From the NCBI RefSeq assembly GCF_007904085.1, contig NZ_CP042326.1, positions 1,116,001 to 1,180,000 on the forward strand: a DNA stretch of 64,000 bases. The letters are read 5' to 3'. This document shows positions 1 through 64,000 of this stretch, piece by piece. The translations under genes were made by a program, and so were the position numbers. Position 1 is the first letter of the stretch. Each line of letters begins with the position of its first letter. The DNA is from Euhalothece natronophila Z-M001 (GTDB lineage: Bacteria; Cyanobacteriota; Cyanobacteriia; Cyanobacteriales; Rubidibacteraceae). The notes beneath the pieces were generated by a model. It was not told where the DNA came from and made no database searches. It saw only the letters and a list, made by a program, of their open reading frames with translations.

Positions 1-1278
1 CAAGTCATATTTTTGGTAAGCCTCATTATTTTAAGCTGTAGCTTACCATTGAGTAGTTGCACTCCTTTTAATGTTAACGGCTCAACTCAAAACAGAGTTG
101 AATTAACCCTCTGGCATGGCATTAATCCGCCCCCGAATCGAGAAGTTTTCCAAGAGTTAGTTAATCAATTTAATGAGAATCATCAAAATATTAAGGTTAA
201 TCCGATTTATATTGGTCAGCCTGACGGACAATTACCGAAAATCTTAACCGCGTTTGTCGGGGATGTTCCTCCCGATATGCTCTGGTTTGTTCCCCAATTA
301 ACGGGGAAATTAGTTGATTTAGGGGCAATTCGATCTTTAGATGACTGGTTCAATGAATCACCATTAAAAGATGAAATAGAACCCGTTTTATTGGAAAGTA
401 TGGAGTTAAATGGTCACATTTGGTCAATTCCTTTTGGCACTAATAATGCTGGAGTGTTTTATCGTCCATCTTTATTTGAAGAGGCTGGAATTGAAACTAT
501 ACCTGAAACATGGGACGAGTTAGAAGAAACGGCAGAAAAATTAACTAAAGATTTTGATGAGGATGGACGCATTGATCAGCATGGGATGTTTTTATCTCTA
601 GGAAAAGGAGAGTGGACTGTTTTTACTTGGCTTCCTTTTGTCTATAGTGCTAATGGTCAATTATTAAGCGATAATGGACAACCAAATTTAGTCAATTCGG
701 GAGCAATTTCGGCACTTGAATTTGGGTCAAATTTAGTAAAAAATAATTGGGCAGTATTATCAGCGCCAGAACGAGGATATGAGTTGGATAACTTTCTATC
801 AGGGGATGTAGCGATGCAAGTTACGGGGCCATGGACATTGGGACAGTTAAGTGATACAGAGATTGATTACGATGTCTTTCCATTTCCGAAAAAAGAACAA
901 CAAGCTGCGGTGGTAGGAGGAGAAAATTTATTTGTATTTAAAACAGATTCTAAGCGGGAAAAAGCCTGTTTTGAGTTTTTAGAGTATGTTTTAAGTGAAG
1001 AGTTTCAAACTGAGTGGGCTTTACAAACTGGATATTTACCCGTAAATGTTAAATCTAAACAAAGTAAACGATATCAGGAGTTTGTGGAAGATAATCCTGT
1101 CTTGGAAGTATTTTTGAAACAAATGGAAGTATCAAAAGTCCGTCCAATTATTCCTAATTATAATCGCTTATCTGAAAATTTCGGTCGAGCAATTGAAGCG
1201 AGTTTATTGAGAGAAAAAGAGCCTAAATCTGCTTTAGAAGAATCGCAACAACGTTTAGATTTTATTTTTAATGATTGA
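1..1278 (+). CDS. ABC transporter sugar-binding lipoprotein (5' end outside window)
   Basis: Extracellular solute-binding protein (family 1) that would capture a sugar or similar solute outside the inner membrane and deliver it to an ABC permease. The frame is open to the first base of the window, so the true start lies upstream; a TTG at 13 is only an internal candidate. The N-terminus is a hydrophobic signal followed by the lipobox LSSC, so the protein is a lipoprotein. The mature part opens with VELTLWHG, typical of maltose/glycerol-3-phosphate type binding proteins, and has PPDMLWFVPQ and DVAMQVTGPW segments usual for the family. No permease or ATPase gene lies downstream; cobA follows after 21 bases. 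Substrate is not readable from sequence. Confidence 0.85.
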   Translation, partial: QVIFLVSLIILSCSLPLSSCTPFNVNGSTQNRVELTLWHGINPPPNREVFQELVNQFNENHQNIKVNPIYIGQPDGQLPKILTAFVGDVPPDMLWFVPQLTGKLVDLGAIRSLDDWFNESPLKDEIEPVLLESMELNGHIWSIPFGTNNAGVFYRPSLFEEAGIETIPETWDELEETAEKLTKDFDEDGRIDQHGMFLSLGKGEWTVFTWLPFVYSANGQLLSDNGQPNLVNSGAISALEFGSNLVKNNWAVLSAPERGYELDNFLSGDVAMQVTGPWTLGQLSDTEIDYDVFPFPKKEQQAAVVGGENLFVFKTDSKREKACFEFLEYVLSEEFQTEWALQTGYLPVNVKSKQSKRYQEFVEDNPVLEVFLKQMEVSKVRPIIPNYNRLSENFGRAIEASLLREKEPKSALEESQQRLDFIFND

Positions 1279-1299
1279 TTTGAATTTATAGTAATAAAA

Positions 1300-2001
1300 A
1301 TGAAAATTTATTTAATGGGTGCTGGGTTAGGTAAGAAGGAATATCTAACACAACAAGCAAAAAATATACTTTATGAAACTGAGGTTTTAATTTATGATGC
1401 GTTGGTTGATGAAGCAGTTTTAGAGTTAATTCCTGACACTTGTAAACAAATTTATGTGGGAAAACGAGGGGGAAAACCCAGTACCTCTCAAAGTGAAATT
1501 AATAATATTTTAGTCTCTTATGCTAAACAAGGTAAAAAAGTGGTTCGCTTAAAAAATGGTGATCCCTTTATCTTTGGTCGCGCTAGAGAAGAAATTCAAG
1601 CCTTAAAAGCAGTAGGATGTAAGGTTGAAATAATTCCAGGCTTATCTTCAGCTATTACCGCCCCTCTTTTAGCTGGCATCCCCCTAACAGATAAATTTCT
1701 CAGTCGGAGTTTTACTGTCATTACTGCCCATGAACCTGATCAATTAGACTGGAATGCCTTAGCGAGAATAGATACACTCATTATTTTAATGGGAGGACGT
1801 AATTTAGCAACTATTGTAGAAAGATTACTTCAGGAAGGGAAGCAATTATCCTTTCCAATTGCGATTATTCGTTCAGCCGGAACAGATGAGCAAAAAGTGT
1901 GGGTGGGAACATTACAAACGATTGTAGAACAGACAAAAGGGGAGAAACTTTCTCCAACGGTTATGGTGATTGGAGAAGTGGTTAATTTAAGAATAAATTA
2001 G
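1300..2001 (+). CDS. cobA: uroporphyrinogen-III C-methyltransferase
   Basis: SAM-dependent methylation of uroporphyrinogen III at C-2 and C-7 to precorrin-2, the branch point to siroheme and cobalamin. The 233-residue length is that of a stand-alone SUMT without the CysG dehydrogenase/chelatase part. Visible family motifs: an N-terminal GAGLG loop, VGKRGG, the strongly conserved RLKNGDPFIFGR segment, PGLSSA and the ILMGGRNL stretch. ATG start; no strong Shine-Dalgarno is seen. It follows the binding-protein gene by 21 bases, so the two may be co-transcribed although no functional link is obvious. Confidence 0.93.
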   Translation: MKIYLMGAGLGKKEYLTQQAKNILYETEVLIYDALVDEAVLELIPDTCKQIYVGKRGGKPSTSQSEINNILVSYAKQGKKVVRLKNGDPFIFGRAREEIQALKAVGCKVEIIPGLSSAITAPLLAGIPLTDKFLSRSFTVITAHEPDQLDWNALARIDTLIILMGGRNLATIVERLLQEGKQLSFPIAIIRSAGTDEQKVWVGTLQTIVEQTKGEKLSPTVMVIGEVVNLRIN

Positions 2002-2005
2002 CATA

Positions 2006-2097
2006 TATAGCATTTTCAGATGAGTTGTAAACTATTATTCTTCAAAAGCGAGCAAGATGCTCGCACTACTATTTATATTGAATTTGAAAACGCTATA
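2006..2097. repeat. MITE-like element with imperfect terminal inverted repeats
   Basis: The ends at 2006-2020 (TATAGCATTTTCAGA) and the reverse complement of 2083-2097 match at 13 of 15 positions. The interior holds a perfect 7-bp hairpin (GCGAGCA 2048-2054, AGA loop, TGCTCGC 2058-2064). It fills most of the gap between cobA and surE and could serve as a bidirectional terminator for these convergent genes. No transposase is present, so mobility would need to be in trans. Confidence 0.55.
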
Positions 2098-2147
2098 GCA
2101 AATTTCATAGTTATGAGGTACAATTAAAGGAAAAAATATAGCAGTTT

Positions 2148-2819
2148 TCACAACTTTAACTGGGAAACTGCAATATTCCCTGAAAAGCAAACATCAACAT
2201 CGCTCCCTTTTCCTCGTTGCCGCTTGCCATATTCGCCTTGATAATAATAGCGATCGCCGTCGAAATAATACTCAACAGGTAAAGGTTGTGTTCCTCCTTC
2301 ACAAAAGATAATTTCAGGCTCATTGGTATTATCTTCTAAATGGGGTAAATTGACATTCCAAAAGTAGCCAGAAGGTAAAGAAATGGAAAATAAAGTATCT
2401 AAAACCTTCCTTGTCCAATTTGCTGCCACTGTCCAATCAATTTCTAATGGGGATTTACGCCACTGAGAAATGGCAATGCCTTTTTTTCCTAGTAAAACTG
2501 CTTCTCGAATCGCTGCCACAGTTCCCGAAATATAAACATCAGCCCCCATATTTCCCCCTGCGTTAATGCCAGAAATGACCCATTCTGTATCAGGATAAAG
2601 CTGAGTTAAGGCAATGCGAACACAATCAACAGGAGTCCCATCAAGACTATAAAGTTGTTTAGAATATTTTTCCAGTTTTAAGCCTCGTTTCGTGGTTACT
2701 TGATGTCCACAACCAGACTGTTCCTTTTCTGGGGCAACAATAACTCCTTGATAGTCAGTTGCGATTTGTAAGGCTTGAATTCCCTCTGCATTATACCCGT
2801 CATCATTGGTTAAAATCAT
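2148..2819 (-). CDS. surE: 5'/3'-nucleotidase SurE
   Basis: Metal-dependent phosphatase removing phosphate from nucleoside 5'- and 3'-monophosphates, linked in bacteria to stationary survival and nucleotide scavenging. The N-terminal MILTNDDGYNAEGI is the SurE signature carrying the Asp-Asp metal ligands; APEKEQSG and the VISGINAGGNMG loop complete the active site. I take the ATG at 2819 (223 residues): a longer frame adds 40 residues with no family similarity and would overlap the divergent SIMPL gene starting at 2848. About 223 residues is slightly short of the usual 250. Confidence 0.93.
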   Translation of the reverse strand: MILTNDDGYNAEGIQALQIATDYQGVIVAPEKEQSGCGHQVTTKRGLKLEKYSKQLYSLDGTPVDCVRIALTQLYPDTEWVISGINAGGNMGADVYISGTVAAIREAVLLGKKGIAISQWRKSPLEIDWTVAANWTRKVLDTLFSISLPSGYFWNVNLPHLEDNTNEPEIIFCEGGTQPLPVEYYFDGDRYYYQGEYGKRQRGKGSDVDVCFSGNIAVSQLKL

Positions 2820-2847
2820 GATAGTTATTGAATAAAAGTGCTTAATA

Positions 2848-3606
2848 ATGAATCGTTTTTTACAAGCCTCAAACCTAAAAACAATTGGGTTAGTTTTTGT
2901 CGGTGGCTTAATGATCTTGTTAGCTGGTAGCTTGATCAATAGCCATTCTACCTCGCCTGTAATGGCTCAAGATCGTGATGTCAGAACATTAACGGTTACA
3001 GGTACAGGAAAAATTGAGATCGAAACAACTTTAACCGAAGTTAGCCTAGGGGTAGAAGTAGAAGAAGAAACAGCAAGAGAAGCCCAAGAAGAGGTCGCCC
3101 GACGTTCAACCGCTGTGGTGGAGTTTTTACAAGAACGTGAGGTGGATAAGCTAGAAACTACGGGAATCCGTTTACAACCGCAATATCGTCGTTCGGATGG
3201 GGAACGCCGTTTAATTGGCTATGAAGGGGTAAATTTAGTGAGTTTTCAGATTGAAACGGAAGAAATCGGAGATTTATTAGATCAGGCTGTAAATGCCGGT
3301 GCAACTCGCATTGATTCAGTGGGATTTACAGCCACAGAAAGCGCGATCGCGCAAGCCAAAAAAGAGGCTTTAGAAAAAGCTACTCTAGACGGAAAATCCC
3401 AAGCTGATGCAGTATTAAACACTTTGGATTTGCGTTCTCAATCTATTATTCATATTGAAGTCGATGGCGCGGAAGCCCCTGTTACGCCTCGGTTGGAAAC
3501 AGCCCGTGCTCAAGATATGGCGGAAAGTAGCGCACCGAGTTCTCCCGTGATTGGCGGTGAACAAGAAATTGAAGCGAGGGTAAAATTACAAATTAGTTAC
3601 CAATAA
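2848..3606 (+). CDS. SIMPL (DUF541) domain exported protein
   Basis: SIMPL-domain protein, a family with periplasmic members such as E. coli YggE implicated in oxidative-stress defence. An N-terminal hydrophobic stretch (roughly residues 12-35) ending SPVMAQD looks like a cleavable signal peptide. The mature domain starts [19 protein letters not shown], the typical SIMPL opening, with a regular Glu-rich helix and the later IDSVGFTA segment. At 252 residues it is full length. Transcribed divergently from surE with only 28 bases between starts, so promoters must overlap the 5' ends. Biochemical role is unknown. Confidence 0.85.
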
Positions 3607-3683
3607 AATTTGTCTTTATAATACACCTAATCATCCTAATGACCCCTCTCTTCTTGGCACAATAGAGGAAGCAGAGATTACAA

Positions 3684-3690
3684 GAAGGAG
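3684..3690 (+). promoter_or_regulatory. ribosome binding site deciding a TTG start for rlmN
   Basis: AAGGAG lies about 8 bases before the TTG at 3698. No ATG or GTG in the same frame sits closer to the family N-terminus, so this site supports TTG initiation. Confidence 0.6.
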
Positions 3691-3697
3691 AAATATT

Positions 3698-4711
3698 TTG
3701 AGTCCATTACTGGGAAAATCTTTACCTGAGTTAACCGAGTGGGTACAAGAACAAGGACAACCTGCCTATCGTGGTAAACAGTTATATCAGTGGTTGTATC
3801 AAAAAGGAGCGCGATCGCTGTCTGAAATTACGGTCTTTCCGAAACAGTGGCGAGAAAACCTGCAAGATCAGCCCATTGGACGCTCTACTATTGCCCATCG
3901 TAGCATTGCTCCTGATGAAACCCGTAAGTATCTTCTTCGTCTCCATGATAGCGAACTCATTGAAACTGTTGGTATTCCCACTGCAAAACGGTTAACGGTT
4001 TGTGTTTCTTCGCAAGTGGGATGTCCTATGAGTTGTGATTTTTGCGCCACAGGAAAAGGCGGCTTTACTCGCAATTTACAAGCCCATGAAATTGTGGATC
4101 AAGTGATGACAGTCGCGGAAGACTTCCAGCAAAGAGTAAGTCATGTGGTATTTATGGGCATGGGTGAACCGCTATTAAACTTAGAAGAAGTGATTAAAGC
4201 GGTTAAATCTCTCAATCAAGACATTGGCATTGGACAACGTAACTTAACCGTTTCCACAGTAGGCATTCCGAAAACGATTCCCAAACTGGCAGCAGAAAAA
4301 TTACAAATTACCCTTGCCATTAGTCTCCATGCCTCTAACCAAGTCTTACGAGAACAGTTAATTCCCAGTGGCGGCGGTTATCCTCTGCTGCAACTTATTG
4401 CTGACTGTCGAGACTATGTGGAAAAAACTCACCGTCGCATTAGCTTTGAATATATCTTGTTGGCAGGGGTGAATGATACTCCAAATCATGCCCAAGAATT
4501 AGCACAACTGCTAAGAGGTTTTCAAACTCATGTTAATCTGATTCCTTATAACCCCATCAGTGAAGTAGATTATCAACGCCCTGACAAAAACCGAATTGAA
4601 GCCTTTCAAACGGCACTACAAGACGCTAATATTGCGGTGAGTATTCGCTATTCCCGCGGCTTAGAAGCTGATGCTGCCTGTGGGCAATTACGGGCAAAAC
4701 AAAATTCATGA
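3698..4711 (+). CDS. rlmN: 23S rRNA/tRNA adenine-C2 methyltransferase RlmN
   Basis: Radical-SAM enzyme methylating A2503 of 23S rRNA (and A37 of some tRNAs), supporting translational fidelity. The [4Fe-4S] motif is CPMSCDFC, with the following FCATGKGGF typical of Rlm[11 protein letters not shown] and the SLHAS and LIPYNP segments are also diagnostic; the catalytic C-terminal cysteine is in ADAACGQLR. The N-terminal helical domain ([20 protein letters not shown]) is present. Start is TTG with a good Shine-Dalgarno. The stop overlaps the pyrB start (ATGA), so translation is probably coupled. Confidence 0.95.
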
Positions 4712-5691
4712 CCACGACAACCACTTCTTCTTGGACGAAACGCCATATTCTCTCTTTAGAAACTTTTACCGCCGAAGAATACGAAACTCTCTTAGAAACT
4801 GCCGATAGTTTTCGAGAAGTTTTATCCCGACGAACCAAGAAAGTTCCTGCATTACAAGCGCAAGTGGTGGCAAATTTATTTTTTGAACCTTCCACTCGTA
4901 CTCGTAGTAGTTTTGAACTAGCAGCGAAACGCTTATCAGCAGATACCCTCAATTTTGCTGGGAGTTCTTCTTCCCTCACCAAAGGGGAAACAATTTTAGA
5001 TACTGCAAAAACTTATGTAGCAATGGGGGCAAATATTTTAGTCATTCGTCATCGCCAGGCCGGTGTTCCTCACACCATCGCGGCGGAAATGGATCGACTA
5101 GAAGGGAATGTGAGTGTGTTTAACGCTGGAGATGGGCAACATGAACATCCCTCACAAGCACTATTAGATTTATTTACGCTGTATCAATTATTATCTCCTT
5201 CCTCGCCTCATCAGTTTCTACAAGGGAAAAAAATTGCCATTGTGGGAGATATTTTACATTCTCGGGTTGCCCGTTCTAATCTCTATAGTTTAACCACTAT
5301 GGGGGCAACGGTACATTTAGCTGCGCCACCGACGTTACTGCCTAGAGAGTTTCAGGAGTTTTTAGGGGAAAAATTAGTCTGTCACTGGCAAGTGGAACCT
5401 GCCTTAACTGATGCTGATTTTATTATGACGCTACGGTTGCAAAAAGAACGGATGAGTGAGCATTTATTGCCGAGTTTACGGGAATATCATCAGCAATTTG
5501 GGATTACGCGCGATCGCGTGTTGTTAGCCCATCCTCACGTAAAAATTCTTCACCCCGGACCCGTGAATCGTGGTGTCGAGATTAGTTCTGACTTAATGGA
5601 TGACCCAGAATTAAGTCTCATCTCTCAACAAGTCACCAGTGGGGTAGCAGTTCGCATGGCATTATTATATTTAATCGGCACCAGTGATTAG
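4708..5691 (+). CDS. pyrB: aspartate carbamoyltransferase catalytic chain
   Basis: Joins carbamoyl phosphate and aspartate, the committed step of pyrimidine synthesis. The carbamoyl-phosphate motif [12 protein letters not shown] is intact, followed by SSSSLTKGE with the catalytic Ser/Lys loop, and [10 protein letters not shown] near the C-terminus as in class B/C ATCases. Length 327 is normal for the catalytic chain; no pyrI regulatory chain is adjacent. Starts inside the rlmN stop (4-base overlap) and ends directly against the convergent crr7-like gene, with no spacer between the two stop codons. A HIP1 palindrome at 5510-5517 lies within the gene. Confidence 0.95.
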
Positions 5692-5949
5692 CTATTTTTC
5701 TAAGCGAATCACATACCACTGTAAATATTCCCCTTCTCCCACATCTAATTCGCAACTGGTTTCCATCAGATGCTTAGCTTTTTCTTCTATTGTCTCAAAT
5801 TTGGCTAATTCTCTAGGGTGTTCATCAGGATTATTTTCAAGGGTGGTTTTCAGTTTTTCTAGTAATTCTTCCCCACTCATAATTTCTTCAGGTTGGTTGG
5901 TTTCGAGGACAACATAAGCATCCTCTTGATACATAATTGGATCGGGCAT
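5692..5949 (-). CDS. chlororespiratory reduction 7 (CRR7)-like protein
   Basis: Small acidic protein of 85 residues with the pattern I associate with the cyanobacterial/plastid CRR7 family: an N-terminal MPDPIMYQEDAYVVLE, a central helix, and the C-terminal ELDVGEGEYLQWYVIRLEK block. In plants CRR7 is needed for assembly of the NDH-1 hydrophilic arm; in cyanobacteria the role is inferred. Its presence fits the other NDH-1 genes here (ndhM, ndhL). It is convergent with pyrB and shares no intergenic space with it. Identification is from memory of the family and should be treated as probable. Confidence 0.75.
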   Translation of the reverse strand: MPDPIMYQEDAYVVLETNQPEEIMSGEELLEKLKTTLENNPDEHPRELAKFETIEEKAKHLMETSCELDVGEGEYLQWYVIRLEK

Positions 5950-5983
5950 TTTTTTATTTTTTATTTAACTGCAAGTTGTGCTT

Positions 5984-6352
5984 CTATATTAGCTTTTTAC
6001 GCTTGAGTTCACTCATCCATTTTTGATTGCCATAAACGCCCTGCAATAAATCAGGAATCCTTAAATCAGCATCCAAACTTTCCCAATGCAGTCCCTGCCC
6101 AGAAGGGGTAATTTCTACTTCAGCTAATTGTTCTGGCGTGGCACTTTGTAATCCTTGTCCTAACTGAGAATTAAATCTAAACTCAGAGCCATCAACAAAT
6201 TGAATAATGATTTGATCATTTTGAGGATCATACTTTGCATTAATTGCTTTGCGTTCTAATTGGCTTTTTTTATTTTTTCTAGCTTTTTCTATCTTTTGAA
6301 GTAAAGTATCTTTATTGTTTTCTTTTGAAATAAATTTTATATTGTTAACCAT
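5984..6352 (-). CDS. DUF2442 domain protein
   Basis: 122 residues. The C-terminal half (RFNSQLGQGLQSATPEQLAE, then VEITPSGQGLHWESLDADL and IPDLLQGVYG) matches the DUF2442 pattern; the N-terminal 40 residues are basic and Lys-rich. No catalytic motif is visible. It overlaps the upstream DUF4160 gene by 8 bases, so the two form a translationally coupled pair. Such pairs recur in bacteria and have been suggested to be toxin-antitoxin-like, but that is not demonstrated by anything seen here. Confidence 0.8.
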   Translation of the reverse strand: MVNNIKFISKENNKDTLLQKIEKARKNKKSQLERKAINAKYDPQNDQIIIQFVDGSEFRFNSQLGQGLQSATPEQLAEVEITPSGQGLHWESLDADLRIPDLLQGVYGNQKWMSELKRKKLI

Positions 6353-6584
6353 GGATCTCCTCCCATTTGGATAGTAGTAGTTTTTGGTTTTTAATAACCA
6401 AATTGAGTGCTGTTAAGGCTTCTTTATTTTTCATTTTAACGACTTCGATCACTTGGATTTCGTCTAATTTAGAAATATCTACTTTAATTTCTCCTCCAGC
6501 TTTTAAAACATGAACATGAGCAGGTTGATGATCGTTAGGGTAGATAACAATACGATATCCTTGTTCTCTCAAAACAGTTGGCAT
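6345..6584 (-). CDS. DUF4160 domain protein
   Basis: 79-residue protein with the DUF4160 hallmark PTVLREQGYRIVIYPNDH followed by PAHVHV, then a short helix-rich tail. The HxPAHVHV-like cluster could bind a metal, but no enzymatic activity is established for the family. First gene of a two-gene minus-strand unit with the DUF2442 gene (8-base overlap). About 115 bases separate its start from the divergent lyase gene at 6700. Confidence 0.82.
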   Translation of the reverse strand: MPTVLREQGYRIVIYPNDHQPAHVHVLKAGGEIKVDISKLDEIQVIEVVKMKNKEALTALNLVIKNQKLLLSKWEEIHG

Positions 6585-6699
6585 TGATTATAAAGCCCCT
6601 AAAAGCAGTTTGCCATTGATTTACGAGGTTGAAACCCTTGGTTTTTTAGCTCGCATCATTGTACGATGATGAATCATCAATCCACCTCACTGTATATCT

Positions 6700-8082
6700 A
6701 TGCGTACTGAAAAAGACTCCATGGGGGAACGCCAACTCCCTGATGATGTTTATTATGGCATTCAAACCCTGAGGGCAACTGAAAATTTTCCCATTAGTGG
6801 GATTAAGCCTTTACCTACCTATGTTGATGCTTGTATTTTAATTAAAAAAGCTGCCGCGATCGCGCATGGAAAACTTAACTGCATTCCTCAAGACGTTAGT
6901 GGTGCCATTGTACAAGCGGCTGATGAAATTCTAAAAGGGAAACTGCGCGATCAGTTTGTGGTGGATATTTATCAAGCTGGCGCTGGAACGTCCCATCACA
7001 TGAATGTTAACGAAGTCCTCGCTAACCGTGCTTTAGAAATTCTCGGAGATGCTAAAGGCAACTATCAACGGGTTAACCCCAATGATCATGTGAACTATGG
7101 ACAATCCACTAATGATGTCATTCCCACCGCCATTCGCCTTGGCAGTCTCCTTGCCCTTGAGCATACCCTTTATCCTGCACTCAAAGCCACCATTAGCACC
7201 CTTGAAGAAAAAGCAACCGAGTTCCAAGATATAGTGAAATCAGGGCGAACTCATCTGCAAGATGCAGTGCCAGTAAGACTGGGGGAAACCTTCCGCGCTT
7301 GGGCGCAAATTTATCGCGATCATCTCCACCGTTTAGAAACCGCAGCCAAAGACTTACAACAATTGGGAATTGGGGGAAGTGCTACGGGAACAGGCTTAAA
7401 TACTCATCCTCAATATCGAGAAGAAGTGGTTAATCATCTCAGCGAGTTTATGGGAGTTTCTCTTAGTAGTGCGCCTCATCTCATGGCAGCGATGCAAAGT
7501 CTTTCCCCCTTTGTGAATGTCTCAGGGGCGTTACGAAATATTGCTCAAGACTGCGTTAAAATCTCCCATGACCTGCGTTTAATGGATTCGGGGCCAAAAA
7601 CGGGCTTAAAAGAAATTGAACTGCCTCCTGTGCAACCGGGGTCATCTATTATGCCTGGAAAATATAATCCTGTGATTGCTGAGATGACCTCTATGGTATC
7701 GTTTCAAGTAATGGGCTATGATAGCGCGATCGCGCTGGCCGCTCAGGGAGGACAGTTAGAATTAAACGTGATGATGCCCTTAGTGGCGTATGACCTAATT
7801 CACAGTATAGAGATTTTAGGAAATACCTTGCAAACCTTGACCGATCGTTGCTTAAAAGAGATACAACCGAGGCGCGATCGTTGTCAGAATTATGCGGAAG
7901 CAAGTTTAGCCCTCGTTACTGCCCTTAACCCCCACATTGGGTATCTTAATGCCGCAGCCCTAGCCAAAGAATCTTTAGAAACAGGGAAATCTTTAAGAGA
8001 ATTAGTGTTAGAAAAAAACCTAATGACCGAAGAAGCCCTCGCGCAAGTGCTAAATTTAGAAGATATGAGCCAACAACAATAA
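6700..8082 (+). CDS. aspA: aspartate ammonia-lyase (fumarase/aspartase superfamily)
   Basis: Reversible deamination of aspartate to fumarate and ammonia, by family. The choice of aspartase over class II fumarase rests on YYGIQTLRATENFPIS near the N-terminus and AGAGTSHHMNVNEV, where fumarases have a W-G-A-x-T-x-R-S block and TGSGTQSNMN. The superfamily signature is GSSIMPGKYNPV (around residues 314-325), with Tyr where Val is usual. HVNYGQSTNDV supplies the other conserved loop. 460 residues is full length. A fumarase annotation cannot be fully excluded. HIP1 octamers occur inside (for example 6856-6863). Confidence 0.8.
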   Translation: MRTEKDSMGERQLPDDVYYGIQTLRATENFPISGIKPLPTYVDACILIKKAAAIAHGKLNCIPQDVSGAIVQAADEILKGKLRDQFVVDIYQAGAGTSHHMNVNEVLANRALEILGDAKGNYQRVNPNDHVNYGQSTNDVIPTAIRLGSLLALEHTLYPALKATISTLEEKATEFQDIVKSGRTHLQDAVPVRLGETFRAWAQIYRDHLHRLETAAKDLQQLGIGGSATGTGLNTHPQYREEVVNHLSEFMGVSLSSAPHLMAAMQSLSPFVNVSGALRNIAQDCVKISHDLRLMDSGPKTGLKEIELPPVQPGSSIMPGKYNPVIAEMTSMVSFQVMGYDSAIALAAQGGQLELNVMMPLVAYDLIHSIEILGNTLQTLTDRCLKEIQPRRDRCQNYAEASLALVTALNPHIGYLNAAALAKESLETGKSLRELVLEKNLMTEEALAQVLNLEDMSQQQ

Positions 8083-8095
8083 ATCAACCTCAATC

Positions 8096-8398
8096 ATGGG
8101 AAAACAAGACTACTCTCTACAAATTACCTTTCACTACAACAACGGGGAAAAAGAATCCTTTTTAGTTACAGAAACTGCGGAAGAAAATGATCCCTACCCT
8201 GAACTCAGGCAATCTATTCAACAGCGACTGAGTCTGGAATGGTGTCCTTTACATACTCCCGATGAAACGATTTATATCAATATGAGAAATGTTGATAGTG
8301 TCAGTATTAAACCGACTTTAGGAGAAAGTGAAAATGAAAATGAATTTCATGAAGCCCAGCGTGTCACTGCATTAACACGGAGTTCTAAAGTTTTGTAA
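8096..8398 (+). CDS. conserved hypothetical protein, 100 aa
   Basis: Not recognised. The sequence reads as an alternating beta pattern (YSLQITFHYNNGEKESFLV), a central helix with a WCPL segment, then a strand (TIYINMRNVDSVSIKP) and an acidic, probably disordered tail. It lacks signal peptide and membrane segments. It begins 13 bases after the aspartase stop and is likely co-transcribed with it. The base and codon style is like its neighbours. Confidence 0.65.
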   Translation: MGKQDYSLQITFHYNNGEKESFLVTETAEENDPYPELRQSIQQRLSLEWCPLHTPDETIYINMRNVDSVSIKPTLGESENENEFHEAQRVTALTRSSKVL

Positions 8399-8583
8399 AT
8401 CTAAATTTTTACGAGAAAATACTAAAATCAGGAAATTAATGAAACAAAATGATTATTTTTCGTTAAATTAAGAAAGTAGGAATAGCCCCTGACATCAATT
8501 ACAAAATGTGATTGTTCAATAAACCTCCTGTAATTTATGCCAGAAAGCTACACCTGTTAAAGATCACCATTGAGGGTGGAAGT

Positions 8584-8862
8584 ATGATTGAGGTGGATGT
8601 GGAACAGGGGTTAGAACACTTAAAAGAAGTAATGGCTAATCCTAACCAGTACGAGGTTTTGGGAGAAGTTCGCGCCCAAGCAGAAGTGTTTACAGGGTTA
8701 GCGGAGATTATGGGGTTAGAAGGTTTTGGGGAAATTGTAGATAGTACGATGAAAGCCCTTGAGACTTATCCCCAAGAAGCTGTTACTATTGGTCGCCTTA
8801 TGGTGCGAGACTTAGAAGCTGGGCGTTCAGCCTTTTTAAGGGGAATTAGTCATTCAACGTAA
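8584..8862 (+). pseudogene. 5' fragment of CheA/PilL-C-like kinase gene, cut by frameshift
   Basis: 92 residues from the ATG at 8584 (Shine-Dalgarno GAGGGTGGA just upstream) to a stop at 8860. The helical stretch EQGLEHLKEVMANPNQYEVL to RLMVRDLEAGRSAFLRG resembles the linker that follows the Hpt domain in cyanobacterial CheA-like kinases. No Hpt phosphotransfer domain is encoded upstream. If one G of the GGGG run at 8840-8843 is dropped, the frame continues as AFLRELVIQRNSLAVQNEQ straight into the kinase gene that follows. This is either a real one-base insertion or an assembly error. Confidence 0.6.
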
Positions 8863-8887
8863 CAGCCTAGCGGTTCAAAATGAACAA

Positions 8888-10711
8888 TTGCAACGAGGCT
8901 TAAGAGAATTATTAAATCGGTTTTCTCGTTTTCAAGGGTTAGTGGGACGCTTACAAGAATTTTCCGATCAAGAAATTATCCGTCAGGGAAACCAACAGCA
9001 AGGGAACTTACAACCCACTGCTAGAGAAAAACAAGAAACCTCAACCCCAGACTTAACCGAACAACCTGAGTCGGTGCTTGATCTCGACTTTGATAGTTTA
9101 GAACTGGATCAATATGGGGCGTTGAATGCTACCCTCCAAGAACTTTTAGAAGAAACCGCTCAAATTGAAGAATCAGTCGGCGATATTTCCCTGTTTGCTG
9201 AACAATCTGACCAAACCTTGCAGGGACAGCGTAAAATGTTGGAGCAATTACGGGATGAATTAATTTGGGCGCGGATGTTGCCTTTAAGTAACATTTTGGA
9301 TCGCTTTCCCCGTATTTTACGAGACTTTTCTTATCAGTATGAAAAACCCACTCAGTTAAGGTTAGAAGGAACTGGGGTAAGAGTGGATAAAAGCGTCTTA
9401 GAAAAACTCTATGATCCCCTCACTCATTTAGTCCGAAATGCCTTTGATCACGGTATTGAATCTCCAGAAAAAAGACGAGAAGCTGGAAAACCTGAAGAAG
9501 GAGAAATTGCCATTCGGGCTTATTATCAGGGGAATCAAACCGTTATTGAAATTGGTGATGATGGTGGAGGAATTAATTTAGAAAGAGTCAAAGAAAAGGC
9601 AATCAATACAGGATTAATTACCCCTGATCAAGCAGAAAATCGGTCTTCGGAACGTTTATATAACTTTCTTTTTGAACCCGGATTTTCCACTGCAAAAGAA
9701 GTGAGTGATCTCTCTGGGCGTGGTGTGGGGTTAGACGTGGTACGCGACCAAATTCGGGAACTAAAAGGGGCAATTAGCCTTCGTTCTCAACCCGGAAAAG
9801 GAACAACATTTGTCTTAAGTTTGCCCACAACCCAATCCATGGCAAAATTACTAATTGTCTTGGTGGATACGACGGTTTGGGCTTTACCATCAGATAATAT
9901 TGAGCAAATTCTTGTTCCCACCTCAGACCAAGTTAAATATACAGGAGAACAACGCTTTTTACAGTGGAATGATCAAGCCCTTCCCATTTATGCTATTAGT
10001 GATTTATTAGATTATAATTGCCCTGTTCCGGCCGCGTCTCCAAATTTACAACCTTTAGGTGCTGTGGAACGCCCTCAAGAACGTGGCTTTCCCTTAATTA
10101 TTTTACGACGGGGACAACAGCAATTTCCCTTGGAACTCAATCGAGTCATTACAGAACAAGAATTAGTGATTAAATCTTTTGGTAGCGCGATCGCGCCTCC
10201 GCAATATGTTTCAGGTTGCACGATTTTAGGGGATGGTACAATTGTTCCAGTATTAGATGCGTTTAACTTACTTGAATCAGTCCAACAAACCCAAGCCTCA
10301 GCAGTTGTTAATACCACTACCCGCCGTTCTCTCACCAGTGAAGTTCCCACTATCCTCGTAGTAGATGACTCTGCAACTCAACGCCAAACTTTAACCTTTT
10401 CCCTGCAACGTGCTGGCTATCAAGTCTTACAAGCAGGGGATGGACGAGAAGCGATTTCTGTTTTACAACGTCATCCTGATACCAATGTGGTCATTTGTGA
10501 TATTGAAATGCCCAATATGAATGGCTTTGAATTTCTCCGTTACCGCCGTCAAGATGAAACATTGAATCAAGTTCCCGTAGTAATGTTAACTTCTCGTAGT
10601 AGTGAAAAACACCGTAAATTATGTCAACATTTGGGGGCAAGTGAGTATTTTACAAAACCTTATCTGGAGAAAGAATTTATTAATACCTTGCAAGAAGTTA
10701 TGAATTATTAA
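8888..10711 (+). CDS. CheA-like hybrid histidine kinase, PilL-C type
   Basis: C-terminal part of a pilus/phototaxis CheA: dimerisation helix (about residues 1-40), an acidic linker, a second helix pair, HATPase with N box HLVRNAFDHG (about 179-188), G1 IGDDGGG and G2 LSGRGVGLDVV, a CheW-like domain (about 315-460), then a receiver domain (about 490-605) with VDDSATQR and phospho-acceptor Asp538 in DIEMPNMNG. It lacks the Hpt phosphorylation site. In Synechocystis the equivalent kinase is encoded as separate Hpt and kinase halves (PilL-N/PilL-C), which this could mimic. The TTG at 8888 is only the formal start; sequence continuity points to the fragment upstream, one base out of frame. Confidence 0.8.
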   Translation: MQRGLRELLNRFSRFQGLVGRLQEFSDQEIIRQGNQQQGNLQPTAREKQETSTPDLTEQPESVLDLDFDSLELDQYGALNATLQELLEETAQIEESVGDISLFAEQSDQTLQGQRKMLEQLRDELIWARMLPLSNILDRFPRILRDFSYQYEKPTQLRLEGTGVRVDKSVLEKLYDPLTHLVRNAFDHGIESPEKRREAGKPEEGEIAIRAYYQGNQTVIEIGDDGGGINLERVKEKAINTGLITPDQAENRSSERLYNFLFEPGFSTAKEVSDLSGRGVGLDVVRDQIRELKGAISLRSQPGKGTTFVLSLPTTQSMAKLLIVLVDTTVWALPSDNIEQILVPTSDQVKYTGEQRFLQWNDQALPIYAISDLLDYNCPVPAASPNLQPLGAVERPQERGFPLIILRRGQQQFPLELNRVITEQELVIKSFGSAIAPPQYVSGCTILGDGTIVPVLDAFNLLESVQQTQASAVVNTTTRRSLTSEVPTILVVDDSATQRQTLTFSLQRAGYQVLQAGDGREAISVLQRHPDTNVVICDIEMPNMNGFEFLRYRRQDETLNQVPVVMLTSRSSEKHRKLCQHLGASEYFTKPYLEKEFINTLQEVMNY

Positions 10712-10724
10712 CTGTAACATTTAT

Positions 10725-11168
10725 ATGTCTATTAGCCAAACCAATTATCAAAACCGAGTCGAAACAGCGATCGCGCAATTATATGAAGATCTTCCTACTC
10801 TTTTTAAGAAAGATATTTCCTATGATATTTATCGTTCTGATATCCTTTTCAAAGATCCTGTGAATCAATTTCAAGGGAAACTAAATTATAGAATTGTTTT
10901 CTGGACATTACGATTTCATGCTCGTTTATTTTTTACAGAAATTTATTTTGATGTCCATGATATTCAAGACACAGCAATAGACATTATTAAAGTTTGGTGG
11001 ACAGTGAGGGGAAGGCTACGTACTCCGTGGAAAGCTGAGATTTTCTTTAATGGCGATTCCACCTATAAGCTAGATAAAGAGGGATTAATTTATTCCCATC
11101 AAGATAATTGGGATCGCACTCCAAAAACGATTCTCAAGCAATTTTTGCCTTCTAAAGAGCAATCGTAA
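10725..11168 (+). CDS. DUF2358 domain protein
   Basis: 147 residues matching the DUF2358 pattern of cyanobacteria and plastids: an N-terminal helix (VETAIAQLYEDLPTLFKKD), ISYDIYRSDILFKDPVNQF and the beta-rich WRTL-like core (VFWTLRFHARLFF, IIKVWWTVRG) with a closing GLIYSHQDNWDR. The fold resembles SnoaL/NTF2-like scaffolds, which is inference. No catalytic residues can be assigned. It follows the kinase by 13 bases on the same strand. Confidence 0.8.
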   Translation: MSISQTNYQNRVETAIAQLYEDLPTLFKKDISYDIYRSDILFKDPVNQFQGKLNYRIVFWTLRFHARLFFTEIYFDVHDIQDTAIDIIKVWWTVRGRLRTPWKAEIFFNGDSTYKLDKEGLIYSHQDNWDRTPKTILKQFLPSKEQS

Positions 11169-11178
11169 TGGTTAGTTA

Positions 11179-11838
11179 TCAACGAAGTACAAGGCTACGA
11201 CGCTTTAATAAAAATGCTTGCATTCCTGCAGCTTTTGCCCCTTCATAATCTTCACGACGACTATCACCAATATGCCAAGTTTCTTCGGGCTTAACTTGAT
11301 ACTGCGCGATCGCGCTTTCAAAAATTTGCGGATCAGGTTTAGCCGCCCCAACTTCCGAAGAAATAGTAATACTACTAAAAAAAGAGCGTAAATTGAGAGC
11401 CACTAAAACCGCATATAGCCGAGAGTCAAAGTTAGAAATAATGCCTAATTCTACCCCTTGTTCCTGCCAACGTTGTAGAGAAGGAATCACATCAGGATAA
11501 ACTTCCCAGGGACTAGCTGTGGCAAAATGCTTGTAAAGACGAGTAAAAAAAACATCAAAGTCTAAAAATTTATGAGCAACTCCCACCTTCTGAAACGTTA
11601 ATTTCGTAATATCTCGCCACCATTGAAACTCTTTTTCAGGAATTTGAGGCGTAGGAACATCAGGGAAAGCAAGAGGAGAGGATGCTTTAAACACCTCATA
11701 AAAGGCTTGATCTAACTCTTCTGGAGAAGTGAGAACCCCAAAACTGCGCCCGATCCTGCTATAAACCTCACCGACACTTCCTTTTACCCCAAATAGGGTT
11801 CCCACTGCATCAAAAAAAATCACCTTTGCTTGTGCCAT
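11179..11838 (-). CDS. HAD-IA family hydrolase
   Basis: Haloacid dehalogenase-like phosphatase of subfamily IA. Motif I is FFDAVGTLFG (nucleophile Asp and following residues, with Ala in place of the usual second Asp plus 2 small residue), motif II ISNFDSR, motif III in VGAAKPDPQIF (catalytic Lys) and motif IV HIGDSRREDYEGA. The helical cap lies between residues 15 and 90. The second acidic residue of the DxD motif is replaced (DAV), as in dehalogenase-like or HDHD3-like members, so the activity may not be phosphatase. Convergent with the DUF2358 gene. Confidence 0.85.
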   Translation of the reverse strand: MAQAKVIFFDAVGTLFGVKGSVGEVYSRIGRSFGVLTSPEELDQAFYEVFKASSPLAFPDVPTPQIPEKEFQWWRDITKLTFQKVGVAHKFLDFDVFFTRLYKHFATASPWEVYPDVIPSLQRWQEQGVELGIISNFDSRLYAVLVALNLRSFFSSITISSEVGAAKPDPQIFESAIAQYQVKPEETWHIGDSRREDYEGAKAAGMQAFLLKRRSLVLR

Positions 11839-11871
11839 AACTTATACTTTAGACATTAAATTAGTTGACGC

Positions 11872-11903
11872 TCTCCCACTAAATCAGAGATTATAGTGGG
11901 AGA
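11872..11903 (-). repeat. IS end hairpin, candidate omega-RNA 3' region
   Basis: Perfect 9-bp inverted repeat with a 14-base loop just beyond the tnpB stop. In IS605-type elements the transcript across the tnpB 3' end and element end forms the guide RNA (omega RNA), so this hairpin is a candidate part of it. About 30 bases including it are closely related to 62489-62519. Confidence 0.55.
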
Positions 11904-11912
11904 TTCTTGCTT

Positions 11913-13136
11913 CTAACTACTAGAAACTAGGTTTCCAGCAGACGAGTCCGCTTGCCCCAATTGTTCGGAAACAACTGAAGTAGAAGCGGGTCTCTCCACA
12001 AGCTTTGAGTCTGGCTCGAAGCCAGCCGTTCCAGTCCGCCCGACTGTACGGAGTCCTTCTCTCAGAATGTTAATCGCGGCATTTTCATCTCTATCCAATT
12101 TAGTCCCACACTGACAAGCATGGGTTCTAGTTGATAGAGACTTTTTCACAATTCGACCGCAATTAGAGCATTCTTGAGAAGTGTAGTGAGGAGGAACAGC
12201 CACCGCTACTTTCCCAAACTTTTGTGCAAAATACTCTAACCACACTCGGAACTGATACCAACCAACATCTGAGATTGACTTAGCTAGACAGTGGTTCTTA
12301 ACCATGTTAGACACCTTTAAGTTTTCATAGGCGATGAAGTCGTTAGACTTCACTACGCAACGCGCCAGTCTCAAGGCGTGTTCTTTACGTTGCCTACTTA
12401 TTCTTAAATGTGCTTTACCTAACTTCTGTCTAGCTTTTCTGCGATTAGATGATCCTTTCTGTTTCTTAGAAAGACGGCGTTGAAGCCGTTTTAATTTCTG
12501 TTCTCCCTCTCTAAAGAAACGAGGATTAGGTTCTTTATGACCATCAGAGTCAGTATAGAAGGATTCTAAACCAACATCTAATCCTATGGTTCTCTTGGTG
12601 GGTTCTAATTGTTCTTTTACCTCTGTATTAATCAGGAATTGACAATAGTAACCGTCAGCCCTGCGAAGTAACCGTACTCGTTTAATTTCATCAGGATGAT
12701 AGAAGTGTAAGTCTCTAGTTCCAACTAATTTCACCCGACCAATGCCTTTTTTGTCAGTGAAAGTTATATGCTTTCGGGTATTTAGGTCGAGCTTCCAGCC
12801 AGATGTTTTATATTCAACACTGCGGTTGTTTTTTTGGAACTGAGGATACCCTTTCTTTCCATTAATTCCTTTTTTACAGTTGTCATAGAACCGACTAATT
12901 GAAGACCAAGCTCGTTCAGCAGCAGACTGTCTTGCCATAGAGTTTAGTTCTTTAGCCCAAGAAAACTCCTCTGCCAATTGTTTACAGAGTTTGTTGAGAG
13001 CGTATTTATTAACGCCTTGATTGTCCATCCAGTAACGAATGCACTTATTTCGGATGAATTGTGTCGTCCGAATTGCTTCGTCAATGGCTTGAGTTTGAGC
13101 TTTTTTGGCTTTGACCTTAAACTCTAAGACAAACAT
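11913..13136 (-). CDS. tnpB: TnpB RNA-guided endonuclease
   Basis: 407-residue TnpB, an RNA-guided RuvC nuclease that cuts the donor site left by transposition. RuvC residues are intact: Asp187 in GLDVGLES, Glu271 in AYENLKV, and the DRDENAA block (Asp348/Asp350). A zinc-finger region CSNCG...CQCG sits at about 323-344. The N-terminal domain begins MFVLEFKVKAKKAQTQAIDE, as expected, and the basic coiled region (KLKRLQRRLSKKQKGSSNRR) is present. The Ser-rich tail after INILREGLRT is normal for this group. No truncation, so likely functional. No tnpA partner in the element. Confidence 0.93.
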   Translation of the reverse strand: MFVLEFKVKAKKAQTQAIDEAIRTTQFIRNKCIRYWMDNQGVNKYALNKLCKQLAEEFSWAKELNSMARQSAAERAWSSISRFYDNCKKGINGKKGYPQFQKNNRSVEYKTSGWKLDLNTRKHITFTDKKGIGRVKLVGTRDLHFYHPDEIKRVRLLRRADGYYCQFLINTEVKEQLEPTKRTIGLDVGLESFYTDSDGHKEPNPRFFREGEQKLKRLQRRLSKKQKGSSNRRKARQKLGKAHLRISRQRKEHALRLARCVVKSNDFIAYENLKVSNMVKNHCLAKSISDVGWYQFRVWLEYFAQKFGKVAVAVPPHYTSQECSNCGRIVKKSLSTRTHACQCGTKLDRDENAAINILREGLRTVGRTGTAGFEPDSKLVERPASTSVVSEQLGQADSSAGNLVSSS

Positions 13137-13227
13137 CTTATGCTGAACTTTGTGGTTAAATTAATTCTAACACAAAAGATTTAAGGTTGTCCTGTCGGAC
13201 TTTATTTTTTTGGGCGACGATTCATCT

Positions 13228-13280
13228 CCCATTAACCTGACGGTATAATGGGGCGGAGCAAAGCGTGAGCATCTTCTCAT
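13228..13280 (+). repeat. IS end-like hairpin plus conserved tail
   Basis: Stem CCCATTA/TAATGGG followed by CGGAGCAAAGCGTGAGCATC up to 13280. The tail is repeated at 62521-62545 (same orientation, after a similar hairpin) and at 48634-48657 (opposite orientation, without the hairpin). Confidence 0.55.
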
Positions 13281-13284
13281 CGCA

Positions 13285-14463
13285 TCAAGATAAGGGTTGA
13301 GTAATCCAATTAGACCCAACCGTAAATTGATGTTCTGGAGTAGGCATTCGGGAAAGATAAGCTAACCGACGTGCTAAATAAGCCATCATGCCATCAAGTT
13401 TTACTCCTTCAGCCGTTAAACTAGCATTATCAGTCCCCAGGACTAACATTTCTCCCAAATTGTGATACTTAAAGGGAAGGAGGGGCCGTCCGGTGATGGA
13501 AGCCCAAATATTCCATGCACAATAATCAGACTGTTGAAAAGCAACCTGTGCTGTCGCTGGAACGACTTTCCCTTGAGCATCTTGGCAGGCAGCTAAATCT
13601 CCTAAAGCAAAGACTGACGCTTGTTGTTTCACATTTAGTGTCGGATCAACCTTAATTTTTCCCTGCTCATTGTGAGGTAAGTTCAAATTTTTAACTAACT
13701 CCGATACGGTTGTTCCCACTGTCCAAATAACAATATCAACTGGAATTGTATCACTTTTTCCTTTATATAAAAGCGTGAGTTCATTTTCTGTGATAGCTTC
13801 CACTGTTGTTTCCGTATCAATCCAAATCTCTCGATCTGAAAGGGCTTTTTGGGCAGTTTCCCGATTAAACTCTGGGGAGGCTTTTAAGATTCTTTCTCCT
13901 CTTTCTATAATACGGATTTTGGCACGTTCTGCTAGTCGATCGCGCAACTTACAAGCAATTTCCACCCCACTATAGCCACCGCCAACAATGGCAATGCGAA
14001 TTTTATCTTGAGTTCCTTGTTCTAATGCTTTGAGTTTTTCTTCTAACAGGTAGGCATCTTGCAAACTATGAAATGGAAAAGCAAATTCCGTTGCTCCTGG
14101 TACCATTTCCATAGGAGTTCTTCCCCCGATGGCAAGCACTAGCCAATCATAATTCAAATCAGCTTGATCTGCTAACTGGACTTGTCGTTCTTGAAAATTA
14201 ACATCTGTGACTGTTCCCTGAATAAACTTAATCGGGGTATTAGCTAAAATTTCTGTAAATGGTGGCGCAATCTCCCAAGTTTGTAACTCATCTGTAAGTA
14301 GTTCATAGAGGAGGGGAGTAAATAAAAAGCGATCGCGCTGATCGACCAAAACAATTTCTGGCGCAGGTTGGGTATCCCAAGGAAACTGACTCAAACGGAG
14401 GGCAGTGTATAAGCCACCAAACCCCCCTCCTAAAACACAGATGCGACTTCTTGATTCACTCAT
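13285..14463 (-). CDS. ndbB: type II NAD(P)H dehydrogenase, NdbB-like
   Basis: Single-subunit FAD oxidoreductase passing electrons from NAD(P)H to quinone without proton pumping. FAD motif ICVLGGGFGGLY at the N-terminus; NAD(P)H motif IAIVGGGYSGVEIA mid-protein; C-terminal FALGDLAA FAD contact. At about 392 residues it is the short form that matches NdbB in my memory of the Synechocystis paralogues, including LVDQRDRFLFTPLLYEL and YCAWNIWA. NdbB-type proteins have been connected with phylloquinone (demethylnaphthoquinone) reduction. I chose the ATG at 14463 (MSESRSRICV); an upstream start would add 16 residues without similarity. The right IS hairpin ends just before its stop codon. Confidence 0.88.
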   Translation of the reverse strand: MSESRSRICVLGGGFGGLYTALRLSQFPWDTQPAPEIVLVDQRDRFLFTPLLYELLTDELQTWEIAPPFTEILANTPIKFIQGTVTDVNFQERQVQLADQADLNYDWLVLAIGGRTPMEMVPGATEFAFPFHSLQDAYLLEEKLKALEQGTQDKIRIAIVGGGYSGVEIACKLRDRLAERAKIRIIERGERILKASPEFNRETAQKALSDREIWIDTETTVEAITENELTLLYKGKSDTIPVDIVIWTVGTTVSELVKNLNLPHNEQGKIKVDPTLNVKQQASVFALGDLAACQDAQGKVVPATAQVAFQQSDYCAWNIWASITGRPLLPFKYHNLGEMLVLGTDNASLTAEGVKLDGMMAYLARRLAYLSRMPTPEHQFTVGSNWITQPLS

Positions 14464-14518
14464 AGCTTTTTCCAGACCCATTTTCAATAATTGTAACGTT
14501 TCTTTAATCAATAAGCAG

Positions 14519-16267
14519 TCATTCTGAGCGATTCTTCATCATTTCCAAATTGTCTTGCCACTCTTGCAATGACTGACGTACCTCAGCAAACCCCCAATAA
14601 GCAATACTGAAACCACTCATCATTAATACGATGAGCAATATAACCCACTGTAACCTCTGCTTTTTTTTCTTCTTAGCTGAAGCAGTAACCGGAGCAGTTT
14701 GCTGAGAGGAAATCGTTTTCTGATTGCTTGATGCTTGAGTGAGTTCTTCAAAAGTTGCTGTTAAGGAATCTTCCCCAGACTCTGATACCGAACACTTGAC
14801 TAAAGAAACGGTGACATTATCATGACCATTGAGATCATTTGCCAGGCTAATCAGCCGTTGGGCAACCATTTTTACGTCTTTCCCTTCCGTTAAAATAGGT
14901 AAAATTTCCGCTTCCCAATGCAATTCCACTAAATCATTATCACTTAAGCCATCCGAACACAATAAAAACACTGAATCTTCATCAATAATCAATTGTTGAG
15001 TTGTTGGATGTAACAGTTGGGATGAACTCATGCCTAAGGCTTGCACTAAAGCCCCTGCAGAGGGTTGTTGTAAGGCTTCTCTATATAACATATGACCCAA
15101 GCGGGTTTGACGGGAAGCTAAATCATCATCTAAGGTCAACTGATAGCAACCCTGATTAGTAATCCAGTAAATGCGAGAATCCCCCACATGAGTAATATAC
15201 ATTTTATATTCATCCGCAAGCGCCATGACAAGGGTTGTTCCCATGCGTTGCTGCCCATAACGATGTTCGCTATCGTTTTGTTCTGAGATTACATCATTGG
15301 CAAGACTCACGGCTTGTTCTAATTCTGCAATTATTTCTTGTGGCGACTGCTCATTAACTTTTTTCAGGTATTGAAGCAACTGTTCAATAGCTAAATGAGA
15401 AGCAATTTCTCCCCCTTGATGCCCTCCCACTCCATCACAAACAATCGCGAGAGCTTTTTCTGAAGAATTTTCCTTCACAGAAGAATTCGGCTGATAATAA
15501 GCATCTTCATTATGACTGCGATTAGGGCCGGTATCAGAAGCAGTAGCAATTTCGTAGTGTCGCTGTTGGGAACCTACCACTTGCTTTAACCCTTGTTCTA
15601 ATTGCTCAATCAGCCCCTCACTGCTTTTTAATTCTCCGTGTCGTAACTCCTGACACAGTTGTTGATAGAAGCTCTGAATTTCTAGGCGTACGGTATCTTG
15701 CCACTGAGACCAGAGAACACCTAACTCTTTTAAGGTAACTGGGGTTTGATCAATTTCTAATTCTTGTAAGTGAAGAACTGGTCCATTGACCCGTAGAAGT
15801 TCGGAATTAATAAGAGTCCCTACTACGCCTTGTACTTGCAACGGTTGCCAGAGTTGACTAATTTGTAATAGCCAATTTAATTGTCGAATCGCACTTGCAC
15901 TCTCCCAAACTTCTTCTAGCTTGGATAAAAACTGCCCTTGTTCAAATCTCTCTTGTAAGTTTGAGGCAAAGTTGTCATATTCAAGTAACCAACGTTCTTC
16001 GTTCGTTTCAGGAAGATATCCATAAACTTTGGGAATTTGTGGCCCATAAGGCGTTAATTTTAAGTAAGGTTTTAACCACCTTGGAACTGTGTGGGGAAAA
16101 TGAGGGGGCTTTTCTGGGTGCGTTTCCAATACTAGCTTTGGTGTAACGACCCAATACCGATTTGCAATTAATTGACCAACCACCCCGCTATCTAAGGGGG
16201 GGCCCACCACGAACAAATATCTTTTCATAACAGGCATTCCACAGTGAGAACACACTTGATCCCGCAA
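14519..16267 (-). CDS. membrane-anchored PP2C-type Ser/Thr phosphatase
   Basis: 582 residues: short N-terminal Cys pair (CSHCG), a cyanobacterial N-terminal region of about 230 residues of unknown role, a PP2C domain (about 240-490) and a C-terminal transmembrane helix (VILLIVLMMSGFSIAYW) with a short tail. PP2C metal and active-site motifs are intact: SHNEDAYY, VCDGVGGHQGG, THVGDSRIYW, LLCSDGLSDN and GHDNVTVSL. It would dephosphorylate Ser/Thr residues at the membrane face. The formal start is TTG; a GTG four codons in is an alternative and the zinc-ribbon appears half-formed, so the N-terminus is uncertain. It lies just 7 bases from the longest ndbB frame, suggesting a minus-strand unit with ndbB. 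Confidence 0.85.
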   Translation of the reverse strand: MRDQVCSHCGMPVMKRYLFVVGPPLDSGVVGQLIANRYWVVTPKLVLETHPEKPPHFPHTVPRWLKPYLKLTPYGPQIPKVYGYLPETNEERWLLEYDNFASNLQERFEQGQFLSKLEEVWESASAIRQLNWLLQISQLWQPLQVQGVVGTLINSELLRVNGPVLHLQELEIDQTPVTLKELGVLWSQWQDTVRLEIQSFYQQLCQELRHGELKSSEGLIEQLEQGLKQVVGSQQRHYEIATASDTGPNRSHNEDAYYQPNSSVKENSSEKALAIVCDGVGGHQGGEIASHLAIEQLLQYLKKVNEQSPQEIIAELEQAVSLANDVISEQNDSEHRYGQQRMGTTLVMALADEYKMYITHVGDSRIYWITNQGCYQLTLDDDLASRQTRLGHMLYREALQQPSAGALVQALGMSSSQLLHPTTQQLIIDEDSVFLLCSDGLSDNDLVELHWEAEILPILTEGKDVKMVAQRLISLANDLNGHDNVTVSLVKCSVSESGEDSLTATFEELTQASSNQKTISSQQTAPVTASAKKKKKQRLQWVILLIVLMMSGFSIAYWGFAEVRQSLQEWQDNLEMMKNRSE

Positions 16268-16344
16268 GCGATTCTTCCTTTTATTGGGTCGCCGTGAACA
16301 ACAAATGGTTTTGCCCCCAGCTATCCCTTTTTTATCTTGATTAA

Positions 16345-16704
16345 CTAACCTTTATATTGTTCTTCTGAGTCTGGGCTTTCTACTTTCGGGACTCCCATAC
16401 TATAGTTCAAAACGCGACTATTTAAGTTATAACTAATTTTGCCACTGACTAAAAGATTACGAATAAAATGTTCTAAGTCTGAACCAATGCGTCGGAGATT
16501 ATATTCGGTTAATTCTTCTCCATTATAGGATTCTACGAGTTCATCAAATTTGCGATAAACCTGATTTAAATTCTCTTCATCCCAATTAAATTCATTATCG
16601 GGATCAACGTCGAGGGTGAGAACATTTTGACTTTCCACTAATTCGTTATCTTGAATTTCTGCGGTGTAGATACGAACATGACGAGTGGTTGACTTAAATA
16701 ACAT
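16345..16704 (-). CDS. ndhM: NAD(P)H-quinone oxidoreductase subunit M
   Basis: Oxygenic-photosynthesis-specific subunit of NDH-1, sitting in the hydrophilic arm that accepts electrons from ferredoxin for cyclic flow and respiration. The 119-residue protein has the family opening MLFKSTTRHVRIYTAEI, then TLDVDPDNEFNW, and the hallmark TEYNLRRIGSDLEHFIRNLL and ISYNLNSRVLNYSMG blocks. Full length with an extra acidic tail (SPDSEEQYKG). Stands alone between the phosphatase and anmK on the minus strand. Confidence 0.95.
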   Translation of the reverse strand: MLFKSTTRHVRIYTAEIQDNELVESQNVLTLDVDPDNEFNWDEENLNQVYRKFDELVESYNGEELTEYNLRRIGSDLEHFIRNLLVSGKISYNLNSRVLNYSMGVPKVESPDSEEQYKG

Positions 16705-16786
16705 AACTGGTTTTAATCTTGTTTTGGATACGCTGAAGTATTACTGGGCTTTTATTCATTACTTTAACAGTTTTTTAGATTTTTTC

Positions 16787-17926
16787 TTAGGGAATATGGA
16801 TCTCCCCTAACATAATGGGAGATTTTGCCCCTGTTACTTGCGGTAAATTTCCGGGATAGTGATCCTGATACCGCCAGTATGCTAAGACAGCAAACGCGAT
16901 CGCTTCTTTAAAGTGACGGTTTAATCCTGCTTCATCAGTGGTTTGAATTGGGGTGTGGGGAAATTTCGCTTGTAAGCATTCTCGTAAGTAATTATTTTCA
17001 CTGCCACCGCCACAAAGTAAAATGGTGTCGGGAAGATTTGGGAGAAAGGTTTGGTAATCTTGCGCGATCGCGCTAACGGTTAATTCGGTTAAACTAGCTA
17101 GAAAATCCGCTTCGCTGAGATCATAGGCTTTCGCCTGCTCCCATGTTTGGTTCAAATAGGCTTCTCCAAATAATTCCCGTCCCGTTGATTTTGGGGGCGG
17201 TTGTTGAAAAAAGTCCTGTTGTAACCAGTTTTGCACTAACTCTACACAAGGCGTTCCTTGCGCTGCCCATTGTCCATTTTCGTCGTAGCGTTGTTGACCA
17301 TTGGTCAATTTTTGCACCGCTAAATCTAATAAACTATTTCCAGGGCCATTATCCCAACCGACAATTTTATTTTCCCAGTGAGGATGATTGCGAGGGGGGA
17401 GATAAGTAACATTACTAATCCCTCCAATATTCTGCACACAGCGAGTTAAATGGGAATGAGAGAGCAAACAAGCATCGACTTTGGGGACTAAGGGCGCACC
17501 CTGTCCGTTTTGGGCAATATCCGCAGCCCGAAAATTAGTAACTGTGGGACGCTGGGTTAAATGGGTAATCATTTCTCCTCGTCCTAATTGTAGGCTATAA
17601 CCAAGGGAGGAGGTAGGGGGACGATGAAAGATGGTTTGTCCGTGAGAACCAATTAGTTCAGCTGTGAAATTGGTCTTTTTTTCTAGGGTATGGGCGCATT
17701 GGGCAAAATGTTGCGCGATCGCGTCATCTAATTCACAAAACTGCTTCATTGTCAAGGGTTTTTCTCCACAAACGGCTAAAATTTCTGTTTGCAGAGGTTT
17801 GGGAAAAGAATAGGTTTCTCCAGCTAACCATTCCACCTGTATATTTTCTTTTTCTCCTGTAATTTCTACTAATGCTACATCTACTCCATCAACCGAAGTC
17901 CCACTCATTAACCCCATTACTTTCAT
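16787..17926 (-). CDS. anmK: anhydro-N-acetylmuramic acid kinase
   Basis: Phosphorylates and hydrolyses 1,6-anhydro-MurNAc to MurNAc-6-phosphate in cell-wall recycling. Diagnostic GLMSGTSVDGVDVALVE at the N-terminus, ELIGSHGQTIFHRP, NIGGISNVTYLP, GWDNGPGN and the ILLCGGGSENNYL block of the ASKHA fold. ATG at 17926 (MKVMGLMSG) is chosen over a TTG four codons upstream because it matches the family N-terminus and has GAGATTAGAT in front. About 379 residues, normal length. A HIP1 palindrome lies within. Confidence 0.93.
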   Translation of the reverse strand: MKVMGLMSGTSVDGVDVALVEITGEKENIQVEWLAGETYSFPKPLQTEILAVCGEKPLTMKQFCELDDAIAQHFAQCAHTLEKKTNFTAELIGSHGQTIFHRPPTSSLGYSLQLGRGEMITHLTQRPTVTNFRAADIAQNGQGAPLVPKVDACLLSHSHLTRCVQNIGGISNVTYLPPRNHPHWENKIVGWDNGPGNSLLDLAVQKLTNGQQRYDENGQWAAQGTPCVELVQNWLQQDFFQQPPPKSTGRELFGEAYLNQTWEQAKAYDLSEADFLASLTELTVSAIAQDYQTFLPNLPDTILLCGGGSENNYLRECLQAKFPHTPIQTTDEAGLNRHFKEAIAFAVLAYWRYQDHYPGNLPQVTGAKSPIMLGEIHIP

Positions 17927-18163
17927 ATCTAATCTCAATTATTTAACTTAATATTCATACGCTGATTTTACGTTTTTTAGTCATAAAATACTAATAATTT
18001 ACCATTAATTTCTTAAAAGCGCGATCGGTGCTGCTATGATGATAAGCAACAAAAACAAATATTGATTAAGCAAGCTCTCAAAGTTACCTTCTTAACCATT
18101 ATTTATTTATAGATTGGTCAGTTCTTGCAACAGCTAACAACATTTAACCAATTTTTCAGCCTT

Positions 18164-20218
18164 ATGTCACACCTGATTGTTCTTCCTTTCGCTCAAATAT
18201 TACCTGTTCCCCTTACCGATCCCGTAGCAGTTTTCTTGACCATTTTAGCAATTATGTTAATTGCTCCTTTGCTCTTTGAGAGGATGCAATTACCTGGGCT
18301 AGTGGGATTAATTCTCGCGGGGGTTATTGTTGGGCCAAATGTGTTAGGACTGTTAGAACGAGATAGCACGATTGTTTTATTGGGAACAGTCGGCTTACTA
18401 TTTTTAATGTTTCTTGCTGGCTTAGAAACCAGTCTTGATGAACTCAAAGACAGTGCCAAGGAAGCCGCTTTTTTTGGCTTAACAACTTTTCTGCTTCCCA
18501 TGGCTTTGGGAACAGCCGGAATGTATTATTTATTAGATTATAGTCTTTTAGCATCAGTCTTAGTTGCCTCAACTTTTGCTTCTCACACACTTATTGCTCT
18601 CCCAATTTTAAGTAAACTGGGGATTATGCAATCTCAACCAGTGAAAATGACTTTGGGGGCAACTTTAGTGACTAATGTTCTTGCCCTTTTAGTTTTAGCA
18701 GTCGTTTTAAGAGCCTATGATGGCGAACTAACAATTGGCTTTTGGTTATTTTTAATTCCTGCTTTAACCATTTATACCCTAGCAACATTATGGGGAGTTC
18801 CTCGGCTAGGACGTTGGTTTTTCCGAAAATTTGGTCATGATGAAAGTGCAGAATTTATCTTTGTCCTTGCTACTTTATTTGTTATTTCTTATATTGCCAA
18901 TTTAATTGATATTGAACCAATTATTGGTGCATTTTTAGCTGGAATCGCCATTACTCAAATTATTCCTCAATTTAGCCCTTTAATGAATCGGATTCAATTT
19001 ATTGGCAATACTTTATTTATTCCTTTTTTTCTTATCTCTGTTGGGATGCTCATTGATCCCTTAATTTTAATTCAAGAGCCACAGTCTCTTCTTATTGCCA
19101 CTGTTATTATCATTATTGAAGTAGTTAGTAAGTATTTAGCAGCTTGGGGATCAGGAAAAATATTTGGCATTCAATTCCCAGGAATTATGGTCATGTTTGG
19201 CTTAAGTTCTGCTCAAGCTGCCTCTACCTTAGCCGCTGTCACGATTGCTTTTGAAGTGGGATTAGTCGATGAAGTAATTGTTAATGGCATTGTAGCAATG
19301 ATTTTAGTCACTTGTATTGCTTCTCCTTGGGTAACGCAGAAGTGGGGGAAACAATTCTATCCAGAAAAAGATAACCATCAAGACCAACCAGCAGTTACTT
19401 ATAGTGAAACTTTAGCACAGCGTGTTTTAGTACCAGTTGCTAACCCAAATACAGAAGATAACTTACTCCAACTAGCTATTATTTTAGCCAAAAAAACAAA
19501 AGGAACTGTTTTACCCCTTCATATTTTATCCGATAAATCGCATGTTATTAATTATGAAGATCGTAAATTACAAATGCAACTGTTATCAACAGCAGAAATG
19601 GTTGCTCATGCTGCAGTTACTAACGTACAGACGATTGGAAGAATTGATGATGCTATTGATCGCGGTGTGATTAGAACAGCTTTTGAATATGAAGCAACAT
19701 TAATTATTTGTGGTTGGAAAGGTTATTCGACGCAAACAGAAAACTTCTTTGGTAGTATTCTTGATCGCATGATTAAAAATGCACCAGTTCCCCTATTAAT
19801 TACGCGTTTTACTTATCCCATTGAGAATACCAAGCGATTAATTGTTGCGATTACTGAACAAGAAATTCAATCTGATAATATTAAAATGACAGCCATTATT
19901 ACTAATAATATTGCTGATGCCTTAAAAGCGATCATTGAAGTCATAATCATGCCCGTCGGCAATCGTATAACTAACCCTCCGACTTCGGCAAGGGCTTTAG
20001 GTTTTCGCACAGATCAGCCAGTGATTACTTTACGAGGAAAAACAGCTAAGAAAATCTCTAATTTCATTGAACAAGATGATCTGTTAATTCTCAATACTCA
20101 TACCCAAGTGAATAGTTTGCTCAATCTGTCAAACCAATTAGAAAGACCAGAAGCAATTTCGCGGATGAGTCCCGATACTTCAATGATTGTGATTAATTTT
20201 CCCAATCCCATTAGTTAA
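18164..20218 (+). CDS. CPA2-family Na+/H+ antiporter with C-terminal Usp-like domain
   Basis: Sodium/proton exchanger of the NapA/KefB type, for pH and salt homeostasis. About 12 hydrophobic segments fill the first 400 residues (for instance VFLTILAIMLIAPLLFE, VGLLFLMFLAGLE). Typical motifs: LPGLVGLILAGVIVGPNVLG near the start and FLAGIAITQI. The cytoplasmic C-terminal part (about 420-680) has a universal-stress-like fold with LAQRVLVPVANP and FGSILDRMIKNAPVPLLI, and no TrkA-N nucleotide motif. Start: I prefer ATG 18164 (MSHLIVLP); a TTG at 18125 would add 13 residues. Resembles large cyanobacterial NhaS/NapA proteins but which paralogue is not clear. Confidence 0.85.
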   Translation: MSHLIVLPFAQILPVPLTDPVAVFLTILAIMLIAPLLFERMQLPGLVGLILAGVIVGPNVLGLLERDSTIVLLGTVGLLFLMFLAGLETSLDELKDSAKEAAFFGLTTFLLPMALGTAGMYYLLDYSLLASVLVASTFASHTLIALPILSKLGIMQSQPVKMTLGATLVTNVLALLVLAVVLRAYDGELTIGFWLFLIPALTIYTLATLWGVPRLGRWFFRKFGHDESAEFIFVLATLFVISYIANLIDIEPIIGAFLAGIAITQIIPQFSPLMNRIQFIGNTLFIPFFLISVGMLIDPLILIQEPQSLLIATVIIIIEVVSKYLAAWGSGKIFGIQFPGIMVMFGLSSAQAASTLAAVTIAFEVGLVDEVIVNGIVAMILVTCIASPWVTQKWGKQFYPEKDNHQDQPAVTYSETLAQRVLVPVANPNTEDNLLQLAIILAKKTKGTVLPLHILSDKSHVINYEDRKLQMQLLSTAEMVAHAAVTNVQTIGRIDDAIDRGVIRTAFEYEATLIICGWKGYSTQTENFFGSILDRMIKNAPVPLLITRFTYPIENTKRLIVAITEQEIQSDNIKMTAIITNNIADALKAIIEVIIMPVGNRITNPPTSARALGFRTDQPVITLRGKTAKKISNFIEQDDLLILNTHTQVNSLLNLSNQLERPEAISRMSPDTSMIVINFPNPIS

Positions 20219-20377
20219 CTTTGCTAAGGTGAGAGAATGTCTGAGACCAGATGCTACACTCATTAGCTCGTTAGTCAGATGATCAACTATCCTAACCCAA
20301 CTCAACAGGGTTTAACCAAGAGTAGCGTATTTCTCAGGAAGTTCTTTCTTTAAAAGAGAACATTGGAGAACAGAAGC

Positions 20378-20386
20378 TGTTATAAT
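20378..20386 (+). promoter_or_regulatory. extended -10 promoter candidate for class I aldolase
   Basis: TGTTATAAT is a perfect extended -10 (TGnTATAAT). No good -35 is found 17 bases upstream, which extended -10 promoters tolerate. It lies 107 bases before the aldolase start. A lone TTGACA at 20423-20428 lacks a matching -10. Confidence 0.4.
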
Positions 20387-20492
20387 CACTTTCAGAATTT
20401 CTTAACATTGTGCTGATCTCCTTTGACAAAAAGGGTAGAAAGATGCGAAAGTAACGTTAAGATGAAGTTTTATAACAGGAGTTTATAAAAGT

Positions 20493-21536
20493 ATGAACAA
20501 ATACGCAGAAGAATTGAGAAATACAGCAAAGGCTATGGTAGCTCCTAACAAAGGAGTTCTAGCAATGGATGAAAGTAATGGCACTTGCAATAAGCGTTTT
20601 CAAAAGCAAGGCATTGACGCAACTGAAGAAATGCGCCGCCAATATCGAGAGTTAATTCTCACTACTCCTAACTTAGGAGATTGTATTAGCGGTGCTATCC
20701 TTTATGATGAAACCATCCGTCAGAAAAAACAAGATGGCACCCCCTTCACTAAAGTGATGCAAGATGCGGGTGTCATTGTTGGGATCAAAGTTGACACCGG
20801 GGCAAAAGACTTAGCCGGTCATCCTGGAGAAAAAGTTACGGAAGGATTAGACGGACTGCGCGATCGGATTGCAGAATACTATCAAATGGGCGCTCGTTTT
20901 GCCAAATGGCGTGCGGTAATTACCATTGGTGATGGCATTCCCACCCCTGCTTGCATCGAAGCTAATGCTCATGCTTTAGCCCGTTATGCTGCATTATGCC
21001 AAGAAGGTGGCTTAGTGCCAATTGTTGAGCCGGAAGTTCTCATTGATGGAGATCATACCCAAGAACGTTGCTATGAAGTAACCGATCAAACTCTGCGCAC
21101 AGTCTTCTCCGAATTACGCACCCAAGGGGTTGAATTCGATCAAATGATCCTCAAGCCTAGCATGGTCATTTCTGGTAAAGACTGCCCTCAACAGTCCACC
21201 CCGCAACAAGTTGCTGAACAAACCATCAAGTGTCTCCGTGACAACGTTCCCGCCTCTGTTCCTGGTATTGCCTTCCTCTCTGGTGGACAAACCCCTGAAC
21301 AAGCCGCAGAACACTTACACTTAATGAATTCTGAGCCTCTCAAATCTCAGTGCCCCTGGCGCGTGACCTTCTCCTATGCTCGTGCAATTCAACAGCCTGC
21401 ATTAGAACACTGGAAAGGCCAAGCTAATAACGTAGCAGAAGCTCAAAAACTTTTAAGCCATCGTGCGAAGTGCAACAGTGCTGCTAGCATGGGTAGCTAC
21501 TCTGCTGACATGGAAAAACAGCCTGCTATGGCTTAA
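20493..21536 (+). CDS. fda: class I fructose-bisphosphate aldolase
   Basis: Schiff-base aldolase cleaving fructose 1,6-bisphosphate (and condensing sedoheptulose bisphosphate), used in glycolysis and the Calvin cycle. NKGVLAMDESNGTCNKRF opens the barrel; the active-site Lys is in ARFAKWRAVI and the Schiff-base Lys in MILKPSMV. FLSGGQTPEQAAEHL is the phosphate-binding loop. 347 residues is full length. Good Shine-Dalgarno (CAGGAG) 11 bases before the ATG. It is flanked by its own promoter candidate and a strong terminator, so it is a single-gene unit. Cyanobacteria usually also have a class II enzyme, which is not in this window. Confidence 0.95.
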   Translation: MNKYAEELRNTAKAMVAPNKGVLAMDESNGTCNKRFQKQGIDATEEMRRQYRELILTTPNLGDCISGAILYDETIRQKKQDGTPFTKVMQDAGVIVGIKVDTGAKDLAGHPGEKVTEGLDGLRDRIAEYYQMGARFAKWRAVITIGDGIPTPACIEANAHALARYAALCQEGGLVPIVEPEVLIDGDHTQERCYEVTDQTLRTVFSELRTQGVEFDQMILKPSMVISGKDCPQQSTPQQVAEQTIKCLRDNVPASVPGIAFLSGGQTPEQAAEHLHLMNSEPLKSQCPWRVTFSYARAIQQPALEHWKGQANNVAEAQKLLSHRAKCNSAASMGSYSADMEKQPAMA

Positions 21537-21570
21537 TGGCTAACTAGAAACTGAACTTAATTTTGTTGAA

Positions 21571-21594
21571 GGTGGGGGTTCCCGCCTTTTTTTT
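21571..21594 (+). terminator. Rho-independent terminator after the aldolase gene
   Basis: Stem GGTGGG/CCCGCC (one G-T pair) with a GGTT loop followed by eight T residues, 35 bases past the aldolase stop. Confidence 0.85.
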
Positions 21595-21603
21595 GTAATT
21601 ACA

Positions 21604-22257
21604 ATGACAGCGACTAATAATCAATTGTCTCAGTATGGTTTGGCTTTACATACCACTAGCTCTCAGTTGGGACTAGCTTTAAGTGACTTTAATCAAGAAA
21701 AAAAAATCTCGACTTGGGAATTTGGTCAGGACTTATCCACACACTTGCACATTGTCTTACAAGATTTTCTCACTCCTCATAGTTGGTCTGATTTAGTCTT
21801 AATTGCCGTGGCAAAAGGACCAGGGAGTTTTACTGGAACTCGCATTGGTCTAGCAACTGCCCGAACCTTAGGGCAACAATTAAATATTCCTGTATTTCCT
21901 ATTTCTACGTTGATCGGAATTGCGAGTTATAGAAAAGCAACTACTCCAGAGTTATTTCCAGAAGATCATTTAATTGCAGTGCAACTACCAGCACGTCGTC
22001 AACAGTATTTTGTCGCTATTTATGAAATTAAAGACGCAGAATTGCTTAGTTATCTCCCTGATAAAATTATGACTCCTGAGTGTTGGGAACAGACTTTAGC
22101 TAACTTAAAAAAGCCTTATCGGCAGATTGAGGCAACGGAGGAGGAACTAGGAAAAACTGCCTCTAGCATACTTGATGTAGCAATCAAACACTGGAAACAG
22201 GGCAAACGTCCAAGTTTTGAGCAAGCTCACCCCTTTTATGGACAAAATCCCGTTTGA
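21604..22257 (+). CDS. tsaB: tRNA t6A biosynthesis protein TsaB
   Basis: Partner of TsaD in making N6-threonylcarbamoyladenosine at position 37 of ANN-decoding tRNAs; a catalytically inactive Kae1-like ASKHA protein. Seen: ALHTTSSQLGLALSD in the place of the phosphate-1 loop, VAKGPGSFTGTRIGLATART (the TsaB signature) and IPVFPISTLIGIA. 217 residues, family length. It begins 10 bases after the aldolase terminator and has no TsaD neighbour. Confidence 0.92.
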   Translation: MTATNNQLSQYGLALHTTSSQLGLALSDFNQEKKISTWEFGQDLSTHLHIVLQDFLTPHSWSDLVLIAVAKGPGSFTGTRIGLATARTLGQQLNIPVFPISTLIGIASYRKATTPELFPEDHLIAVQLPARRQQYFVAIYEIKDAELLSYLPDKIMTPECWEQTLANLKKPYRQIEATEEELGKTASSILDVAIKHWKQGKRPSFEQAHPFYGQNPV

Positions 22258-22348
22258 GCCAAGCCAGACTCACGACTTCAGTTGAGGAATACAGAGGAAA
22301 AAACTTCCACGCTATAATAGTTTGCTCAAGGGAATTTAAATATTTTAT

Positions 22349-23272
22349 ATGAAAATTGCAGTTACCGGTGGCACAGGCTTTGTCGGAACGCGCTTAGTCC
22401 AGAAACTAGCAGCGAGTGAACACGAAATAACCGTCTTTACTCGGAATAAACAGGAAGGGGAAAAAATCTTTCCCAAAAAAGCCTTTCCGCAAATAGAGAT
22501 TATCGAATATAATCCCCTAGAAATGGGATCATGGCAAGAAGAAATTGCCTCAGCAGAAGCGATTGTTAATCTAGCTGGGGCAGGAATTGCCGATCAATCT
22601 TGGACTCCTGAACGGAAACAGGAAATTCTTGATTCGCGGATTAAAACCACCAGTCATATTGTGAAAGGCATTGCCAAAGCCTCGAACCCACCGCAAGTTT
22701 TAGTCAATGCTTCTGCTGTTGGGTATTATGGCACTAGTGAAACCGCAACTTTTGATGAAAATAGTGATTCTGGGAATGACTTTCTCGCATCAGTGTGTCA
22801 GCAATGGGAAGATGCGGCGAAAGAGGTGGAAGGATCACAAACCCGACTGGTGATTCTACGCTTTGGGATTGTTTTAGGACAAGGCGGGGCTTTAGGAAAA
22901 ATGTTAACCCCTTTTCGCCTTTTTGCAGGGGGCCCCTTAGGAACAGGGAAACAATGGTTTTCTTGGATTCATATTGATGATCTCGTGAACTTGATTGAAG
23001 AGGCGATTAATAATCCTAATTATCAGGGCATTTATAATGCTACTGCCCCCAACCCTGTGCAAATGTCAGAATTATGTAACAGTCTAGGGGAAGTAATGAA
23101 GCGTCCTTCTTGGTTACCCGTTCCAGAATTTGCCTTGAAGCTACTGCTAGGAGAGGCAGCCCAAGCTGTATTAGAAGGGCAGAAAGTGTTGCCAAAACGG
23201 ACGCAAGAACAAGGCTTTAGTTATCAGTATCCCACGGTGAAACCAGCCTTAGCTGATATTGTCAACAACTGA
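22349..23272 (+). CDS. TIGR01777-type NAD(P)-binding epimerase (SulA-like)
   Basis: Short-chain-dehydrogenase-like epimerase of the YfcH/SulA-like group. N-terminal Rossmann motif VTGGTGFVGTRLVQ, the VNLAGAGIADQSWTPERK stretch, ASAVGYYGTSET in the catalytic region (Tyr-Tyr) and WFSWIHIDDLVNLI. The C-terminal DUF1731-like region is VLPKRTQEQGFSYQYPTVKPAL. 307 residues, full length. Plant and cyanobacterial homologues have been connected to plastid or cell division, but the substrate is unknown. A TATAAT at 22313-22318 may be its -10 box. Confidence 0.9.
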   Translation: MKIAVTGGTGFVGTRLVQKLAASEHEITVFTRNKQEGEKIFPKKAFPQIEIIEYNPLEMGSWQEEIASAEAIVNLAGAGIADQSWTPERKQEILDSRIKTTSHIVKGIAKASNPPQVLVNASAVGYYGTSETATFDENSDSGNDFLASVCQQWEDAAKEVEGSQTRLVILRFGIVLGQGGALGKMLTPFRLFAGGPLGTGKQWFSWIHIDDLVNLIEEAINNPNYQGIYNATAPNPVQMSELCNSLGEVMKRPSWLPVPEFALKLLLGEAAQAVLEGQKVLPKRTQEQGFSYQYPTVKPALADIVNN

Positions 23273-23286
23273 ATGGCGTTGGAAAA

Positions 23287-23595
23287 ATGCTAGATTATTC
23301 CTTACAGAAAAACCTCCCCACTGCTAAAGACTTACCTGACTCTGATGACACTCCTGTGGATAACGAACTCCAAAACTTAATTCCAAATCTCCTTCAAAGT
23401 ATTCTTGCAATCATTTGGTCAGATCAGTGGGATTGGTATTTTGGAGTTGACATGGGAATCTATTACGATCCTGAAAAAAGTGCGATTGTTACAGATGGGT
23501 TTTTAAGTGTAGGAGTGCCGCGCATTATTGATGAAAATTTACGATTAAGTTATGTATTGTGGGAAGAACAAAAACTTCCAATTTTAGCAAAATAA
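23287..23595 (+). pseudogene. N-terminal fragment of a Uma2 (DUF820) nuclease gene
   Basis: 102 residues resembling the first half of the long cyanobacterial Uma2 proteins: TAKDLPDSDDTPVDNELQ, WYFGVDMGIYYDP, GFLSVGVPRI and LRLSYVLWEEQKLPILA. The family normally continues at this point into the E-V-V-S-K-T catalytic strand, but here a stop follows immediately and TnpB element sequence begins. The matching C-terminal piece lies 1.45 kb downstream (25042-25308). The catalytic core, about 40 residues, is in neither piece, so activity must be lost. Confidence 0.8.
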
Positions 23596-23789
23596 GCGAG
23601 AATCCTACGACTACAATCGTCAGATTTAGTCGCTAGACGGGGCGTATAAACGTCTGGGGAAATCCTCACTTCCTCGTCGCTTCGCTCCTGCGTCGCTGTG
23701 TCCAGACGACAGCCCCTCATGAATCGCTTTTATGTTGACGATGATTTATCTATAAGCTATACTATAAATAAGTAACTGCCATCAATGTC

Positions 23790-24935
23790 ATGAAGAAAGC
23801 TATCAAAGTCAGACTCTATCCCAACTCTACCCAGCAACAGTTACTTGCTCAATCTTTTGGCAACTGTCGTTGGCTATGGAATCATGGTCTGAGCTTAATG
23901 AATCAGACTTATAAAGAGACTGGCAAGGGGCTTTCTAGTTATGACATTAAAAAACAAATACCAGATTTGAAGAAGGAAAGAGAATGGTTAAAACTTACCT
24001 ACTCTCAATGCCTTCAACAAGTTTGCATCAACCTTAACACGGCTTTTACCAACTTCTTCTATGGAAGGGCTAGATATCCCAAGTTCAAATCTAAGCATGG
24101 AAAACAGTCTATTCAATACCCTCAAAATGTAGAGGTTAAAGAAGGTTATTTGAAATTTCCTAAGATTGGAGAAGTCAAAGCAGTTTTGCATCGACCAATC
24201 AAAGGGTCGGTAAAGACGGTGACGATTAGTAAGAATTCTTGTGGAGAATACTATGCCTCTATCCTTATTGAAGATGGAAAAGAAAAGCCCCCCTCTTACA
24301 TCTCCCCCAGTGGGGGAGAACGAGAGGGGAGAAAAGCGGTTGGAGTTGACTTGGGGTTAAGTCATTATGCTATTACCAGCGATGGTGATAAATTTAATAA
24401 CCCTCGTTGGATGAACAAGCATGAGAGAAACCTTAAGATTAAGCAACAGCAACTATCTCGAAAAGAAAAAGGTTCTAAGAACAGAAATAAGGCTCGTCAT
24501 CAAGTAGCCAAAGTTCATAAAAAGGTTTCTAACAGCAGGGAGGATTTTCTACACAAGCTAAGTCGTAGCTTAGTTGACGAAAACCAAGTCATAGTAGTGG
24601 AAAATCTAGCAGTTAAGAACATGATGAAGAACCATAACTTGGCTAAAGCAATTAGCCAAGTTGGTTGGGGACAGTTTTGTACTATGCTGAAGTACAAGGC
24701 TGAACAAGACGGTAAAACCTATGTTGAAGTTGACCGTTTCTTCCCTAGTTCAAAGACTTGCAACGTCTGCTTAAATCAAGTTGATAGTTTGCCATTGGAT
24801 GTTCGCAGTTGGAAATGTGCCAGTTGTGGAACTCATCACGACAGAGATATTAACGCCGCTAAAAATATCAGAGATGAAGGACTACGAATTATTGCCTGTG
24901 GGACACGGGATGACAGCTTGGCTCGCCAAGGCTGA
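23790..24935 (+). CDS. tnpB: TnpB RNA-guided endonuclease with in-frame palindrome insert
   Basis: 381-residue TnpB: N-terminal KAIKVRLYPNSTQQQLLAQS, RuvC residues Asp187 (VGVDLGLSH), Glu271 (VVENLAVKN) and the HDRDINAA block (Asp351/Asp353), and the zinc finger CNVC...CASC. All catalytic features are intact. An unusual stretch of about 14 residues (168-181, SYISPSGGEREGR) sits just before the first RuvC strand and is encoded by a nested palindrome at 24290-24329; the expected sequence passes directly from EDGKEKP to a AVGVDLGL-like strand. It differs widely from the TnpB at 11913-13136, so the two elements are not recent copies of each other. Confidence 0.92.
   Translation: MKKAIKVRLYPNSTQQQLLAQSFGNCRWLWNHGLSLMNQTYKETGKGLSSYDIKKQIPDLKKEREWLKLTYSQCLQQVCINLNTAFTNFFYGRARYPKFKSKHGKQSIQYPQNVEVKEGYLKFPKIGEVKAVLHRPIKGSVKTVTISKNSCGEYYASILIEDGKEKPPSYISPSGGEREGRKAVGVDLGLSHYAITSDGDKFNNPRWMNKHERNLKIKQQQLSRKEKGSKNRNKARHQVAKVHKKVSNSREDFLHKLSRSLVDENQVIVVENLAVKNMMKNHNLAKAISQVGWGQFCTMLKYKAEQDGKTYVEVDRFFPSSKTCNVCLNQVDSLPLDVRSWKCASCGTHHDRDINAAKNIRDEGLRIIACGTRDDSLARQG
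24290..24329. repeat. nested palindrome inside the tnpB reading frame
   Basis: Two nested perfect stems: outer CCCCTCT (24290-24296) / AGAGGGG (24323-24329) and inner CTCCCCC (24302-24308) / GGGGGAG (24312-24318) with a 3-base loop. The insert keeps the reading frame. It looks like a small repetitive palindromic element of the kind dispersed in cyanobacterial genomes. Confidence 0.7.
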
Positions 24936-25041
24936 AAAAGCCGATCGCCAGATGTAAGGCTTGGATATAATCTCTTCGGAGTTTGTTGAAAAGCATTCTT
25001 TTGGGTAGGAAGCTCCTTTTACATCGCGTCAGCGATTAAAA

Positions 25042-25308
25042 GTGAGTAGTTCACAAGTATATTCTTTAGAAAATCAGCAACATGTGTTGCTAGGAAATCA
25101 GTCTCCCATTTGGTTAGAAGCCATTGGGTTAGGCATCGGAACAGAAGTAGGAACGTATCAACAAATTACCCGAGAATGGCTCTATTGGTATGATAAAAAT
25201 GGAGAGCGATTTCTCACTCCTGAGGAGCGATCGCGCCAAGCAGAAACAAAAGCTGAACGCTATGCCAAAAGATTGCGTGAGTTAGGCATTGATCCAGAGT
25301 CTGTTTGA
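25042..25308 (+). pseudogene. C-terminal fragment of the split Uma2 nuclease gene
   Basis: 88 residues readable from a GTG at 25042. They match the tail of long Uma2 proteins: VYSLENQQHVLLGNQSPIWL, EAIGLGIGTEVGTYQ, REWLYWYDKNGERFLTPEER and the closing charged helix ending LRELGIDPE. The domain core that should precede it is absent. The codons just upstream come from the TnpB element. The GTG may be a start by chance; a translated product would have no nuclease site. Confidence 0.78.
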
Positions 25309-25314
25309 TTCATA

Positions 25315-25899
25315 TTAAAAAATCTCACTTAAATCTAAAATAAATCCAGGCAAGACATTTTTTCCCGATAAAGTTTGCGGATTCTTTAATTGCTCTACAG
25401 GTTGCCCAGCTTGATAAATTTCCACTGTCTTTGCAGATGGTTCGATTAACCAACCTAATTGCACACCATTCTCTAAATACTCTTGCATCTTTGCTTGTAA
25501 GTCTTCATATCGCTGATTTTTTAAATCGCTGGGACTGACTAGCTCGATCACAAAATCAGGGGCAATCGTCGGAAACCCTTGTTTTTCTTCTGAGGTTAAG
25601 GTATCCCAACGTTCTAATCTCACCCAACTCACATCGGGACTTCTTCTCGCTCCATTCGGTAAAATAAACACAGTAGAAGAATCAAAGGCTTTTCCTAATT
25701 TCGTCTGACGATTCCAAATGCCAAGATCAATATATAAATTAAAGTTTTTTGCTCCTGCTTCTCCCCCCGTCGGACTCATCACAATTAATTCCCCAGTCTC
25801 AGTCAACTCTAGTCGTGACAGTTGGTCGATCGCTGCTAATTGATCGAATTGTTCTGGCGTAACTTTAAATCCTTTAGGAATCGAGATTGGCATCGCCAT
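25315..25899 (-). CDS. Uma2 family (DUF820) putative endonuclease
   Basis: Intact 194-residue Uma2 protein of the PD-(D/E)XK superfamily, a family abundant in cyanobacteria with no firm function. The proposed active-site residues are present: RSPDVSWV (Asp), PDFVIELVSPSD (Glu) and LQAKMQEYLENGVQLGWLI (Lys). N-terminal MAMPISIPKGFKVTPEQFDQL is typical. It ends 7 bases from the broken Uma2 fragment on the other strand, so an intact and a disrupted paralogue are convergent neighbours. Confidence 0.88.
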   Translation of the reverse strand: MAMPISIPKGFKVTPEQFDQLAAIDQLSRLELTETGELIVMSPTGGEAGAKNFNLYIDLGIWNRQTKLGKAFDSSTVFILPNGARRSPDVSWVRLERWDTLTSEEKQGFPTIAPDFVIELVSPSDLKNQRYEDLQAKMQEYLENGVQLGWLIEPSAKTVEIYQAGQPVEQLKNPQTLSGKNVLPGFILDLSEIF

Positions 25900-26078
25900 A
25901 GCTTTTTGATTTTTCTGTTTTCAAAATATTATACTTTCCTTTTATCAGGGAGATTATTTCCCCATCGCGCCCACCCAAGCAAAAAATATTCAGTTTCCCA
26001 AAACATGAGAAAATGAGAGGGGATTTAAGGGCGTGAAACCAAACTAAGATCAACGTTAGTAAGCAATTAAAGTTAACC

Positions 26079-29000
26079 ATGACCGAAACAACCCTACCCA
26101 GTCAATACGATCCTTCAACCACTGAAGCCAAGTGGCAGGAATTTTGGGATCAAAAGCAAGTTTTTGAAGCAAATCCTGAAAAAGGCGGAAAACCTTTCTG
26201 CATTGTCATTCCTCCGCCCAATGTAACGGGAAGTTTGCACATGGGACACGCTTTTAATACGGCGTTGATTGATGTGTTGGTTCGCTATCATCGAATGTGT
26301 GGGGATAATACCCTGTGTTTACCGGGAACGGATCATGCTAGTATTGCAGTACAGGCAATTATTGATAAGCAGTTAAAAGAAGAAGGGTTAACTCGCTTTG
26401 ATATTGGACGAGAGAAGTTTTTAGAACGCGCTTGGCAATGGCGAGAAGAATCTGGCGGTAGTATTGTTAATCAGTTAAAACGGTTAGGGTTATCTGCGGA
26501 TTGGTCGCGAGAACGCTTCACTATGGATGAGGGGTTATCGAATGCGGTGCGAACTGCCTTTATCAAGTTATATGAAGAAGGCTTGATCTATCGCGGCAAA
26601 TATATGGTGAATTGGTGTCCAGCCTCTCGTTCGGCAATTTCTGATTTAGAGGTGGAAAATAAAGAGGTTAATGGACATCTCTGGCAGTTTCGTTATCCTC
26701 TCAGTGATGGCAGTGGGGCAGTTGAAGTGGCGACAACACGCCCAGAAACCATGTTAGGGGATACAGCCGTGGCGGTTAATCCCAATGATGAACGTTATCA
26801 AAACCTGATTGGGAAAACGGTTACGTTACCTTTAATGGGACGGGAGATTCCCATTATTGCTGATGAATATGTGGACTCCTCTTTTGGAACTGGCTGTGTC
26901 AAGATTACCCCTGCCCATGATCCCAATGACTTTGCGATGGGAGAACGCCATGATCTGCCCTTTATTACGGTGATGAATGAGGATGGAACGATTAATGACA
27001 ATGGTGGGGAGTTTTCTGGGCAAGATCGCTTTGAAGCACGACAAAATGTGGTGAAGCGATTAGAGGAAGAAGGCTGTTTAGTCAAAGTTGAGGATTATGT
27101 TTCCACTTTACCTTACAGCGATCGCGGCAAAGTTCCCATTGAACCTCTCATCTCTACCCAATGGTTTGTCAAAATTGATCCATTAGCGAAAAAAGCCCTC
27201 AACTGTCTTGATCAAGAAAATTCTCCCTATTTTGTTCCCCAACGTTGGAAGAAAGTTTATCGAGATTGGTTAGTAAAACTGAAGGATTGGTGTATTTCTC
27301 GACAACTCTGGTGGGGACATCAAATTCCTGCTTGGTATGTTATTAGCGAAACCGAGGGGCAAATTACTGATGAAACGCCCTATTTTGTTGCCCACAGTGA
27401 GGAAGAAGCCAGAGAAAAAGCAGTTCAACAGTATGGGGAAAACATCGAATTACAACAGGATGCTGATGCCTTAGATACGTGGTTTTCGTCGGGGTTATGG
27501 CCCTTTTCTACCTTAGGATGGCCCAACGCAAACCAAGACTTAGAAACTTATTTCCCGAATACCACGCTTGTTACAGGGTTTGACATTATCTTTTTCTGGG
27601 TAGCGCGAATGACCATGATGTCAGGGCATTTTATGGGGGAAATGCCGTTCCGAGATGTATATATTCATGGCTTAGTTCGCGATGAAAATGGGAAGAAGAT
27701 GTCGAAGTCAGCAGGAAATGGCATTGATCCCCTATTATTGATTCAAAAATATGGCGCAGATGCCCTCCGTTATACGCTAATTCGAGAAGTAACAGGCGCA
27801 GGGCAGGATATTAGTTTACAATACAACCGCGAAACTGACGAGTCTAGTTCAGTAGAGGCTTCTCGGAATTTTGCTAATAAGCTGTGGAATGCCTCTCGGT
27901 TTGTGTTTATGAATTTAGACGGGAAAACGCCTCAACAGTTAGGAAGCCCTGATCTAGAAAAATTAGAAAACAGCGATCGCTGGATTTTATCTCGCTTTAA
28001 TCAAATTACAAAAACTACCCGTGAAAATATTGATCATTATGGTTTAGGAGAAGCGGCTCAAGGATTATATGATTTTATTTGGGGGGACTTCTGTGACTGG
28101 TATATTGAATTAGTCAAATCCCGTCTTAATGATAAAAATAATCCTGAATCCCGTCTGATTGCCCAACAAACGCTAGGCTATGTTTTGGAAGGAATTTTGA
28201 AACTTCTCCATCCGTTTATGCCTCATGTTACCGAAGAAATTTGGCAGACATTAACTGAACGTTCTGATGAAACTTTAGCTTTACAAGCCTATCCTGAAGT
28301 GGATGAATTACTTTATGAAAAAGAGACTTCTGCTACTTCTGGAGAGACAGAATCAACAATTCAGCAACAAGTAAAACAGCAACTCAATCGCTTAACCAAA
28401 CAGGTTAATCAGTCTGCAATTAAAACAGTTGGCATTGCCATTTTAGGGATATTTGCCATTAATTTCGTCTTTGCTTTTCTATCAGCTTTAGAGCAATTTC
28501 CATTATTACCCAGTTTCTTAAAAATTGTCGGATTAATTTATACAGGTTGGTTTGGTTATCGCTATCTTTTAACCCAGCCAAAACGCCAAGAATTAAGAGA
28601 GATTTGGCAAAATACGAAAGCAGAACTTTTAGGTTCTAATTCTGCGATTTCTAATTTCTTTACTTCCAAAAATACACTGATTAATGAAGAGCTAGAAAAA
28701 GAATTTGAGTTGACGTTTGCCACCATTCGTGCCATTCGTAACCTACGGGCGGAAGCTGAAATTAAGCCAGGCGTGAAAGTAGATGTCATTTTGCAAAGTG
28801 AAAATGAACAGGAACGAACAATTTTAAGTAAGGGAGAAACCTATATTAAAGACTTAGCCAAAGTAGAAAATCTCACCATTACCCCTGAGTTATCAGAAGA
28901 TCAACAGCAAAAAGTCATTGCTAGTGTCGTGGGAACAGTCCAAGTCTTAATTCCCTTAGCAGGGGTTGTGGATGTGGAAGTTTTACGCTCGAAATTAGAG

Positions 29001-29168
29001 AAAAATCTCAAGAAAGTCGAGGAAGATGTGCAATCTTTAGAAGGGCGCTTAAGTAACGAAAACTTTGTGAATAAAGCCCCGGCAGAAGTGGTTCAAGGGG
29101 CGCGAGATTCTCTAGCAGAAGCTCAGAAACAACAGTCTATTTTACAAGAACGATTGAACAAATTATGA
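26079..29168 (+). CDS. valS: valyl-tRNA synthetase with membrane CAAD domain
   Basis: Class Ia synthetase charging tRNA-Val. HMGH (residues 54-57) and KMSKS (540-544) are the ATP motifs; the editing domain spans roughly 190-350. Between the anticodon-binding domain and the C-terminal part lies an insert of about 100 residues (roughly 752-850) with two hydrophobic helices ([18 protein letters not shown] and [18 protein letters not shown]). This is the CAAD domain known from some cyanobacterial synthetases and shown to anchor them to thylakoid membranes. The protein ends with the usual ValRS coiled coil (about 970-1029). At 1029 residues it is some 100 longer than a plain ValRS, which the CAAD insert explains. 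Its stop overlaps a GNAT fragment (ATGA). Confidence 0.95.
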
Positions 29169-29278
29169 ATGATACTGCTTGGCAAATTCGGGCAGCCACT
29201 CGTAAAGATGTTGTTGCCATTATGAACTTAATTAAAGCGCTCGCTGCTTATGAAAATCTCTCTTTTGATGTAGGGTAA
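29165..29278 (+). pseudogene. N-terminal fragment of a GNAT acetyltransferase gene
   Basis: 37 codons starting with an ATG that overlaps the valS stop: the peptide [20 protein letters not shown] then LIKALAAYENLSFDV is the usual start of a diamine-type GNAT N-acetyltransferase. The frame stops just after DVG, where inserted sequence begins. The matching C-terminus appears at 30543-30650. The acetyl-CoA binding core is missing, so the gene is dead. Confidence 0.78.
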
Positions 29279-29341
29279 GATAAGTGATCCTACCTTAAGG
29301 AGGTGAGAGTGATGATATTCTTAAATTAATTTGGAGGTGAA

Positions 29342-29560
29342 ATGATGACAGATACAATGATTTCTCTTTCAGAAGAAAGCCAAGCTAAATTACGCCAGTT
29401 AGCTCAAGAAAAAGGAAAAACCCCGTCAGAAGTAATAGAAGAAATGATTCATTTTTACCTGACTCATCAAACTCAAAAAGTTCCCAAATCTTTGGGGAAA
29501 GGACAAAGCAATTTATCTGATTTATCAGAACGAGTTGATGAACTCTTATGGCAGGATTAA
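29342..29560 (+). CDS. ribbon-helix-helix antitoxin
   Basis: 72-residue protein with a strand-helix-helix N-terminus (MISLSEESQAKLRQLAQEKG, then KTPSEVIEEMIHFYL) characteristic of CopG/RHH DNA-binding antitoxins; the polar C-terminal part should bind and neutralise the toxin. A strong Shine-Dalgarno (GGAGGTGA) precedes tandem ATG codons at 29342 and 29345. It overlaps the downstream PIN toxin gene by 13 bases, the usual arrangement for VapBC-type modules. The complex would repress its own promoter in 29279-29341. Confidence 0.82.
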   Translation: MMTDTMISLSEESQAKLRQLAQEKGKTPSEVIEEMIHFYLTHQTQKVPKSLGKGQSNLSDLSERVDELLWQD

Positions 29561-29967
29561 CCAAAGTGCTGGCAGATACGGGAGGGATTATTGCTTTATT
29601 AGATGTGAGCGACAAAAATCACTCTGCTGTTGCTGATGTGGTTCTTCATTCACAAATGATTGTTCCTGCGACTATTTTACCGGAAGTCGATTATTTAGTA
29701 ACGAAATATCTGGGGGAGGAAGTATCTCGGTTATTTTTTGAAGATTTAGTTGAGGGAACGTTTGAATATATCGGGTTAGACTCGTCGGCTTTACCCTCAG
29801 TCTTAAATCGAATGACTCGTTATGCTGATCTCCCCATTGGCTTTGTTGATGCTAGTCTTGCTGTTCTGGCAGATGAACAAGAAATTCAGAACATATTGAC
29901 GTTAGATCGTCGTCATTTTTCAGTCATTCGCTCAGAGCGTTATCAGGCTTTCCAACTATTACCTTAA
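29548..29967 (+). CDS. PIN-domain toxin (VapC-like)
   Basis: 139-residue PIN-domain ribonuclease. The first acidic residue is in VLADTGGIIALLD, a conserved Glu in ATILPEVDYLV, and the later acidic pair in GFVDASLAVLAD and ILTLDRRHFSVI. All four usual acidic positions are present, so it should be active. Upstream antitoxin gene overlaps by 13 bases. The module sits inside a split GNAT acetyltransferase gene. Confidence 0.88.
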   Translation: MAGLTKVLADTGGIIALLDVSDKNHSAVADVVLHSQMIVPATILPEVDYLVTKYLGEEVSRLFFEDLVEGTFEYIGLDSSALPSVLNRMTRYADLPIGFVDASLAVLADEQEIQNILTLDRRHFSVIRSERYQAFQLLP

Positions 29968-30063
29968 CAACAACCAAGCAAATAACAAGATCAAACAATG
30001 GATGAATTGGGGCAAGAAATAGTACAAGCTGCTCAGTACAGGACAAAAAATGAGAAGAGGGGC

Positions 30064-30303
30064 TCAAGGTTCTCGCGTCCAAAGCCCTCTATTAATATGT
30101 CGTGAAAATTGAGCTTGCAGTTGATGAGACTGCCCTTTGATTTGTCCTAAGCTGTACATTACCTCAGCTAGACAAGCATCTGTAGTCACCAAGAAATTAA
30201 TAGAAGTATCCTGAAAAAAGTCTAAAATTGGTTGGTGATATTGATCCCGCTGATTATAGAAGGAAATTAAGGGACCTGCATCAATTAAGGCAGTATTTTC
30301 CAT
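30064..30303 (-). pseudogene. PIN-domain toxin gene, C-terminus missing
   Basis: 79 residues with the PIN opening MENTALIDAGPLISFYNQRD and the helix with DACLAEVMYSLGQI, ending after SRHINRGLWTREP. A complete PIN domain has some 50 more residues including the D-x-S/D-A-x-L acidic pair, which are not found in the following bases on this strand. It is probably truncated by the arrival of the first toxin-antitoxin module, to which it is convergent. Coupled to a short antitoxin gene by a 1-base TAATG overlap. Confidence 0.7.
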
Positions 30304-30470
30304 TAACTTTCACGGGATTGATGGCGTTCGTTTACAGCTTTATGGGCGTTTTCTTTCCGAACTTCTCGCTCTGATAAATTAAAAGAACCTTGACCAAAAA
30401 CAATGTCTTCTTGTGCTAAACGTTCACCGATCGTTTTGGTTTGTTGCTTTTTAGTTTGCTTACTACTCAA
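30303..30470 (-). CDS. small antitoxin-like protein (55 aa)
   Basis: 55 codons from a TTG at 30470 to a TAA whose last base is the first base of the toxin ATG. The product begins SSKQTKKQQTKTIGERLAQE and continues DIVFGQGSFNLSEREVRKEN; it is small, charged and helical, as expected for an antitoxin of the module with the truncated PIN toxin. No DNA-binding fold can be assigned with confidence. The TTG start and lack of a good Shine-Dalgarno make the exact N-terminus uncertain. Confidence 0.6.
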   Translation of the reverse strand: MSSKQTKKQQTKTIGERLAQEDIVFGQGSFNLSEREVRKENAHKAVNERHQSRES

Positions 30471-30542
30471 TTTTTAGCTTTCTAAAGTTACTACTAACGC
30501 TATTCTACTACAGGCAAGTAATTAGGAGGGAAAAGTCTTCTG

Positions 30543-30650
30543 GCGATCGCGTTTTATGAGAAAATGGGAGCGAAGGTATTACCAGATTGGCGGACTTGTC
30601 GCATTAGTGGTAATGCCATTGCTCAACTTGCCAAGGAGAAAAAAACATGA
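30543..30650 (+). pseudogene. C-terminal fragment of the split GNAT gene
   Basis: In-frame codons AIAFYEKMGAKVLPDWRTCR followed by ISGNAIAQL and a Lys-rich tail, the characteristic end of diamine-type GNAT acetyltransferases (residues FYEKMGA contact acetyl-CoA). No start codon serves it. It is separated by about 1.26 kb from the matching N-terminal fragment. Its stop overlaps the next gene's start (ATGA), which shows the original gene order valS-GNAT-small gene. Confidence 0.8.
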
Positions 30651-30853
30651 CGATTTGGATTAACGAGCAAATTGATCCCTCAGGCTTAATTCATGCTTGC
30701 ATTGCTTCCTGTAATGAAAAGGCAGCCCAAGAGTGTCATCAGTCTTTTCAAGAGAACCTGACAGAAAGTCAAAAGGAACAAGGCTGGGTGGCGAGACTGC
30801 GAACAGTTGATTCTTGGGAGGAAGTACCAGTGAATGCCCTTAAACTTAACTAG
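30647..30853 (+). CDS. conserved hypothetical protein, 68 aa
   Basis: Small soluble protein (MTIWINEQIDPSGLIHACIA, then NEKAAQECHQSF and a C-terminal WVARLRTVDSWEEVPVNAL). I recognise it only as a conserved short cyanobacterial protein with no function I can defend. Two Cys-rich spots (HACIASC) could matter. The start overlaps the GNAT remnant's stop, so it was once translationally coupled to the acetyltransferase and is now left without its original upstream gene. Confidence 0.65.
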   Translation: MTIWINEQIDPSGLIHACIASCNEKAAQECHQSFQENLTESQKEQGWVARLRTVDSWEEVPVNALKLN

Positions 30854-30901
30854 GCTTGCTTACTTGAGGCATTTTTCAACTGTGAATTAATGAGAACTTA
30901 A

Positions 30902-31675
30902 CTAATGGCTACTGCCATTTCCATTATGATTTTCGTTGCTAATTTTGAAGATTGTTTTTAGCGCAGACAGGTTTGATGTATTCATCGTTGAAGTAGGTGA
31001 AGACTCATTTTGATGGCTTCCTTGCTGTTGAGTTTGGGGAGTAAGAGAGGCAGTAGGGCTAACAATACCAGCAGAAATTAGTACCTTAAATGCTTCTTCT
31101 ACAGAAATTTGTAAGTTAATTACTTCCTCTTCTGGCACCATGGCATACCAGCCTGTGGTAGGGTTAGGCGTTGTCGGAATAAATAAACTTAACATTGGTT
31201 TAGCCAGATGAGACTGGAACTGAGGGCTAACTTTTCCCGTCACAAAAGCAAGCGTCCATAACCCAGGGCGAGGATATTCCAGCATCACTACCCGCCGAAA
31301 TTTACTTTTCGAGTCTTGTAAAAGAGTTTCGAGAAGTTGTTTGAGGGTTTTATAAACTGAACCTGCAAGCGGAATTGCTTGTAAAATCTGTTCCCCGACA
31401 TCTAATAACCAGCGTCCGGCAATATTTCGCGCCATTAAGCCAATAAATAAGATAAATAGCAGAGGAACTGCTAAACCAACTGTAATATTGAGAAGGTTGG
31501 TTAAAATTGGGTGTAAACTGTCAAAAGGATTAAGTTGCTTAGGAATGCGGGTGAGAAAGTTAATAACCCAACTGGCAATAGTAATAGTTAGCCAAATAGT
31601 AGTGGCGAGGGGAATAACCACTAGCAAACCCGCAATTAAGTCATTTTTCAGGCTTTGCTTGAAACGTTCGATCAC
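30902..31675 (-). CDS. DUF502 family membrane protein
   Basis: 257 residues. Two transmembrane helices near the N-terminus (DLIAGLLVVIPLATTIWLT and VGLAVPLLFILFIGLMAR) followed by the DUF502 soluble segment: GEQILQAIPLAGSVYKTLKQ, RRVVMLEYPRPGLWTLAFVTG and FIPTTPNPTTGWYAMVPEE. The last 50 residues are Ser/Thr/Gln/Asn-rich and probably disordered. Start codon GTG. Function of the family is unknown; homologues are sometimes linked to membrane organisation. Confidence 0.88.
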   Translation of the reverse strand: MIERFKQSLKNDLIAGLLVVIPLATTIWLTITIASWVINFLTRIPKQLNPFDSLHPILTNLLNITVGLAVPLLFILFIGLMARNIAGRWLLDVGEQILQAIPLAGSVYKTLKQLLETLLQDSKSKFRRVVMLEYPRPGLWTLAFVTGKVSPQFQSHLAKPMLSLFIPTTPNPTTGWYAMVPEEEVINLQISVEEAFKVLISAGIVSPTASLTPQTQQQGSHQNESSPTSTMNTSNLSALKTIFKISNENHNGNGSSH

Positions 31676-31885
31676 AGAGCGTCGAATCTCCTTACCGATT
31701 TTATGAGTAATGTCATTAATGATTAAGACAGAGTAACATTTGACTAGACTGACTGCATAAAATAAGTTTCTTGGTCAGCTTTGTAAAAAAATATTACACC
31801 TATTCACATTATGCCACTGTTAAAACTTTTTTGGGATAAGTCACAAAATAGTATAACTAGCAACATCTATTTTAACATTTTTACT

Positions 31886-32890
31886 CTAAGGATGATTAAG
31901 CCCATTCAAGTACCCTGCTACTTGACGCAGTGTTGTCACTCCATAAATATCCTTGGAAAATAAGGGAACTGTAATTTGGGGAAGGTGCCGAAACTGCTGT
32001 TGAATCTCCTCTAGATATCCTGCTTCTTGCACCCGACGCTTCTCAAACCAATCCCCTAGCGGTTGTTGAGGCAATACTCGATTAATGACCATACCGGCTA
32101 ATGGAATGTCATTGTCTTGAAGAGATTGCAGTGCTTTTTGACTTTCGAGAATTGGTAATCGCTCTGGAATTAAGACTAAAACAAAGGCAGTAGTTTGAGG
32201 CTCTAGTAAGAGGCGACGCGCTCGATAAAAGCGACGTTGGCGCTCAGTGAGAATCTGCCGAATTTTTTCAGTGCGTTCGTCTGTTTGTTTCTCCTCTGCT
32301 AATAATGCTTTGCCATCCCCAAGTTGACGGAATCGTTTGTCTAATTGGGCAGAACGCTCACGATGGCTGAGTAAACCATCAACCCAAGTTGACATAAGTT
32401 GCGGTAGAGAGAGTAAACGTAAGGTGTGTCCAGTAGGAGCAGTATCAAAAACAATCGTATCGTAGTTATTGAGACCCTTTTCCATCAGGGAAGTAATCCG
32501 CTCTAGCAGCGCAGCCTCAAGAGAGCCTGGGGCTTGACGGGTTAAATTCATCTGGTGATCAATTTCGCTATATAAAGCTGGTTTAACTAAGCTACGTAGG
32601 TTTTGTTTTACAGTAGCAATGTATCGGTCTGCTTCAGATTCTGGATCAATTTCTACGCCCCAAAGGTTGGATGTTAGAGGAGACTCGCGATCGCCTATAG
32701 AGGTTTCAAAAATATCGGCAAGGGAATGGGCGGGATCAGTTGAAACTACTAAACATCGACGACCTTGATCCGCTGCAATCAGGGATAAGGCGGCGGCTGT
32801 GGTGGTTTTCCCCACTCCTCCTTTGCCCCCAACAAAAATTAAGCGTTGGTTGTCTAGATTTAAAGTTTTCCAACGAGGAGTAGTTGTCAT
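31886..32890 (-). CDS. ArsA/Get3-type anion-transporting ATPase
   Basis: P-loop ATPase of the ArsA/TRC40/Get3 group. Deviant Walker A GGKGGVGKTTTAAALS, switch I VVSTDPAHSLADIF and switch II VFDTAPTGHTLRLLSLP. Single-domain form (334 residues) as in Get3, without a CxxC zinc motif. In bacteria many such proteins are not arsenic pumps. Here it lies directly after the cory-CC-star gene and cstA, on the same strand, so an energy or chaperone role for that transporter cluster is a reasonable inference. No arsenic genes are nearby. Confidence 0.85.
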   Translation of the reverse strand: MTTTPRWKTLNLDNQRLIFVGGKGGVGKTTTAAALSLIAADQGRRCLVVSTDPAHSLADIFETSIGDRESPLTSNLWGVEIDPESEADRYIATVKQNLRSLVKPALYSEIDHQMNLTRQAPGSLEAALLERITSLMEKGLNNYDTIVFDTAPTGHTLRLLSLPQLMSTWVDGLLSHRERSAQLDKRFRQLGDGKALLAEEKQTDERTEKIRQILTERQRRFYRARRLLLEPQTTAFVLVLIPERLPILESQKALQSLQDNDIPLAGMVINRVLPQQPLGDWFEKRRVQEAGYLEEIQQQFRHLPQITVPLFSKDIYGVTTLRQVAGYLNGLNHP

Positions 32891-32920
32891 GACGATAATC
32901 GATGGTTTCTCATTGCTACC

Positions 32921-33193
32921 CTAGCAACATCGAATTTGCTCTAGGGGGGATTGATCCATGCCCATGCGTTGATGCCACTGGTGGAAATCCTCATAAATTA
33001 AGGGCAAAAGCTCTAAGGTATAAAAACTCACAGGATTAGGAACGCCCATCATTTCTGAGAAAACGAGGAGCATAAACAAGTCATCTTGATCGCGCTTTTC
33101 TCGGGCTAATTCTTGCCGATAAGGAGCTGTATAAAACTCTTTGAGCAGGTACTGGAATTGGCGATACATCTGAACCCAATTAATTGATTGCAT
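32921..33193 (-). CDS. cory-CC-star family protein
   Basis: 90-residue protein ending in two cysteines just before the stop (EQIRCC), the feature that gives the cory-CC-star family its name. Body is helical: VQMYRQFQYLLKEFYTAPYR, then LFMLLVFSEMMGVPNPVSFY and LLPLIYEDFHQW. Lies between cstA (17 bases away) and the ArsA-type ATPase (30 bases away). Short partners of CstA (YbdD-like) exist in other bacteria; this may play the same part. The terminal Cys-Cys could bind a metal or be modified, which is untested. Confidence 0.75.
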   Translation of the reverse strand: MQSINWVQMYRQFQYLLKEFYTAPYRQELAREKRDQDDLFMLLVFSEMMGVPNPVSFYTLELLPLIYEDFHQWHQRMGMDQSPLEQIRCC

Positions 33194-33210
33194 TTTTTGT
33201 ACTCCTTTAC

Positions 33211-34872
33211 TTAGTGGGGAGACGATTCAGTTTGTGCCTCTTTTCTTGCTCGATTAAAGACCAATGCAGACTCTAAAATTACCCAAACTGCAGCAATTAA
33301 AATCAAAATATCTAGAAATAGTAAGAAATAATCGCCATCTATCCAAAATTCGGCTAATTGGAGGAGTAAGGCAAACACGGTCATCAGCAAAACAAATACA
33401 AGTGGGATTAATGTGTACCAATAGGAGCGAGCAAGCTTCACTAGTAAAACACTTATCACTAGTAGGGTTAAGGCTGCCAATAATTGATTAGTTGTGCCAA
33501 ATAAGGGCCAAATGGTCATTCCACCTGTGCCATCAGTACCACCAGCGCCAAAGGCTAATAATAGGCAAGAGAAGATGGCTAAAGCAGTTGATAAATAGCG
33601 ATTGGTTAATGGGGCAATCTGGTAAATTTGTCCCCACTCCTGAATAATGAAGCGTTGTAAGCGCACTGAGGTATCTAAGGTAGTGCTGGCAAACAATACG
33701 GCAATTACGGCTAAAAGGGTGGTCGCAAAGGTGATGGGTAAGCCTAGTCCTTGATTGATTAAGGTAGCGCCTCCTTCAACAAAAGCCCCAACTCCGCTTT
33801 CACCAAAAGATTGGTAAACTTCCTGCCAATCAGCGAAGCTGGCAAATCCTGCTGTTGTTGCCAAAATTGTTGCTAGGGCAAGGGAGCCTTCACCCACTGC
33901 ACCTAAATAACCAACAAAGCGGGAATCGGTTTCTTGATTTAATTGTTTAGCTGATGTTCCCGATGAGACTAAGCCATGAAACCCAGAAATAGCACCGCAA
34001 GCAATGGTGACAAATAATAGAGGAATAATTGGTGGGGCATCAGCTGGTACATTACGATTGAATGCTGGGGCAACAACCTCTGGATTCGCAAATAAAACTC
34101 CTAAGTAAAGTAGCCCTAAGCCAATAAATAATTGTAGAGAGTTGATGAAATCTCGCGGTTGTAGGAGTAGCCACACAGGGAGTAAAGAAGCAATAAAGGC
34201 ATAAGCAAATAATATTAAAATCCATTGTGTCGCCCCTAGTTCGAGGACAGGAGCAATATCACCGAGGTAAACCATGAAATAAAGTACCGTTAATCCCCCT
34301 AGAGAAGGAAATAATAAGCCGACTCCACGACGATACAGCAAATAACCAATTACTACAGCTACCGCGATCGCGCTCCAGGCTGGAAGCACACTACTACCAT
34401 ATTCCACAAATAAATCAGCAATCACAACCGCAAACACGGCATTAACCATCAATAACAACAGGAAAATTACAATCATAAACAGGCTACGTGCCCGTTTCCC
34501 AACTACTTCCTCTGTTAAAGCACCAATGGAACGTCCTTGATTGCGAACACTTGCCCAAAGCGCACCAAAGTCATGTACTCCACCAATAAAAACTGTGCCT
34601 AAAATCACCCACAAAAAGGCAGGTAGCCATCCCCAAATTACCGCGATCGCGGGGCCAACAATTGGTGCGGCTCCAGCTACTGAGGTAAAATGATGACCCC
34701 AGAGGACAAAGGGATGAGTGGGAACATAATCAACTCCATCCTCATAGGTGTGAGCCGGTGTTTCTGCCTGGCTACTGAGACGGTAGATTCGTTTAGCGAT
34801 AAATTTGGAATAAAACCGATAGCCGAGAAAAAAGCTTACCCAGCCAATGACAGCTAGTAGTACCGCATTCAT
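33211..34872 (-). CDS. cstA: carbon starvation protein A (CstA), pyruvate/peptide transporter
   Basis: 553-residue polytopic membrane protein. Diagnostic CstA segments: THPFVLWGHHFTSVAGAAPIVGPAIAVIWGW, in the N-terminal third (only part shown matters: HHFTSVAGAAPIVGP), GGVHDFGALWASVRNQG, and LVSSGTSAKQLNQETD. About 15 hydrophobic stretches are visible. Characterised relatives take up pyruvate (E. coli CstA/BtsT) or peptides. It leads a three-gene minus-strand unit with the cory-CC-star gene and the ArsA-type ATPase. HIP1 octamers are present. What a phototroph imports with it is unknown. Confidence 0.92.
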   Translation of the reverse strand: MNAVLLAVIGWVSFFLGYRFYSKFIAKRIYRLSSQAETPAHTYEDGVDYVPTHPFVLWGHHFTSVAGAAPIVGPAIAVIWGWLPAFLWVILGTVFIGGVHDFGALWASVRNQGRSIGALTEEVVGKRARSLFMIVIFLLLLMVNAVFAVVIADLFVEYGSSVLPAWSAIAVAVVIGYLLYRRGVGLLFPSLGGLTVLYFMVYLGDIAPVLELGATQWILILFAYAFIASLLPVWLLLQPRDFINSLQLFIGLGLLYLGVLFANPEVVAPAFNRNVPADAPPIIPLLFVTIACGAISGFHGLVSSGTSAKQLNQETDSRFVGYLGAVGEGSLALATILATTAGFASFADWQEVYQSFGESGVGAFVEGGATLINQGLGLPITFATTLLAVIAVLFASTTLDTSVRLQRFIIQEWGQIYQIAPLTNRYLSTALAIFSCLLLAFGAGGTDGTGGMTIWPLFGTTNQLLAALTLLVISVLLVKLARSYWYTLIPLVFVLLMTVFALLLQLAEFWIDGDYFLLFLDILILIAAVWVILESALVFNRARKEAQTESSPH

Positions 34873-35066
34873 GATTTTAGTTTAATAAACACCTATACTT
34901 TAAAAATTCTGATGTAGCTTAGAATACCATCATCAATTATGGGCTGCAAATTGCTGAGACGTTTTGTTATATCAGTGGCGATAGGTTTAGAAAACTGTAA
35001 AATTTGTACCAAGAGACGGGGTGAAATCAGAACAGTTGCATCCCAAAAACATCTTTGTGAGGAGTT

Positions 35067-35786
35067 ATGTCAGTAGAAGTTTTATCGGATAAAATCAGTT
35101 TGATTGATCGCGCTCGTGAGTTAATGGTAGAAAAAATCAAAAGCGCGATCGCGCAACGAGATCAATGCACCATTGCCCTCGCTGGTGGTGGGACTCCCAA
35201 ACCCCTTTACGAAAAATTAGCCCAAGAATCTCTCCCTTGGGAAAAAATCCATATCTTTTGGGGAGACGAACGGTATGTTCCCGTTGATCATCCTGACAGT
35301 AACCAAAAAATGGTGCGAGAAGCATGGTTAAACCAAGTTTCCATGCCAGCTAGCAATATTCATCCTATGCCTACCACAGGGGAAAATCCGTACACTGATG
35401 CAGCCAAACATGAACAGGAAATTCGAGAATTTTTCCAATGTAGTGCAGGAGAGATACCTAGTCTTGATATTATTCTCTTAGGGATGGGAGATGATGGACA
35501 CACCGCCTCCTTATTTCCGCGAACCGAAGCTCTAACCGTGCGCGATCGGTTAATTACTGTCGGGAATAAAGGAAACAGTCAACGCCTAACCTTTACCGCC
35601 CCCTTTATTAATCAAGGACGCTGTGTCATTTTCCTAGTAGCTGGTGCCAATAAACGTCCTGCCCTTGCCCAAGTTTTTTCTCCTCAAGGAGATGAAAAGC
35701 AATATCCTTCCCGCCTCATCAAGCCCCAAGGAGAACTGTGGTGGTTACTGGATCAAGAGGCAGGAGAAGAAATTGCAAGTCATTAA
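35067..35786 (+). CDS. pgl: 6-phosphogluconolactonase
   Basis: Hydrolyses 6-phosphogluconolactone in the oxidative pentose phosphate pathway, the main NADPH source in the dark. 239-residue DevB-type enzyme with FALAGGGTPKPLYEKLA-like loop (here IALAGGGTPKPLYEKL), WGDERYVP and GMGDDGHTASLFP as the catalytic block. Shine-Dalgarno GAGG 6-10 bases before the ATG. An FHA protein gene follows after 15 bases. No zwf or opcA neighbour. Confidence 0.95.
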   Translation: MSVEVLSDKISLIDRARELMVEKIKSAIAQRDQCTIALAGGGTPKPLYEKLAQESLPWEKIHIFWGDERYVPVDHPDSNQKMVREAWLNQVSMPASNIHPMPTTGENPYTDAAKHEQEIREFFQCSAGEIPSLDIILLGMGDDGHTASLFPRTEALTVRDRLITVGNKGNSQRLTFTAPFINQGRCVIFLVAGANKRPALAQVFSPQGDEKQYPSRLIKPQGELWWLLDQEAGEEIASH

Positions 35787-35801
35787 AAATAATTAAGAGC
35801 C

Positions 35802-36227
35802 ATGAATGAAAATTATCCAGAAGTTCCTGACAATGGCAATCTCGATCCAGAACCAACAGTAGTCAATTCCTCCGAAACACCTACTAACCTGCAACAAACA
35901 ACCCCCTATCTTGTGCATATTCAAACGGGTAAAACAATTGAACTTCCTGAACAAGAAGGAGCTGAAATTACTCTCGGAAAACCGAATAGTAATCACCCCC
36001 CAGATATTGATTTATCAGATTTTCCTGATGCAGCAATTATTTCTCGTCAGCACGCCAACATTCACATCGAAGCCGAAACATATTACATTAAAGACTTAGA
36101 CAGTTCCAATGGAACCTATGTCAATAATAACCCTGTCCCTACTGGAGAAGCTCAAGAACTCTCCGCTGGGGATATCATCGCATTAGGGAAAGAAGATAAA
36201 GTGACCTTTATATTTAAAATTCCCTAG
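35802..36227 (+). CDS. FHA domain protein
   Basis: 141 residues: a disordered acidic N-terminus (about 1-45) and one FHA domain (about 46-141) that binds phosphothreonine peptides. Key conserved residues are visible in ITLGKPNSNHPP, the SRQHANI loop (Ser, His) and LDSSNGTYVNN. So it should be a phosphopeptide reader. It sits between pgl and psb28; any target is unknown. A PP2C phosphatase elsewhere in the window (14.5-16.3 kb) could act on the same kind of signal, which is speculation. Confidence 0.9.
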   Translation: MNENYPEVPDNGNLDPEPTVVNSSETPTNLQQTTPYLVHIQTGKTIELPEQEGAEITLGKPNSNHPPDIDLSDFPDAAIISRQHANIHIEAETYYIKDLDSSNGTYVNNNPVPTGEAQELSAGDIIALGKEDKVTFIFKIP

Positions 36228-36281
36228 TGCTTTATCGCATCAGCCCCATAATAGAACGTTTTAGAAAACAAGGAAAAAAAC

Positions 36282-36620
36282 ATGACAGCAACTATCCAAT
36301 TCTCACGCGGCATTGATGAAGAAGCGATCCCAGATGTACGACTAACCCGCTCTAAAGATGGCAGTAGCGGTACAGCTACCTTTCGCTTTGATAACCCAAA
36401 AGCTCTTGCCTCAGATACAACTCAAGAAATTACTGGAATGTATATGATTGACGAAGAAGGAGAACTCTCAACTCAAGATGTGAAAGGAAAATTTGTTAAT
36501 GGTCAACCTACAGCACTAGAAGCTGTTTATTATATGCAATCAGAAGAAGAATGGGATCGTTTTATGCGTTTTATGGAACGTTACGCTGAGGAGCATGGGC
36601 TAGAATTTAGTAAATCTTAA
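36282..36620 (+). CDS. psb28: photosystem II assembly protein Psb28
   Basis: 112-residue soluble protein binding the cytoplasmic side of CP47 during photosystem II assembly and repair. Family motifs: [43 protein letters not shown] and [18 protein letters not shown]. Start ATG. Followed within 40 bases by a strong terminator, so it ends a transcription unit that may begin at pgl or at its own promoter in the 54-base gap. Confidence 0.95.
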
Positions 36621-36657
36621 CATGATTTGATTAGGAAAATTTTGTAAATCTATCACT

Positions 36658-36684
36658 ACGAGGAGTATAGCTCCTCGTTTTTTT
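36658..36684 (+). terminator. Rho-independent terminator after psb28
   Basis: Perfect 8-bp stem ACGAGGAG / CTCCTCGT with a 5-base loop, followed by seven T residues. Confidence 0.9.
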
Positions 36685-36694
36685 GATCTCTTAC

Positions 36695-36847
36695 CTACTC
36701 CAAGATGTTCACAAACTGACCAAAACCAGCATCCGCCGCGTGTTTGAATAACATTCCTCGTTGCCAGCTACGAAAGTTGATTTCCTCTGCAAAGATCATC
36801 CCTGCCCCATCACACAAGCGGTGAGCCAGTTGGGCTATCAATTCCAT
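36695..36847 (-). pseudogene. fossil fragment of an IS605-type tnpB
   Basis: Reading the minus strand from an ATG at 36847 to a stop at 36695 gives 50 residues with the TnpB RuvC-II region: IAQLAHRLCDGAGMIFAEE, then FRSWQRGMLFKHAADAGFG and QFVNILE. These match the segment around the catalytic Glu in TnpB (IFAEEINF) but nothing before or after it is kept. The rest of 36621-37009 (389 bases without an intact gene) holds only the psb28 terminator on one side and an AT-rich upstream region of the next gene; nothing else is seen. Confidence 0.65.
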
Positions 36848-37009
36848 TTCGCTAATTGGGTAATTTTACCCTTTTCAATTTTCTGATATAATAAAGTAGG
36901 AATTTTAAAAATAAAGACAAGCTTAAAATCCCCGAAGCTAACGTGTTTGGCTACTTTTTCATTGAAAGCCAGTCGATTCACGATCCCCAAGAAAGTGAGG
37001 TAATAGCGT

Positions 37010-37435
37010 GTGATTGCATTATCACCCCGTCCAACAAAATGTAACTGGGGGACAGTGAGTTTTGCTTCTACTCTTTATTTAGGACCCATTCTTGATCTTT
37101 TAGTTGCGAAAGTGCCCCCAGACTGGCAACTAGATGTTAGGCTAGGGCTGCAAGAGGCTCTAGTCAATGCGGCAAAACATGGAAATCAACTGGATCCCAG
37201 TAAGACTGTTATTGTTCAGTATGCCATGATGCCAGCAGAATGTACTTGGATCATTACTGATAAAGGAGCTGGGTTTATCCCTAATTATTGTGGTTGTCAA
37301 GATGATCCTGACAGTTTTCTTCCTAACTATGATTCTGAAGGCGGCCGTGGCTTATGTATCCTATACCATATATTTGACCAAATCCATTGGAATGAAGAAG
37401 GAACGCAATTAAAATTAACTAAAAAACGACCCTAG
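37010..37435 (+). CDS. RsbW-like anti-sigma/ATP-binding regulatory protein
   Basis: 141-residue GHKL-type ATPase like RsbW/SpoIIAB. N box is GLQEALVNAAKHGNQLDP, G1 ITDKGAGFIP, G2 in EGGRGLCILYHIFD. Such proteins bind or phosphorylate an anti-anti-sigma partner or serve in phosphatase cascades. GTG start, with GTGAGG about 9 bases upstream; an in-frame stop three codons before excludes a longer protein. No STAS partner lies next to it. Confidence 0.85.
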   Translation: MIALSPRPTKCNWGTVSFASTLYLGPILDLLVAKVPPDWQLDVRLGLQEALVNAAKHGNQLDPSKTVIVQYAMMPAECTWIITDKGAGFIPNYCGCQDDPDSFLPNYDSEGGRGLCILYHIFDQIHWNEEGTQLKLTKKRP

Positions 37436-37645
37436 GATGCTATTTTACAAAAATTGTCTTTTAGAGGGTACAAAACGTTTCTAGTTAACGAAAACTGCTG
37501 ATTAACTGATTCTTTTTTAATTATATTTTCCTTGATTATTGGTCAGGTGGTTTCTGGCAAGTTTGACTTATATCAAAAGTGAATTAGTTATTGTCAGTCA
37601 CCAAGGTAAGATAGAAAAGTGTAAACAACTTATGGGATAACGATT

Positions 37646-37858
37646 ATGCTCATTGCAGCTTTATATTTATCATTAGGGGGACTTTATCTGCTCATTATTC
37701 CAGGAATGACTTATTTTTATCTCCAGAAACGCTGGTATGTTGCTAGTTCTATTGAACGCACTTTGATGTACTTTCTGGTGTTTTTCTTCTTTCCAGGGTT
37801 GCTATTGTTGAGTCCCTTTCTTAATTTTCGCCCGAAGCGTCGGGAGGTGAGAAGTTAA
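37646..37858 (+). CDS. ndhL: NAD(P)H-quinone oxidoreductase subunit L
   Basis: 70-residue membrane subunit of NDH-1 with two helices ([20 protein letters not shown] and [20 protein letters not shown]) joined by [10 protein letters not shown] and a basic tail FRPKRREV. This is the complete NdhL pattern; the subunit lies at the ferredoxin-binding side region of the photosynthetic complex. First gene of the unit ndhL-DUF3007-trpA. A weak TTGACT (37563-37568) sits about 80 bases upstream. Confidence 0.95.
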
Positions 37859-37864
37859 AGCTAA

Positions 37865-38212
37865 ATGCGACGAATAGACGCGATCGCGCTCACTTTAGGA
37901 GTTTTCATTGCGGGAGGAGTGGCTTATCTCCTTTTACAGTTTTTTGGCTTAAGTTCTCAAAATGCAGGGGTTTGGAGTCAAGCCTTGCTCGTGGCTGGAT
38001 TAATTGGTTGGGTAAGTACCTATCTTTTTCGAGTTTTTACCCAAAATATGACTTATAATAAACAACTCCAAGACTATGAAGAGGCAGTGCTGCAAAAACG
38101 TTTAGAGCAGATGACTCCTGAAGAGATCGCAAAACTGCAACAAGAGGTGGAAGAGGAAAAAGCAGCAGAATCTTCCTCTCAAGAACAAACTGAGGAAAAA
38201 GACCAATCATGA
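37865..38212 (+). CDS. DUF3007 membrane protein
   Basis: 115 residues with two transmembrane helices ([38 protein letters not shown]) and a charged, coiled C-terminal tail ([20 protein letters not shown] onwards). Matches the DUF3007 family found in cyanobacteria and plastids, typically between ndhL and trpA as here; plant homologues are associated with NDH or photosystem assembly. It starts 6 bases after ndhL and overlaps trpA by 4 bases (ATGA). Confidence 0.85.
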
Positions 38213-39003
38213 CCACCGTTTCTCAATGTTTTCAAACCCTACGTCAAGAGAAAAAATGCGCCTTAATTCCGTTTTTGACAGCTGGGGATCCTGATCTAGA
38301 AACTACAGCTAAAGCCCTCCCTTTGCTTGATCGTGCTGGGGCTGATTTCATTGAGTTAGGAGTTCCCTATTCTGATCCCCTTGCGGATGGGCCTGTGATT
38401 CAGGCTGCTGCTACTCGGGCGTTGAAACGGGGGGTTAAGTTGGGGAATGTCTTAGAAGTGGTGGAAACAGTGCGCGATCAACTGCGATCGCCGATTGTTT
38501 TATTTTCTTACTATAATCCGATTTATCATCAGGGCGTTCATCCATTTCTGAAACGGATTTCTCAAGCAGGAGTCAAGGGGCTAGTTATTCCTGATATTCC
38601 CCTAGAAGAAGCGGAAACAATTTTAAAGCCAGCCCAAGACTATGGCGTTGAGGTAACACTTTTAGTTGCCCCTACTTCTCCTGAAGAGAGAATTCGCGCG
38701 ATCGCGCAGAAATCCCAAGGTTTTATCTACTTGGTTAGTGTGACAGGAGTAACGGGAACTCGCACGGAAGTGGGCAGTCGAGTCAAAGAGTTATTACCCT
38801 TATTACGTCAGGCAAGTGATAAACCTGTTTGTGTTGGTTTTGGGGTTTCTCAACCACAACACGCCGAACAGATTAAAAACTGGGGGGCTGATGGCGTTAT
38901 TGCTGGCAGTGCTTTTGTTAACCGTTTAGCGCAAGCTGATTCCCCTGATATGGGATTAACAGAAATTGAAGCCTTTTGTCGGAGTTTGAAAGCTGCGATT
39001 TAG
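38209..39003 (+). CDS. trpA: tryptophan synthase alpha chain
   Basis: Cleaves indole-3-glycerol phosphate to indole and glyceraldehyde-3-phosphate, passing indole to TrpB. Family motifs: [33 protein letters not shown] (catalytic Glu), [11 protein letters not shown] and [10 protein letters not shown]. Later [13 protein letters not shown] and [11 protein letters not shown] for phosphate binding. 264 residues, full length. Not next to trpB, as usual in cyanobacteria, but coupled to DUF3007. A HIP1 stretch lies near 38700. Confidence 0.96.
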
Positions 39004-39006
39004 TTT

Positions 39007-39034
39007 GTTATTGGTTATTAGTTATTTGTTGTTA
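39007..39034. repeat. heptanucleotide tandem repeat (4 units)
   Basis: GTTATTG GTTATTA GTTATTT GTTGTTA: four consecutive 7-base units in the 228-base gap after trpA. Similar units occur at 56541-56595, like the short tandemly repeated sequences known in cyanobacterial intergenic DNA. Confidence 0.65.
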
Positions 39035-39231
39035 GATGACTGTAGCCTTAGTAGTGAGTTAGATTACTTTTAGAAAATTTTACAGGGTGGATGTCTGCTC
39101 ATTAGACTTTGTAAAAAATCTGAGCTTTAATTTGCCAATACTTTTTATACTTCTCCAATTGTAGCAAAAAAATACAAAAAAAGTCAAGGAAATGGTAAAT
39201 TAAGCATATCGTAGGTTGAGGAGAAATAATA

Positions 39232-40113
39232 ATGAGTTACGCGATCGCGCGCAGACAAGAAGAAAGCTATCAAACCTATATTCTCTCCGACGAAGCCAAA
39301 CAGAGTCGATTAGAAATTGTCCCTCAACGGGGAGGAATTGTTACTAGTTGGCGGATTCAAGGACAAGAAATCTTCTATATGGACTGGGACCGCTTCCAAG
39401 ATGCTAACAAGAGTGTTCGCGGAGGTATCCCAATTTTATTTCCCATCTGCGGTGACTTACCCAATGACTGTTACACCTATCAAGGACAAGAATACACCCT
39501 AAAGCGACATGGTTTCGCTCGTGATTTGCCTTGGGAAGTAACCGCCCAAGAAACAGAAAATGAAGCTGCCTTAACGCTAGTATTAAAAAGCAATGACCAA
39601 ACGCGAGCAATTTATCCTTTTGACTTTGAAATCACATTTACCTATCGGCTAAAAGGAAATACTCTAACCTTAGATCAAACCTATCGCAATTATTCCAGTG
39701 AAGCGATGCCTTTTTCTACAGGGTTACATCCTTACTTTTGGCTAACAGACAAAGAACAAATGCAACTGGATATTCCTGCAACCCAGTACCAAGATAATGT
39801 GAATCAAGGAACATATAGTTATCAGGGAAAATTTAACCTTGATCAAGAGGAGATTGATGCTCAACTGCGACCTTTAGCCCGTCAGAAAGCGAGTATAGCC
39901 CTACCAAAACGAGGATTTAACGTCAATTTAAGCTTTTCTCCAGAATATACGACTGTTGTATTTTGGAATATTAAAGGAAAGGACTTTACTTGCCTTGAAC
40001 CTTGGACAGCACCCCGCAATGCAATGAATACAGGAGAAGATTTATTAGTTATTCCCTCTTGGGAAAGTAAAAATTTACAAGTCGTGTTTGAAATTACCCC
40101 TAATTCCAATTAA
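39232..40113 (+). CDS. aldose 1-epimerase / mutarotase family protein
   Basis: 293 residues of the galactose-mutarotase fold, interconverting anomers of a sugar or sugar phosphate. Seen: IVPQRGGIVTSWRIQGQEI at the start, RGGIPILFPICGDLPN in the binding loop, LKRHGFARDLPW (the catalytic His region), STGLHPYFWLTD (second His) and CLEPWTAPRNAMN with the catalytic Glu. These fit the D-hexose-6-phosphate mutarotase-like branch better than galM, but the substrate is not settled. GAGGAG Shine-Dalgarno upstream. Confidence 0.88.
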   Translation: MSYAIARRQEESYQTYILSDEAKQSRLEIVPQRGGIVTSWRIQGQEIFYMDWDRFQDANKSVRGGIPILFPICGDLPNDCYTYQGQEYTLKRHGFARDLPWEVTAQETENEAALTLVLKSNDQTRAIYPFDFEITFTYRLKGNTLTLDQTYRNYSSEAMPFSTGLHPYFWLTDKEQMQLDIPATQYQDNVNQGTYSYQGKFNLDQEEIDAQLRPLARQKASIALPKRGFNVNLSFSPEYTTVVFWNIKGKDFTCLEPWTAPRNAMNTGEDLLVIPSWESKNLQVVFEITPNSN

Positions 40114-40189
40114 AACAACAGTAACTGTTCATTAGTAATTATTCCTTGTTATGATTGCTGTTGGTTAGTTAAAAGGATATCAAAGTAAC

Positions 40190-41491
40190 GTGGTGGAAGC
40201 CTTAAAAATTGGTTTGTTAGGACTGGGAACTGTGGGAACAGCAACCGCAGAAATTTTACAATCTCCAGAGAGACGTAACCCTGTATTAAATGACATTACA
40301 ATTGCGAAAGTAGGAGTCAGTAATTTAGAGAAACCGCGTCAAGTTCAGTTTCCTGAAGGGGTGCTAACAACTGATTTAGAAGGAATTGTTAATGATCCCA
40401 ATATTGATGTAATCATTGAGTTAATCGGGGGATTAGAACCAGCGCGATCGCTGATCCTACAGGCTATTGCCAAGGGGAAACACATTGTTACTGCTAACAA
40501 GGCTGTAATTTCTCGCTATGGAGAGGAAATTTATCACGCTGCCGAACAAGCAGGGGTTTATGTTTTCATAGAAGCAGCCGTTGGCGGTGGCATTCCTGTC
40601 ATTCGTCCGTTACAGCAAGCCCTAAGCGTTAACCGTATTCAAAGTATTTTAGGGATTATTAACGGCACAACCAACTTTATTTTAACCAAAATGGGAGCTG
40701 AAGGGAGTGACTTTGCTGAAGTTCTCACCGAAGCTCAAGAATTAGGGTATGCGGAAGCAGATCCCAGTGCGGATGTGGATGGCTATGATGCAGCTGATAA
40801 AATTACGATTTTAGCAACTCTTGCTTTTGAAGAACAGGTCAATCTAGAGGATGTTTCTTGTGAAGGAATTCGCCAAGTTAGTGCTGTTGATATTAAATAT
40901 GCTAAACAATTAGGCTTTGAAATAAAACTCCTCGCGATCGCGCAACGAGATGAAACAGGATTACAAGTTAGAGTTCATCCCACTCTCGTTCCGAAAGATC
41001 ATCCTCTCGCCAGTATTGATGGAGTAAATAACGCTATTTTAGTAGAAGGGGATCCCTTGGGACAAGTGATGTTTTATGGTCCCGGCGCTGGGGGAGGGGC
41101 AACTGCTAGTGCAGTAGTCTCTGATTTAATGAACATTGCTGCCATGGTAAAAACCACTGCTTCAGTGAATCCTTTAATGAAAATTCCACAACATCCTGCA
41201 GGTCAGCTAGTACCCATTCAAGAATTAGTAACTCGTTTTTATGCCCGAATCATCTGCGTAGATCGACCAGGCGTCATTGGCAATTTAGGCACTTGTTTTG
41301 GCAAACATAATGTCAGCTTAGAGTCCATTGTACAAATTGATTTTAACCATGGCATTGCTGAGGTTGTAGTTGTTACTCATAATGTAAAAGAAGAAAATTT
41401 CCGCAAGGCTCTCGCAGAAATTCCTCAATTAGAAGCCATTGATCAAATTCAAATCCCTAGTGTTTTAAGAGTTTTACGAGAAAATCTGTAA
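40190..41491 (+). CDS. hom: homoserine dehydrogenase
   Basis: NAD(P)H-dependent reduction of aspartate semialdehyde to homoserine for Thr and Met. Rossmann motif LGLLGLGTVGTAT-like (IGLLGLGTVGTATAEIL), VTANKAVISRYG, AAVGGGIPVIRPL, INGTTNFILTKM and the hallmark EAQELGYAEADPSADVDGYDAADK-type block (AEADPSADVDGYDA seen). A C-terminal ACT domain (about 355-430, IICVDRPGVIGNLGTCF) offers feedback control by threonine. 433 residues; GTG start. Single gene flanked by gaps on both sides. Confidence 0.95.
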   Translation: MVEALKIGLLGLGTVGTATAEILQSPERRNPVLNDITIAKVGVSNLEKPRQVQFPEGVLTTDLEGIVNDPNIDVIIELIGGLEPARSLILQAIAKGKHIVTANKAVISRYGEEIYHAAEQAGVYVFIEAAVGGGIPVIRPLQQALSVNRIQSILGIINGTTNFILTKMGAEGSDFAEVLTEAQELGYAEADPSADVDGYDAADKITILATLAFEEQVNLEDVSCEGIRQVSAVDIKYAKQLGFEIKLLAIAQRDETGLQVRVHPTLVPKDHPLASIDGVNNAILVEGDPLGQVMFYGPGAGGGATASAVVSDLMNIAAMVKTTASVNPLMKIPQHPAGQLVPIQELVTRFYARIICVDRPGVIGNLGTCFGKHNVSLESIVQIDFNHGIAEVVVVTHNVKEENFRKALAEIPQLEAIDQIQIPSVLRVLRENL

Positions 41492-41510
41492 AAAAATTAA
41501 TGCAAATAAA

Positions 41511-42365
41511 TTAATCTAGTTCAGTAAAATGAATGGCAGGATCTTGGGCAACCCAGCCTTGAGGAGTTTGATAACGGACTTGAAAATGGAGGTAAGAATT
41601 ATCACCACTAACTTGTCCACTAGTTCCCACTGTTCCAATTTGGTCTCCGGCGCTAACTGACTCTTCTTCTTCTACCTTGAGCCTTTCTAAATGGCCGTAG
41701 CGCGTTTGTTTTCCCTCATGGAGAATAACCACCAAATTACCATACCTAGGATGTTCCCCAGCAAACGTTACTTCTCCGCCTTCTGCTGCTAAAACTGGTG
41801 TTCCCACATCAGCCATTAAATTAACACCACTATGTAAACGCCGTTGTTCTGTATCTGGATCAGAGTACCAGCCATAATTTTGCCCTACAGGGGCTGACTC
41901 TGGAAGGGGATAATGACTTAAGCCTGTATAAGTATCAATTGACTCCTCTCCTTGACTTTCCCAAGCAACACCAGGAAGAAACACTACTTCTGGTTGAGGG
42001 GTACAACCATTAAGCTCAAATAAAACATCTGCACGAACTCCATAAGCCTCTTCTAAGTCTTGCCAAGTTGTTCCGGAAGGAACTTCTACACGCACCCCAT
42101 TAAAAGGGGGAATTAAAATTTCGGTTCCCACAGGGACAGTTTCTTGTTGCAAACTAGGATTAAGGCGAACAAGGGTTTCTGGTAGTAAATCATATTGTTC
42201 TGCAATACTTTCCACTGTTTCTCCAGGTTCAATTTGATGAGCATCCAAACGAGACAGAATTGGAGGGGGACAACTTTCTTCACCGGACATAAGCTGGGCT
42301 GATACGGAAACTGGAAAGAGTGGTCCTAATAACAGACCAACAGCCAAGGTTAAATACTTATTCAT
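41511..42365 (-). CDS. LysM and M23 (LytM-like) protein with degenerate active site
   Basis: Exported cell-wall protein: signal peptide (MNKYLTLAVGLLLGPLFPVSVSA), a LysM repeat (about 45-95, HQIEPGETVESIAEQYDLL), a second LysM-like segment, and an M23/LytM domain (about 165-285). In M23 enzymes the zinc ligands lie in HxxxD and HxH. Here the first motif reads HSGVN, with Asn for the Asp ligand, and the second reads YLHF, with Tyr in place of the first His. It is therefore probably a catalytically silent LytM protein that acts as an activator or wall binder, as NlpD/EnvC do. ATG at 42365 is preferred to a TTG four codons upstream. Confidence 0.85.
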   Translation of the reverse strand: MNKYLTLAVGLLLGPLFPVSVSAQLMSGEESCPPPILSRLDAHQIEPGETVESIAEQYDLLPETLVRLNPSLQQETVPVGTEILIPPFNGVRVEVPSGTTWQDLEEAYGVRADVLFELNGCTPQPEVVFLPGVAWESQGEESIDTYTGLSHYPLPESAPVGQNYGWYSDPDTEQRRLHSGVNLMADVGTPVLAAEGGEVTFAGEHPRYGNLVVILHEGKQTRYGHLERLKVEEEESVSAGDQIGTVGTSGQVSGDNSYLHFQVRYQTPQGWVAQDPAIHFTELD

Positions 42366-42435
42366 AAAATAGGGCAAAACACGACAGTGACAACAAGAGG
42401 ATTTTATTAGAAGTCTAGCGAATTTTAGGGATAGA

Positions 42436-43314
42436 TTAGGATTTCAGTAAAGGAAAATTTAATTCTTCTCGTTGCTCATAATATCGTTGAGCAGTTTTTC
42501 GAGCTAAAGAACGAATGCGACCAATATAGAGAGTGCGCTCTGTTACTGAAATAACCCCTCTTGCTTCTAAGAGATTAAATGTATGAGAGGATTTTAGAAC
42601 ATAATCTAAACTAGGAAGAACTAATCCCTTTTCAATCAACTGACTAGCTTCTTGTTCATAGAGTGTAAATAACTGAAAAAGTAATTCTGAATTAGAGGCT
42701 TCAAAGTTATAAGTACATTGCTCAATTTCTCCCTGCAAATGAATATCCCCATAATTCAGCTCATCATTCCACTGAATTTTGGGGAGTGCATCTACCTCTT
42801 GTAAATACATGACAATGCGTTCTATCCCATAAGTAATCTCAATGGAAACTGGATGACAGTCAATTCCGCCACACTGCTGAAAGTAGGTAAACTGAGTAAT
42901 TTCCATTCCATCTAACCAAACTTCCCAGCCCACTCCCCATGCACCGAGGGTTGGAGATTCCCAATTATCTTCAACAAAACGAATATCATGATCTTCAGGC
43001 TGAATTCCTAAAGCGCGTAAAGACTCTAAAAAAACTTCTTGAATATTGCTTGGAGAAGGTTTAATAAGAACTTGATATTGGTAATAGTGTTGAAATCGAT
43101 TTGGATTTTCGCCATAGCGTCCATCCGTAGGGCGACGACAAGGCTCAATATAAGCAACAGACCATGGTTCAGGCCCAATAGCTCTTAAAAAAGTGTGAGG
43201 GCTCATCGTCCCTGCGCCCTTTTCCGTATCATAAGGCTGGGCAATCAAACAAGAATGATTTTCCCAGAACTCGTTTAAGGTTGCTACCACTGACTGAAAA
43301 TTTTTTGAAGACAT
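42436..43314 (-). CDS. glyQ: glycyl-tRNA synthetase alpha subunit
   Basis: Alpha chain of the bacterial alpha2-beta2 class II GlyRS (catalytic part). Family blocks: [61 protein letters not shown] and [18 protein letters not shown]. The ATG at 43314 (MSSKNF) gives 292 residues, the usual length. A longer reading adds 43 residues and would run through the rRNA promoter, so it is rejected. glyS is not adjacent. Transcribed divergently from the rRNA operon. Confidence 0.95.
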
Positions 43315-43420
43315 CACTCTATTGTTTCTAATTGTTACACTTTCACCTGCCCTCACATTGTGCCACAACCCCCATGAAACAAGGAAAAGAAAAAAAGTAG
43401 AAAAAATTTTAGAAAAAGGG

Positions 43421-43449
43421 TTGACACTTCCAGAAATCCACACTATATT
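43421..43449 (+). promoter_or_regulatory. rRNA operon promoter
   Basis: TTGACA at 43421-43426, exactly 17 bases, then TATATT at 43444-43449. This is a near-consensus sigma-70-type promoter about 210 bases before the mature 16S. The 347-base gap between glyQ (43314) and the 16S holds this promoter and the transcribed leader; no other gene is seen in it. Confidence 0.8.
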
Positions 43450-43661
43450 GGTTAATGCGCTCGAAAGGGAAGCGGTGAAACGCGCCCCATAGCGAGCCCT
43501 CTGAACCTAGACAAATTAATAGTTGGAAAAGCCAAGCGTTAACTACTAGATAGTTAAAGCATCCACGTCAAATTATTATCTAAACCCTGCTGACACCGAA
43601 GCCAGACTTACGAGTTAAGCAACGGTGAAAGCATAACCAAAAATCGAGCCAAAAACTCATC

Positions 43662-45163
<1,502 letters not shown>

Positions 45164-45170
45164 AAAAGGA

Positions 45171-45230
45171 GACCTTTCTAGAGTCAGCTCTGAAAAAGAA
45201 GTAAGAGAGACATCTAGCACTCCTAAGGTC
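45171..45230 (+). other. 16S-23S spacer D1-D1' helix
   Basis: Basal stem GACCT (45171-45175) / AGGTC (45226-45230), the conserved D1-D1' helix of cyanobacterial ribosomal spacers. Its loop sequence is useful for species identification. Confidence 0.75.
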
Positions 45231-45264
45231 GGTCGTGGAAGGCTTTTCCATCTAGGTTTGGAAG

Positions 45265-45338
<74 letters not shown>

Positions 45339-45342
45339 TAGC

Positions 45343-45415
45343 GGGGGTATAGCTCAGCTGGTAGAGCACCTGCCTTGCACGCAGGGAGTCAGCGGTTCGA
45401 GTCCGCTTACCTCCA
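45343..45415 (+). tRNA. tRNA-Ala (TGC)
   Basis: 73 bases with acceptor GGGGGTA / TACCTCC, which carries the G3:U70 wobble pair that identifies alanine tRNA, anticodon TGC in CTTGCAC, and a standard T arm. Only four bases separate it from tRNA-Ile, so both are processed from the rRNA precursor. Confidence 0.96.
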
Positions 45416-45424
45416 TGCAAGCTT

Positions 45425-45490
45425 CAGCACTGTTGACTGCTCAACAACTGCTGGACGCTTGTCCAGACCAGAACCTTGAAAACTGCATAG
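45425..45490 (+). other. spacer box B helix and box A antiterminator
   Basis: A helix with arms CAGCA (45425-45429) / TGCTG (45449-45453) is the box B, and GAACCTTGAAAACTGCATAG at 45471-45490 is the box A region preceding the 23S. Together they are the rRNA antitermination site in cyanobacterial spacers. Confidence 0.7.
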
Positions 45491-45515
45491 TCACCAAGAC
45501 ACAAATCAAGACCGA

Positions 45516-48400
<2,885 letters not shown>

Positions 48401-48457
48401 CATTAATCTTGGTGACATGCAGTCTTGAAGGTTCTGCTTTCAGAACCCACAGCATTT

Positions 48458-48573
48458 CCTGGTGCTGAAGGCGCAGTGGAACCACTCCGACCCATCCCGA
48501 ACTCGGTAGTGAAACGCTGCAGCGGCGAAGATACTTGACGGGTGACTGTCTGGGAAAATAGCTCGGTGCCAGG
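48458..48573 (+). rRNA. rrf: 5S ribosomal RNA
   Basis: About 116 bases from CCTGGTGCT to GGTGCCAGG, whose ends pair; contains CCGACCCATCCCGAACTCGG, the universal 5S loop. Lies 57 bases after the 23S. Confidence 0.95.
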
Positions 48574-48583
48574 TTTTTTCTTT

Positions 48584-48612
48584 CCCCCCTTTACGGGGGG
48601 TTTGTTTTTTTT
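48584..48612 (+). terminator. rRNA operon terminator
   Basis: Stem CCCCCC / GGGGGG (loop TTTAC) followed by a long T-rich tract, directly after the 5S. Confidence 0.9.
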
Positions 48613-48633
48613 AAACTTCTGTATCTAGTGTCC

Positions 48634-48657
48634 TCAGAAGATGCTCACTTCGCTCCG
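48634..48657 (-). repeat. copy of the IS-end tail repeat
   Basis: The reverse complement reads CGGAGCGAAGTGAGCATCTT and matches the tail next to the TnpB element at 13254-13278 with a two-base gap and one mismatch. The hairpin that precedes the tail elsewhere is not found, so it is a partial copy. It lies just after the rRNA terminator. The rest of 48613-48811 shows nothing else. Confidence 0.5.
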
Positions 48658-48811
48658 GAGGGTCAATGCTTGCCAAATTAATAAAAATACGTTATAAGTA
48701 GGGAAGGTTAAGTTTTCACGCCTCCATTCTCTGCGAGATCTAACTCCGACTAGCGTGGAAACATCGTTTTAACGTAGCATTTACAAAATTTAGACAAAGC
48801 GAAGTGAATTT

Positions 48812-49030
48812 ATGACTAAGCAAGTAGCTCACCCAATGGTGAAGTTGCAACGTCAAGTGCAGTCACTGGTTGAATCCAAACTGCTGAAACCAACTGACAG
48901 CATCTGGAAAATTGCCCTTCTCTATGGAGATGAATGGTCTTACTGGAAAAATGAACTTTTAGAGTTTGGTTTTTCTATGCAAGACCCTGTTCAAGAGATT
49001 ATTGTTGTTGATGAATGGGATGATGAGTAA
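48812..49030 (+). CDS. DUF4327-like conserved small protein
   Basis: 72 residues. The layout (a helical start, then KPTDSIWKIALLYGDEWSYW, and ELLEFGFSMQDPVQEIIVVD with an acidic end) resembles the DUF4327 family of cyanobacteria, but this assignment is from memory. No catalytic motif, no membrane segment. It sits 45 bases before dnaG and may share its transcript. Confidence 0.6.
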   Translation: MTKQVAHPMVKLQRQVQSLVESKLLKPTDSIWKIALLYGDEWSYWKNELLEFGFSMQDPVQEIIVVDEWDDE

Positions 49031-49075
49031 TCCATTCCTTCATCTTTAATATCAATTAAATTAACTGGCATTGCC

Positions 49076-51010
49076 TTGAAATCTTCTCGTTTTCATCCAG
49101 ACACAATTGACGCAATTCGCGAACAAGCTGACATTGTTGATGTTGTCTCTGATTATGTTGCCTTAAAAAAGCAAGGGAAAGACTATCAAGGGTTATGTCC
49201 CTTCCATGACGAAAAAACCCCCAGTTTTACTGTTAGCCCGAGTAAACAGTTTTATCATTGCTTTGGCTGCGGTGCTGGGGGTAATGTCTTTAAGTTTCTC
49301 ATGGAGTTGGGGAAACAGTCTTTTAGTGAAGTGGTGTTAGACTTAGCCCAACGCTATCAAGTTCCCGTCAAAACCCTTGAACCAGAACAACAGGAGGAAA
49401 TTCAGCGCGAATTATCCCAAAGGGAACAACTGTATGAAATTTTGGCAGTGGCTAGTAATTTCTATCAGCACGTTTTATATCAATCTCAAGGGAAAACTGC
49501 CCTCGAATATTTCCAAGAGGAACGAAAATTAGAAAAAGAAACCATTGCTAGCTGGGGATTAGGGTACGCACCCCAAGGTTGGGATACTCTCTATCGCTAT
49601 TTAGTGGAACAAAAACGCTATCCTGTGGGGTTAGTAGAAGAAGCAGGATTAATTCAGCAACGGAAGTCAGGAAATGGCTATTATGATCGATTTCGCGATC
49701 GCGCTATGATTCCGATTAAAGATGCAAAAGGGCGCGTGATTGGCTTTGGCAGTCGTACCTTAGGAAACAGTGAACCCAAATACTTAAACTCCCCAGAAAC
49801 CCCCTTATTTGATAAAAGTAAAACCCTCTTTGCCCTTGATAAAGCCAGAGACGCAATTCGTAAAGAAGATCAAGTCATTGTTGTTGAAGGCTATTTTGAC
49901 GCGATCGCGCTTCATAGTGTGGGAATTAAACCTGTGGTTGCATCTTTAGGAACAGCCTTTAGCCAAGATCAAATCCGTCAACTTCTACGCTACACCGAAT
50001 CCAAACAAATCATCTTTAATTTTGATGCTGATCAAGCAGGTATTACCGCCACCAAACGCGCCATTGGAGAAGTTGAACCGCTTGTGTATGCAGGGCAAGT
50101 CCAACTCCGCATTTTAAACCTTCCAGGGGGAAAAGATGCCGATGAATTTTTACATCAAAGTGAAAACGCAGCCCAACAATACCGACAGCAATTAGAAACC
50201 GCGCCTCTGTGGATAGACTGGCAAATTCAACAGCTAGTTACTGATAAAGACTTAAAGCAAGCGGATCAAGCGCAGCAAGTAATGAATGAAATGGTGAAAC
50301 TGCTTCATCATATTCAAACCCCAACTCTACGCAGCCACTATCTTCGTCACTGTGCTGAAATTTTGAGTCAAGGCGACTCGCAACAAGTTTCCCTTTATAC
50401 CGAAAGTCTCCGTCAAGCACTGAGAAAACCCCAAGCCAAAGCCCCATCCCAAACTTCCAAGCAAAAGCAAATTGCCAATTTTCCCACAGCCAGTCAACTG
50501 TTAGGACAAGCAGAAGCCCTTTTATTACGAGTTTATCTCCATTGTCCTCGCTATCGAAAGCAAATTACCCAAACCTTAGAGGAAAAAGAATTATTCTTTA
50601 GCTTATCTCCCCATCGCTGGTTATGGCAGAAAATTGTCCAGTTAGAAGAAACCGATGATTTCAGCCGTGATCATCAAGAGAATAATCGTCTCTTACGCCA
50701 GCTAGAAAATGAAATGATCCAAACTCCAGAACAAGAAAAACTGGTTAGAAGTATTATTTACTTACAAGAAACCACTCGTACCGACTTACAACGCCCTGGG
50801 TTAGTGGTACAAGCCGCGATCGCGACTTTAGAACAAACTGCTTGTGAGAAACAGAAACATTACTGCTTACAACAATGGCTTGATGCGAGTAATGATGAAC
50901 AGACAATTCATTACTATATGGAAGAATTTTATGAAGTGCAAAGGCGACTAGAACATCTCAAACAACAGCGTCAATTCTCAATCAATGACATTATTAATCT
51001 CACTAATTAG
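49076..51010 (+). CDS. dnaG: DNA primase
   Basis: Makes RNA primers at the replication fork. N-terminal CHC2 zinc domain (about 40-65: CPFHDEKTPSF, then HCFGCGAGG), RNA-polymerase core with RFRDRAMIPIKDAKGRVIGFG, and the Toprim motif VVEGYFDAIAL followed by a FNFDADQAGI metal site. The C-terminal helicase-binding part (about 480-644) is present. 644 residues, full length. The start is TTG (LKSSRFHPDT). Two HIP1 octamers are inside. Its 3' end overlaps the convergent hydrolase gene by 8 bases. Confidence 0.95.
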   Translation: MKSSRFHPDTIDAIREQADIVDVVSDYVALKKQGKDYQGLCPFHDEKTPSFTVSPSKQFYHCFGCGAGGNVFKFLMELGKQSFSEVVLDLAQRYQVPVKTLEPEQQEEIQRELSQREQLYEILAVASNFYQHVLYQSQGKTALEYFQEERKLEKETIASWGLGYAPQGWDTLYRYLVEQKRYPVGLVEEAGLIQQRKSGNGYYDRFRDRAMIPIKDAKGRVIGFGSRTLGNSEPKYLNSPETPLFDKSKTLFALDKARDAIRKEDQVIVVEGYFDAIALHSVGIKPVVASLGTAFSQDQIRQLLRYTESKQIIFNFDADQAGITATKRAIGEVEPLVYAGQVQLRILNLPGGKDADEFLHQSENAAQQYRQQLETAPLWIDWQIQQLVTDKDLKQADQAQQVMNEMVKLLHHIQTPTLRSHYLRHCAEILSQGDSQQVSLYTESLRQALRKPQAKAPSQTSKQKQIANFPTASQLLGQAEALLLRVYLHCPRYRKQITQTLEEKELFFSLSPHRWLWQKIVQLEETDDFSRDHQENNRLLRQLENEMIQTPEQEKLVRSIIYLQETTRTDLQRPGLVVQAAIATLEQTACEKQKHYCLQQWLDASNDEQTIHYYMEEFYEVQRRLEHLKQQRQFSINDIINLTN

Positions 51011-52643
51011 CGAGTTCTTCTGGAGAGAGTCGATTGATTAAAAAAATCGGCATTAGAGACTGACTGATTTGTTGAAAATAGTTTGGACTAAGGTAGGCTT
51101 GATACTCTGATTTTTGAGCAAGATGCGTCTTAAAAAAAGCTGTTGTCAGAGCTTCCACATACCCTTGGGCAATTTCAGGATCGGGACCAATCGCTTCAGT
51201 AGGAATAGCAATCGCATCTCCTTCGGCTGGAGGAATCAGGGAAAAGTGAGTTCCCCCCTTCAGTAAAACTAAATACTGATTTGGAACATCTAACCAAGTA
51301 AACGGGCGAATTTGCTCCGTTAAAGCTGGAGTGACTGTATCTTCACTTCCGGCTAATATTAAAGTGGGAACATCAATATTTGCCATGCCTTCTTCTCCAA
51401 AAATTTTACTGGCAAAGGGATTCATGGCAAAAACTGCTTGAATTCTAGGATCATTAAACTGATAATCCTCTTCAGGAAGGCGAGTTAATTGGCATTGCAA
51501 CAATAGGGATAAATTTAAAACCGCCGCCTTGTCTTGGTTATCACATCGACTAGCAACTGTTGGATAATCAATAGTTGCGCCTGCAACCGCCAAACTCGTG
51601 TACCCTCCATAAGATTGCCCAATGACTCCCACATTATTAGTATCAATATCTTCAGAGTAATTCTGTTCTAAATAATCGAGTAAAAATTGAATATCTAGAG
51701 GACGATTGACTAATTCTTCTGGAGGACTAATCTCTCCTTCTAACCCCATCATCAAAGATTCCAACTGACGAACATTACTTCCGGGGTGTTCAATGGTTGC
51801 CACGGCAAAACCGTAGGAAGCTAAATTCTCAGCCAAATAAGCATAAGTGTGACGATCTGACCCTAAGCCATGAGAAATCATAATCAAGGGTGGTGGTTCT
51901 GAAGTCTCAGGGAGGTAGAGTTCAGCTAGAATTTCACGTTGTGACGGTGAACGAACGCCAACTCTTACAAAATCTCGCTCTCGATCTACTAAGCGAAGAC
52001 TTTCAGTTTGAAATGCTACATTCCCTTGAGACTCCAGATCATGGAGAAATAAATCGTCTTGTGTAGATAAAGAAATCTGAGCTTGAGATTTACCTTTAAT
52101 AAGAGTAACTGCTTCTTCTGTTTCCCGAATAAAACGGCTGAGTTGGTTAACCAGTTCAAATCCCCGACCCGAATTAATACGTAACCCTTCAGTGGGGAAA
52201 TGTCGCAGAAAAGTTAGTAAGGTAAGTTCTTCCTCTTTAGCAGAGGCTAAAATTAGACCAGCGCGAATGGCATAAAATCCCCCCTGACGGTGTTTAGTAT
52301 CAACAATTTCTCCAAATTGTCTCAGGATTGCTTCTCCTTGCGGGGAATAGAGAAACTGCGAGATCGCGATCGTATCGAGTTCTGCAGGTATAGTTAAAAC
52401 TTCTTGTAATCGTTGCTTTTGTTGCTGATTTAAATACCGTGTGTAAGCCCCTAACTCAGGTGTAACTGTTCCATCTTCTGCATATTTTTCGAGAGAATCC
52501 ACAGAAACCGAAATTTCGAGTAACCCTAAAGACACATAAACCTTTTCGGCGGCGGAGGCTGGAAGAGATAGTAAAAAGAGGCTAGCCGTAGAGAAAAGCA
52601 ATGGCAGCGATCGCGGTTTGAGCCACTTTAAATGATCAATCAT
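51003..52643 (-). CDS. DUF1400 - alpha/beta hydrolase, exported
   Basis: 546 residues: a signal peptide (LPLLFSTASLFLLSLPASAAE), an N-terminal DUF1400 region (about 33-165, VYVSLGLLEISVSVDSLEKYAEDG opening), and a C-terminal dienelactone-hydrolase-like domain. The catalytic Ser lies in VIGQSYGGYTS; the oxyanion loop is MISHGLGSDRHTYAYLA; the acid and His follow in LAGSEDTVTPA and KGGTHFSL. This two-domain type is common in cyanobacteria with no known substrate. GAGGAG precedes the ATG. Overlaps dnaG by 8 bases at the 3' end. Confidence 0.87.
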   Translation of the reverse strand: MIDHLKWLKPRSLPLLFSTASLFLLSLPASAAEKVYVSLGLLEISVSVDSLEKYAEDGTVTPELGAYTRYLNQQQKQRLQEVLTIPAELDTIAISQFLYSPQGEAILRQFGEIVDTKHRQGGFYAIRAGLILASAKEEELTLLTFLRHFPTEGLRINSGRGFELVNQLSRFIRETEEAVTLIKGKSQAQISLSTQDDLFLHDLESQGNVAFQTESLRLVDRERDFVRVGVRSPSQREILAELYLPETSEPPPLIMISHGLGSDRHTYAYLAENLASYGFAVATIEHPGSNVRQLESLMMGLEGEISPPEELVNRPLDIQFLLDYLEQNYSEDIDTNNVGVIGQSYGGYTSLAVAGATIDYPTVASRCDNQDKAAVLNLSLLLQCQLTRLPEEDYQFNDPRIQAVFAMNPFASKIFGEEGMANIDVPTLILAGSEDTVTPALTEQIRPFTWLDVPNQYLVLLKGGTHFSLIPPAEGDAIAIPTEAIGPDPEIAQGYVEALTTAFFKTHLAQKSEYQAYLSPNYFQQISQSLMPIFLINRLSPEELAN

Positions 52644-52719
52644 CTATTTTTCTCCTCGAAATATGCCAATATTTAACATAGACTGAATAAGCTTGTGTTG
52701 CCGACTATAAAAACTGGAT

Positions 52720-54141
52720 ATGCCTTTTCCCATCTTTTCTTATGATCTCATTATTATTGGTAACACTGCTACTGGCAGGTATGCAGCTTTAAAGGCGAGT
52801 CTTTGGGAAGCCCGAGTTGCTCTAGTTACTCAAGACATTTCTAGCTCTGATGAAGCTGATAGCCTTTATAACTTTACTCTGACACAACTAACTCAAATTG
52901 CCCAAAAGTGGGAAAACATCATCCCCCCTTCTTTTCCCCCCATAGAAACCTATCAAGAATGGGCCCAAGAAGTGATAACAATTTTCCAAGAAGAAAGCAA
53001 TTTAGTAAAATTAGAAGCTCAGGGAGTGGACGTTATTGAAGGAAAAGGAGAATTTTGTCGGCTTCCTAAACAGGCTTTCATTATAAATGAAAAAAAAATC
53101 CAAGCCCGTGCTTATTTAATCGCAACCGAAACTACTCCTATTCTTCCTAATATTTCTGATTTATCCGGCGTTGGCTACTTAACATTCTCGGATTTAAAAA
53201 TTCAAAATACTCTCCCTAATTTACCTGATAATATTACAATTATTGGGGAAGATCCTAAAGCCATTAGTTTAGCACAAAATTTAGCAAGTCTGAATAAACA
53301 AGTAACATTAGCAGTAGCTAACTCTCACCTTTTACCTGCTGAAGATCAGGAAATAAGCTATTGGTTGCAAATGCAATTAGAGGCTAATGGGATTAATCTC
53401 TTAACCAAGAGTCCTCTTTTAGAGATTCAGGAGTTTAATGGAAAAAAAGCTCTAAGACTGGGAAAGCATAATTTTAAAACAGATGAAATCATTATTTTCC
53501 CTGCAACCTCTCCTAATATTGAAGGATTAAATTTAGAGGGAATTGATGTTGATTATGATGGGAAAGGGGTAATTCTCAATAAGTATTTACAAACAACTAA
53601 TCAAAAAGTTTATGCCTGTGGCAGCATTGTCGGGGGGTATGACTTTTTCAATTTAGCACAGCATGAAGTAGAAATTGCTCTTAAAAATGCCTTATTTCTG
53701 CCATTATTTCAAGTTAATTATCACTTAATTCCTTATGTTATTCAGAGCATTCCCAACTTAGGAAGAGTGGGCATAAGTGAAGCTCAGGCACAACGACGTT
53801 ATGGACAAAATTTTGTAATTTTTAAGGAATATTTTAAGAATAACTTAGTTCATCTTAGCCAAGGAGAGCCCACAGGTTTTTTAAAGCTCATTATTCACAA
53901 AAATGGGACAATTTTAGGGGGGCATTGCTGTAGCAATCATGCCCAAGAATTAGTAAGTGTTATTGCTTTAGCCATGTCTCAAAACCTTAAAATTCAACAG
54001 CTAGGGAAGATTAATTTTCCGTCTCCCTCTACATGGGATGTAATGAAGGGGATATTGCAACAATGGGAAAGTTATTATTATCGCACTCATCCACGTTTGC
54101 GAGAATTAAGGAAACGATATTTTTTCAAGCGTCGTCCCTAA
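52720..54141 (+). CDS. pyridine nucleotide-disulfide oxidoreductase-like protein lacking redox cysteines
   Basis: 473 residues following the lipoamide-dehydrogenase/mercuric-reductase fold order (FAD, NAD, dimerisation domain). However the first nucleotide loop reads IIIGNTATGRYAALKA instead of GxGxxG, the second reads IIGEDPKAISLAQNLA, and the CxxxxC redox pair after the FAD loop is absent. The dimerisation domain ends with HPTLSE replaced by FPSPSTWDV. ACGSIVGGYDFFNLAQHE keeps the later FAD contact (cysteine plus GS). So it may bind a flavin but cannot be a disulfide reductase. Function unknown. Confidence 0.8.
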   Translation: MPFPIFSYDLIIIGNTATGRYAALKASLWEARVALVTQDISSSDEADSLYNFTLTQLTQIAQKWENIIPPSFPPIETYQEWAQEVITIFQEESNLVKLEAQGVDVIEGKGEFCRLPKQAFIINEKKIQARAYLIATETTPILPNISDLSGVGYLTFSDLKIQNTLPNLPDNITIIGEDPKAISLAQNLASLNKQVTLAVANSHLLPAEDQEISYWLQMQLEANGINLLTKSPLLEIQEFNGKKALRLGKHNFKTDEIIIFPATSPNIEGLNLEGIDVDYDGKGVILNKYLQTTNQKVYACGSIVGGYDFFNLAQHEVEIALKNALFLPLFQVNYHLIPYVIQSIPNLGRVGISEAQAQRRYGQNFVIFKEYFKNNLVHLSQGEPTGFLKLIIHKNGTILGGHCCSNHAQELVSVIALAMSQNLKIQQLGKINFPSPSTWDVMKGILQQWESYYYRTHPRLRELRKRYFFKRRP

Positions 54142-54182
54142 ATACAACTAAAAATAAACAACTTTACCATCGGGTTTGAAGC

Positions 54183-55448
54183 CTAATTTGAGTGAACTGG
54201 CTTAAAAATTGCAAAAGACGAGGTATAACCATGTAAGAAGGTTTGATTTCCCACGGGACCAATTTCCCCGTTACAGAAAAATCCTCCCACTGGAATCTGA
54301 CTTAAATACTTGCGGAATAATTCGGAATCAAAATTCGGTTTTCCGTATAATTCTTTTCCTCGCCCTAAACAAGAAAATAATAACGCTCCCACAGGGGAAG
54401 AAGAACTAATCTCCTGTTGCTGATACTGTTGTAATAGCATTTCTAAATCTTCTGCGGAAGTATCTCCATCTCGGAGATGAAATTGAACCCGCTGTCCAGG
54501 TCGTAATTTATCTCCTACCGCGATCGCGCCTACTTTTGGATCAACTCCCAATAAATTTCGTACTAAGAAATCCCCCTGTTGTAACTCTAGCTTAAACTCA
54601 TCCCGAGCAATGCCTAAAAATAAAGAATGTTGCGCCAACTCTTGATCTTCAGGGCTTAACTCCGTCATCAACTCTCGCAGGGCTTGTAAAGGTGGTTTTG
54701 GGCTTTCTACGCCATCTTCTTGTACTGTAGCCACTTCTGCAAGCACATTCCGCTCACTTTTGGTAATCTGATATTGGGGCCCCACAGGACGACATCCTTG
54801 AGCAACAATCGTATCCACTTTAATGTCACCACTAAGGGCAATTCCTATAATACCTTCCCTTAATAAAGCGGTTTCCTCAGTTTTTTCACTGTCATAGTAA
54901 AATAATCCTGTTTGCATTCCCATCGCCATGGCACTTCCTAATCCCCCTACTTTTTTCCCTTGAGGATAGGCAAAGTCTAACCCTTCGAGTAAATCATTTA
55001 CTTTCGAGAAAAAGGGATCAGCTAGTAAAATAAAATCAGGTTCTTCTTGGGGAGAAACGCCTGTTAAAGTTTCCCATGCTTGGGCAGAACTATCCAAGTC
55101 TGGAATTTCATCAGCGCTTACATGAAATCCTTGCACTTTGACATTGGGTAAATGGGCAACTGTGAGGCTTAAAGCAGGATTCCCTTCAATTTCTTGGGCT
55201 TGATCATCACTATCAATGCCAATAATTCCACCTCCCCCAGTACCAATGAGGAGTTTAATGGGAAGTTTATCCAAAAGTAAAGGCACTAAACGGGGGTATT
55301 CACTGGCATAAGCCGAGGAAATAAATAAAAATCCTAAATCAGCAGATGCAGATAACTGCTCACTGATGCGTTCAGTTACTTCTGAAATGGCGGCTTCGAG
55401 GGAGAGACGAGTTGAGATAGCGTTTACCCACTGTATTTGCTGAGTCAT
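54183..55448 (-). CDS. FIST domain protein
   Basis: 421 residues with FIST-N (about 20-230) and FIST-C (about 245-395). Seen: LGFLFISSAYASEYPRLVP, LLIGTGGGGIIG, the VGGLGSAMAMGM loop, and in FIST-C the VGALLFSCLGRGKELYG and FFCNGEIGPVGNQTFLHGYT blocks. FIST proteins are proposed ligand sensors, often of amino acids, that couple to signalling proteins; here no histidine kinase is adjacent. The frame is complete and in line with its neighbours. Confidence 0.9.
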   Translation of the reverse strand: MTQQIQWVNAISTRLSLEAAISEVTERISEQLSASADLGFLFISSAYASEYPRLVPLLLDKLPIKLLIGTGGGGIIGIDSDDQAQEIEGNPALSLTVAHLPNVKVQGFHVSADEIPDLDSSAQAWETLTGVSPQEEPDFILLADPFFSKVNDLLEGLDFAYPQGKKVGGLGSAMAMGMQTGLFYYDSEKTEETALLREGIIGIALSGDIKVDTIVAQGCRPVGPQYQITKSERNVLAEVATVQEDGVESPKPPLQALRELMTELSPEDQELAQHSLFLGIARDEFKLELQQGDFLVRNLLGVDPKVGAIAVGDKLRPGQRVQFHLRDGDTSAEDLEMLLQQYQQQEISSSSPVGALLFSCLGRGKELYGKPNFDSELFRKYLSQIPVGGFFCNGEIGPVGNQTFLHGYTSSFAIFKPVHSN

Positions 55449-55503
55449 AGTTGAAAATTAGCAACCGTGAGGAATATTTCTGTATGTTAACAATATCGTA
55501 TTT

Positions 55504-55878
55504 TCACTCCGACGACGCATCCACATCCACTGCATCCACATCAATTGTACCAGGTGGCGTAATTCGCTGAAATTTGCCTTTTTCTATTTTGAGGGGTTCA
55601 CCACAACTCGGACAACGGGACATCGTACCATTAAACCCTGTAAACTGGTATTGGCAAACGGGGCATTGATCTTCTACTAGGTTGCGTCGTAACCACCATT
55701 GCGCCCCAACCAGCGCGATCGCGGGTAAAATAATTGCTAAGGCTAAAACAATTAATAAACTATTGACAACCCAGCCGAGCCCCACTGAAGTTAATAATAA
55801 CCCGATCACGATCAAGGTTAGCCAACAGCCCACCCCTGAAAGGTTCAATTGTGCTATTTTGGGGAAGTTCTGATTCAC
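55504..55878 (-). CDS. membrane protein with zinc ribbon
   Basis: 124 residues: two hydrophobic helices (about 18-60, WLTLIVIGLLLTSVGLGWVV and LLIVLALAIILPAIALVGAQ) and a cytoplasmic zinc ribbon with CPVC and CPSCG pairs, then an acidic tail. GTG start. Not recognised as a named family. It lies 55 bases from the FIST gene on the same strand, so the two may be in one unit. Confidence 0.75.
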   Translation of the reverse strand: MNQNFPKIAQLNLSGVGCWLTLIVIGLLLTSVGLGWVVNSLLIVLALAIILPAIALVGAQWWLRRNLVEDQCPVCQYQFTGFNGTMSRCPSCGEPLKIEKGKFQRITPPGTIDVDAVDVDASSE

Positions 55879-55985
55879 GAAGTACCCTCCAAATAAATAC
55901 TGATCTTCTTCTTCTATCGTAAGATAAAATTACCCTTATCTGTTGCTAATTCTTGTTTGGTTAACCTCACTTTATCTGTATTTTT

Positions 55986-56510
55986 ATGAAGAAAATAATC
56001 CCCATGCTTAAACTTCGTTCTATCCTTTCCTTAATTCTTGTTATTACAATTTTCTTGTTAACGCCTGCTTGCAGTAATAATGAGCCTACTTCTCGCTTTG
56101 AAGGCGCACAACAAGAAAGTACCCAGCCCCAAGCTACAGCAGTTGCTGAAGATGCGGTTAAGGGAGGAGAACTTAATCGCTATTTTCCCAAAACTGAAGA
56201 TTCCTACCAAATTATTTACACGCAAGAAAAACGAGGATTTGCTCAAGCAAAATTAAAAGAAGATGGAGAAGAGTTAGCCTTACTTTCAATTTCTGATATT
56301 GCAAATAATCCCAGTGCTAGCAATAAATTTAAGGATAGCTCTGAGATGATTAAAGGTTATCCTGTTGTTAATCAAGGAAGTAAAGCCAGTGCTGTTTTAG
56401 TGCGCGATCGTTATCAAGTTAAAATTATTTCTCGTAGCGATCAATTTAATGAAGAGTCTCGTAAGGAATGGCTAGCTCAGTTTGATTTAGATACTTTAGC
56501 ACAGCTTTAA
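55986..56510 (+). CDS. predicted lipoprotein
   Basis: 174 residues with a signal peptide ending LTPACSNN (lipobox T-P-A-C) and a mature domain SRFEGAQQESTQ, then RYFPKTEDSYQIIYTQEKRG and a Ser/Asp-rich core. It resembles small cyanobacterial lipoproteins of unknown role. An upstream in-frame ATG is the only start. It is followed by an intergenic heptamer-repeat region. Confidence 0.72.
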   Translation: MKKIIPMLKLRSILSLILVITIFLLTPACSNNEPTSRFEGAQQESTQPQATAVAEDAVKGGELNRYFPKTEDSYQIIYTQEKRGFAQAKLKEDGEELALLSISDIANNPSASNKFKDSSEMIKGYPVVNQGSKASAVLVRDRYQVKIISRSDQFNEESRKEWLAQFDLDTLAQL

Positions 56511-56540
56511 ATTAAGTATAGCGTTTCTTAGTCTGTATTG

Positions 56541-56595
56541 GTTATTAGTCATTAGTCATTGGTTTACAAACAACAAAGGACGAAGGACAAAGGAC
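56541..56595. repeat. heptanucleotide repeats in intergenic DNA
   Basis: GTTATTA GTCATTA GTCATTG, then after a short gap AAAGGAC GAAGGAC AAAGGAC. Both runs have a 7-base period. A TATAGCGTTT at 56517-56526 just upstream resembles the terminal repeat of the element at 2006-2097. Confidence 0.6.
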
Positions 56596-56718
56596 TAATA
56601 CCTCTTTTATTAATTTACTATTTTTTGACTCATAATATTTTTTTGTGATCTTATTCGACGTTTTGAAAAATTTAGGGTAAGACTAGAGTAATCCCAGAAT
56701 TACAACAAATAAAGTATT

Positions 56719-59103
56719 ATGACACAACTTCCTCAAGAGTGCTCACAGTTATCTGAAAAAGTCAACCAAATATTAGAGTTATTACGACAAGAAAACACGC
56801 TTTACCCTAAACCCAATACTAGCGCAGTGGAAGCTGACTTAAGAAAGGTGGTTGCGCCGAAATTCTACATTGTCTTTGCTGGGGCGTTTAGTGCGGGAAA
56901 GTCAATGTTAATTAATGCACTGTTAGAGCGAGAGTTACTTTATAGTGCAGAAGGACACGCCACGGGAACAGAATGTTCCATTGAATATGCAGAAGCAGAA
57001 GAAGAACGAGTTATCATAACCTTTTTATCTCAAGCAGAAATTGTAGAGCAAGCAGCGTTTCTTTGTTCAAGTTTGGGGTTAAATTCTCCTAGCGATCTTG
57101 ATGATGTAGATTCTATGAATGCTCTCTACAAAAGCTGTAGTGAGATTATCCAACAAGAAGGGGGAGAAGGACGTTCTGAACGTGCAAAACAAGCTAGGGC
57201 TTTATCTCTCTTAATTGAAGGATATCAGAAAAATCACGATCACATTGGGCAAACTGAAAATAGAACTTATCCCATGCGAGAATTTAATTTTGATAACTTG
57301 ACAGAAGCAGCAGATTATGCCCGCCGTGGAAGTAATAGTGCAGTTTTAAAACGGTTGGAATATTACTGTCATCATCCTTTGTTAGCAGATGGAAATGTCA
57401 TTATTGATACCCCCGGTATTGATGCACCTGTAGAGCGCGATCGCGCTTTGACTTACGATAAAATTAAAGACCCTGATACTTCGGCGGTGGTTTGTGTTTT
57501 AAAGCCTGCTGCGGCTGGGGAAATGACTACAGAAGAAACAGAACTATTAGAGTTAATTAAAAGTAATCCAGGGGTGCGCGATCGCGTTTTTTATGTCTTT
57601 AATCGTATTGATGAAACGTGGTATAATGCTCAATTGCGTCAACGGTTAGAAGAACTGGTTTCCGAACAATTTTGGGACAGCGATCGCGTTTATCAAACCA
57701 GTGCTTTATTAGGATTTTATGGGAGTCAAGTTAGAAAAACCAGTGAGCGCGATCGATTTGGTTTAGACTCCATTTTTGCTGACAGCATGAAAACCTTAGG
57801 GGGAGAAGAAAACACGCCCCAATTTGTCAGTGAATTTAACAACTATTGTGGCAACTCAGGGAAATTAGCAAACACCATCTTTCGGGTTTATCTCGACAGT
57901 CATGAAACCCCCAACCAAAACTATGTTCGCATCTTAAACCAATGGGGAAACCCCTTAATTAATCAACTGATTCAAGATAGTGGAATTGAGGAATTTCGCA
58001 CCGCCATTACCCGTTATCTCACCGAAGAAAAACGCCCCCAACTCTTTATCACTCTTGCTGATGACTTAGAAGAAATTTGTATTCAGCTTAGTCAACATTG
58101 GACAGCCAATTATCGGGAATTAATCAACCAACCCCAAGAAATTGAGTCCATGAAAAACCAAGAGTTACAACAACTCAATCAGCAATTAAAAGCAGTGGGG
58201 GAACAATTCCGTCAGCATCTTTCTGAAGAAGTTAACCAAGTCATTATTAATGAAGATAACGCCTTTGAAGCCGACTTTAATAAATTGCAAGCACGAATGG
58301 TAAGCCGCCTCGATGAATTATTACAAACATTTTCCGTGCGAGATGCTTACAGTCGAGCCACCTATAATCATCCCCAAAATTCTACCGCCCCCTTAATTGC
58401 TGTCTTAGTTGAGGCTTTATACTATCTCGCCAATGAGTTAGAAAAAGTCTTAGAAGAAAGTGCCCAATTAATCATCGAAAACTACTGTCAACGGTTACTA
58501 GATAAACTCCGTCATCAAGAATATTATCGCCAGCTTTATCGTTTATTAGGAGATGATAGTGGAATTGAAAATGAACTAGAAACCATCAAGAATAACTTAA
58601 AAGTTGCCATGAAAAATGCTGCTCATACGGAATGTGATCGTTACGTGCGAGAAAGCCCTCGTTTTTATGATGAAGGAACATTCTCTATCTATCAATTTCG
58701 TCAAACTTTACAACAAACCTCTCAAAGTTATGATGCAGAAAGTATGGTAGAAGCTGAACCCTCAATTCGCCAACTTTTAAAGCTAGACTTTGAACCAAAA
58801 GTAGATAAAACCATTCGCAGTCATTTCCGCCAAACCATTAATAATACCTTGAAAAAGAATCTTTTACCCATGGCGGATCAGCAAGCGGAACACATTTTAC
58901 AGCAATATGAAAAAGCCCGTACTAATTTAGAGAAAACCCTCGAACAAGAAGCGGAAGCACGTATTGCCAAAAATCAGCGTTTACAAGCAGAAACTCTAGA
59001 GAAAGTTGAAAAGTATAATGAAGCGGTGAGAGCAATTAATTCCTGTTTGCAAGCGATGCAACTATACGATCATCAATTAAGTGACATTGTCTTCACCAGT
59101 TAA
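56719..59103 (+). CDS. dynamin-like GTPase
   Basis: 794-residue bacterial dynamin-like protein, expected to bind and remodel membranes. P-loop FAGAFSAGKSMLINALL (about residues 55-70) is the G1 motif, HATGTE is the switch I Thr, IIDTPGIDAP is G3 and FNRIDE is G4. The rest is long helical stalk with coiled coils (for example LEKTLEQEAEARIAKNQRLQ at the C-terminus). No transmembrane helix is clear. Partner genes of typical dynamin pairs are absent; instead it is followed by an array of KGK genes on the same strand after a hairpin terminator. Confidence 0.9.
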   Translation: MTQLPQECSQLSEKVNQILELLRQENTLYPKPNTSAVEADLRKVVAPKFYIVFAGAFSAGKSMLINALLERELLYSAEGHATGTECSIEYAEAEEERVIITFLSQAEIVEQAAFLCSSLGLNSPSDLDDVDSMNALYKSCSEIIQQEGGEGRSERAKQARALSLLIEGYQKNHDHIGQTENRTYPMREFNFDNLTEAADYARRGSNSAVLKRLEYYCHHPLLADGNVIIDTPGIDAPVERDRALTYDKIKDPDTSAVVCVLKPAAAGEMTTEETELLELIKSNPGVRDRVFYVFNRIDETWYNAQLRQRLEELVSEQFWDSDRVYQTSALLGFYGSQVRKTSERDRFGLDSIFADSMKTLGGEENTPQFVSEFNNYCGNSGKLANTIFRVYLDSHETPNQNYVRILNQWGNPLINQLIQDSGIEEFRTAITRYLTEEKRPQLFITLADDLEEICIQLSQHWTANYRELINQPQEIESMKNQELQQLNQQLKAVGEQFRQHLSEEVNQVIINEDNAFEADFNKLQARMVSRLDELLQTFSVRDAYSRATYNHPQNSTAPLIAVLVEALYYLANELEKVLEESAQLIIENYCQRLLDKLRHQEYYRQLYRLLGDDSGIENELETIKNNLKVAMKNAAHTECDRYVRESPRFYDEGTFSIYQFRQTLQQTSQSYDAESMVEAEPSIRQLLKLDFEPKVDKTIRSHFRQTINNTLKKNLLPMADQQAEHILQQYEKARTNLEKTLEQEAEARIAKNQRLQAETLEKVEKYNEAVRAINSCLQAMQLYDHQLSDIVFTS

Positions 59104-59114
59104 TCTACATTTTT

Positions 59115-59139
59115 GAGGTGGGTAACATTTACCCATCTC
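59115..59139 (+). terminator. hairpin terminator candidate after the dynamin gene
   Basis: 11-bp stem GAGGTGGGTAA / TTACCCATCTC with one G-T pair and a 3-base loop, followed by a short T-rich stretch. It separates the GTPase gene from the KGK array, though read-through is possible because the T tract is weak. A TATATT at 59144-59149 could be a -10 box for the array. Confidence 0.5.
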
Positions 59140-59181
59140 TTGTTATATTGGATAATTGCAAATGAGGAGATAAGAGTAAGA

Positions 59182-59505
59182 ATGACTAACCCAAATAATT
59201 TTCTAGATAATCATGATGTTGTTCATATTAAAAATGATCGCTTTGATTTTGATAAAACGACTAAACTAGAGCAAATTAAAAAGAAAATGAATAACTGGAT
59301 TAGGGAACGTTTTCAAAAGGAAATAAATCAATCTATATCTATATTTCCAGATTTTATTAATAATTGTGAAGTATTAAAACAGGATGGTAAAGGATGGAGG
59401 AAAGGTAAAATAATCATTCGTTTTGAATTTATCCCTGATGATCCTGAACCAGAAGACGACATTCAAATAACTGATCAAAAATCTTTAGACGAGTTTCGCA
59501 AGTAA
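59182..59505 (+). CDS. KGK domain protein 1
   Basis: 107 residues with N-terminal FLDNHDVVHIK and C-terminal KGWRKGKIIIRFEFIPDDPE, the KGK-domain signature found in cyanobacterial proteins. The KGK family has no known function. The start is the ATG at 59182 (GAGGAG upstream at 59164-59169); a longer frame would run through the hairpin terminator. First of five related genes in tandem. Less similar to copies 2 and 3 than those are to each other. Confidence 0.72.
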   Translation: MTNPNNFLDNHDVVHIKNDRFDFDKTTKLEQIKKKMNNWIRERFQKEINQSISIFPDFINNCEVLKQDGKGWRKGKIIIRFEFIPDDPEPEDDIQITDQKSLDEFRK

Positions 59506-59544
59506 TCATTAGTTTCAGTAAATAATAAGGAGGATAACTTAAGT

Positions 59545-59922
59545 ATGCAAGAAGAAAACAATTTAAACAAAATTGAATGGCAAAATGATGATGTGATTGC
59601 TTTCTCAGAGCAAGATGTTATTAAAATGTCACAATTATTAGAAACCATGGAGATGTCAATTAAAGATTCTGAACTTGGAAGGACTTTTAGACAAAAGCTA
59701 GATCATAAAATTAGAATTAGTAAAAATTCAACAATTCCTATATCTAAAAGTAGCAATCAGTGGTTTGAACAGGGTGTAGAGTGTAAAATTCTGCGGGCTG
59801 AGAATACAAAAGGATGGCGTAAGGGAAAAATTCGTGTCAAACTAAACATTGAGTTTGAATTATGGGAAGAAACAGAAGAAGCAGACTCTCCTTTAGATAA
59901 TTTTCGTAATGAGGAATCATAA
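59545..59922 (+). CDS. KGK domain protein 2
   Basis: 125 residues. The N-terminal half (NKIEWQNDDVIAFSEQDVI) and the C-terminal KGK core (ECKILRAENTKGWRKGKIRV) are both present, ending SPLDNFRNEES. Its last 102 bases are almost identical to those of copy 3 (3 differences seen). AAGGAGG lies a few bases upstream of the ATG. Function unknown. Confidence 0.78.
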   Translation: MQEENNLNKIEWQNDDVIAFSEQDVIKMSQLLETMEMSIKDSELGRTFRQKLDHKIRISKNSTIPISKSSNQWFEQGVECKILRAENTKGWRKGKIRVKLNIEFELWEETEEADSPLDNFRNEES

Positions 59923-60002
59923 TCAGTGAAACCAATGAATAAACATCTAGAAACTTTACTAAATGTGTCCCGTAATTCAAATAGATTAGGAGATAAGTAA
60001 AA

Positions 60003-60380
60003 ATGGAAGAACAATATAGAAAAATTGAGTGGCAAGAAGATGATGTGATTGGCTTCTATGATGATCAAGTGAGAAAAGCTGATTCAACTTTAGAAAGCCT
60101 GAAAGAATCTATTCAATACAATAATTGGGGGCAAAATCTCAATGATAAATTTTCTCATAATCTCAGACTAAATAATATCAAAATAATACCTGGAGACAGT
60201 TTAAATCGTTTTTCTCAATGGTTTGAAGAGGGGGTAGATTGTGAAATTATGCGAGCTTATGATACAAAAGGCTGGCGCAGGGGAAAAATTCGTGTCAAAC
60301 TAAACATTGAGTTTGAATTATGGGAGGAAACAGAAGAAGCAGACTCTCCTTTAGATAATTTTCGTAATGGGGAATCATAA
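60003..60380 (+). CDS. KGK domain protein 3
   Basis: 125 residues, paralogue of copy 2. The N-terminus (RKIEWQEDDVIGFYDDQV) is only partly similar, while the last 34 codons match copy 2 nearly exactly. The core reads GWRRGK instead of GWRKGK. The gap before it (59923-60002) carries only leader sequence with AGGAGATAAG. Function unknown. Confidence 0.78.
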   Translation: MEEQYRKIEWQEDDVIGFYDDQVRKADSTLESLKESIQYNNWGQNLNDKFSHNLRLNNIKIIPGDSLNRFSQWFEEGVDCEIMRAYDTKGWRRGKIRVKLNIEFELWEETEEADSPLDNFRNGES

Positions 60381-60392
60381 GAGGTGAAAATA

Positions 60393-60725
60393 ATGAATCA
60401 AAATATAGAAACTTTAGAAGGTAAAGAAGTAATTTGCATGCCACCGCAGGGCTTAATTCAACATGATACTTTTATTAAGTCAGAGCAATTTCTAAAGGAA
60501 CTCCAATTAATTTTAACTAATCAAAGTAAAAACGCAATACCACCAAGACTTTTAAGTACATGGCTTTCAGAGGGAAGAGAGTGTGAAATGCTATCTCCTA
60601 ATCAAGACTGGAGAAAGGGAAAATTAAGAATCAAACTTGAACTAGAATTTATTCCCGATGAAGTTGAGACAGAAGAAAACATAGAAAGCCAAAATCATCA
60701 GTTTTTGAATAAATTTCGTCAATAA
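60393..60725 (+). CDS. KGK domain protein 4
   Basis: 110 residues from the ATG at 60393 (GAGGTG 6-11 bases upstream), with ECEMLSPNQDWRKGKLRIKL as KGK core and ELEFIPDEVETEEN following. It differs clearly from copies 2 and 3 outside the core. It starts 12 bases after copy 3, so it is co-transcribed with it. Confidence 0.76.
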   Translation: MNQNIETLEGKEVICMPPQGLIQHDTFIKSEQFLKELQLILTNQSKNAIPPRLLSTWLSEGRECEMLSPNQDWRKGKLRIKLELEFIPDEVETEENIESQNHQFLNKFRQ

Positions 60726-60783
60726 AGTAGGATCGGTTAATCAAGTATATAGAATTAAAAGGAGTTAATAGAGTAGCATAAAT

Positions 60784-61101
60784 ATGAATAATAAATATAT
60801 ACAGCTAAATCGACAAGATGTAATTTCTACTCAAGATAAACAGAGATCACTTTTGAATAAAACTTTTACGGTTGAAGAATTTCTTCAACTACTAACAAAA
60901 ATAATTTCTGAGAAAGTTTCTAGCTGGAAGAATCCCGAAGGGAGAGAAAAAGAAGCCAAAAAATGGACAGAAGAAGGAATTAACTGTAAAGTTTTATCGC
61001 CTCAAAGTCATTGGAAAACAGGTAAAGTCAGAATCACGCTGGAATTTATCCCCGATGAACCAGAATCACCTTTAGACAATGTGAGAAATCAGCAATCATG
61101 A
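60784..61101 (+). CDS. KGK domain protein 5
   Basis: 105 residues. The core is SHWKTGKVRITLEFIPDEPE, so the K-G-K triplet becomes T-G-K. It ends SPLDNVRNQQS, as copies 2 and 3 do (SPLDNFRN). The stop codon overlaps the HNH gene start by 4 bases (ATGA), coupling the array to the nuclease. Confidence 0.75.
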   Translation: MNNKYIQLNRQDVISTQDKQRSLLNKTFTVEEFLQLLTKIISEKVSSWKNPEGREKEAKKWTEEGINCKVLSPQSHWKTGKVRITLEFIPDEPESPLDNVRNQQS

Positions 61102-61358
61102 AGAAGAAACGCTTTCAAAAAGCAACCTCGCGAATTGTCATTCCCCCAGAAGTGAGAGAGTATGTTTTCCAACGAGATAATTACCAATGTCGAAGCTGTG
61201 GAAAGAAGCAAACTCAAACTGCATTAGAAGTGGATCATATTATTCCCATCGCTAACGGTGGATCAAATGATATTAGTAACTTACAAACGTTATGTCGTCG
61301 CTGTAATAACCAAAAAAAACACCATTTTGATCAGCGTTTTCGCCGTCGCTTTTCTTAG
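61098..61358 (+). CDS. HNH endonuclease
   Basis: 86-residue stand-alone HNH nuclease: CRSCGKKQTQTALEVDHIIP, then GGSNDISNLQTLCRRCNNQK. The two zinc Cys pairs and the catalytic DH-N-N pattern are intact. Similar small HNH proteins exist in phages, restriction systems and mobile elements. It begins inside the stop of KGK gene 5, which makes this nuclease part of the same operon. Confidence 0.9.
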   Translation: MKKKRFQKATSRIVIPPEVREYVFQRDNYQCRSCGKKQTQTALEVDHIIPIANGGSNDISNLQTLCRRCNNQKKHHFDQRFRRRFS

Positions 61359-61427
61359 TAATTAAAATTCAATTGCAGAAATTTTATATTAAATTAATAA
61401 AAAGTAGTTTTCTTAGGACTTGATATA

Positions 61428-62501
61428 ATGAAGCGACTACATACTGATTTAGTTGATCCTGATGATATTTCCCGTCCCAATGGTCAATTTTTAGGATTTC
61501 CTTATTCTCTTGAAGAGTCTCAATTTGTATTTTTTCCTGTTCCTTGGGATGTTACTACTTCTTATGGCGGGGGAACAGTTAACGGTGCCCAAGCGATTAT
61601 TGATGCTTCTGTACAACTAGAACCCACAGATTATCATGTTGCTGAAGCCTGGAAAATTGGTCATTATACTATTCCTATTTCTGAAGTAATTAAAGCTAAA
61701 AATAAGCAAATGAGAAGTATTGCTAAAACAGTAATTACTTATCAGGAAGAGGGGAAATCTTATCAAGATTCTAAAATTCAATCAGAATTAAAAACTGTTA
61801 ACGATGCTTGTGAAGAACTGAATCATTGGGTATATAATCAAACCAAAGCTCTATTACACCAGAATAAACTAATTGGCTTAATTGGCGGCGATCATAGTGT
61901 TCCCTATGGTTATATAAAAGCACTAACTGAACATTATGGAGAGTATGGAATTTTACAAATTGATGCTCATGCTGATTTGAGAAAGGCTTATGAAGGGTTT
62001 ACTTATTCTCATGCCTCCATTATGCACAATGTATTAAAGCTGCCAGAAATTTCCCATTTAATTCAAGTGGGATTAAGAGATTTTTCTCAGGGAGAAAGAG
62101 AGCAAGCAGATCAAGATCAGCGAGTCACTTGGTTCACTGATTGGGAAATCAAAGATAAAGCCTATCAGGGCTATTTGTGGTCAAATCAATGTCAGGAAAT
62201 TATTAATTGTTTACCCGAGCAAGTTTATATTAGCTTTGATATTGATGGGTTAAACCCTCATTTTTGTCCTAATACTGGAACTCCTGTTCCAGGAGGGTTA
62301 GACTTTAATCAAGTCATTTACTTGATCATCGCTTTAGTGAAAGCTGGAAAAAGAGTTATTGGTTTTGATTTATGTGAAGTCTCTCCTAATTTGAATAATC
62401 TTGAGGATGAATGGGATGGAAATGTGGGTGCTAGAGTTGCTTATAAGTTGGCAAATTTGATGTTTGCATCTCAGGATTACTCATTGGCGCTTTCCCATTA
62501 A
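61428..62501 (+). CDS. ureohydrolase (arginase/agmatinase/guanidine hydrolase family)
   Basis: 357-residue metal-dependent amidinohydrolase. Metal ligands are in GGDHSVPYG, DAHADLR and SFDIDGLNPHF; the loop after these reads CPNTGTPVPGG. Cyanobacterial members act on agmatine, arginine or guanidine (Sll1077 is a guanidine hydrolase), so the substrate cannot be called from sequence. It has a long N-terminal region (FFPVPWDVTTSYGGGTVNGA). Its last codons and stop come from the repeat at 62486-62545, so the natural C-terminus may have been changed by insertion. Confidence 0.85.
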   Translation: MKRLHTDLVDPDDISRPNGQFLGFPYSLEESQFVFFPVPWDVTTSYGGGTVNGAQAIIDASVQLEPTDYHVAEAWKIGHYTIPISEVIKAKNKQMRSIAKTVITYQEEGKSYQDSKIQSELKTVNDACEELNHWVYNQTKALLHQNKLIGLIGGDHSVPYGYIKALTEHYGEYGILQIDAHADLRKAYEGFTYSHASIMHNVLKLPEISHLIQVGLRDFSQGEREQADQDQRVTWFTDWEIKDKAYQGYLWSNQCQEIINCLPEQVYISFDIDGLNPHFCPNTGTPVPGGLDFNQVIYLIIALVKAGKRVIGFDLCEVSPNLNNLEDEWDGNVGARVAYKLANLMFASQDYSLALSH

Positions 62502-62545
62502 ATCAAAGATTATGATGGAACCGAGTGAAGCGTGAGCATCTTCAT
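62486..62545 (+). repeat. IS-end-like repeat at the ureohydrolase stop
   Basis: A hairpin (CCCATTA against TGATGG) and the tail AGTGAAGCGTGAGCATCTT. The first half matches the TnpB element end at 11868-11900 over about 30 bases; the tail matches 13258-13276. The ureohydrolase stop TAA at 62499-62501 lies in it. Confidence 0.6.
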
Positions 62546-62601
62546 ATTTTGACACTCAAGCTAATTCCCCCCCTAGGGAGAAATTAAGGTATTTATTGCA
62601 A

Positions 62602-64000
62602 TTATCTTTTTACTTTACTTTTAACGCGCTCTATTAAGATGTTTAATTCCGGTAACTTTAACCAACTAGCAATTAGAAAAAAGATAGAAAAGGCGACTAG
62701 AGAAGGAAAGACAATTTGTCCGATTTGTAATATTAAGTTATCGTATCCTAACCATAATTCCCAAAGTTGACTAATTCCCCAACTCCCGATACCAGCAAAT
62801 ACAGTGCCAATAAATAGAAAAGCAATTATTTTACTCCAGTGCAACAACGGAAGTCCATTTAATCGATTATTCAACACCCATAACATAATTACCATTGAGA
62901 TTAAATTAACACCAATAGTGGCAAAAACTAAGCCTGGAGTTTGAAATAAATTAATCAGGAAGAAATCTAATCCTGCGTTGATAAAAATATTAATTAAACT
63001 AATCCGAAATGGCGTATTACCATCACCAAGGGCATAGAAAACTCGCACTAAAATATCTCTGCCTAAATAAAAAAACATTCCTAGCCCATAAGCCATTAAA
63101 ACCGGAGCTACAATATCGGAAGCAGCTTCATCAAAAGCATAACGCTGATAAATTAAGCGGACAATAGGAGTAGAAAGAGTTACTAGAATAGCGGTTAGAG
63201 GCAACATGGTTAAAGCACAAAGCAATAACCCTTGACGGATTCTCGTTTTTAATTCTTCCCAATTTTCAGGAGCGGCTAAACGGGAAAAAACAGGCAACAT
63301 TGGCACTAAAATCATGTTAGAAATAATGCCTAACGGGGTTAAAGCAATGTGGTTAGCATACTTTAGTGCAGCGGCTGCATTAGCAATATAAGAAGCAAAA
63401 AAGAGGTCAGTATAAACATTAATATGAAGCATCCCTGAAGAAAGCGTTGCTGGCCCCATAATTCTTAAAACTTCTTGCACGCCGGGATTAGAAAGCTCAA
63501 ATCGGGGTCGAAATGTTCCTAAGCGCGATCGCGCTTGAGCATATAATTGAACTAACCATTGTAAAAGTGCCCCGAATAAAGTTCCTCCAGCTAAAACCAT
63601 CCCTCCTAGCCTTGCATATTCTGGGTTAAGTAAATCGCCCCCTAATGAGAGTGCTAAAATCCCTAGACTTCCAATCACAGCTAAACTAGAAAATAAGGGA
63701 CTAATACCGGGTAACCAATATTGATCAGAGGCATTGAGCGTTCCAAAACCAATGCCAATAAGTCCAGCTAAAATTGCCATAGGAGCCATAATTCTTAATT
63801 GACGAATGGCAATTAAGCGCACTTCTTCTCCTTCTGCGCTAGTGGCTAAACCTGGGGCAACTAAATCAATAAAAAACGGAGCTAATATTACTAAGACGAT
63901 CGTGACTAAAAGTAAAAGACCAGTTACTAAGGTGGTAACTGTTTCCACTAATGGCGCAGCTTCTGATTTATCTCGTCTTGATAAAACACTAACTAAGGCA
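62602..64000 (-). CDS. murJ: lipid II flippase MurJ (N-terminus beyond right edge)
   Basis: Flips lipid II across the membrane for peptidoglycan synthesis. The reading frame stays open to base 64000 on the minus strand, so the N-terminal part of the protein is not in the window. At least ten hydrophobic helices remain, and the MurJ/MVF segments APMAILAGLIGIGFGTLNAS, then GPATLSSGMLHINVYTDLFF and GRDILVRVFYALGDGNTPFR are seen. A GTG inside the frame near 63948 is not the start. A HIP1 palindrome occurs near 63525. Confidence 0.93.
   Translation of the reverse strand, partial: ALVSVLSRRDKSEAAPLVETVTTLVTGLLLLVTIVLVILAPFFIDLVAPGLATSAEGEEVRLIAIRQLRIMAPMAILAGLIGIGFGTLNASDQYWLPGISPLFSSLAVIGSLGILALSLGGDLLNPEYARLGGMVLAGGTLFGALLQWLVQLYAQARSRLGTFRPRFELSNPGVQEVLRIMGPATLSSGMLHINVYTDLFFASYIANAAAALKYANHIALTPLGIISNMILVPMLPVFSRLAAPENWEELKTRIRQGLLLCALTMLPLTAILVTLSTPIVRLIYQRYAFDEAASDIVAPVLMAYGLGMFFYLGRDILVRVFYALGDGNTPFRISLINIFINAGLDFFLINLFQTPGLVFATIGVNLISMVIMLWVLNNRLNGLPLLHWSKIIAFLFIGTVFAGIGSWGISQLWELWLGYDNLILQIGQIVFPSLVAFSIFFLIASWLKLPELNILIERVKSKVKR

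Follow-up and report, generated by a model that had tools for sequence, protein, structure and literature searches.

Does the row of genes that encodes, in Euhalothece natronophila Z-M001, a dynamin-like GTPase, five KGK-domain proteins and a small HNH nuclease-like protein result from a local accident, or is it one instance of a cyanobacterial module whose parts would act together? In the window, by which we mean the whole stretch of 64,000 nucleotides that was analysed, open reading frames and Pfam matches define the following order on the + strand. The dynamin-like protein (DLP), a homologue of SynDLP (Slr0869), is encoded at 56719..59103 (794 residues; Dynamin_N, 58 bits) and is followed in tandem by KGK gene 1 at 59182..59505 (107 residues; PF08872, 39.7 bits), gene 2 at 59545..59922 (125 residues; 82.1 bits), gene 3 at 60003..60380 (125 residues; 70.5 bits), gene 4 at 60393..60725 (110 residues; 55.8 bits) and gene 5 at 60784..61101 (105 residues; 52.1 bits), and finally by the gene of the HNH nuclease-like protein, the third component, at 61098..61358 (86 residues; HNH_5, 78.5 bits). 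The KGK starts are the ATG codons at 59182, 59545, 60003, 60393 and 60784; longer frames would begin at a TTG for gene 1 and at a GTG for gene 4. All five products exceed the Pfam cut-off of 25.6 bits for PF08872 (KGK), and a search of the whole source genome at E ≤ 0.001 yields no further KGK match. The successive gaps from the DLP gene through the five KGK genes to the HNH gene, calculated from the coordinates, are 78, 39, 80, 12, 58 and -4 bases, the last being the ATGA shared by KGK gene 5 and the HNH gene; the frame coordinates and the Pfam cut-offs thus bear out the gene array, the four-base overlap and the domains described in the first-pass annotation. Upstream of the DLP gene, the frame at 55986-56510 looks by eye like that of a lipoprotein, and its product has no Pfam match at E ≤ 1 and no match among the frames of loci L001-L067. 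The G+C content of the window rises to about 0.55 at 44001-48000, against 0.34-0.45 in the remaining 2-kb steps.

The DLP passes the Pfam cut-offs of Dynamin_N and MMR_HSR1 and carries the P-loop, G3 and G4 motifs, from which a GTPase function is predicted. Its residues 2-785 align with residues 2-786 of Slr0869/SynDLP (PDB 7zw6) at 1064 bits, that is, over nearly the full length, and its C8 and C776 align with C8 and C777 of SynDLP, both cysteines of the pair being also present in 23 of 32 other DLPs. According to passages of two earlier papers, one clade of cyanobacterial DLPs, the "KGK clade", has KGK genes downstream (PMC5827413; PMC10104851), and the link between DLP and KGK was therefore already known. 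By its homology, its downstream KGK genes and its cysteine pair, the window DLP is, as judged from its sequence, a DLP of this clade. The locus shares with that of SynDLP (Slr0869, Synechocystis PCC 6803) the near full-length DLP homology, the C8/C777 pair and the downstream KGK, and differs from the published description by its five KGK genes and its linked HNH gene; Synechocystis PCC 6803 itself seems to lie outside the genomes searched, in which the best SynDLP match reaches 76%. The structure of SynDLP is solved; passages of the same papers leave its cellular role for future study (PMC5827413; PMC10104851), and its gene is described as apparently non-essential under standard growth (PMC10104851). 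The earlier statement that nothing is known of KGK proteins was too strong in view of this published clade, and it holds for their function, which passages of both papers call enigmatic (PMC5827413; PMC10104851). Two loci deserve mention here: in a congener (L061:6864-9347) the DLP frame is interrupted by an in-frame stop, the KGK and HNH frames of that locus being open, and a contig labelled as a Chloroflexaceae MAG (L064) carries the arrangement DLP-KGK-KGK with a DLP of 64% identity, perhaps through contamination from cyanobacteria or transfer.

The HNH protein is above the Pfam cut-offs for HNH_5, HNH and HNH_4. All 42 homologues keep its residues R12, C31, C34, D46, N61, C66, C69 and N70, and 41 of them keep H47; the motif ends in N instead of H, and the metal cysteines and core residues are present. 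Since these core residues are kept in the homologues, an HNH activity is plausible. Searched against 60 genomes, the protein has 38 matches with scores of at least 99 bits, the next match being at 68, and the HNH partner is, by this sequence measure, a distinct family of about 85 residues. An assignment to the IscB RNA-guided nucleases was rejected, the match reaching 70.5 bits against an NCBIfam equivalog cut-off of 175 and covering residues 18-81 only. Among the best 80 of 201 viral HNH relatives, the closest shows 54% identity over residues 15-73, and none spans all 86 residues.

The HNH gene accompanies the DLP gene far beyond this genome. In 291 genomes of the source order, with presence set at E ≤ 1e-100 for DLP and E ≤ 1e-23 for HNH, both are found in 166, DLP only in 24, HNH only in 14 and neither in 87 (Fisher p 1.8e-36, a test that ignores relatedness). 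Within families, in a set of 60 genomes that overlaps the 291 and is not independent of them, the presence of DLP varies in 10 families, and that of HNH runs parallel to it in 8 of these and does not vary in the other 2 (Cochran-Mantel-Haenszel p 2.5e-4, one family being nine genomes). The DLP and HNH genes thus tend to be jointly present or absent. Their positions are also linked: of 123 HNH places among the matches listed, 93 are downstream of the DLP gene in the same orientation, at 204-5138 bases (median 1216), and the remaining 30 are divided between another contig (15) and a distant site on the same contig (15); the count rests on the 122 genomes for which a DLP and an HNH place were both available and includes 8 DLP and 4 HNH places from the 60-genome searches. 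Of 33 named DLP loci with sufficient downstream sequence (37 less L055, L056, L063 and L065), 21 have an HNH gene there and 17 a KGK gene, 15 loci having both and 10 having neither.

The KGK genes complete this arrangement, a KGK gene being present within 6 kb downstream of the DLP in 34 of 41 DLP genomes, where the pieces of a split DLP gene were merged by their coordinates into a single place (G018, G024) and G026 is represented only by the DLP fragment next to its KGK genes. The first-pass annotation had taken KGK genes scattered without any link to DLP or HNH as the observation that would speak against a common system. The outcome is divided: of 122 KGK matches in the 60 genomes, 70 lie near DLP and/or HNH and 52 elsewhere, in a total to which two sub-threshold matches and the double count of a frame in G039 contribute, and in which certain contigs are fragments. 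The matches in short frames are distributed as 53 near both DLP and HNH, 12 near DLP only, 4 near HNH only and 34 elsewhere, and those in frames of at least 200 residues (19) as 1 near DLP and 18 elsewhere. Other neighbour families fall well short of this frequency, the commonest of those listed reaching 6 of 118 neighbours. Presence, position and KGK counts across genomes all indicate that the KGK-DLP-HNH link is recurrent and no local accident: time and again, the same strand carries first the gene of a SynDLP-type DLP, then at least one KGK gene and then the gene of a specific small HNH protein. We found no report of the DLP-HNH link in the openly accessible literature, which takes in few subscription journals, and the main texts of PMC5827413 and PMC10104851, supplements apart, contain no words starting with 'HNH' or 'nuclease', a pattern that leaves 'endonuclease' aside. 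What appears to be new here is the HNH protein as recurrent third partner.

The junction between the last KGK gene and the HNH gene raises the possibility that these two form an antitoxin-toxin or immunity-nuclease pair which is simply attached to the dynamin. The gene order and the overlap fit such a pair, and, among 37 distinct junctions, 22 have no more than 30 nt between the KGK stop and the HNH start, the two genes overlapping in 13, and 12 have more than 100 nt, values that are approximate singly, the HNH starts being picked by rule and the loci by their KGK or DLP matches. The opposite mean charge of the partners fits as well, the median pI being 5.0 for KGK (89 rows, some genomes twice) and 9.5 for HNH (43 rows), and so do the loci L104, L105, L106 and L109, where a KGK gene adjoins the HNH gene with no DLP beside them. 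Colicins of the E type combine an HNH nuclease with an acidic immunity protein, a small basic HNH standing beside an acidic partner, and in the window, too, KGK proteins that are small and mostly acidic are encoded next to a small basic HNH protein; the locus differs from the colicins in that the module is chromosomal and that HNH can occur without KGK. Indeed, G017, G045 and G020 have an HNH homologue without any KGK match (E ≤ 0.001), and G016, G018, G026, G032 and G057 have KGK at the DLP with the HNH homologue absent. In view of this occurrence of each partner without the other we reject a strict toxin-antitoxin pair, and an antitoxin-toxin or immunity-nuclease pairing is in our judgement very unlikely. 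The acidity of KGK proteins may just reflect general composition, and the product of window gene 5 is basic (pI 8.7). At L088:1345-2847 on the - strand (the locus also numbered L013), a 501-residue frame with several KGK-like repeats adjoins an HNH-family gene.

How did five KGK genes come to stand in one row? Array size in the 41 DLP genomes is 0 in 7, 1 in 15, 2 in 11, 3 in 5, 4 in 2 and 5 in 1, so that the window has the largest array among them. In the KGK tree, from which L018, a copy of the window locus, was omitted as it was from the junction counts, window gene 1 clusters with the gene that opens the array in L024 and in L061, gene 3 pairs with gene 2 of the congener L061 and is joined by window gene 2, and window genes 4 and 5 cluster with genes 3 and 4 of L061, the support for the window groupings being 82-100. 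The array resembles, on these groupings, the congener's four KGK genes plus one duplicate. The DNA identity between window genes 2 and 3 is 54% over codons 1-70 against 96-97% over codons 91-125, a difference along the genes that suggests sequence exchange between copies. We rejected the idea of position-specific KGK subfamilies, the tree having little resolution (stars on 14 of its 82 inner branches) and requiring 19 changes between first and last position (raw count); the order shared with the congener L061 appears as the sole part of the position pattern that stands out, and does so fairly clearly.

As a family, the KGK proteins are conserved in few places. An alignment of 32 of them leaves one W and one L invariant, in the W-(K/R)-x-G-K region and in the C-terminal S-P-L-D-D-like tail, and 78 of 89 rows have an LDx(hydrophobic)(R/K) motif close to the C-terminus; certain genomes are present twice in the rows from L001-L067 (for example L003/L040, L017/L057 and L023/L066), and L018 stands in for the window in the KGK and HNH identity, pI, tail and dN/dS figures. 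AlphaFold2 gave two KGK models with mean pLDDT of 77.2 and 83.9, the latter being gene 5. Foldseek found no match to either model in the PDB at E ≤ 0.001 and none to the second model (pLDDT 83.9) among viral structures at the same threshold; with VIA-align 2 the first model has no chain at Z ≥ 2 and the second a best Z of 2.9. The structure matches of these predicted models would indicate neither a function nor a new fold. Long proteins encoded at L072-L087 and L091 begin with a KGK domain and continue into an acidic tail that often consists of repeats; many of these proteins end in a D-V-W-x-(D/E)-M-like motif. At L103:4960-7287 a KGK gene stands beside AAA-ATPase-like and small Ycf35-like frames, both named by eye.

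The transcription of the locus bears on another alternative, in which a regulatory neighbourhood, such as a stress regulon, is all that the three genes share and their proteins act independently of one another. On the + strand at 59115..59139, 3' of the DLP stop, lies a hairpin of 11 pairs followed by TTGTTATATT, a possible terminator or attenuator that the first-pass annotation does not mention (-15.9 kcal/mol, z -3.25, an energy matched by 2 of 200 shuffles, for a site chosen after a scan). Terminator-like sites in 56400-61700 number 3, against 3.8 in shuffles, that is, without excess. Of 59 loci, 18, including the window and its congeners L024 and L061, reach a folding energy of -15 kcal/mol or below in the 50 nt past the DLP stop. 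The hairpin argues against one simple transcript across DLP, KGK and HNH, and because of its position KGK-HNH may be partly uncoupled from DLP. In a Synechocystis lexA mutant, slr0868-slr0871 rise 6.3- to 16-fold in two measurement sets, according to passages of PMC4759255; slr0869 is the SynDLP gene, and slr0868, slr0870 and slr0871 are known here by locus tag alone. The gel shifts in those passages concern other promoters, and they ascribe no SOS role to LexA (PMC4759255). In passages of another study, slr0869 is down in both triple sigma-factor mutants (PMC8875361). The possible terminator, the joint change of slr0868-slr0871 and the fact that the parts also occur separately would all suit a merely regulatory association; the joint presence and absence of DLP and HNH within families and the tight KGK-HNH junctions suggest instead a joint use, and we regard association by regulation only as doubtful.

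Could the module defend the cell against phages? The dynamin would then preserve membranes or delay lysis, the HNH protein would cut phage DNA and the diversified KGK proteins would sense or recruit. DynA of Bacillus subtilis, a bacterial dynamin with a membrane-protective role, delays phage lysis in passages of PMC8844932; the window DLP reaches only 36.2 bits with the DynA model, for a cut-off of 1600. Part of its GTPase region matches LeoBC/LeoA in PADLOC (best 2.7e-12, partial), and the HNH protein matches restriction-type models (best 4.8e-11, partial). Presence is patchy, at 3 of 6 genomes of the source genus, and between congeners the KGK proteins are less conserved (37-65% identity, the orthology of gene 5 with its L111 partner being doubtful) than DLP and HNH (75-82%). 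A few of 118 neighbours (the family analysis took 118 of 126) also match PADLOC models in raw counts, including LeoBC 1 (3e-116), LeoA 2 and the candidate PDC-S03 up to 3. A LeoA with adjacent LeoBC system was nevertheless rejected, the window locus offering partial matches of one protein, and the genes flanking the module, at 55986-56510 upstream and 61428-62501 downstream, giving no PADLOC match. The raw counts give no clear sign of a defence island among the 118 neighbours, whose commonest families, in the best 25 of 103, are ordinary ones: ABC transporter, Uma2 and response regulator, 6 each. For KGK, dN is below dS in 10 of 11 pairs (dS failed in one, and most dS exceed 1), and positive selection was rejected. 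A quick DLP tree of 33 rows is broadly taxonomic, with Nostocales, Planktothrix, Microcoleus and Spirulina groups and half of its inner branches starred, and DLP relatives were found neither in viral contigs (six exact peptide patterns, which detect close relatives) nor in plasmids (tblastn, E ≤ 1e-5). Because of this taxonomic tree and these empty viral and plasmid searches, defence is possible but unsupported; we consider it unlikely, and the reading of the locus as a conflict or immunity system, put forward in the first-pass annotation, has become weak in view of the same results and of the ordinary neighbours.

The reading that we favour, tentatively and at somewhat less than an even chance, is that of a stress-related module which would bring together a GTPase at the membrane, a DNA nuclease and, as adaptors, the small KGK proteins. 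The joint presence, the conserved positions and the tight junctions speak for it, as does the rise of slr0868-slr0871 in the lexA mutant; the genomes and loci that have one part without the others, the 52 KGK matches elsewhere and the hairpin speak against it. This three-part cyanobacterial module is apparently mostly vertical in its inheritance and often lost. The dynamin would act on the cell membranes under stress. The KGK proteins would be adaptors or regulators that can replace one another and that act on the dynamin, on the basic HNH protein or on both partners, and local duplication with sequence exchange between the copies would generate the arrays and thereby several adaptor versions. 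The HNH protein would cut or nick DNA and thus provide the DNA-directed output of the module. Owing to the hairpin, DLP and KGK-HNH may be produced from partly separate transcripts. A bolder form of the same model, to which we give a low probability, would have KGK couple the membrane dynamin to the DNA nuclease, so that membrane damage or the entry of DNA, from phage or another source, would lead to DNA cutting, the array setting the signals or the partners.

In conclusion, the recurrence of the HNH protein as third partner makes a joint role of these proteins in stress or defence testable, and it provides a concrete and cheap lead: DLP, KGK and HNH should be studied together, and not the dynamin alone. 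If true, the coupling would join membrane remodelling with DNA cutting in photosynthetic bacteria.
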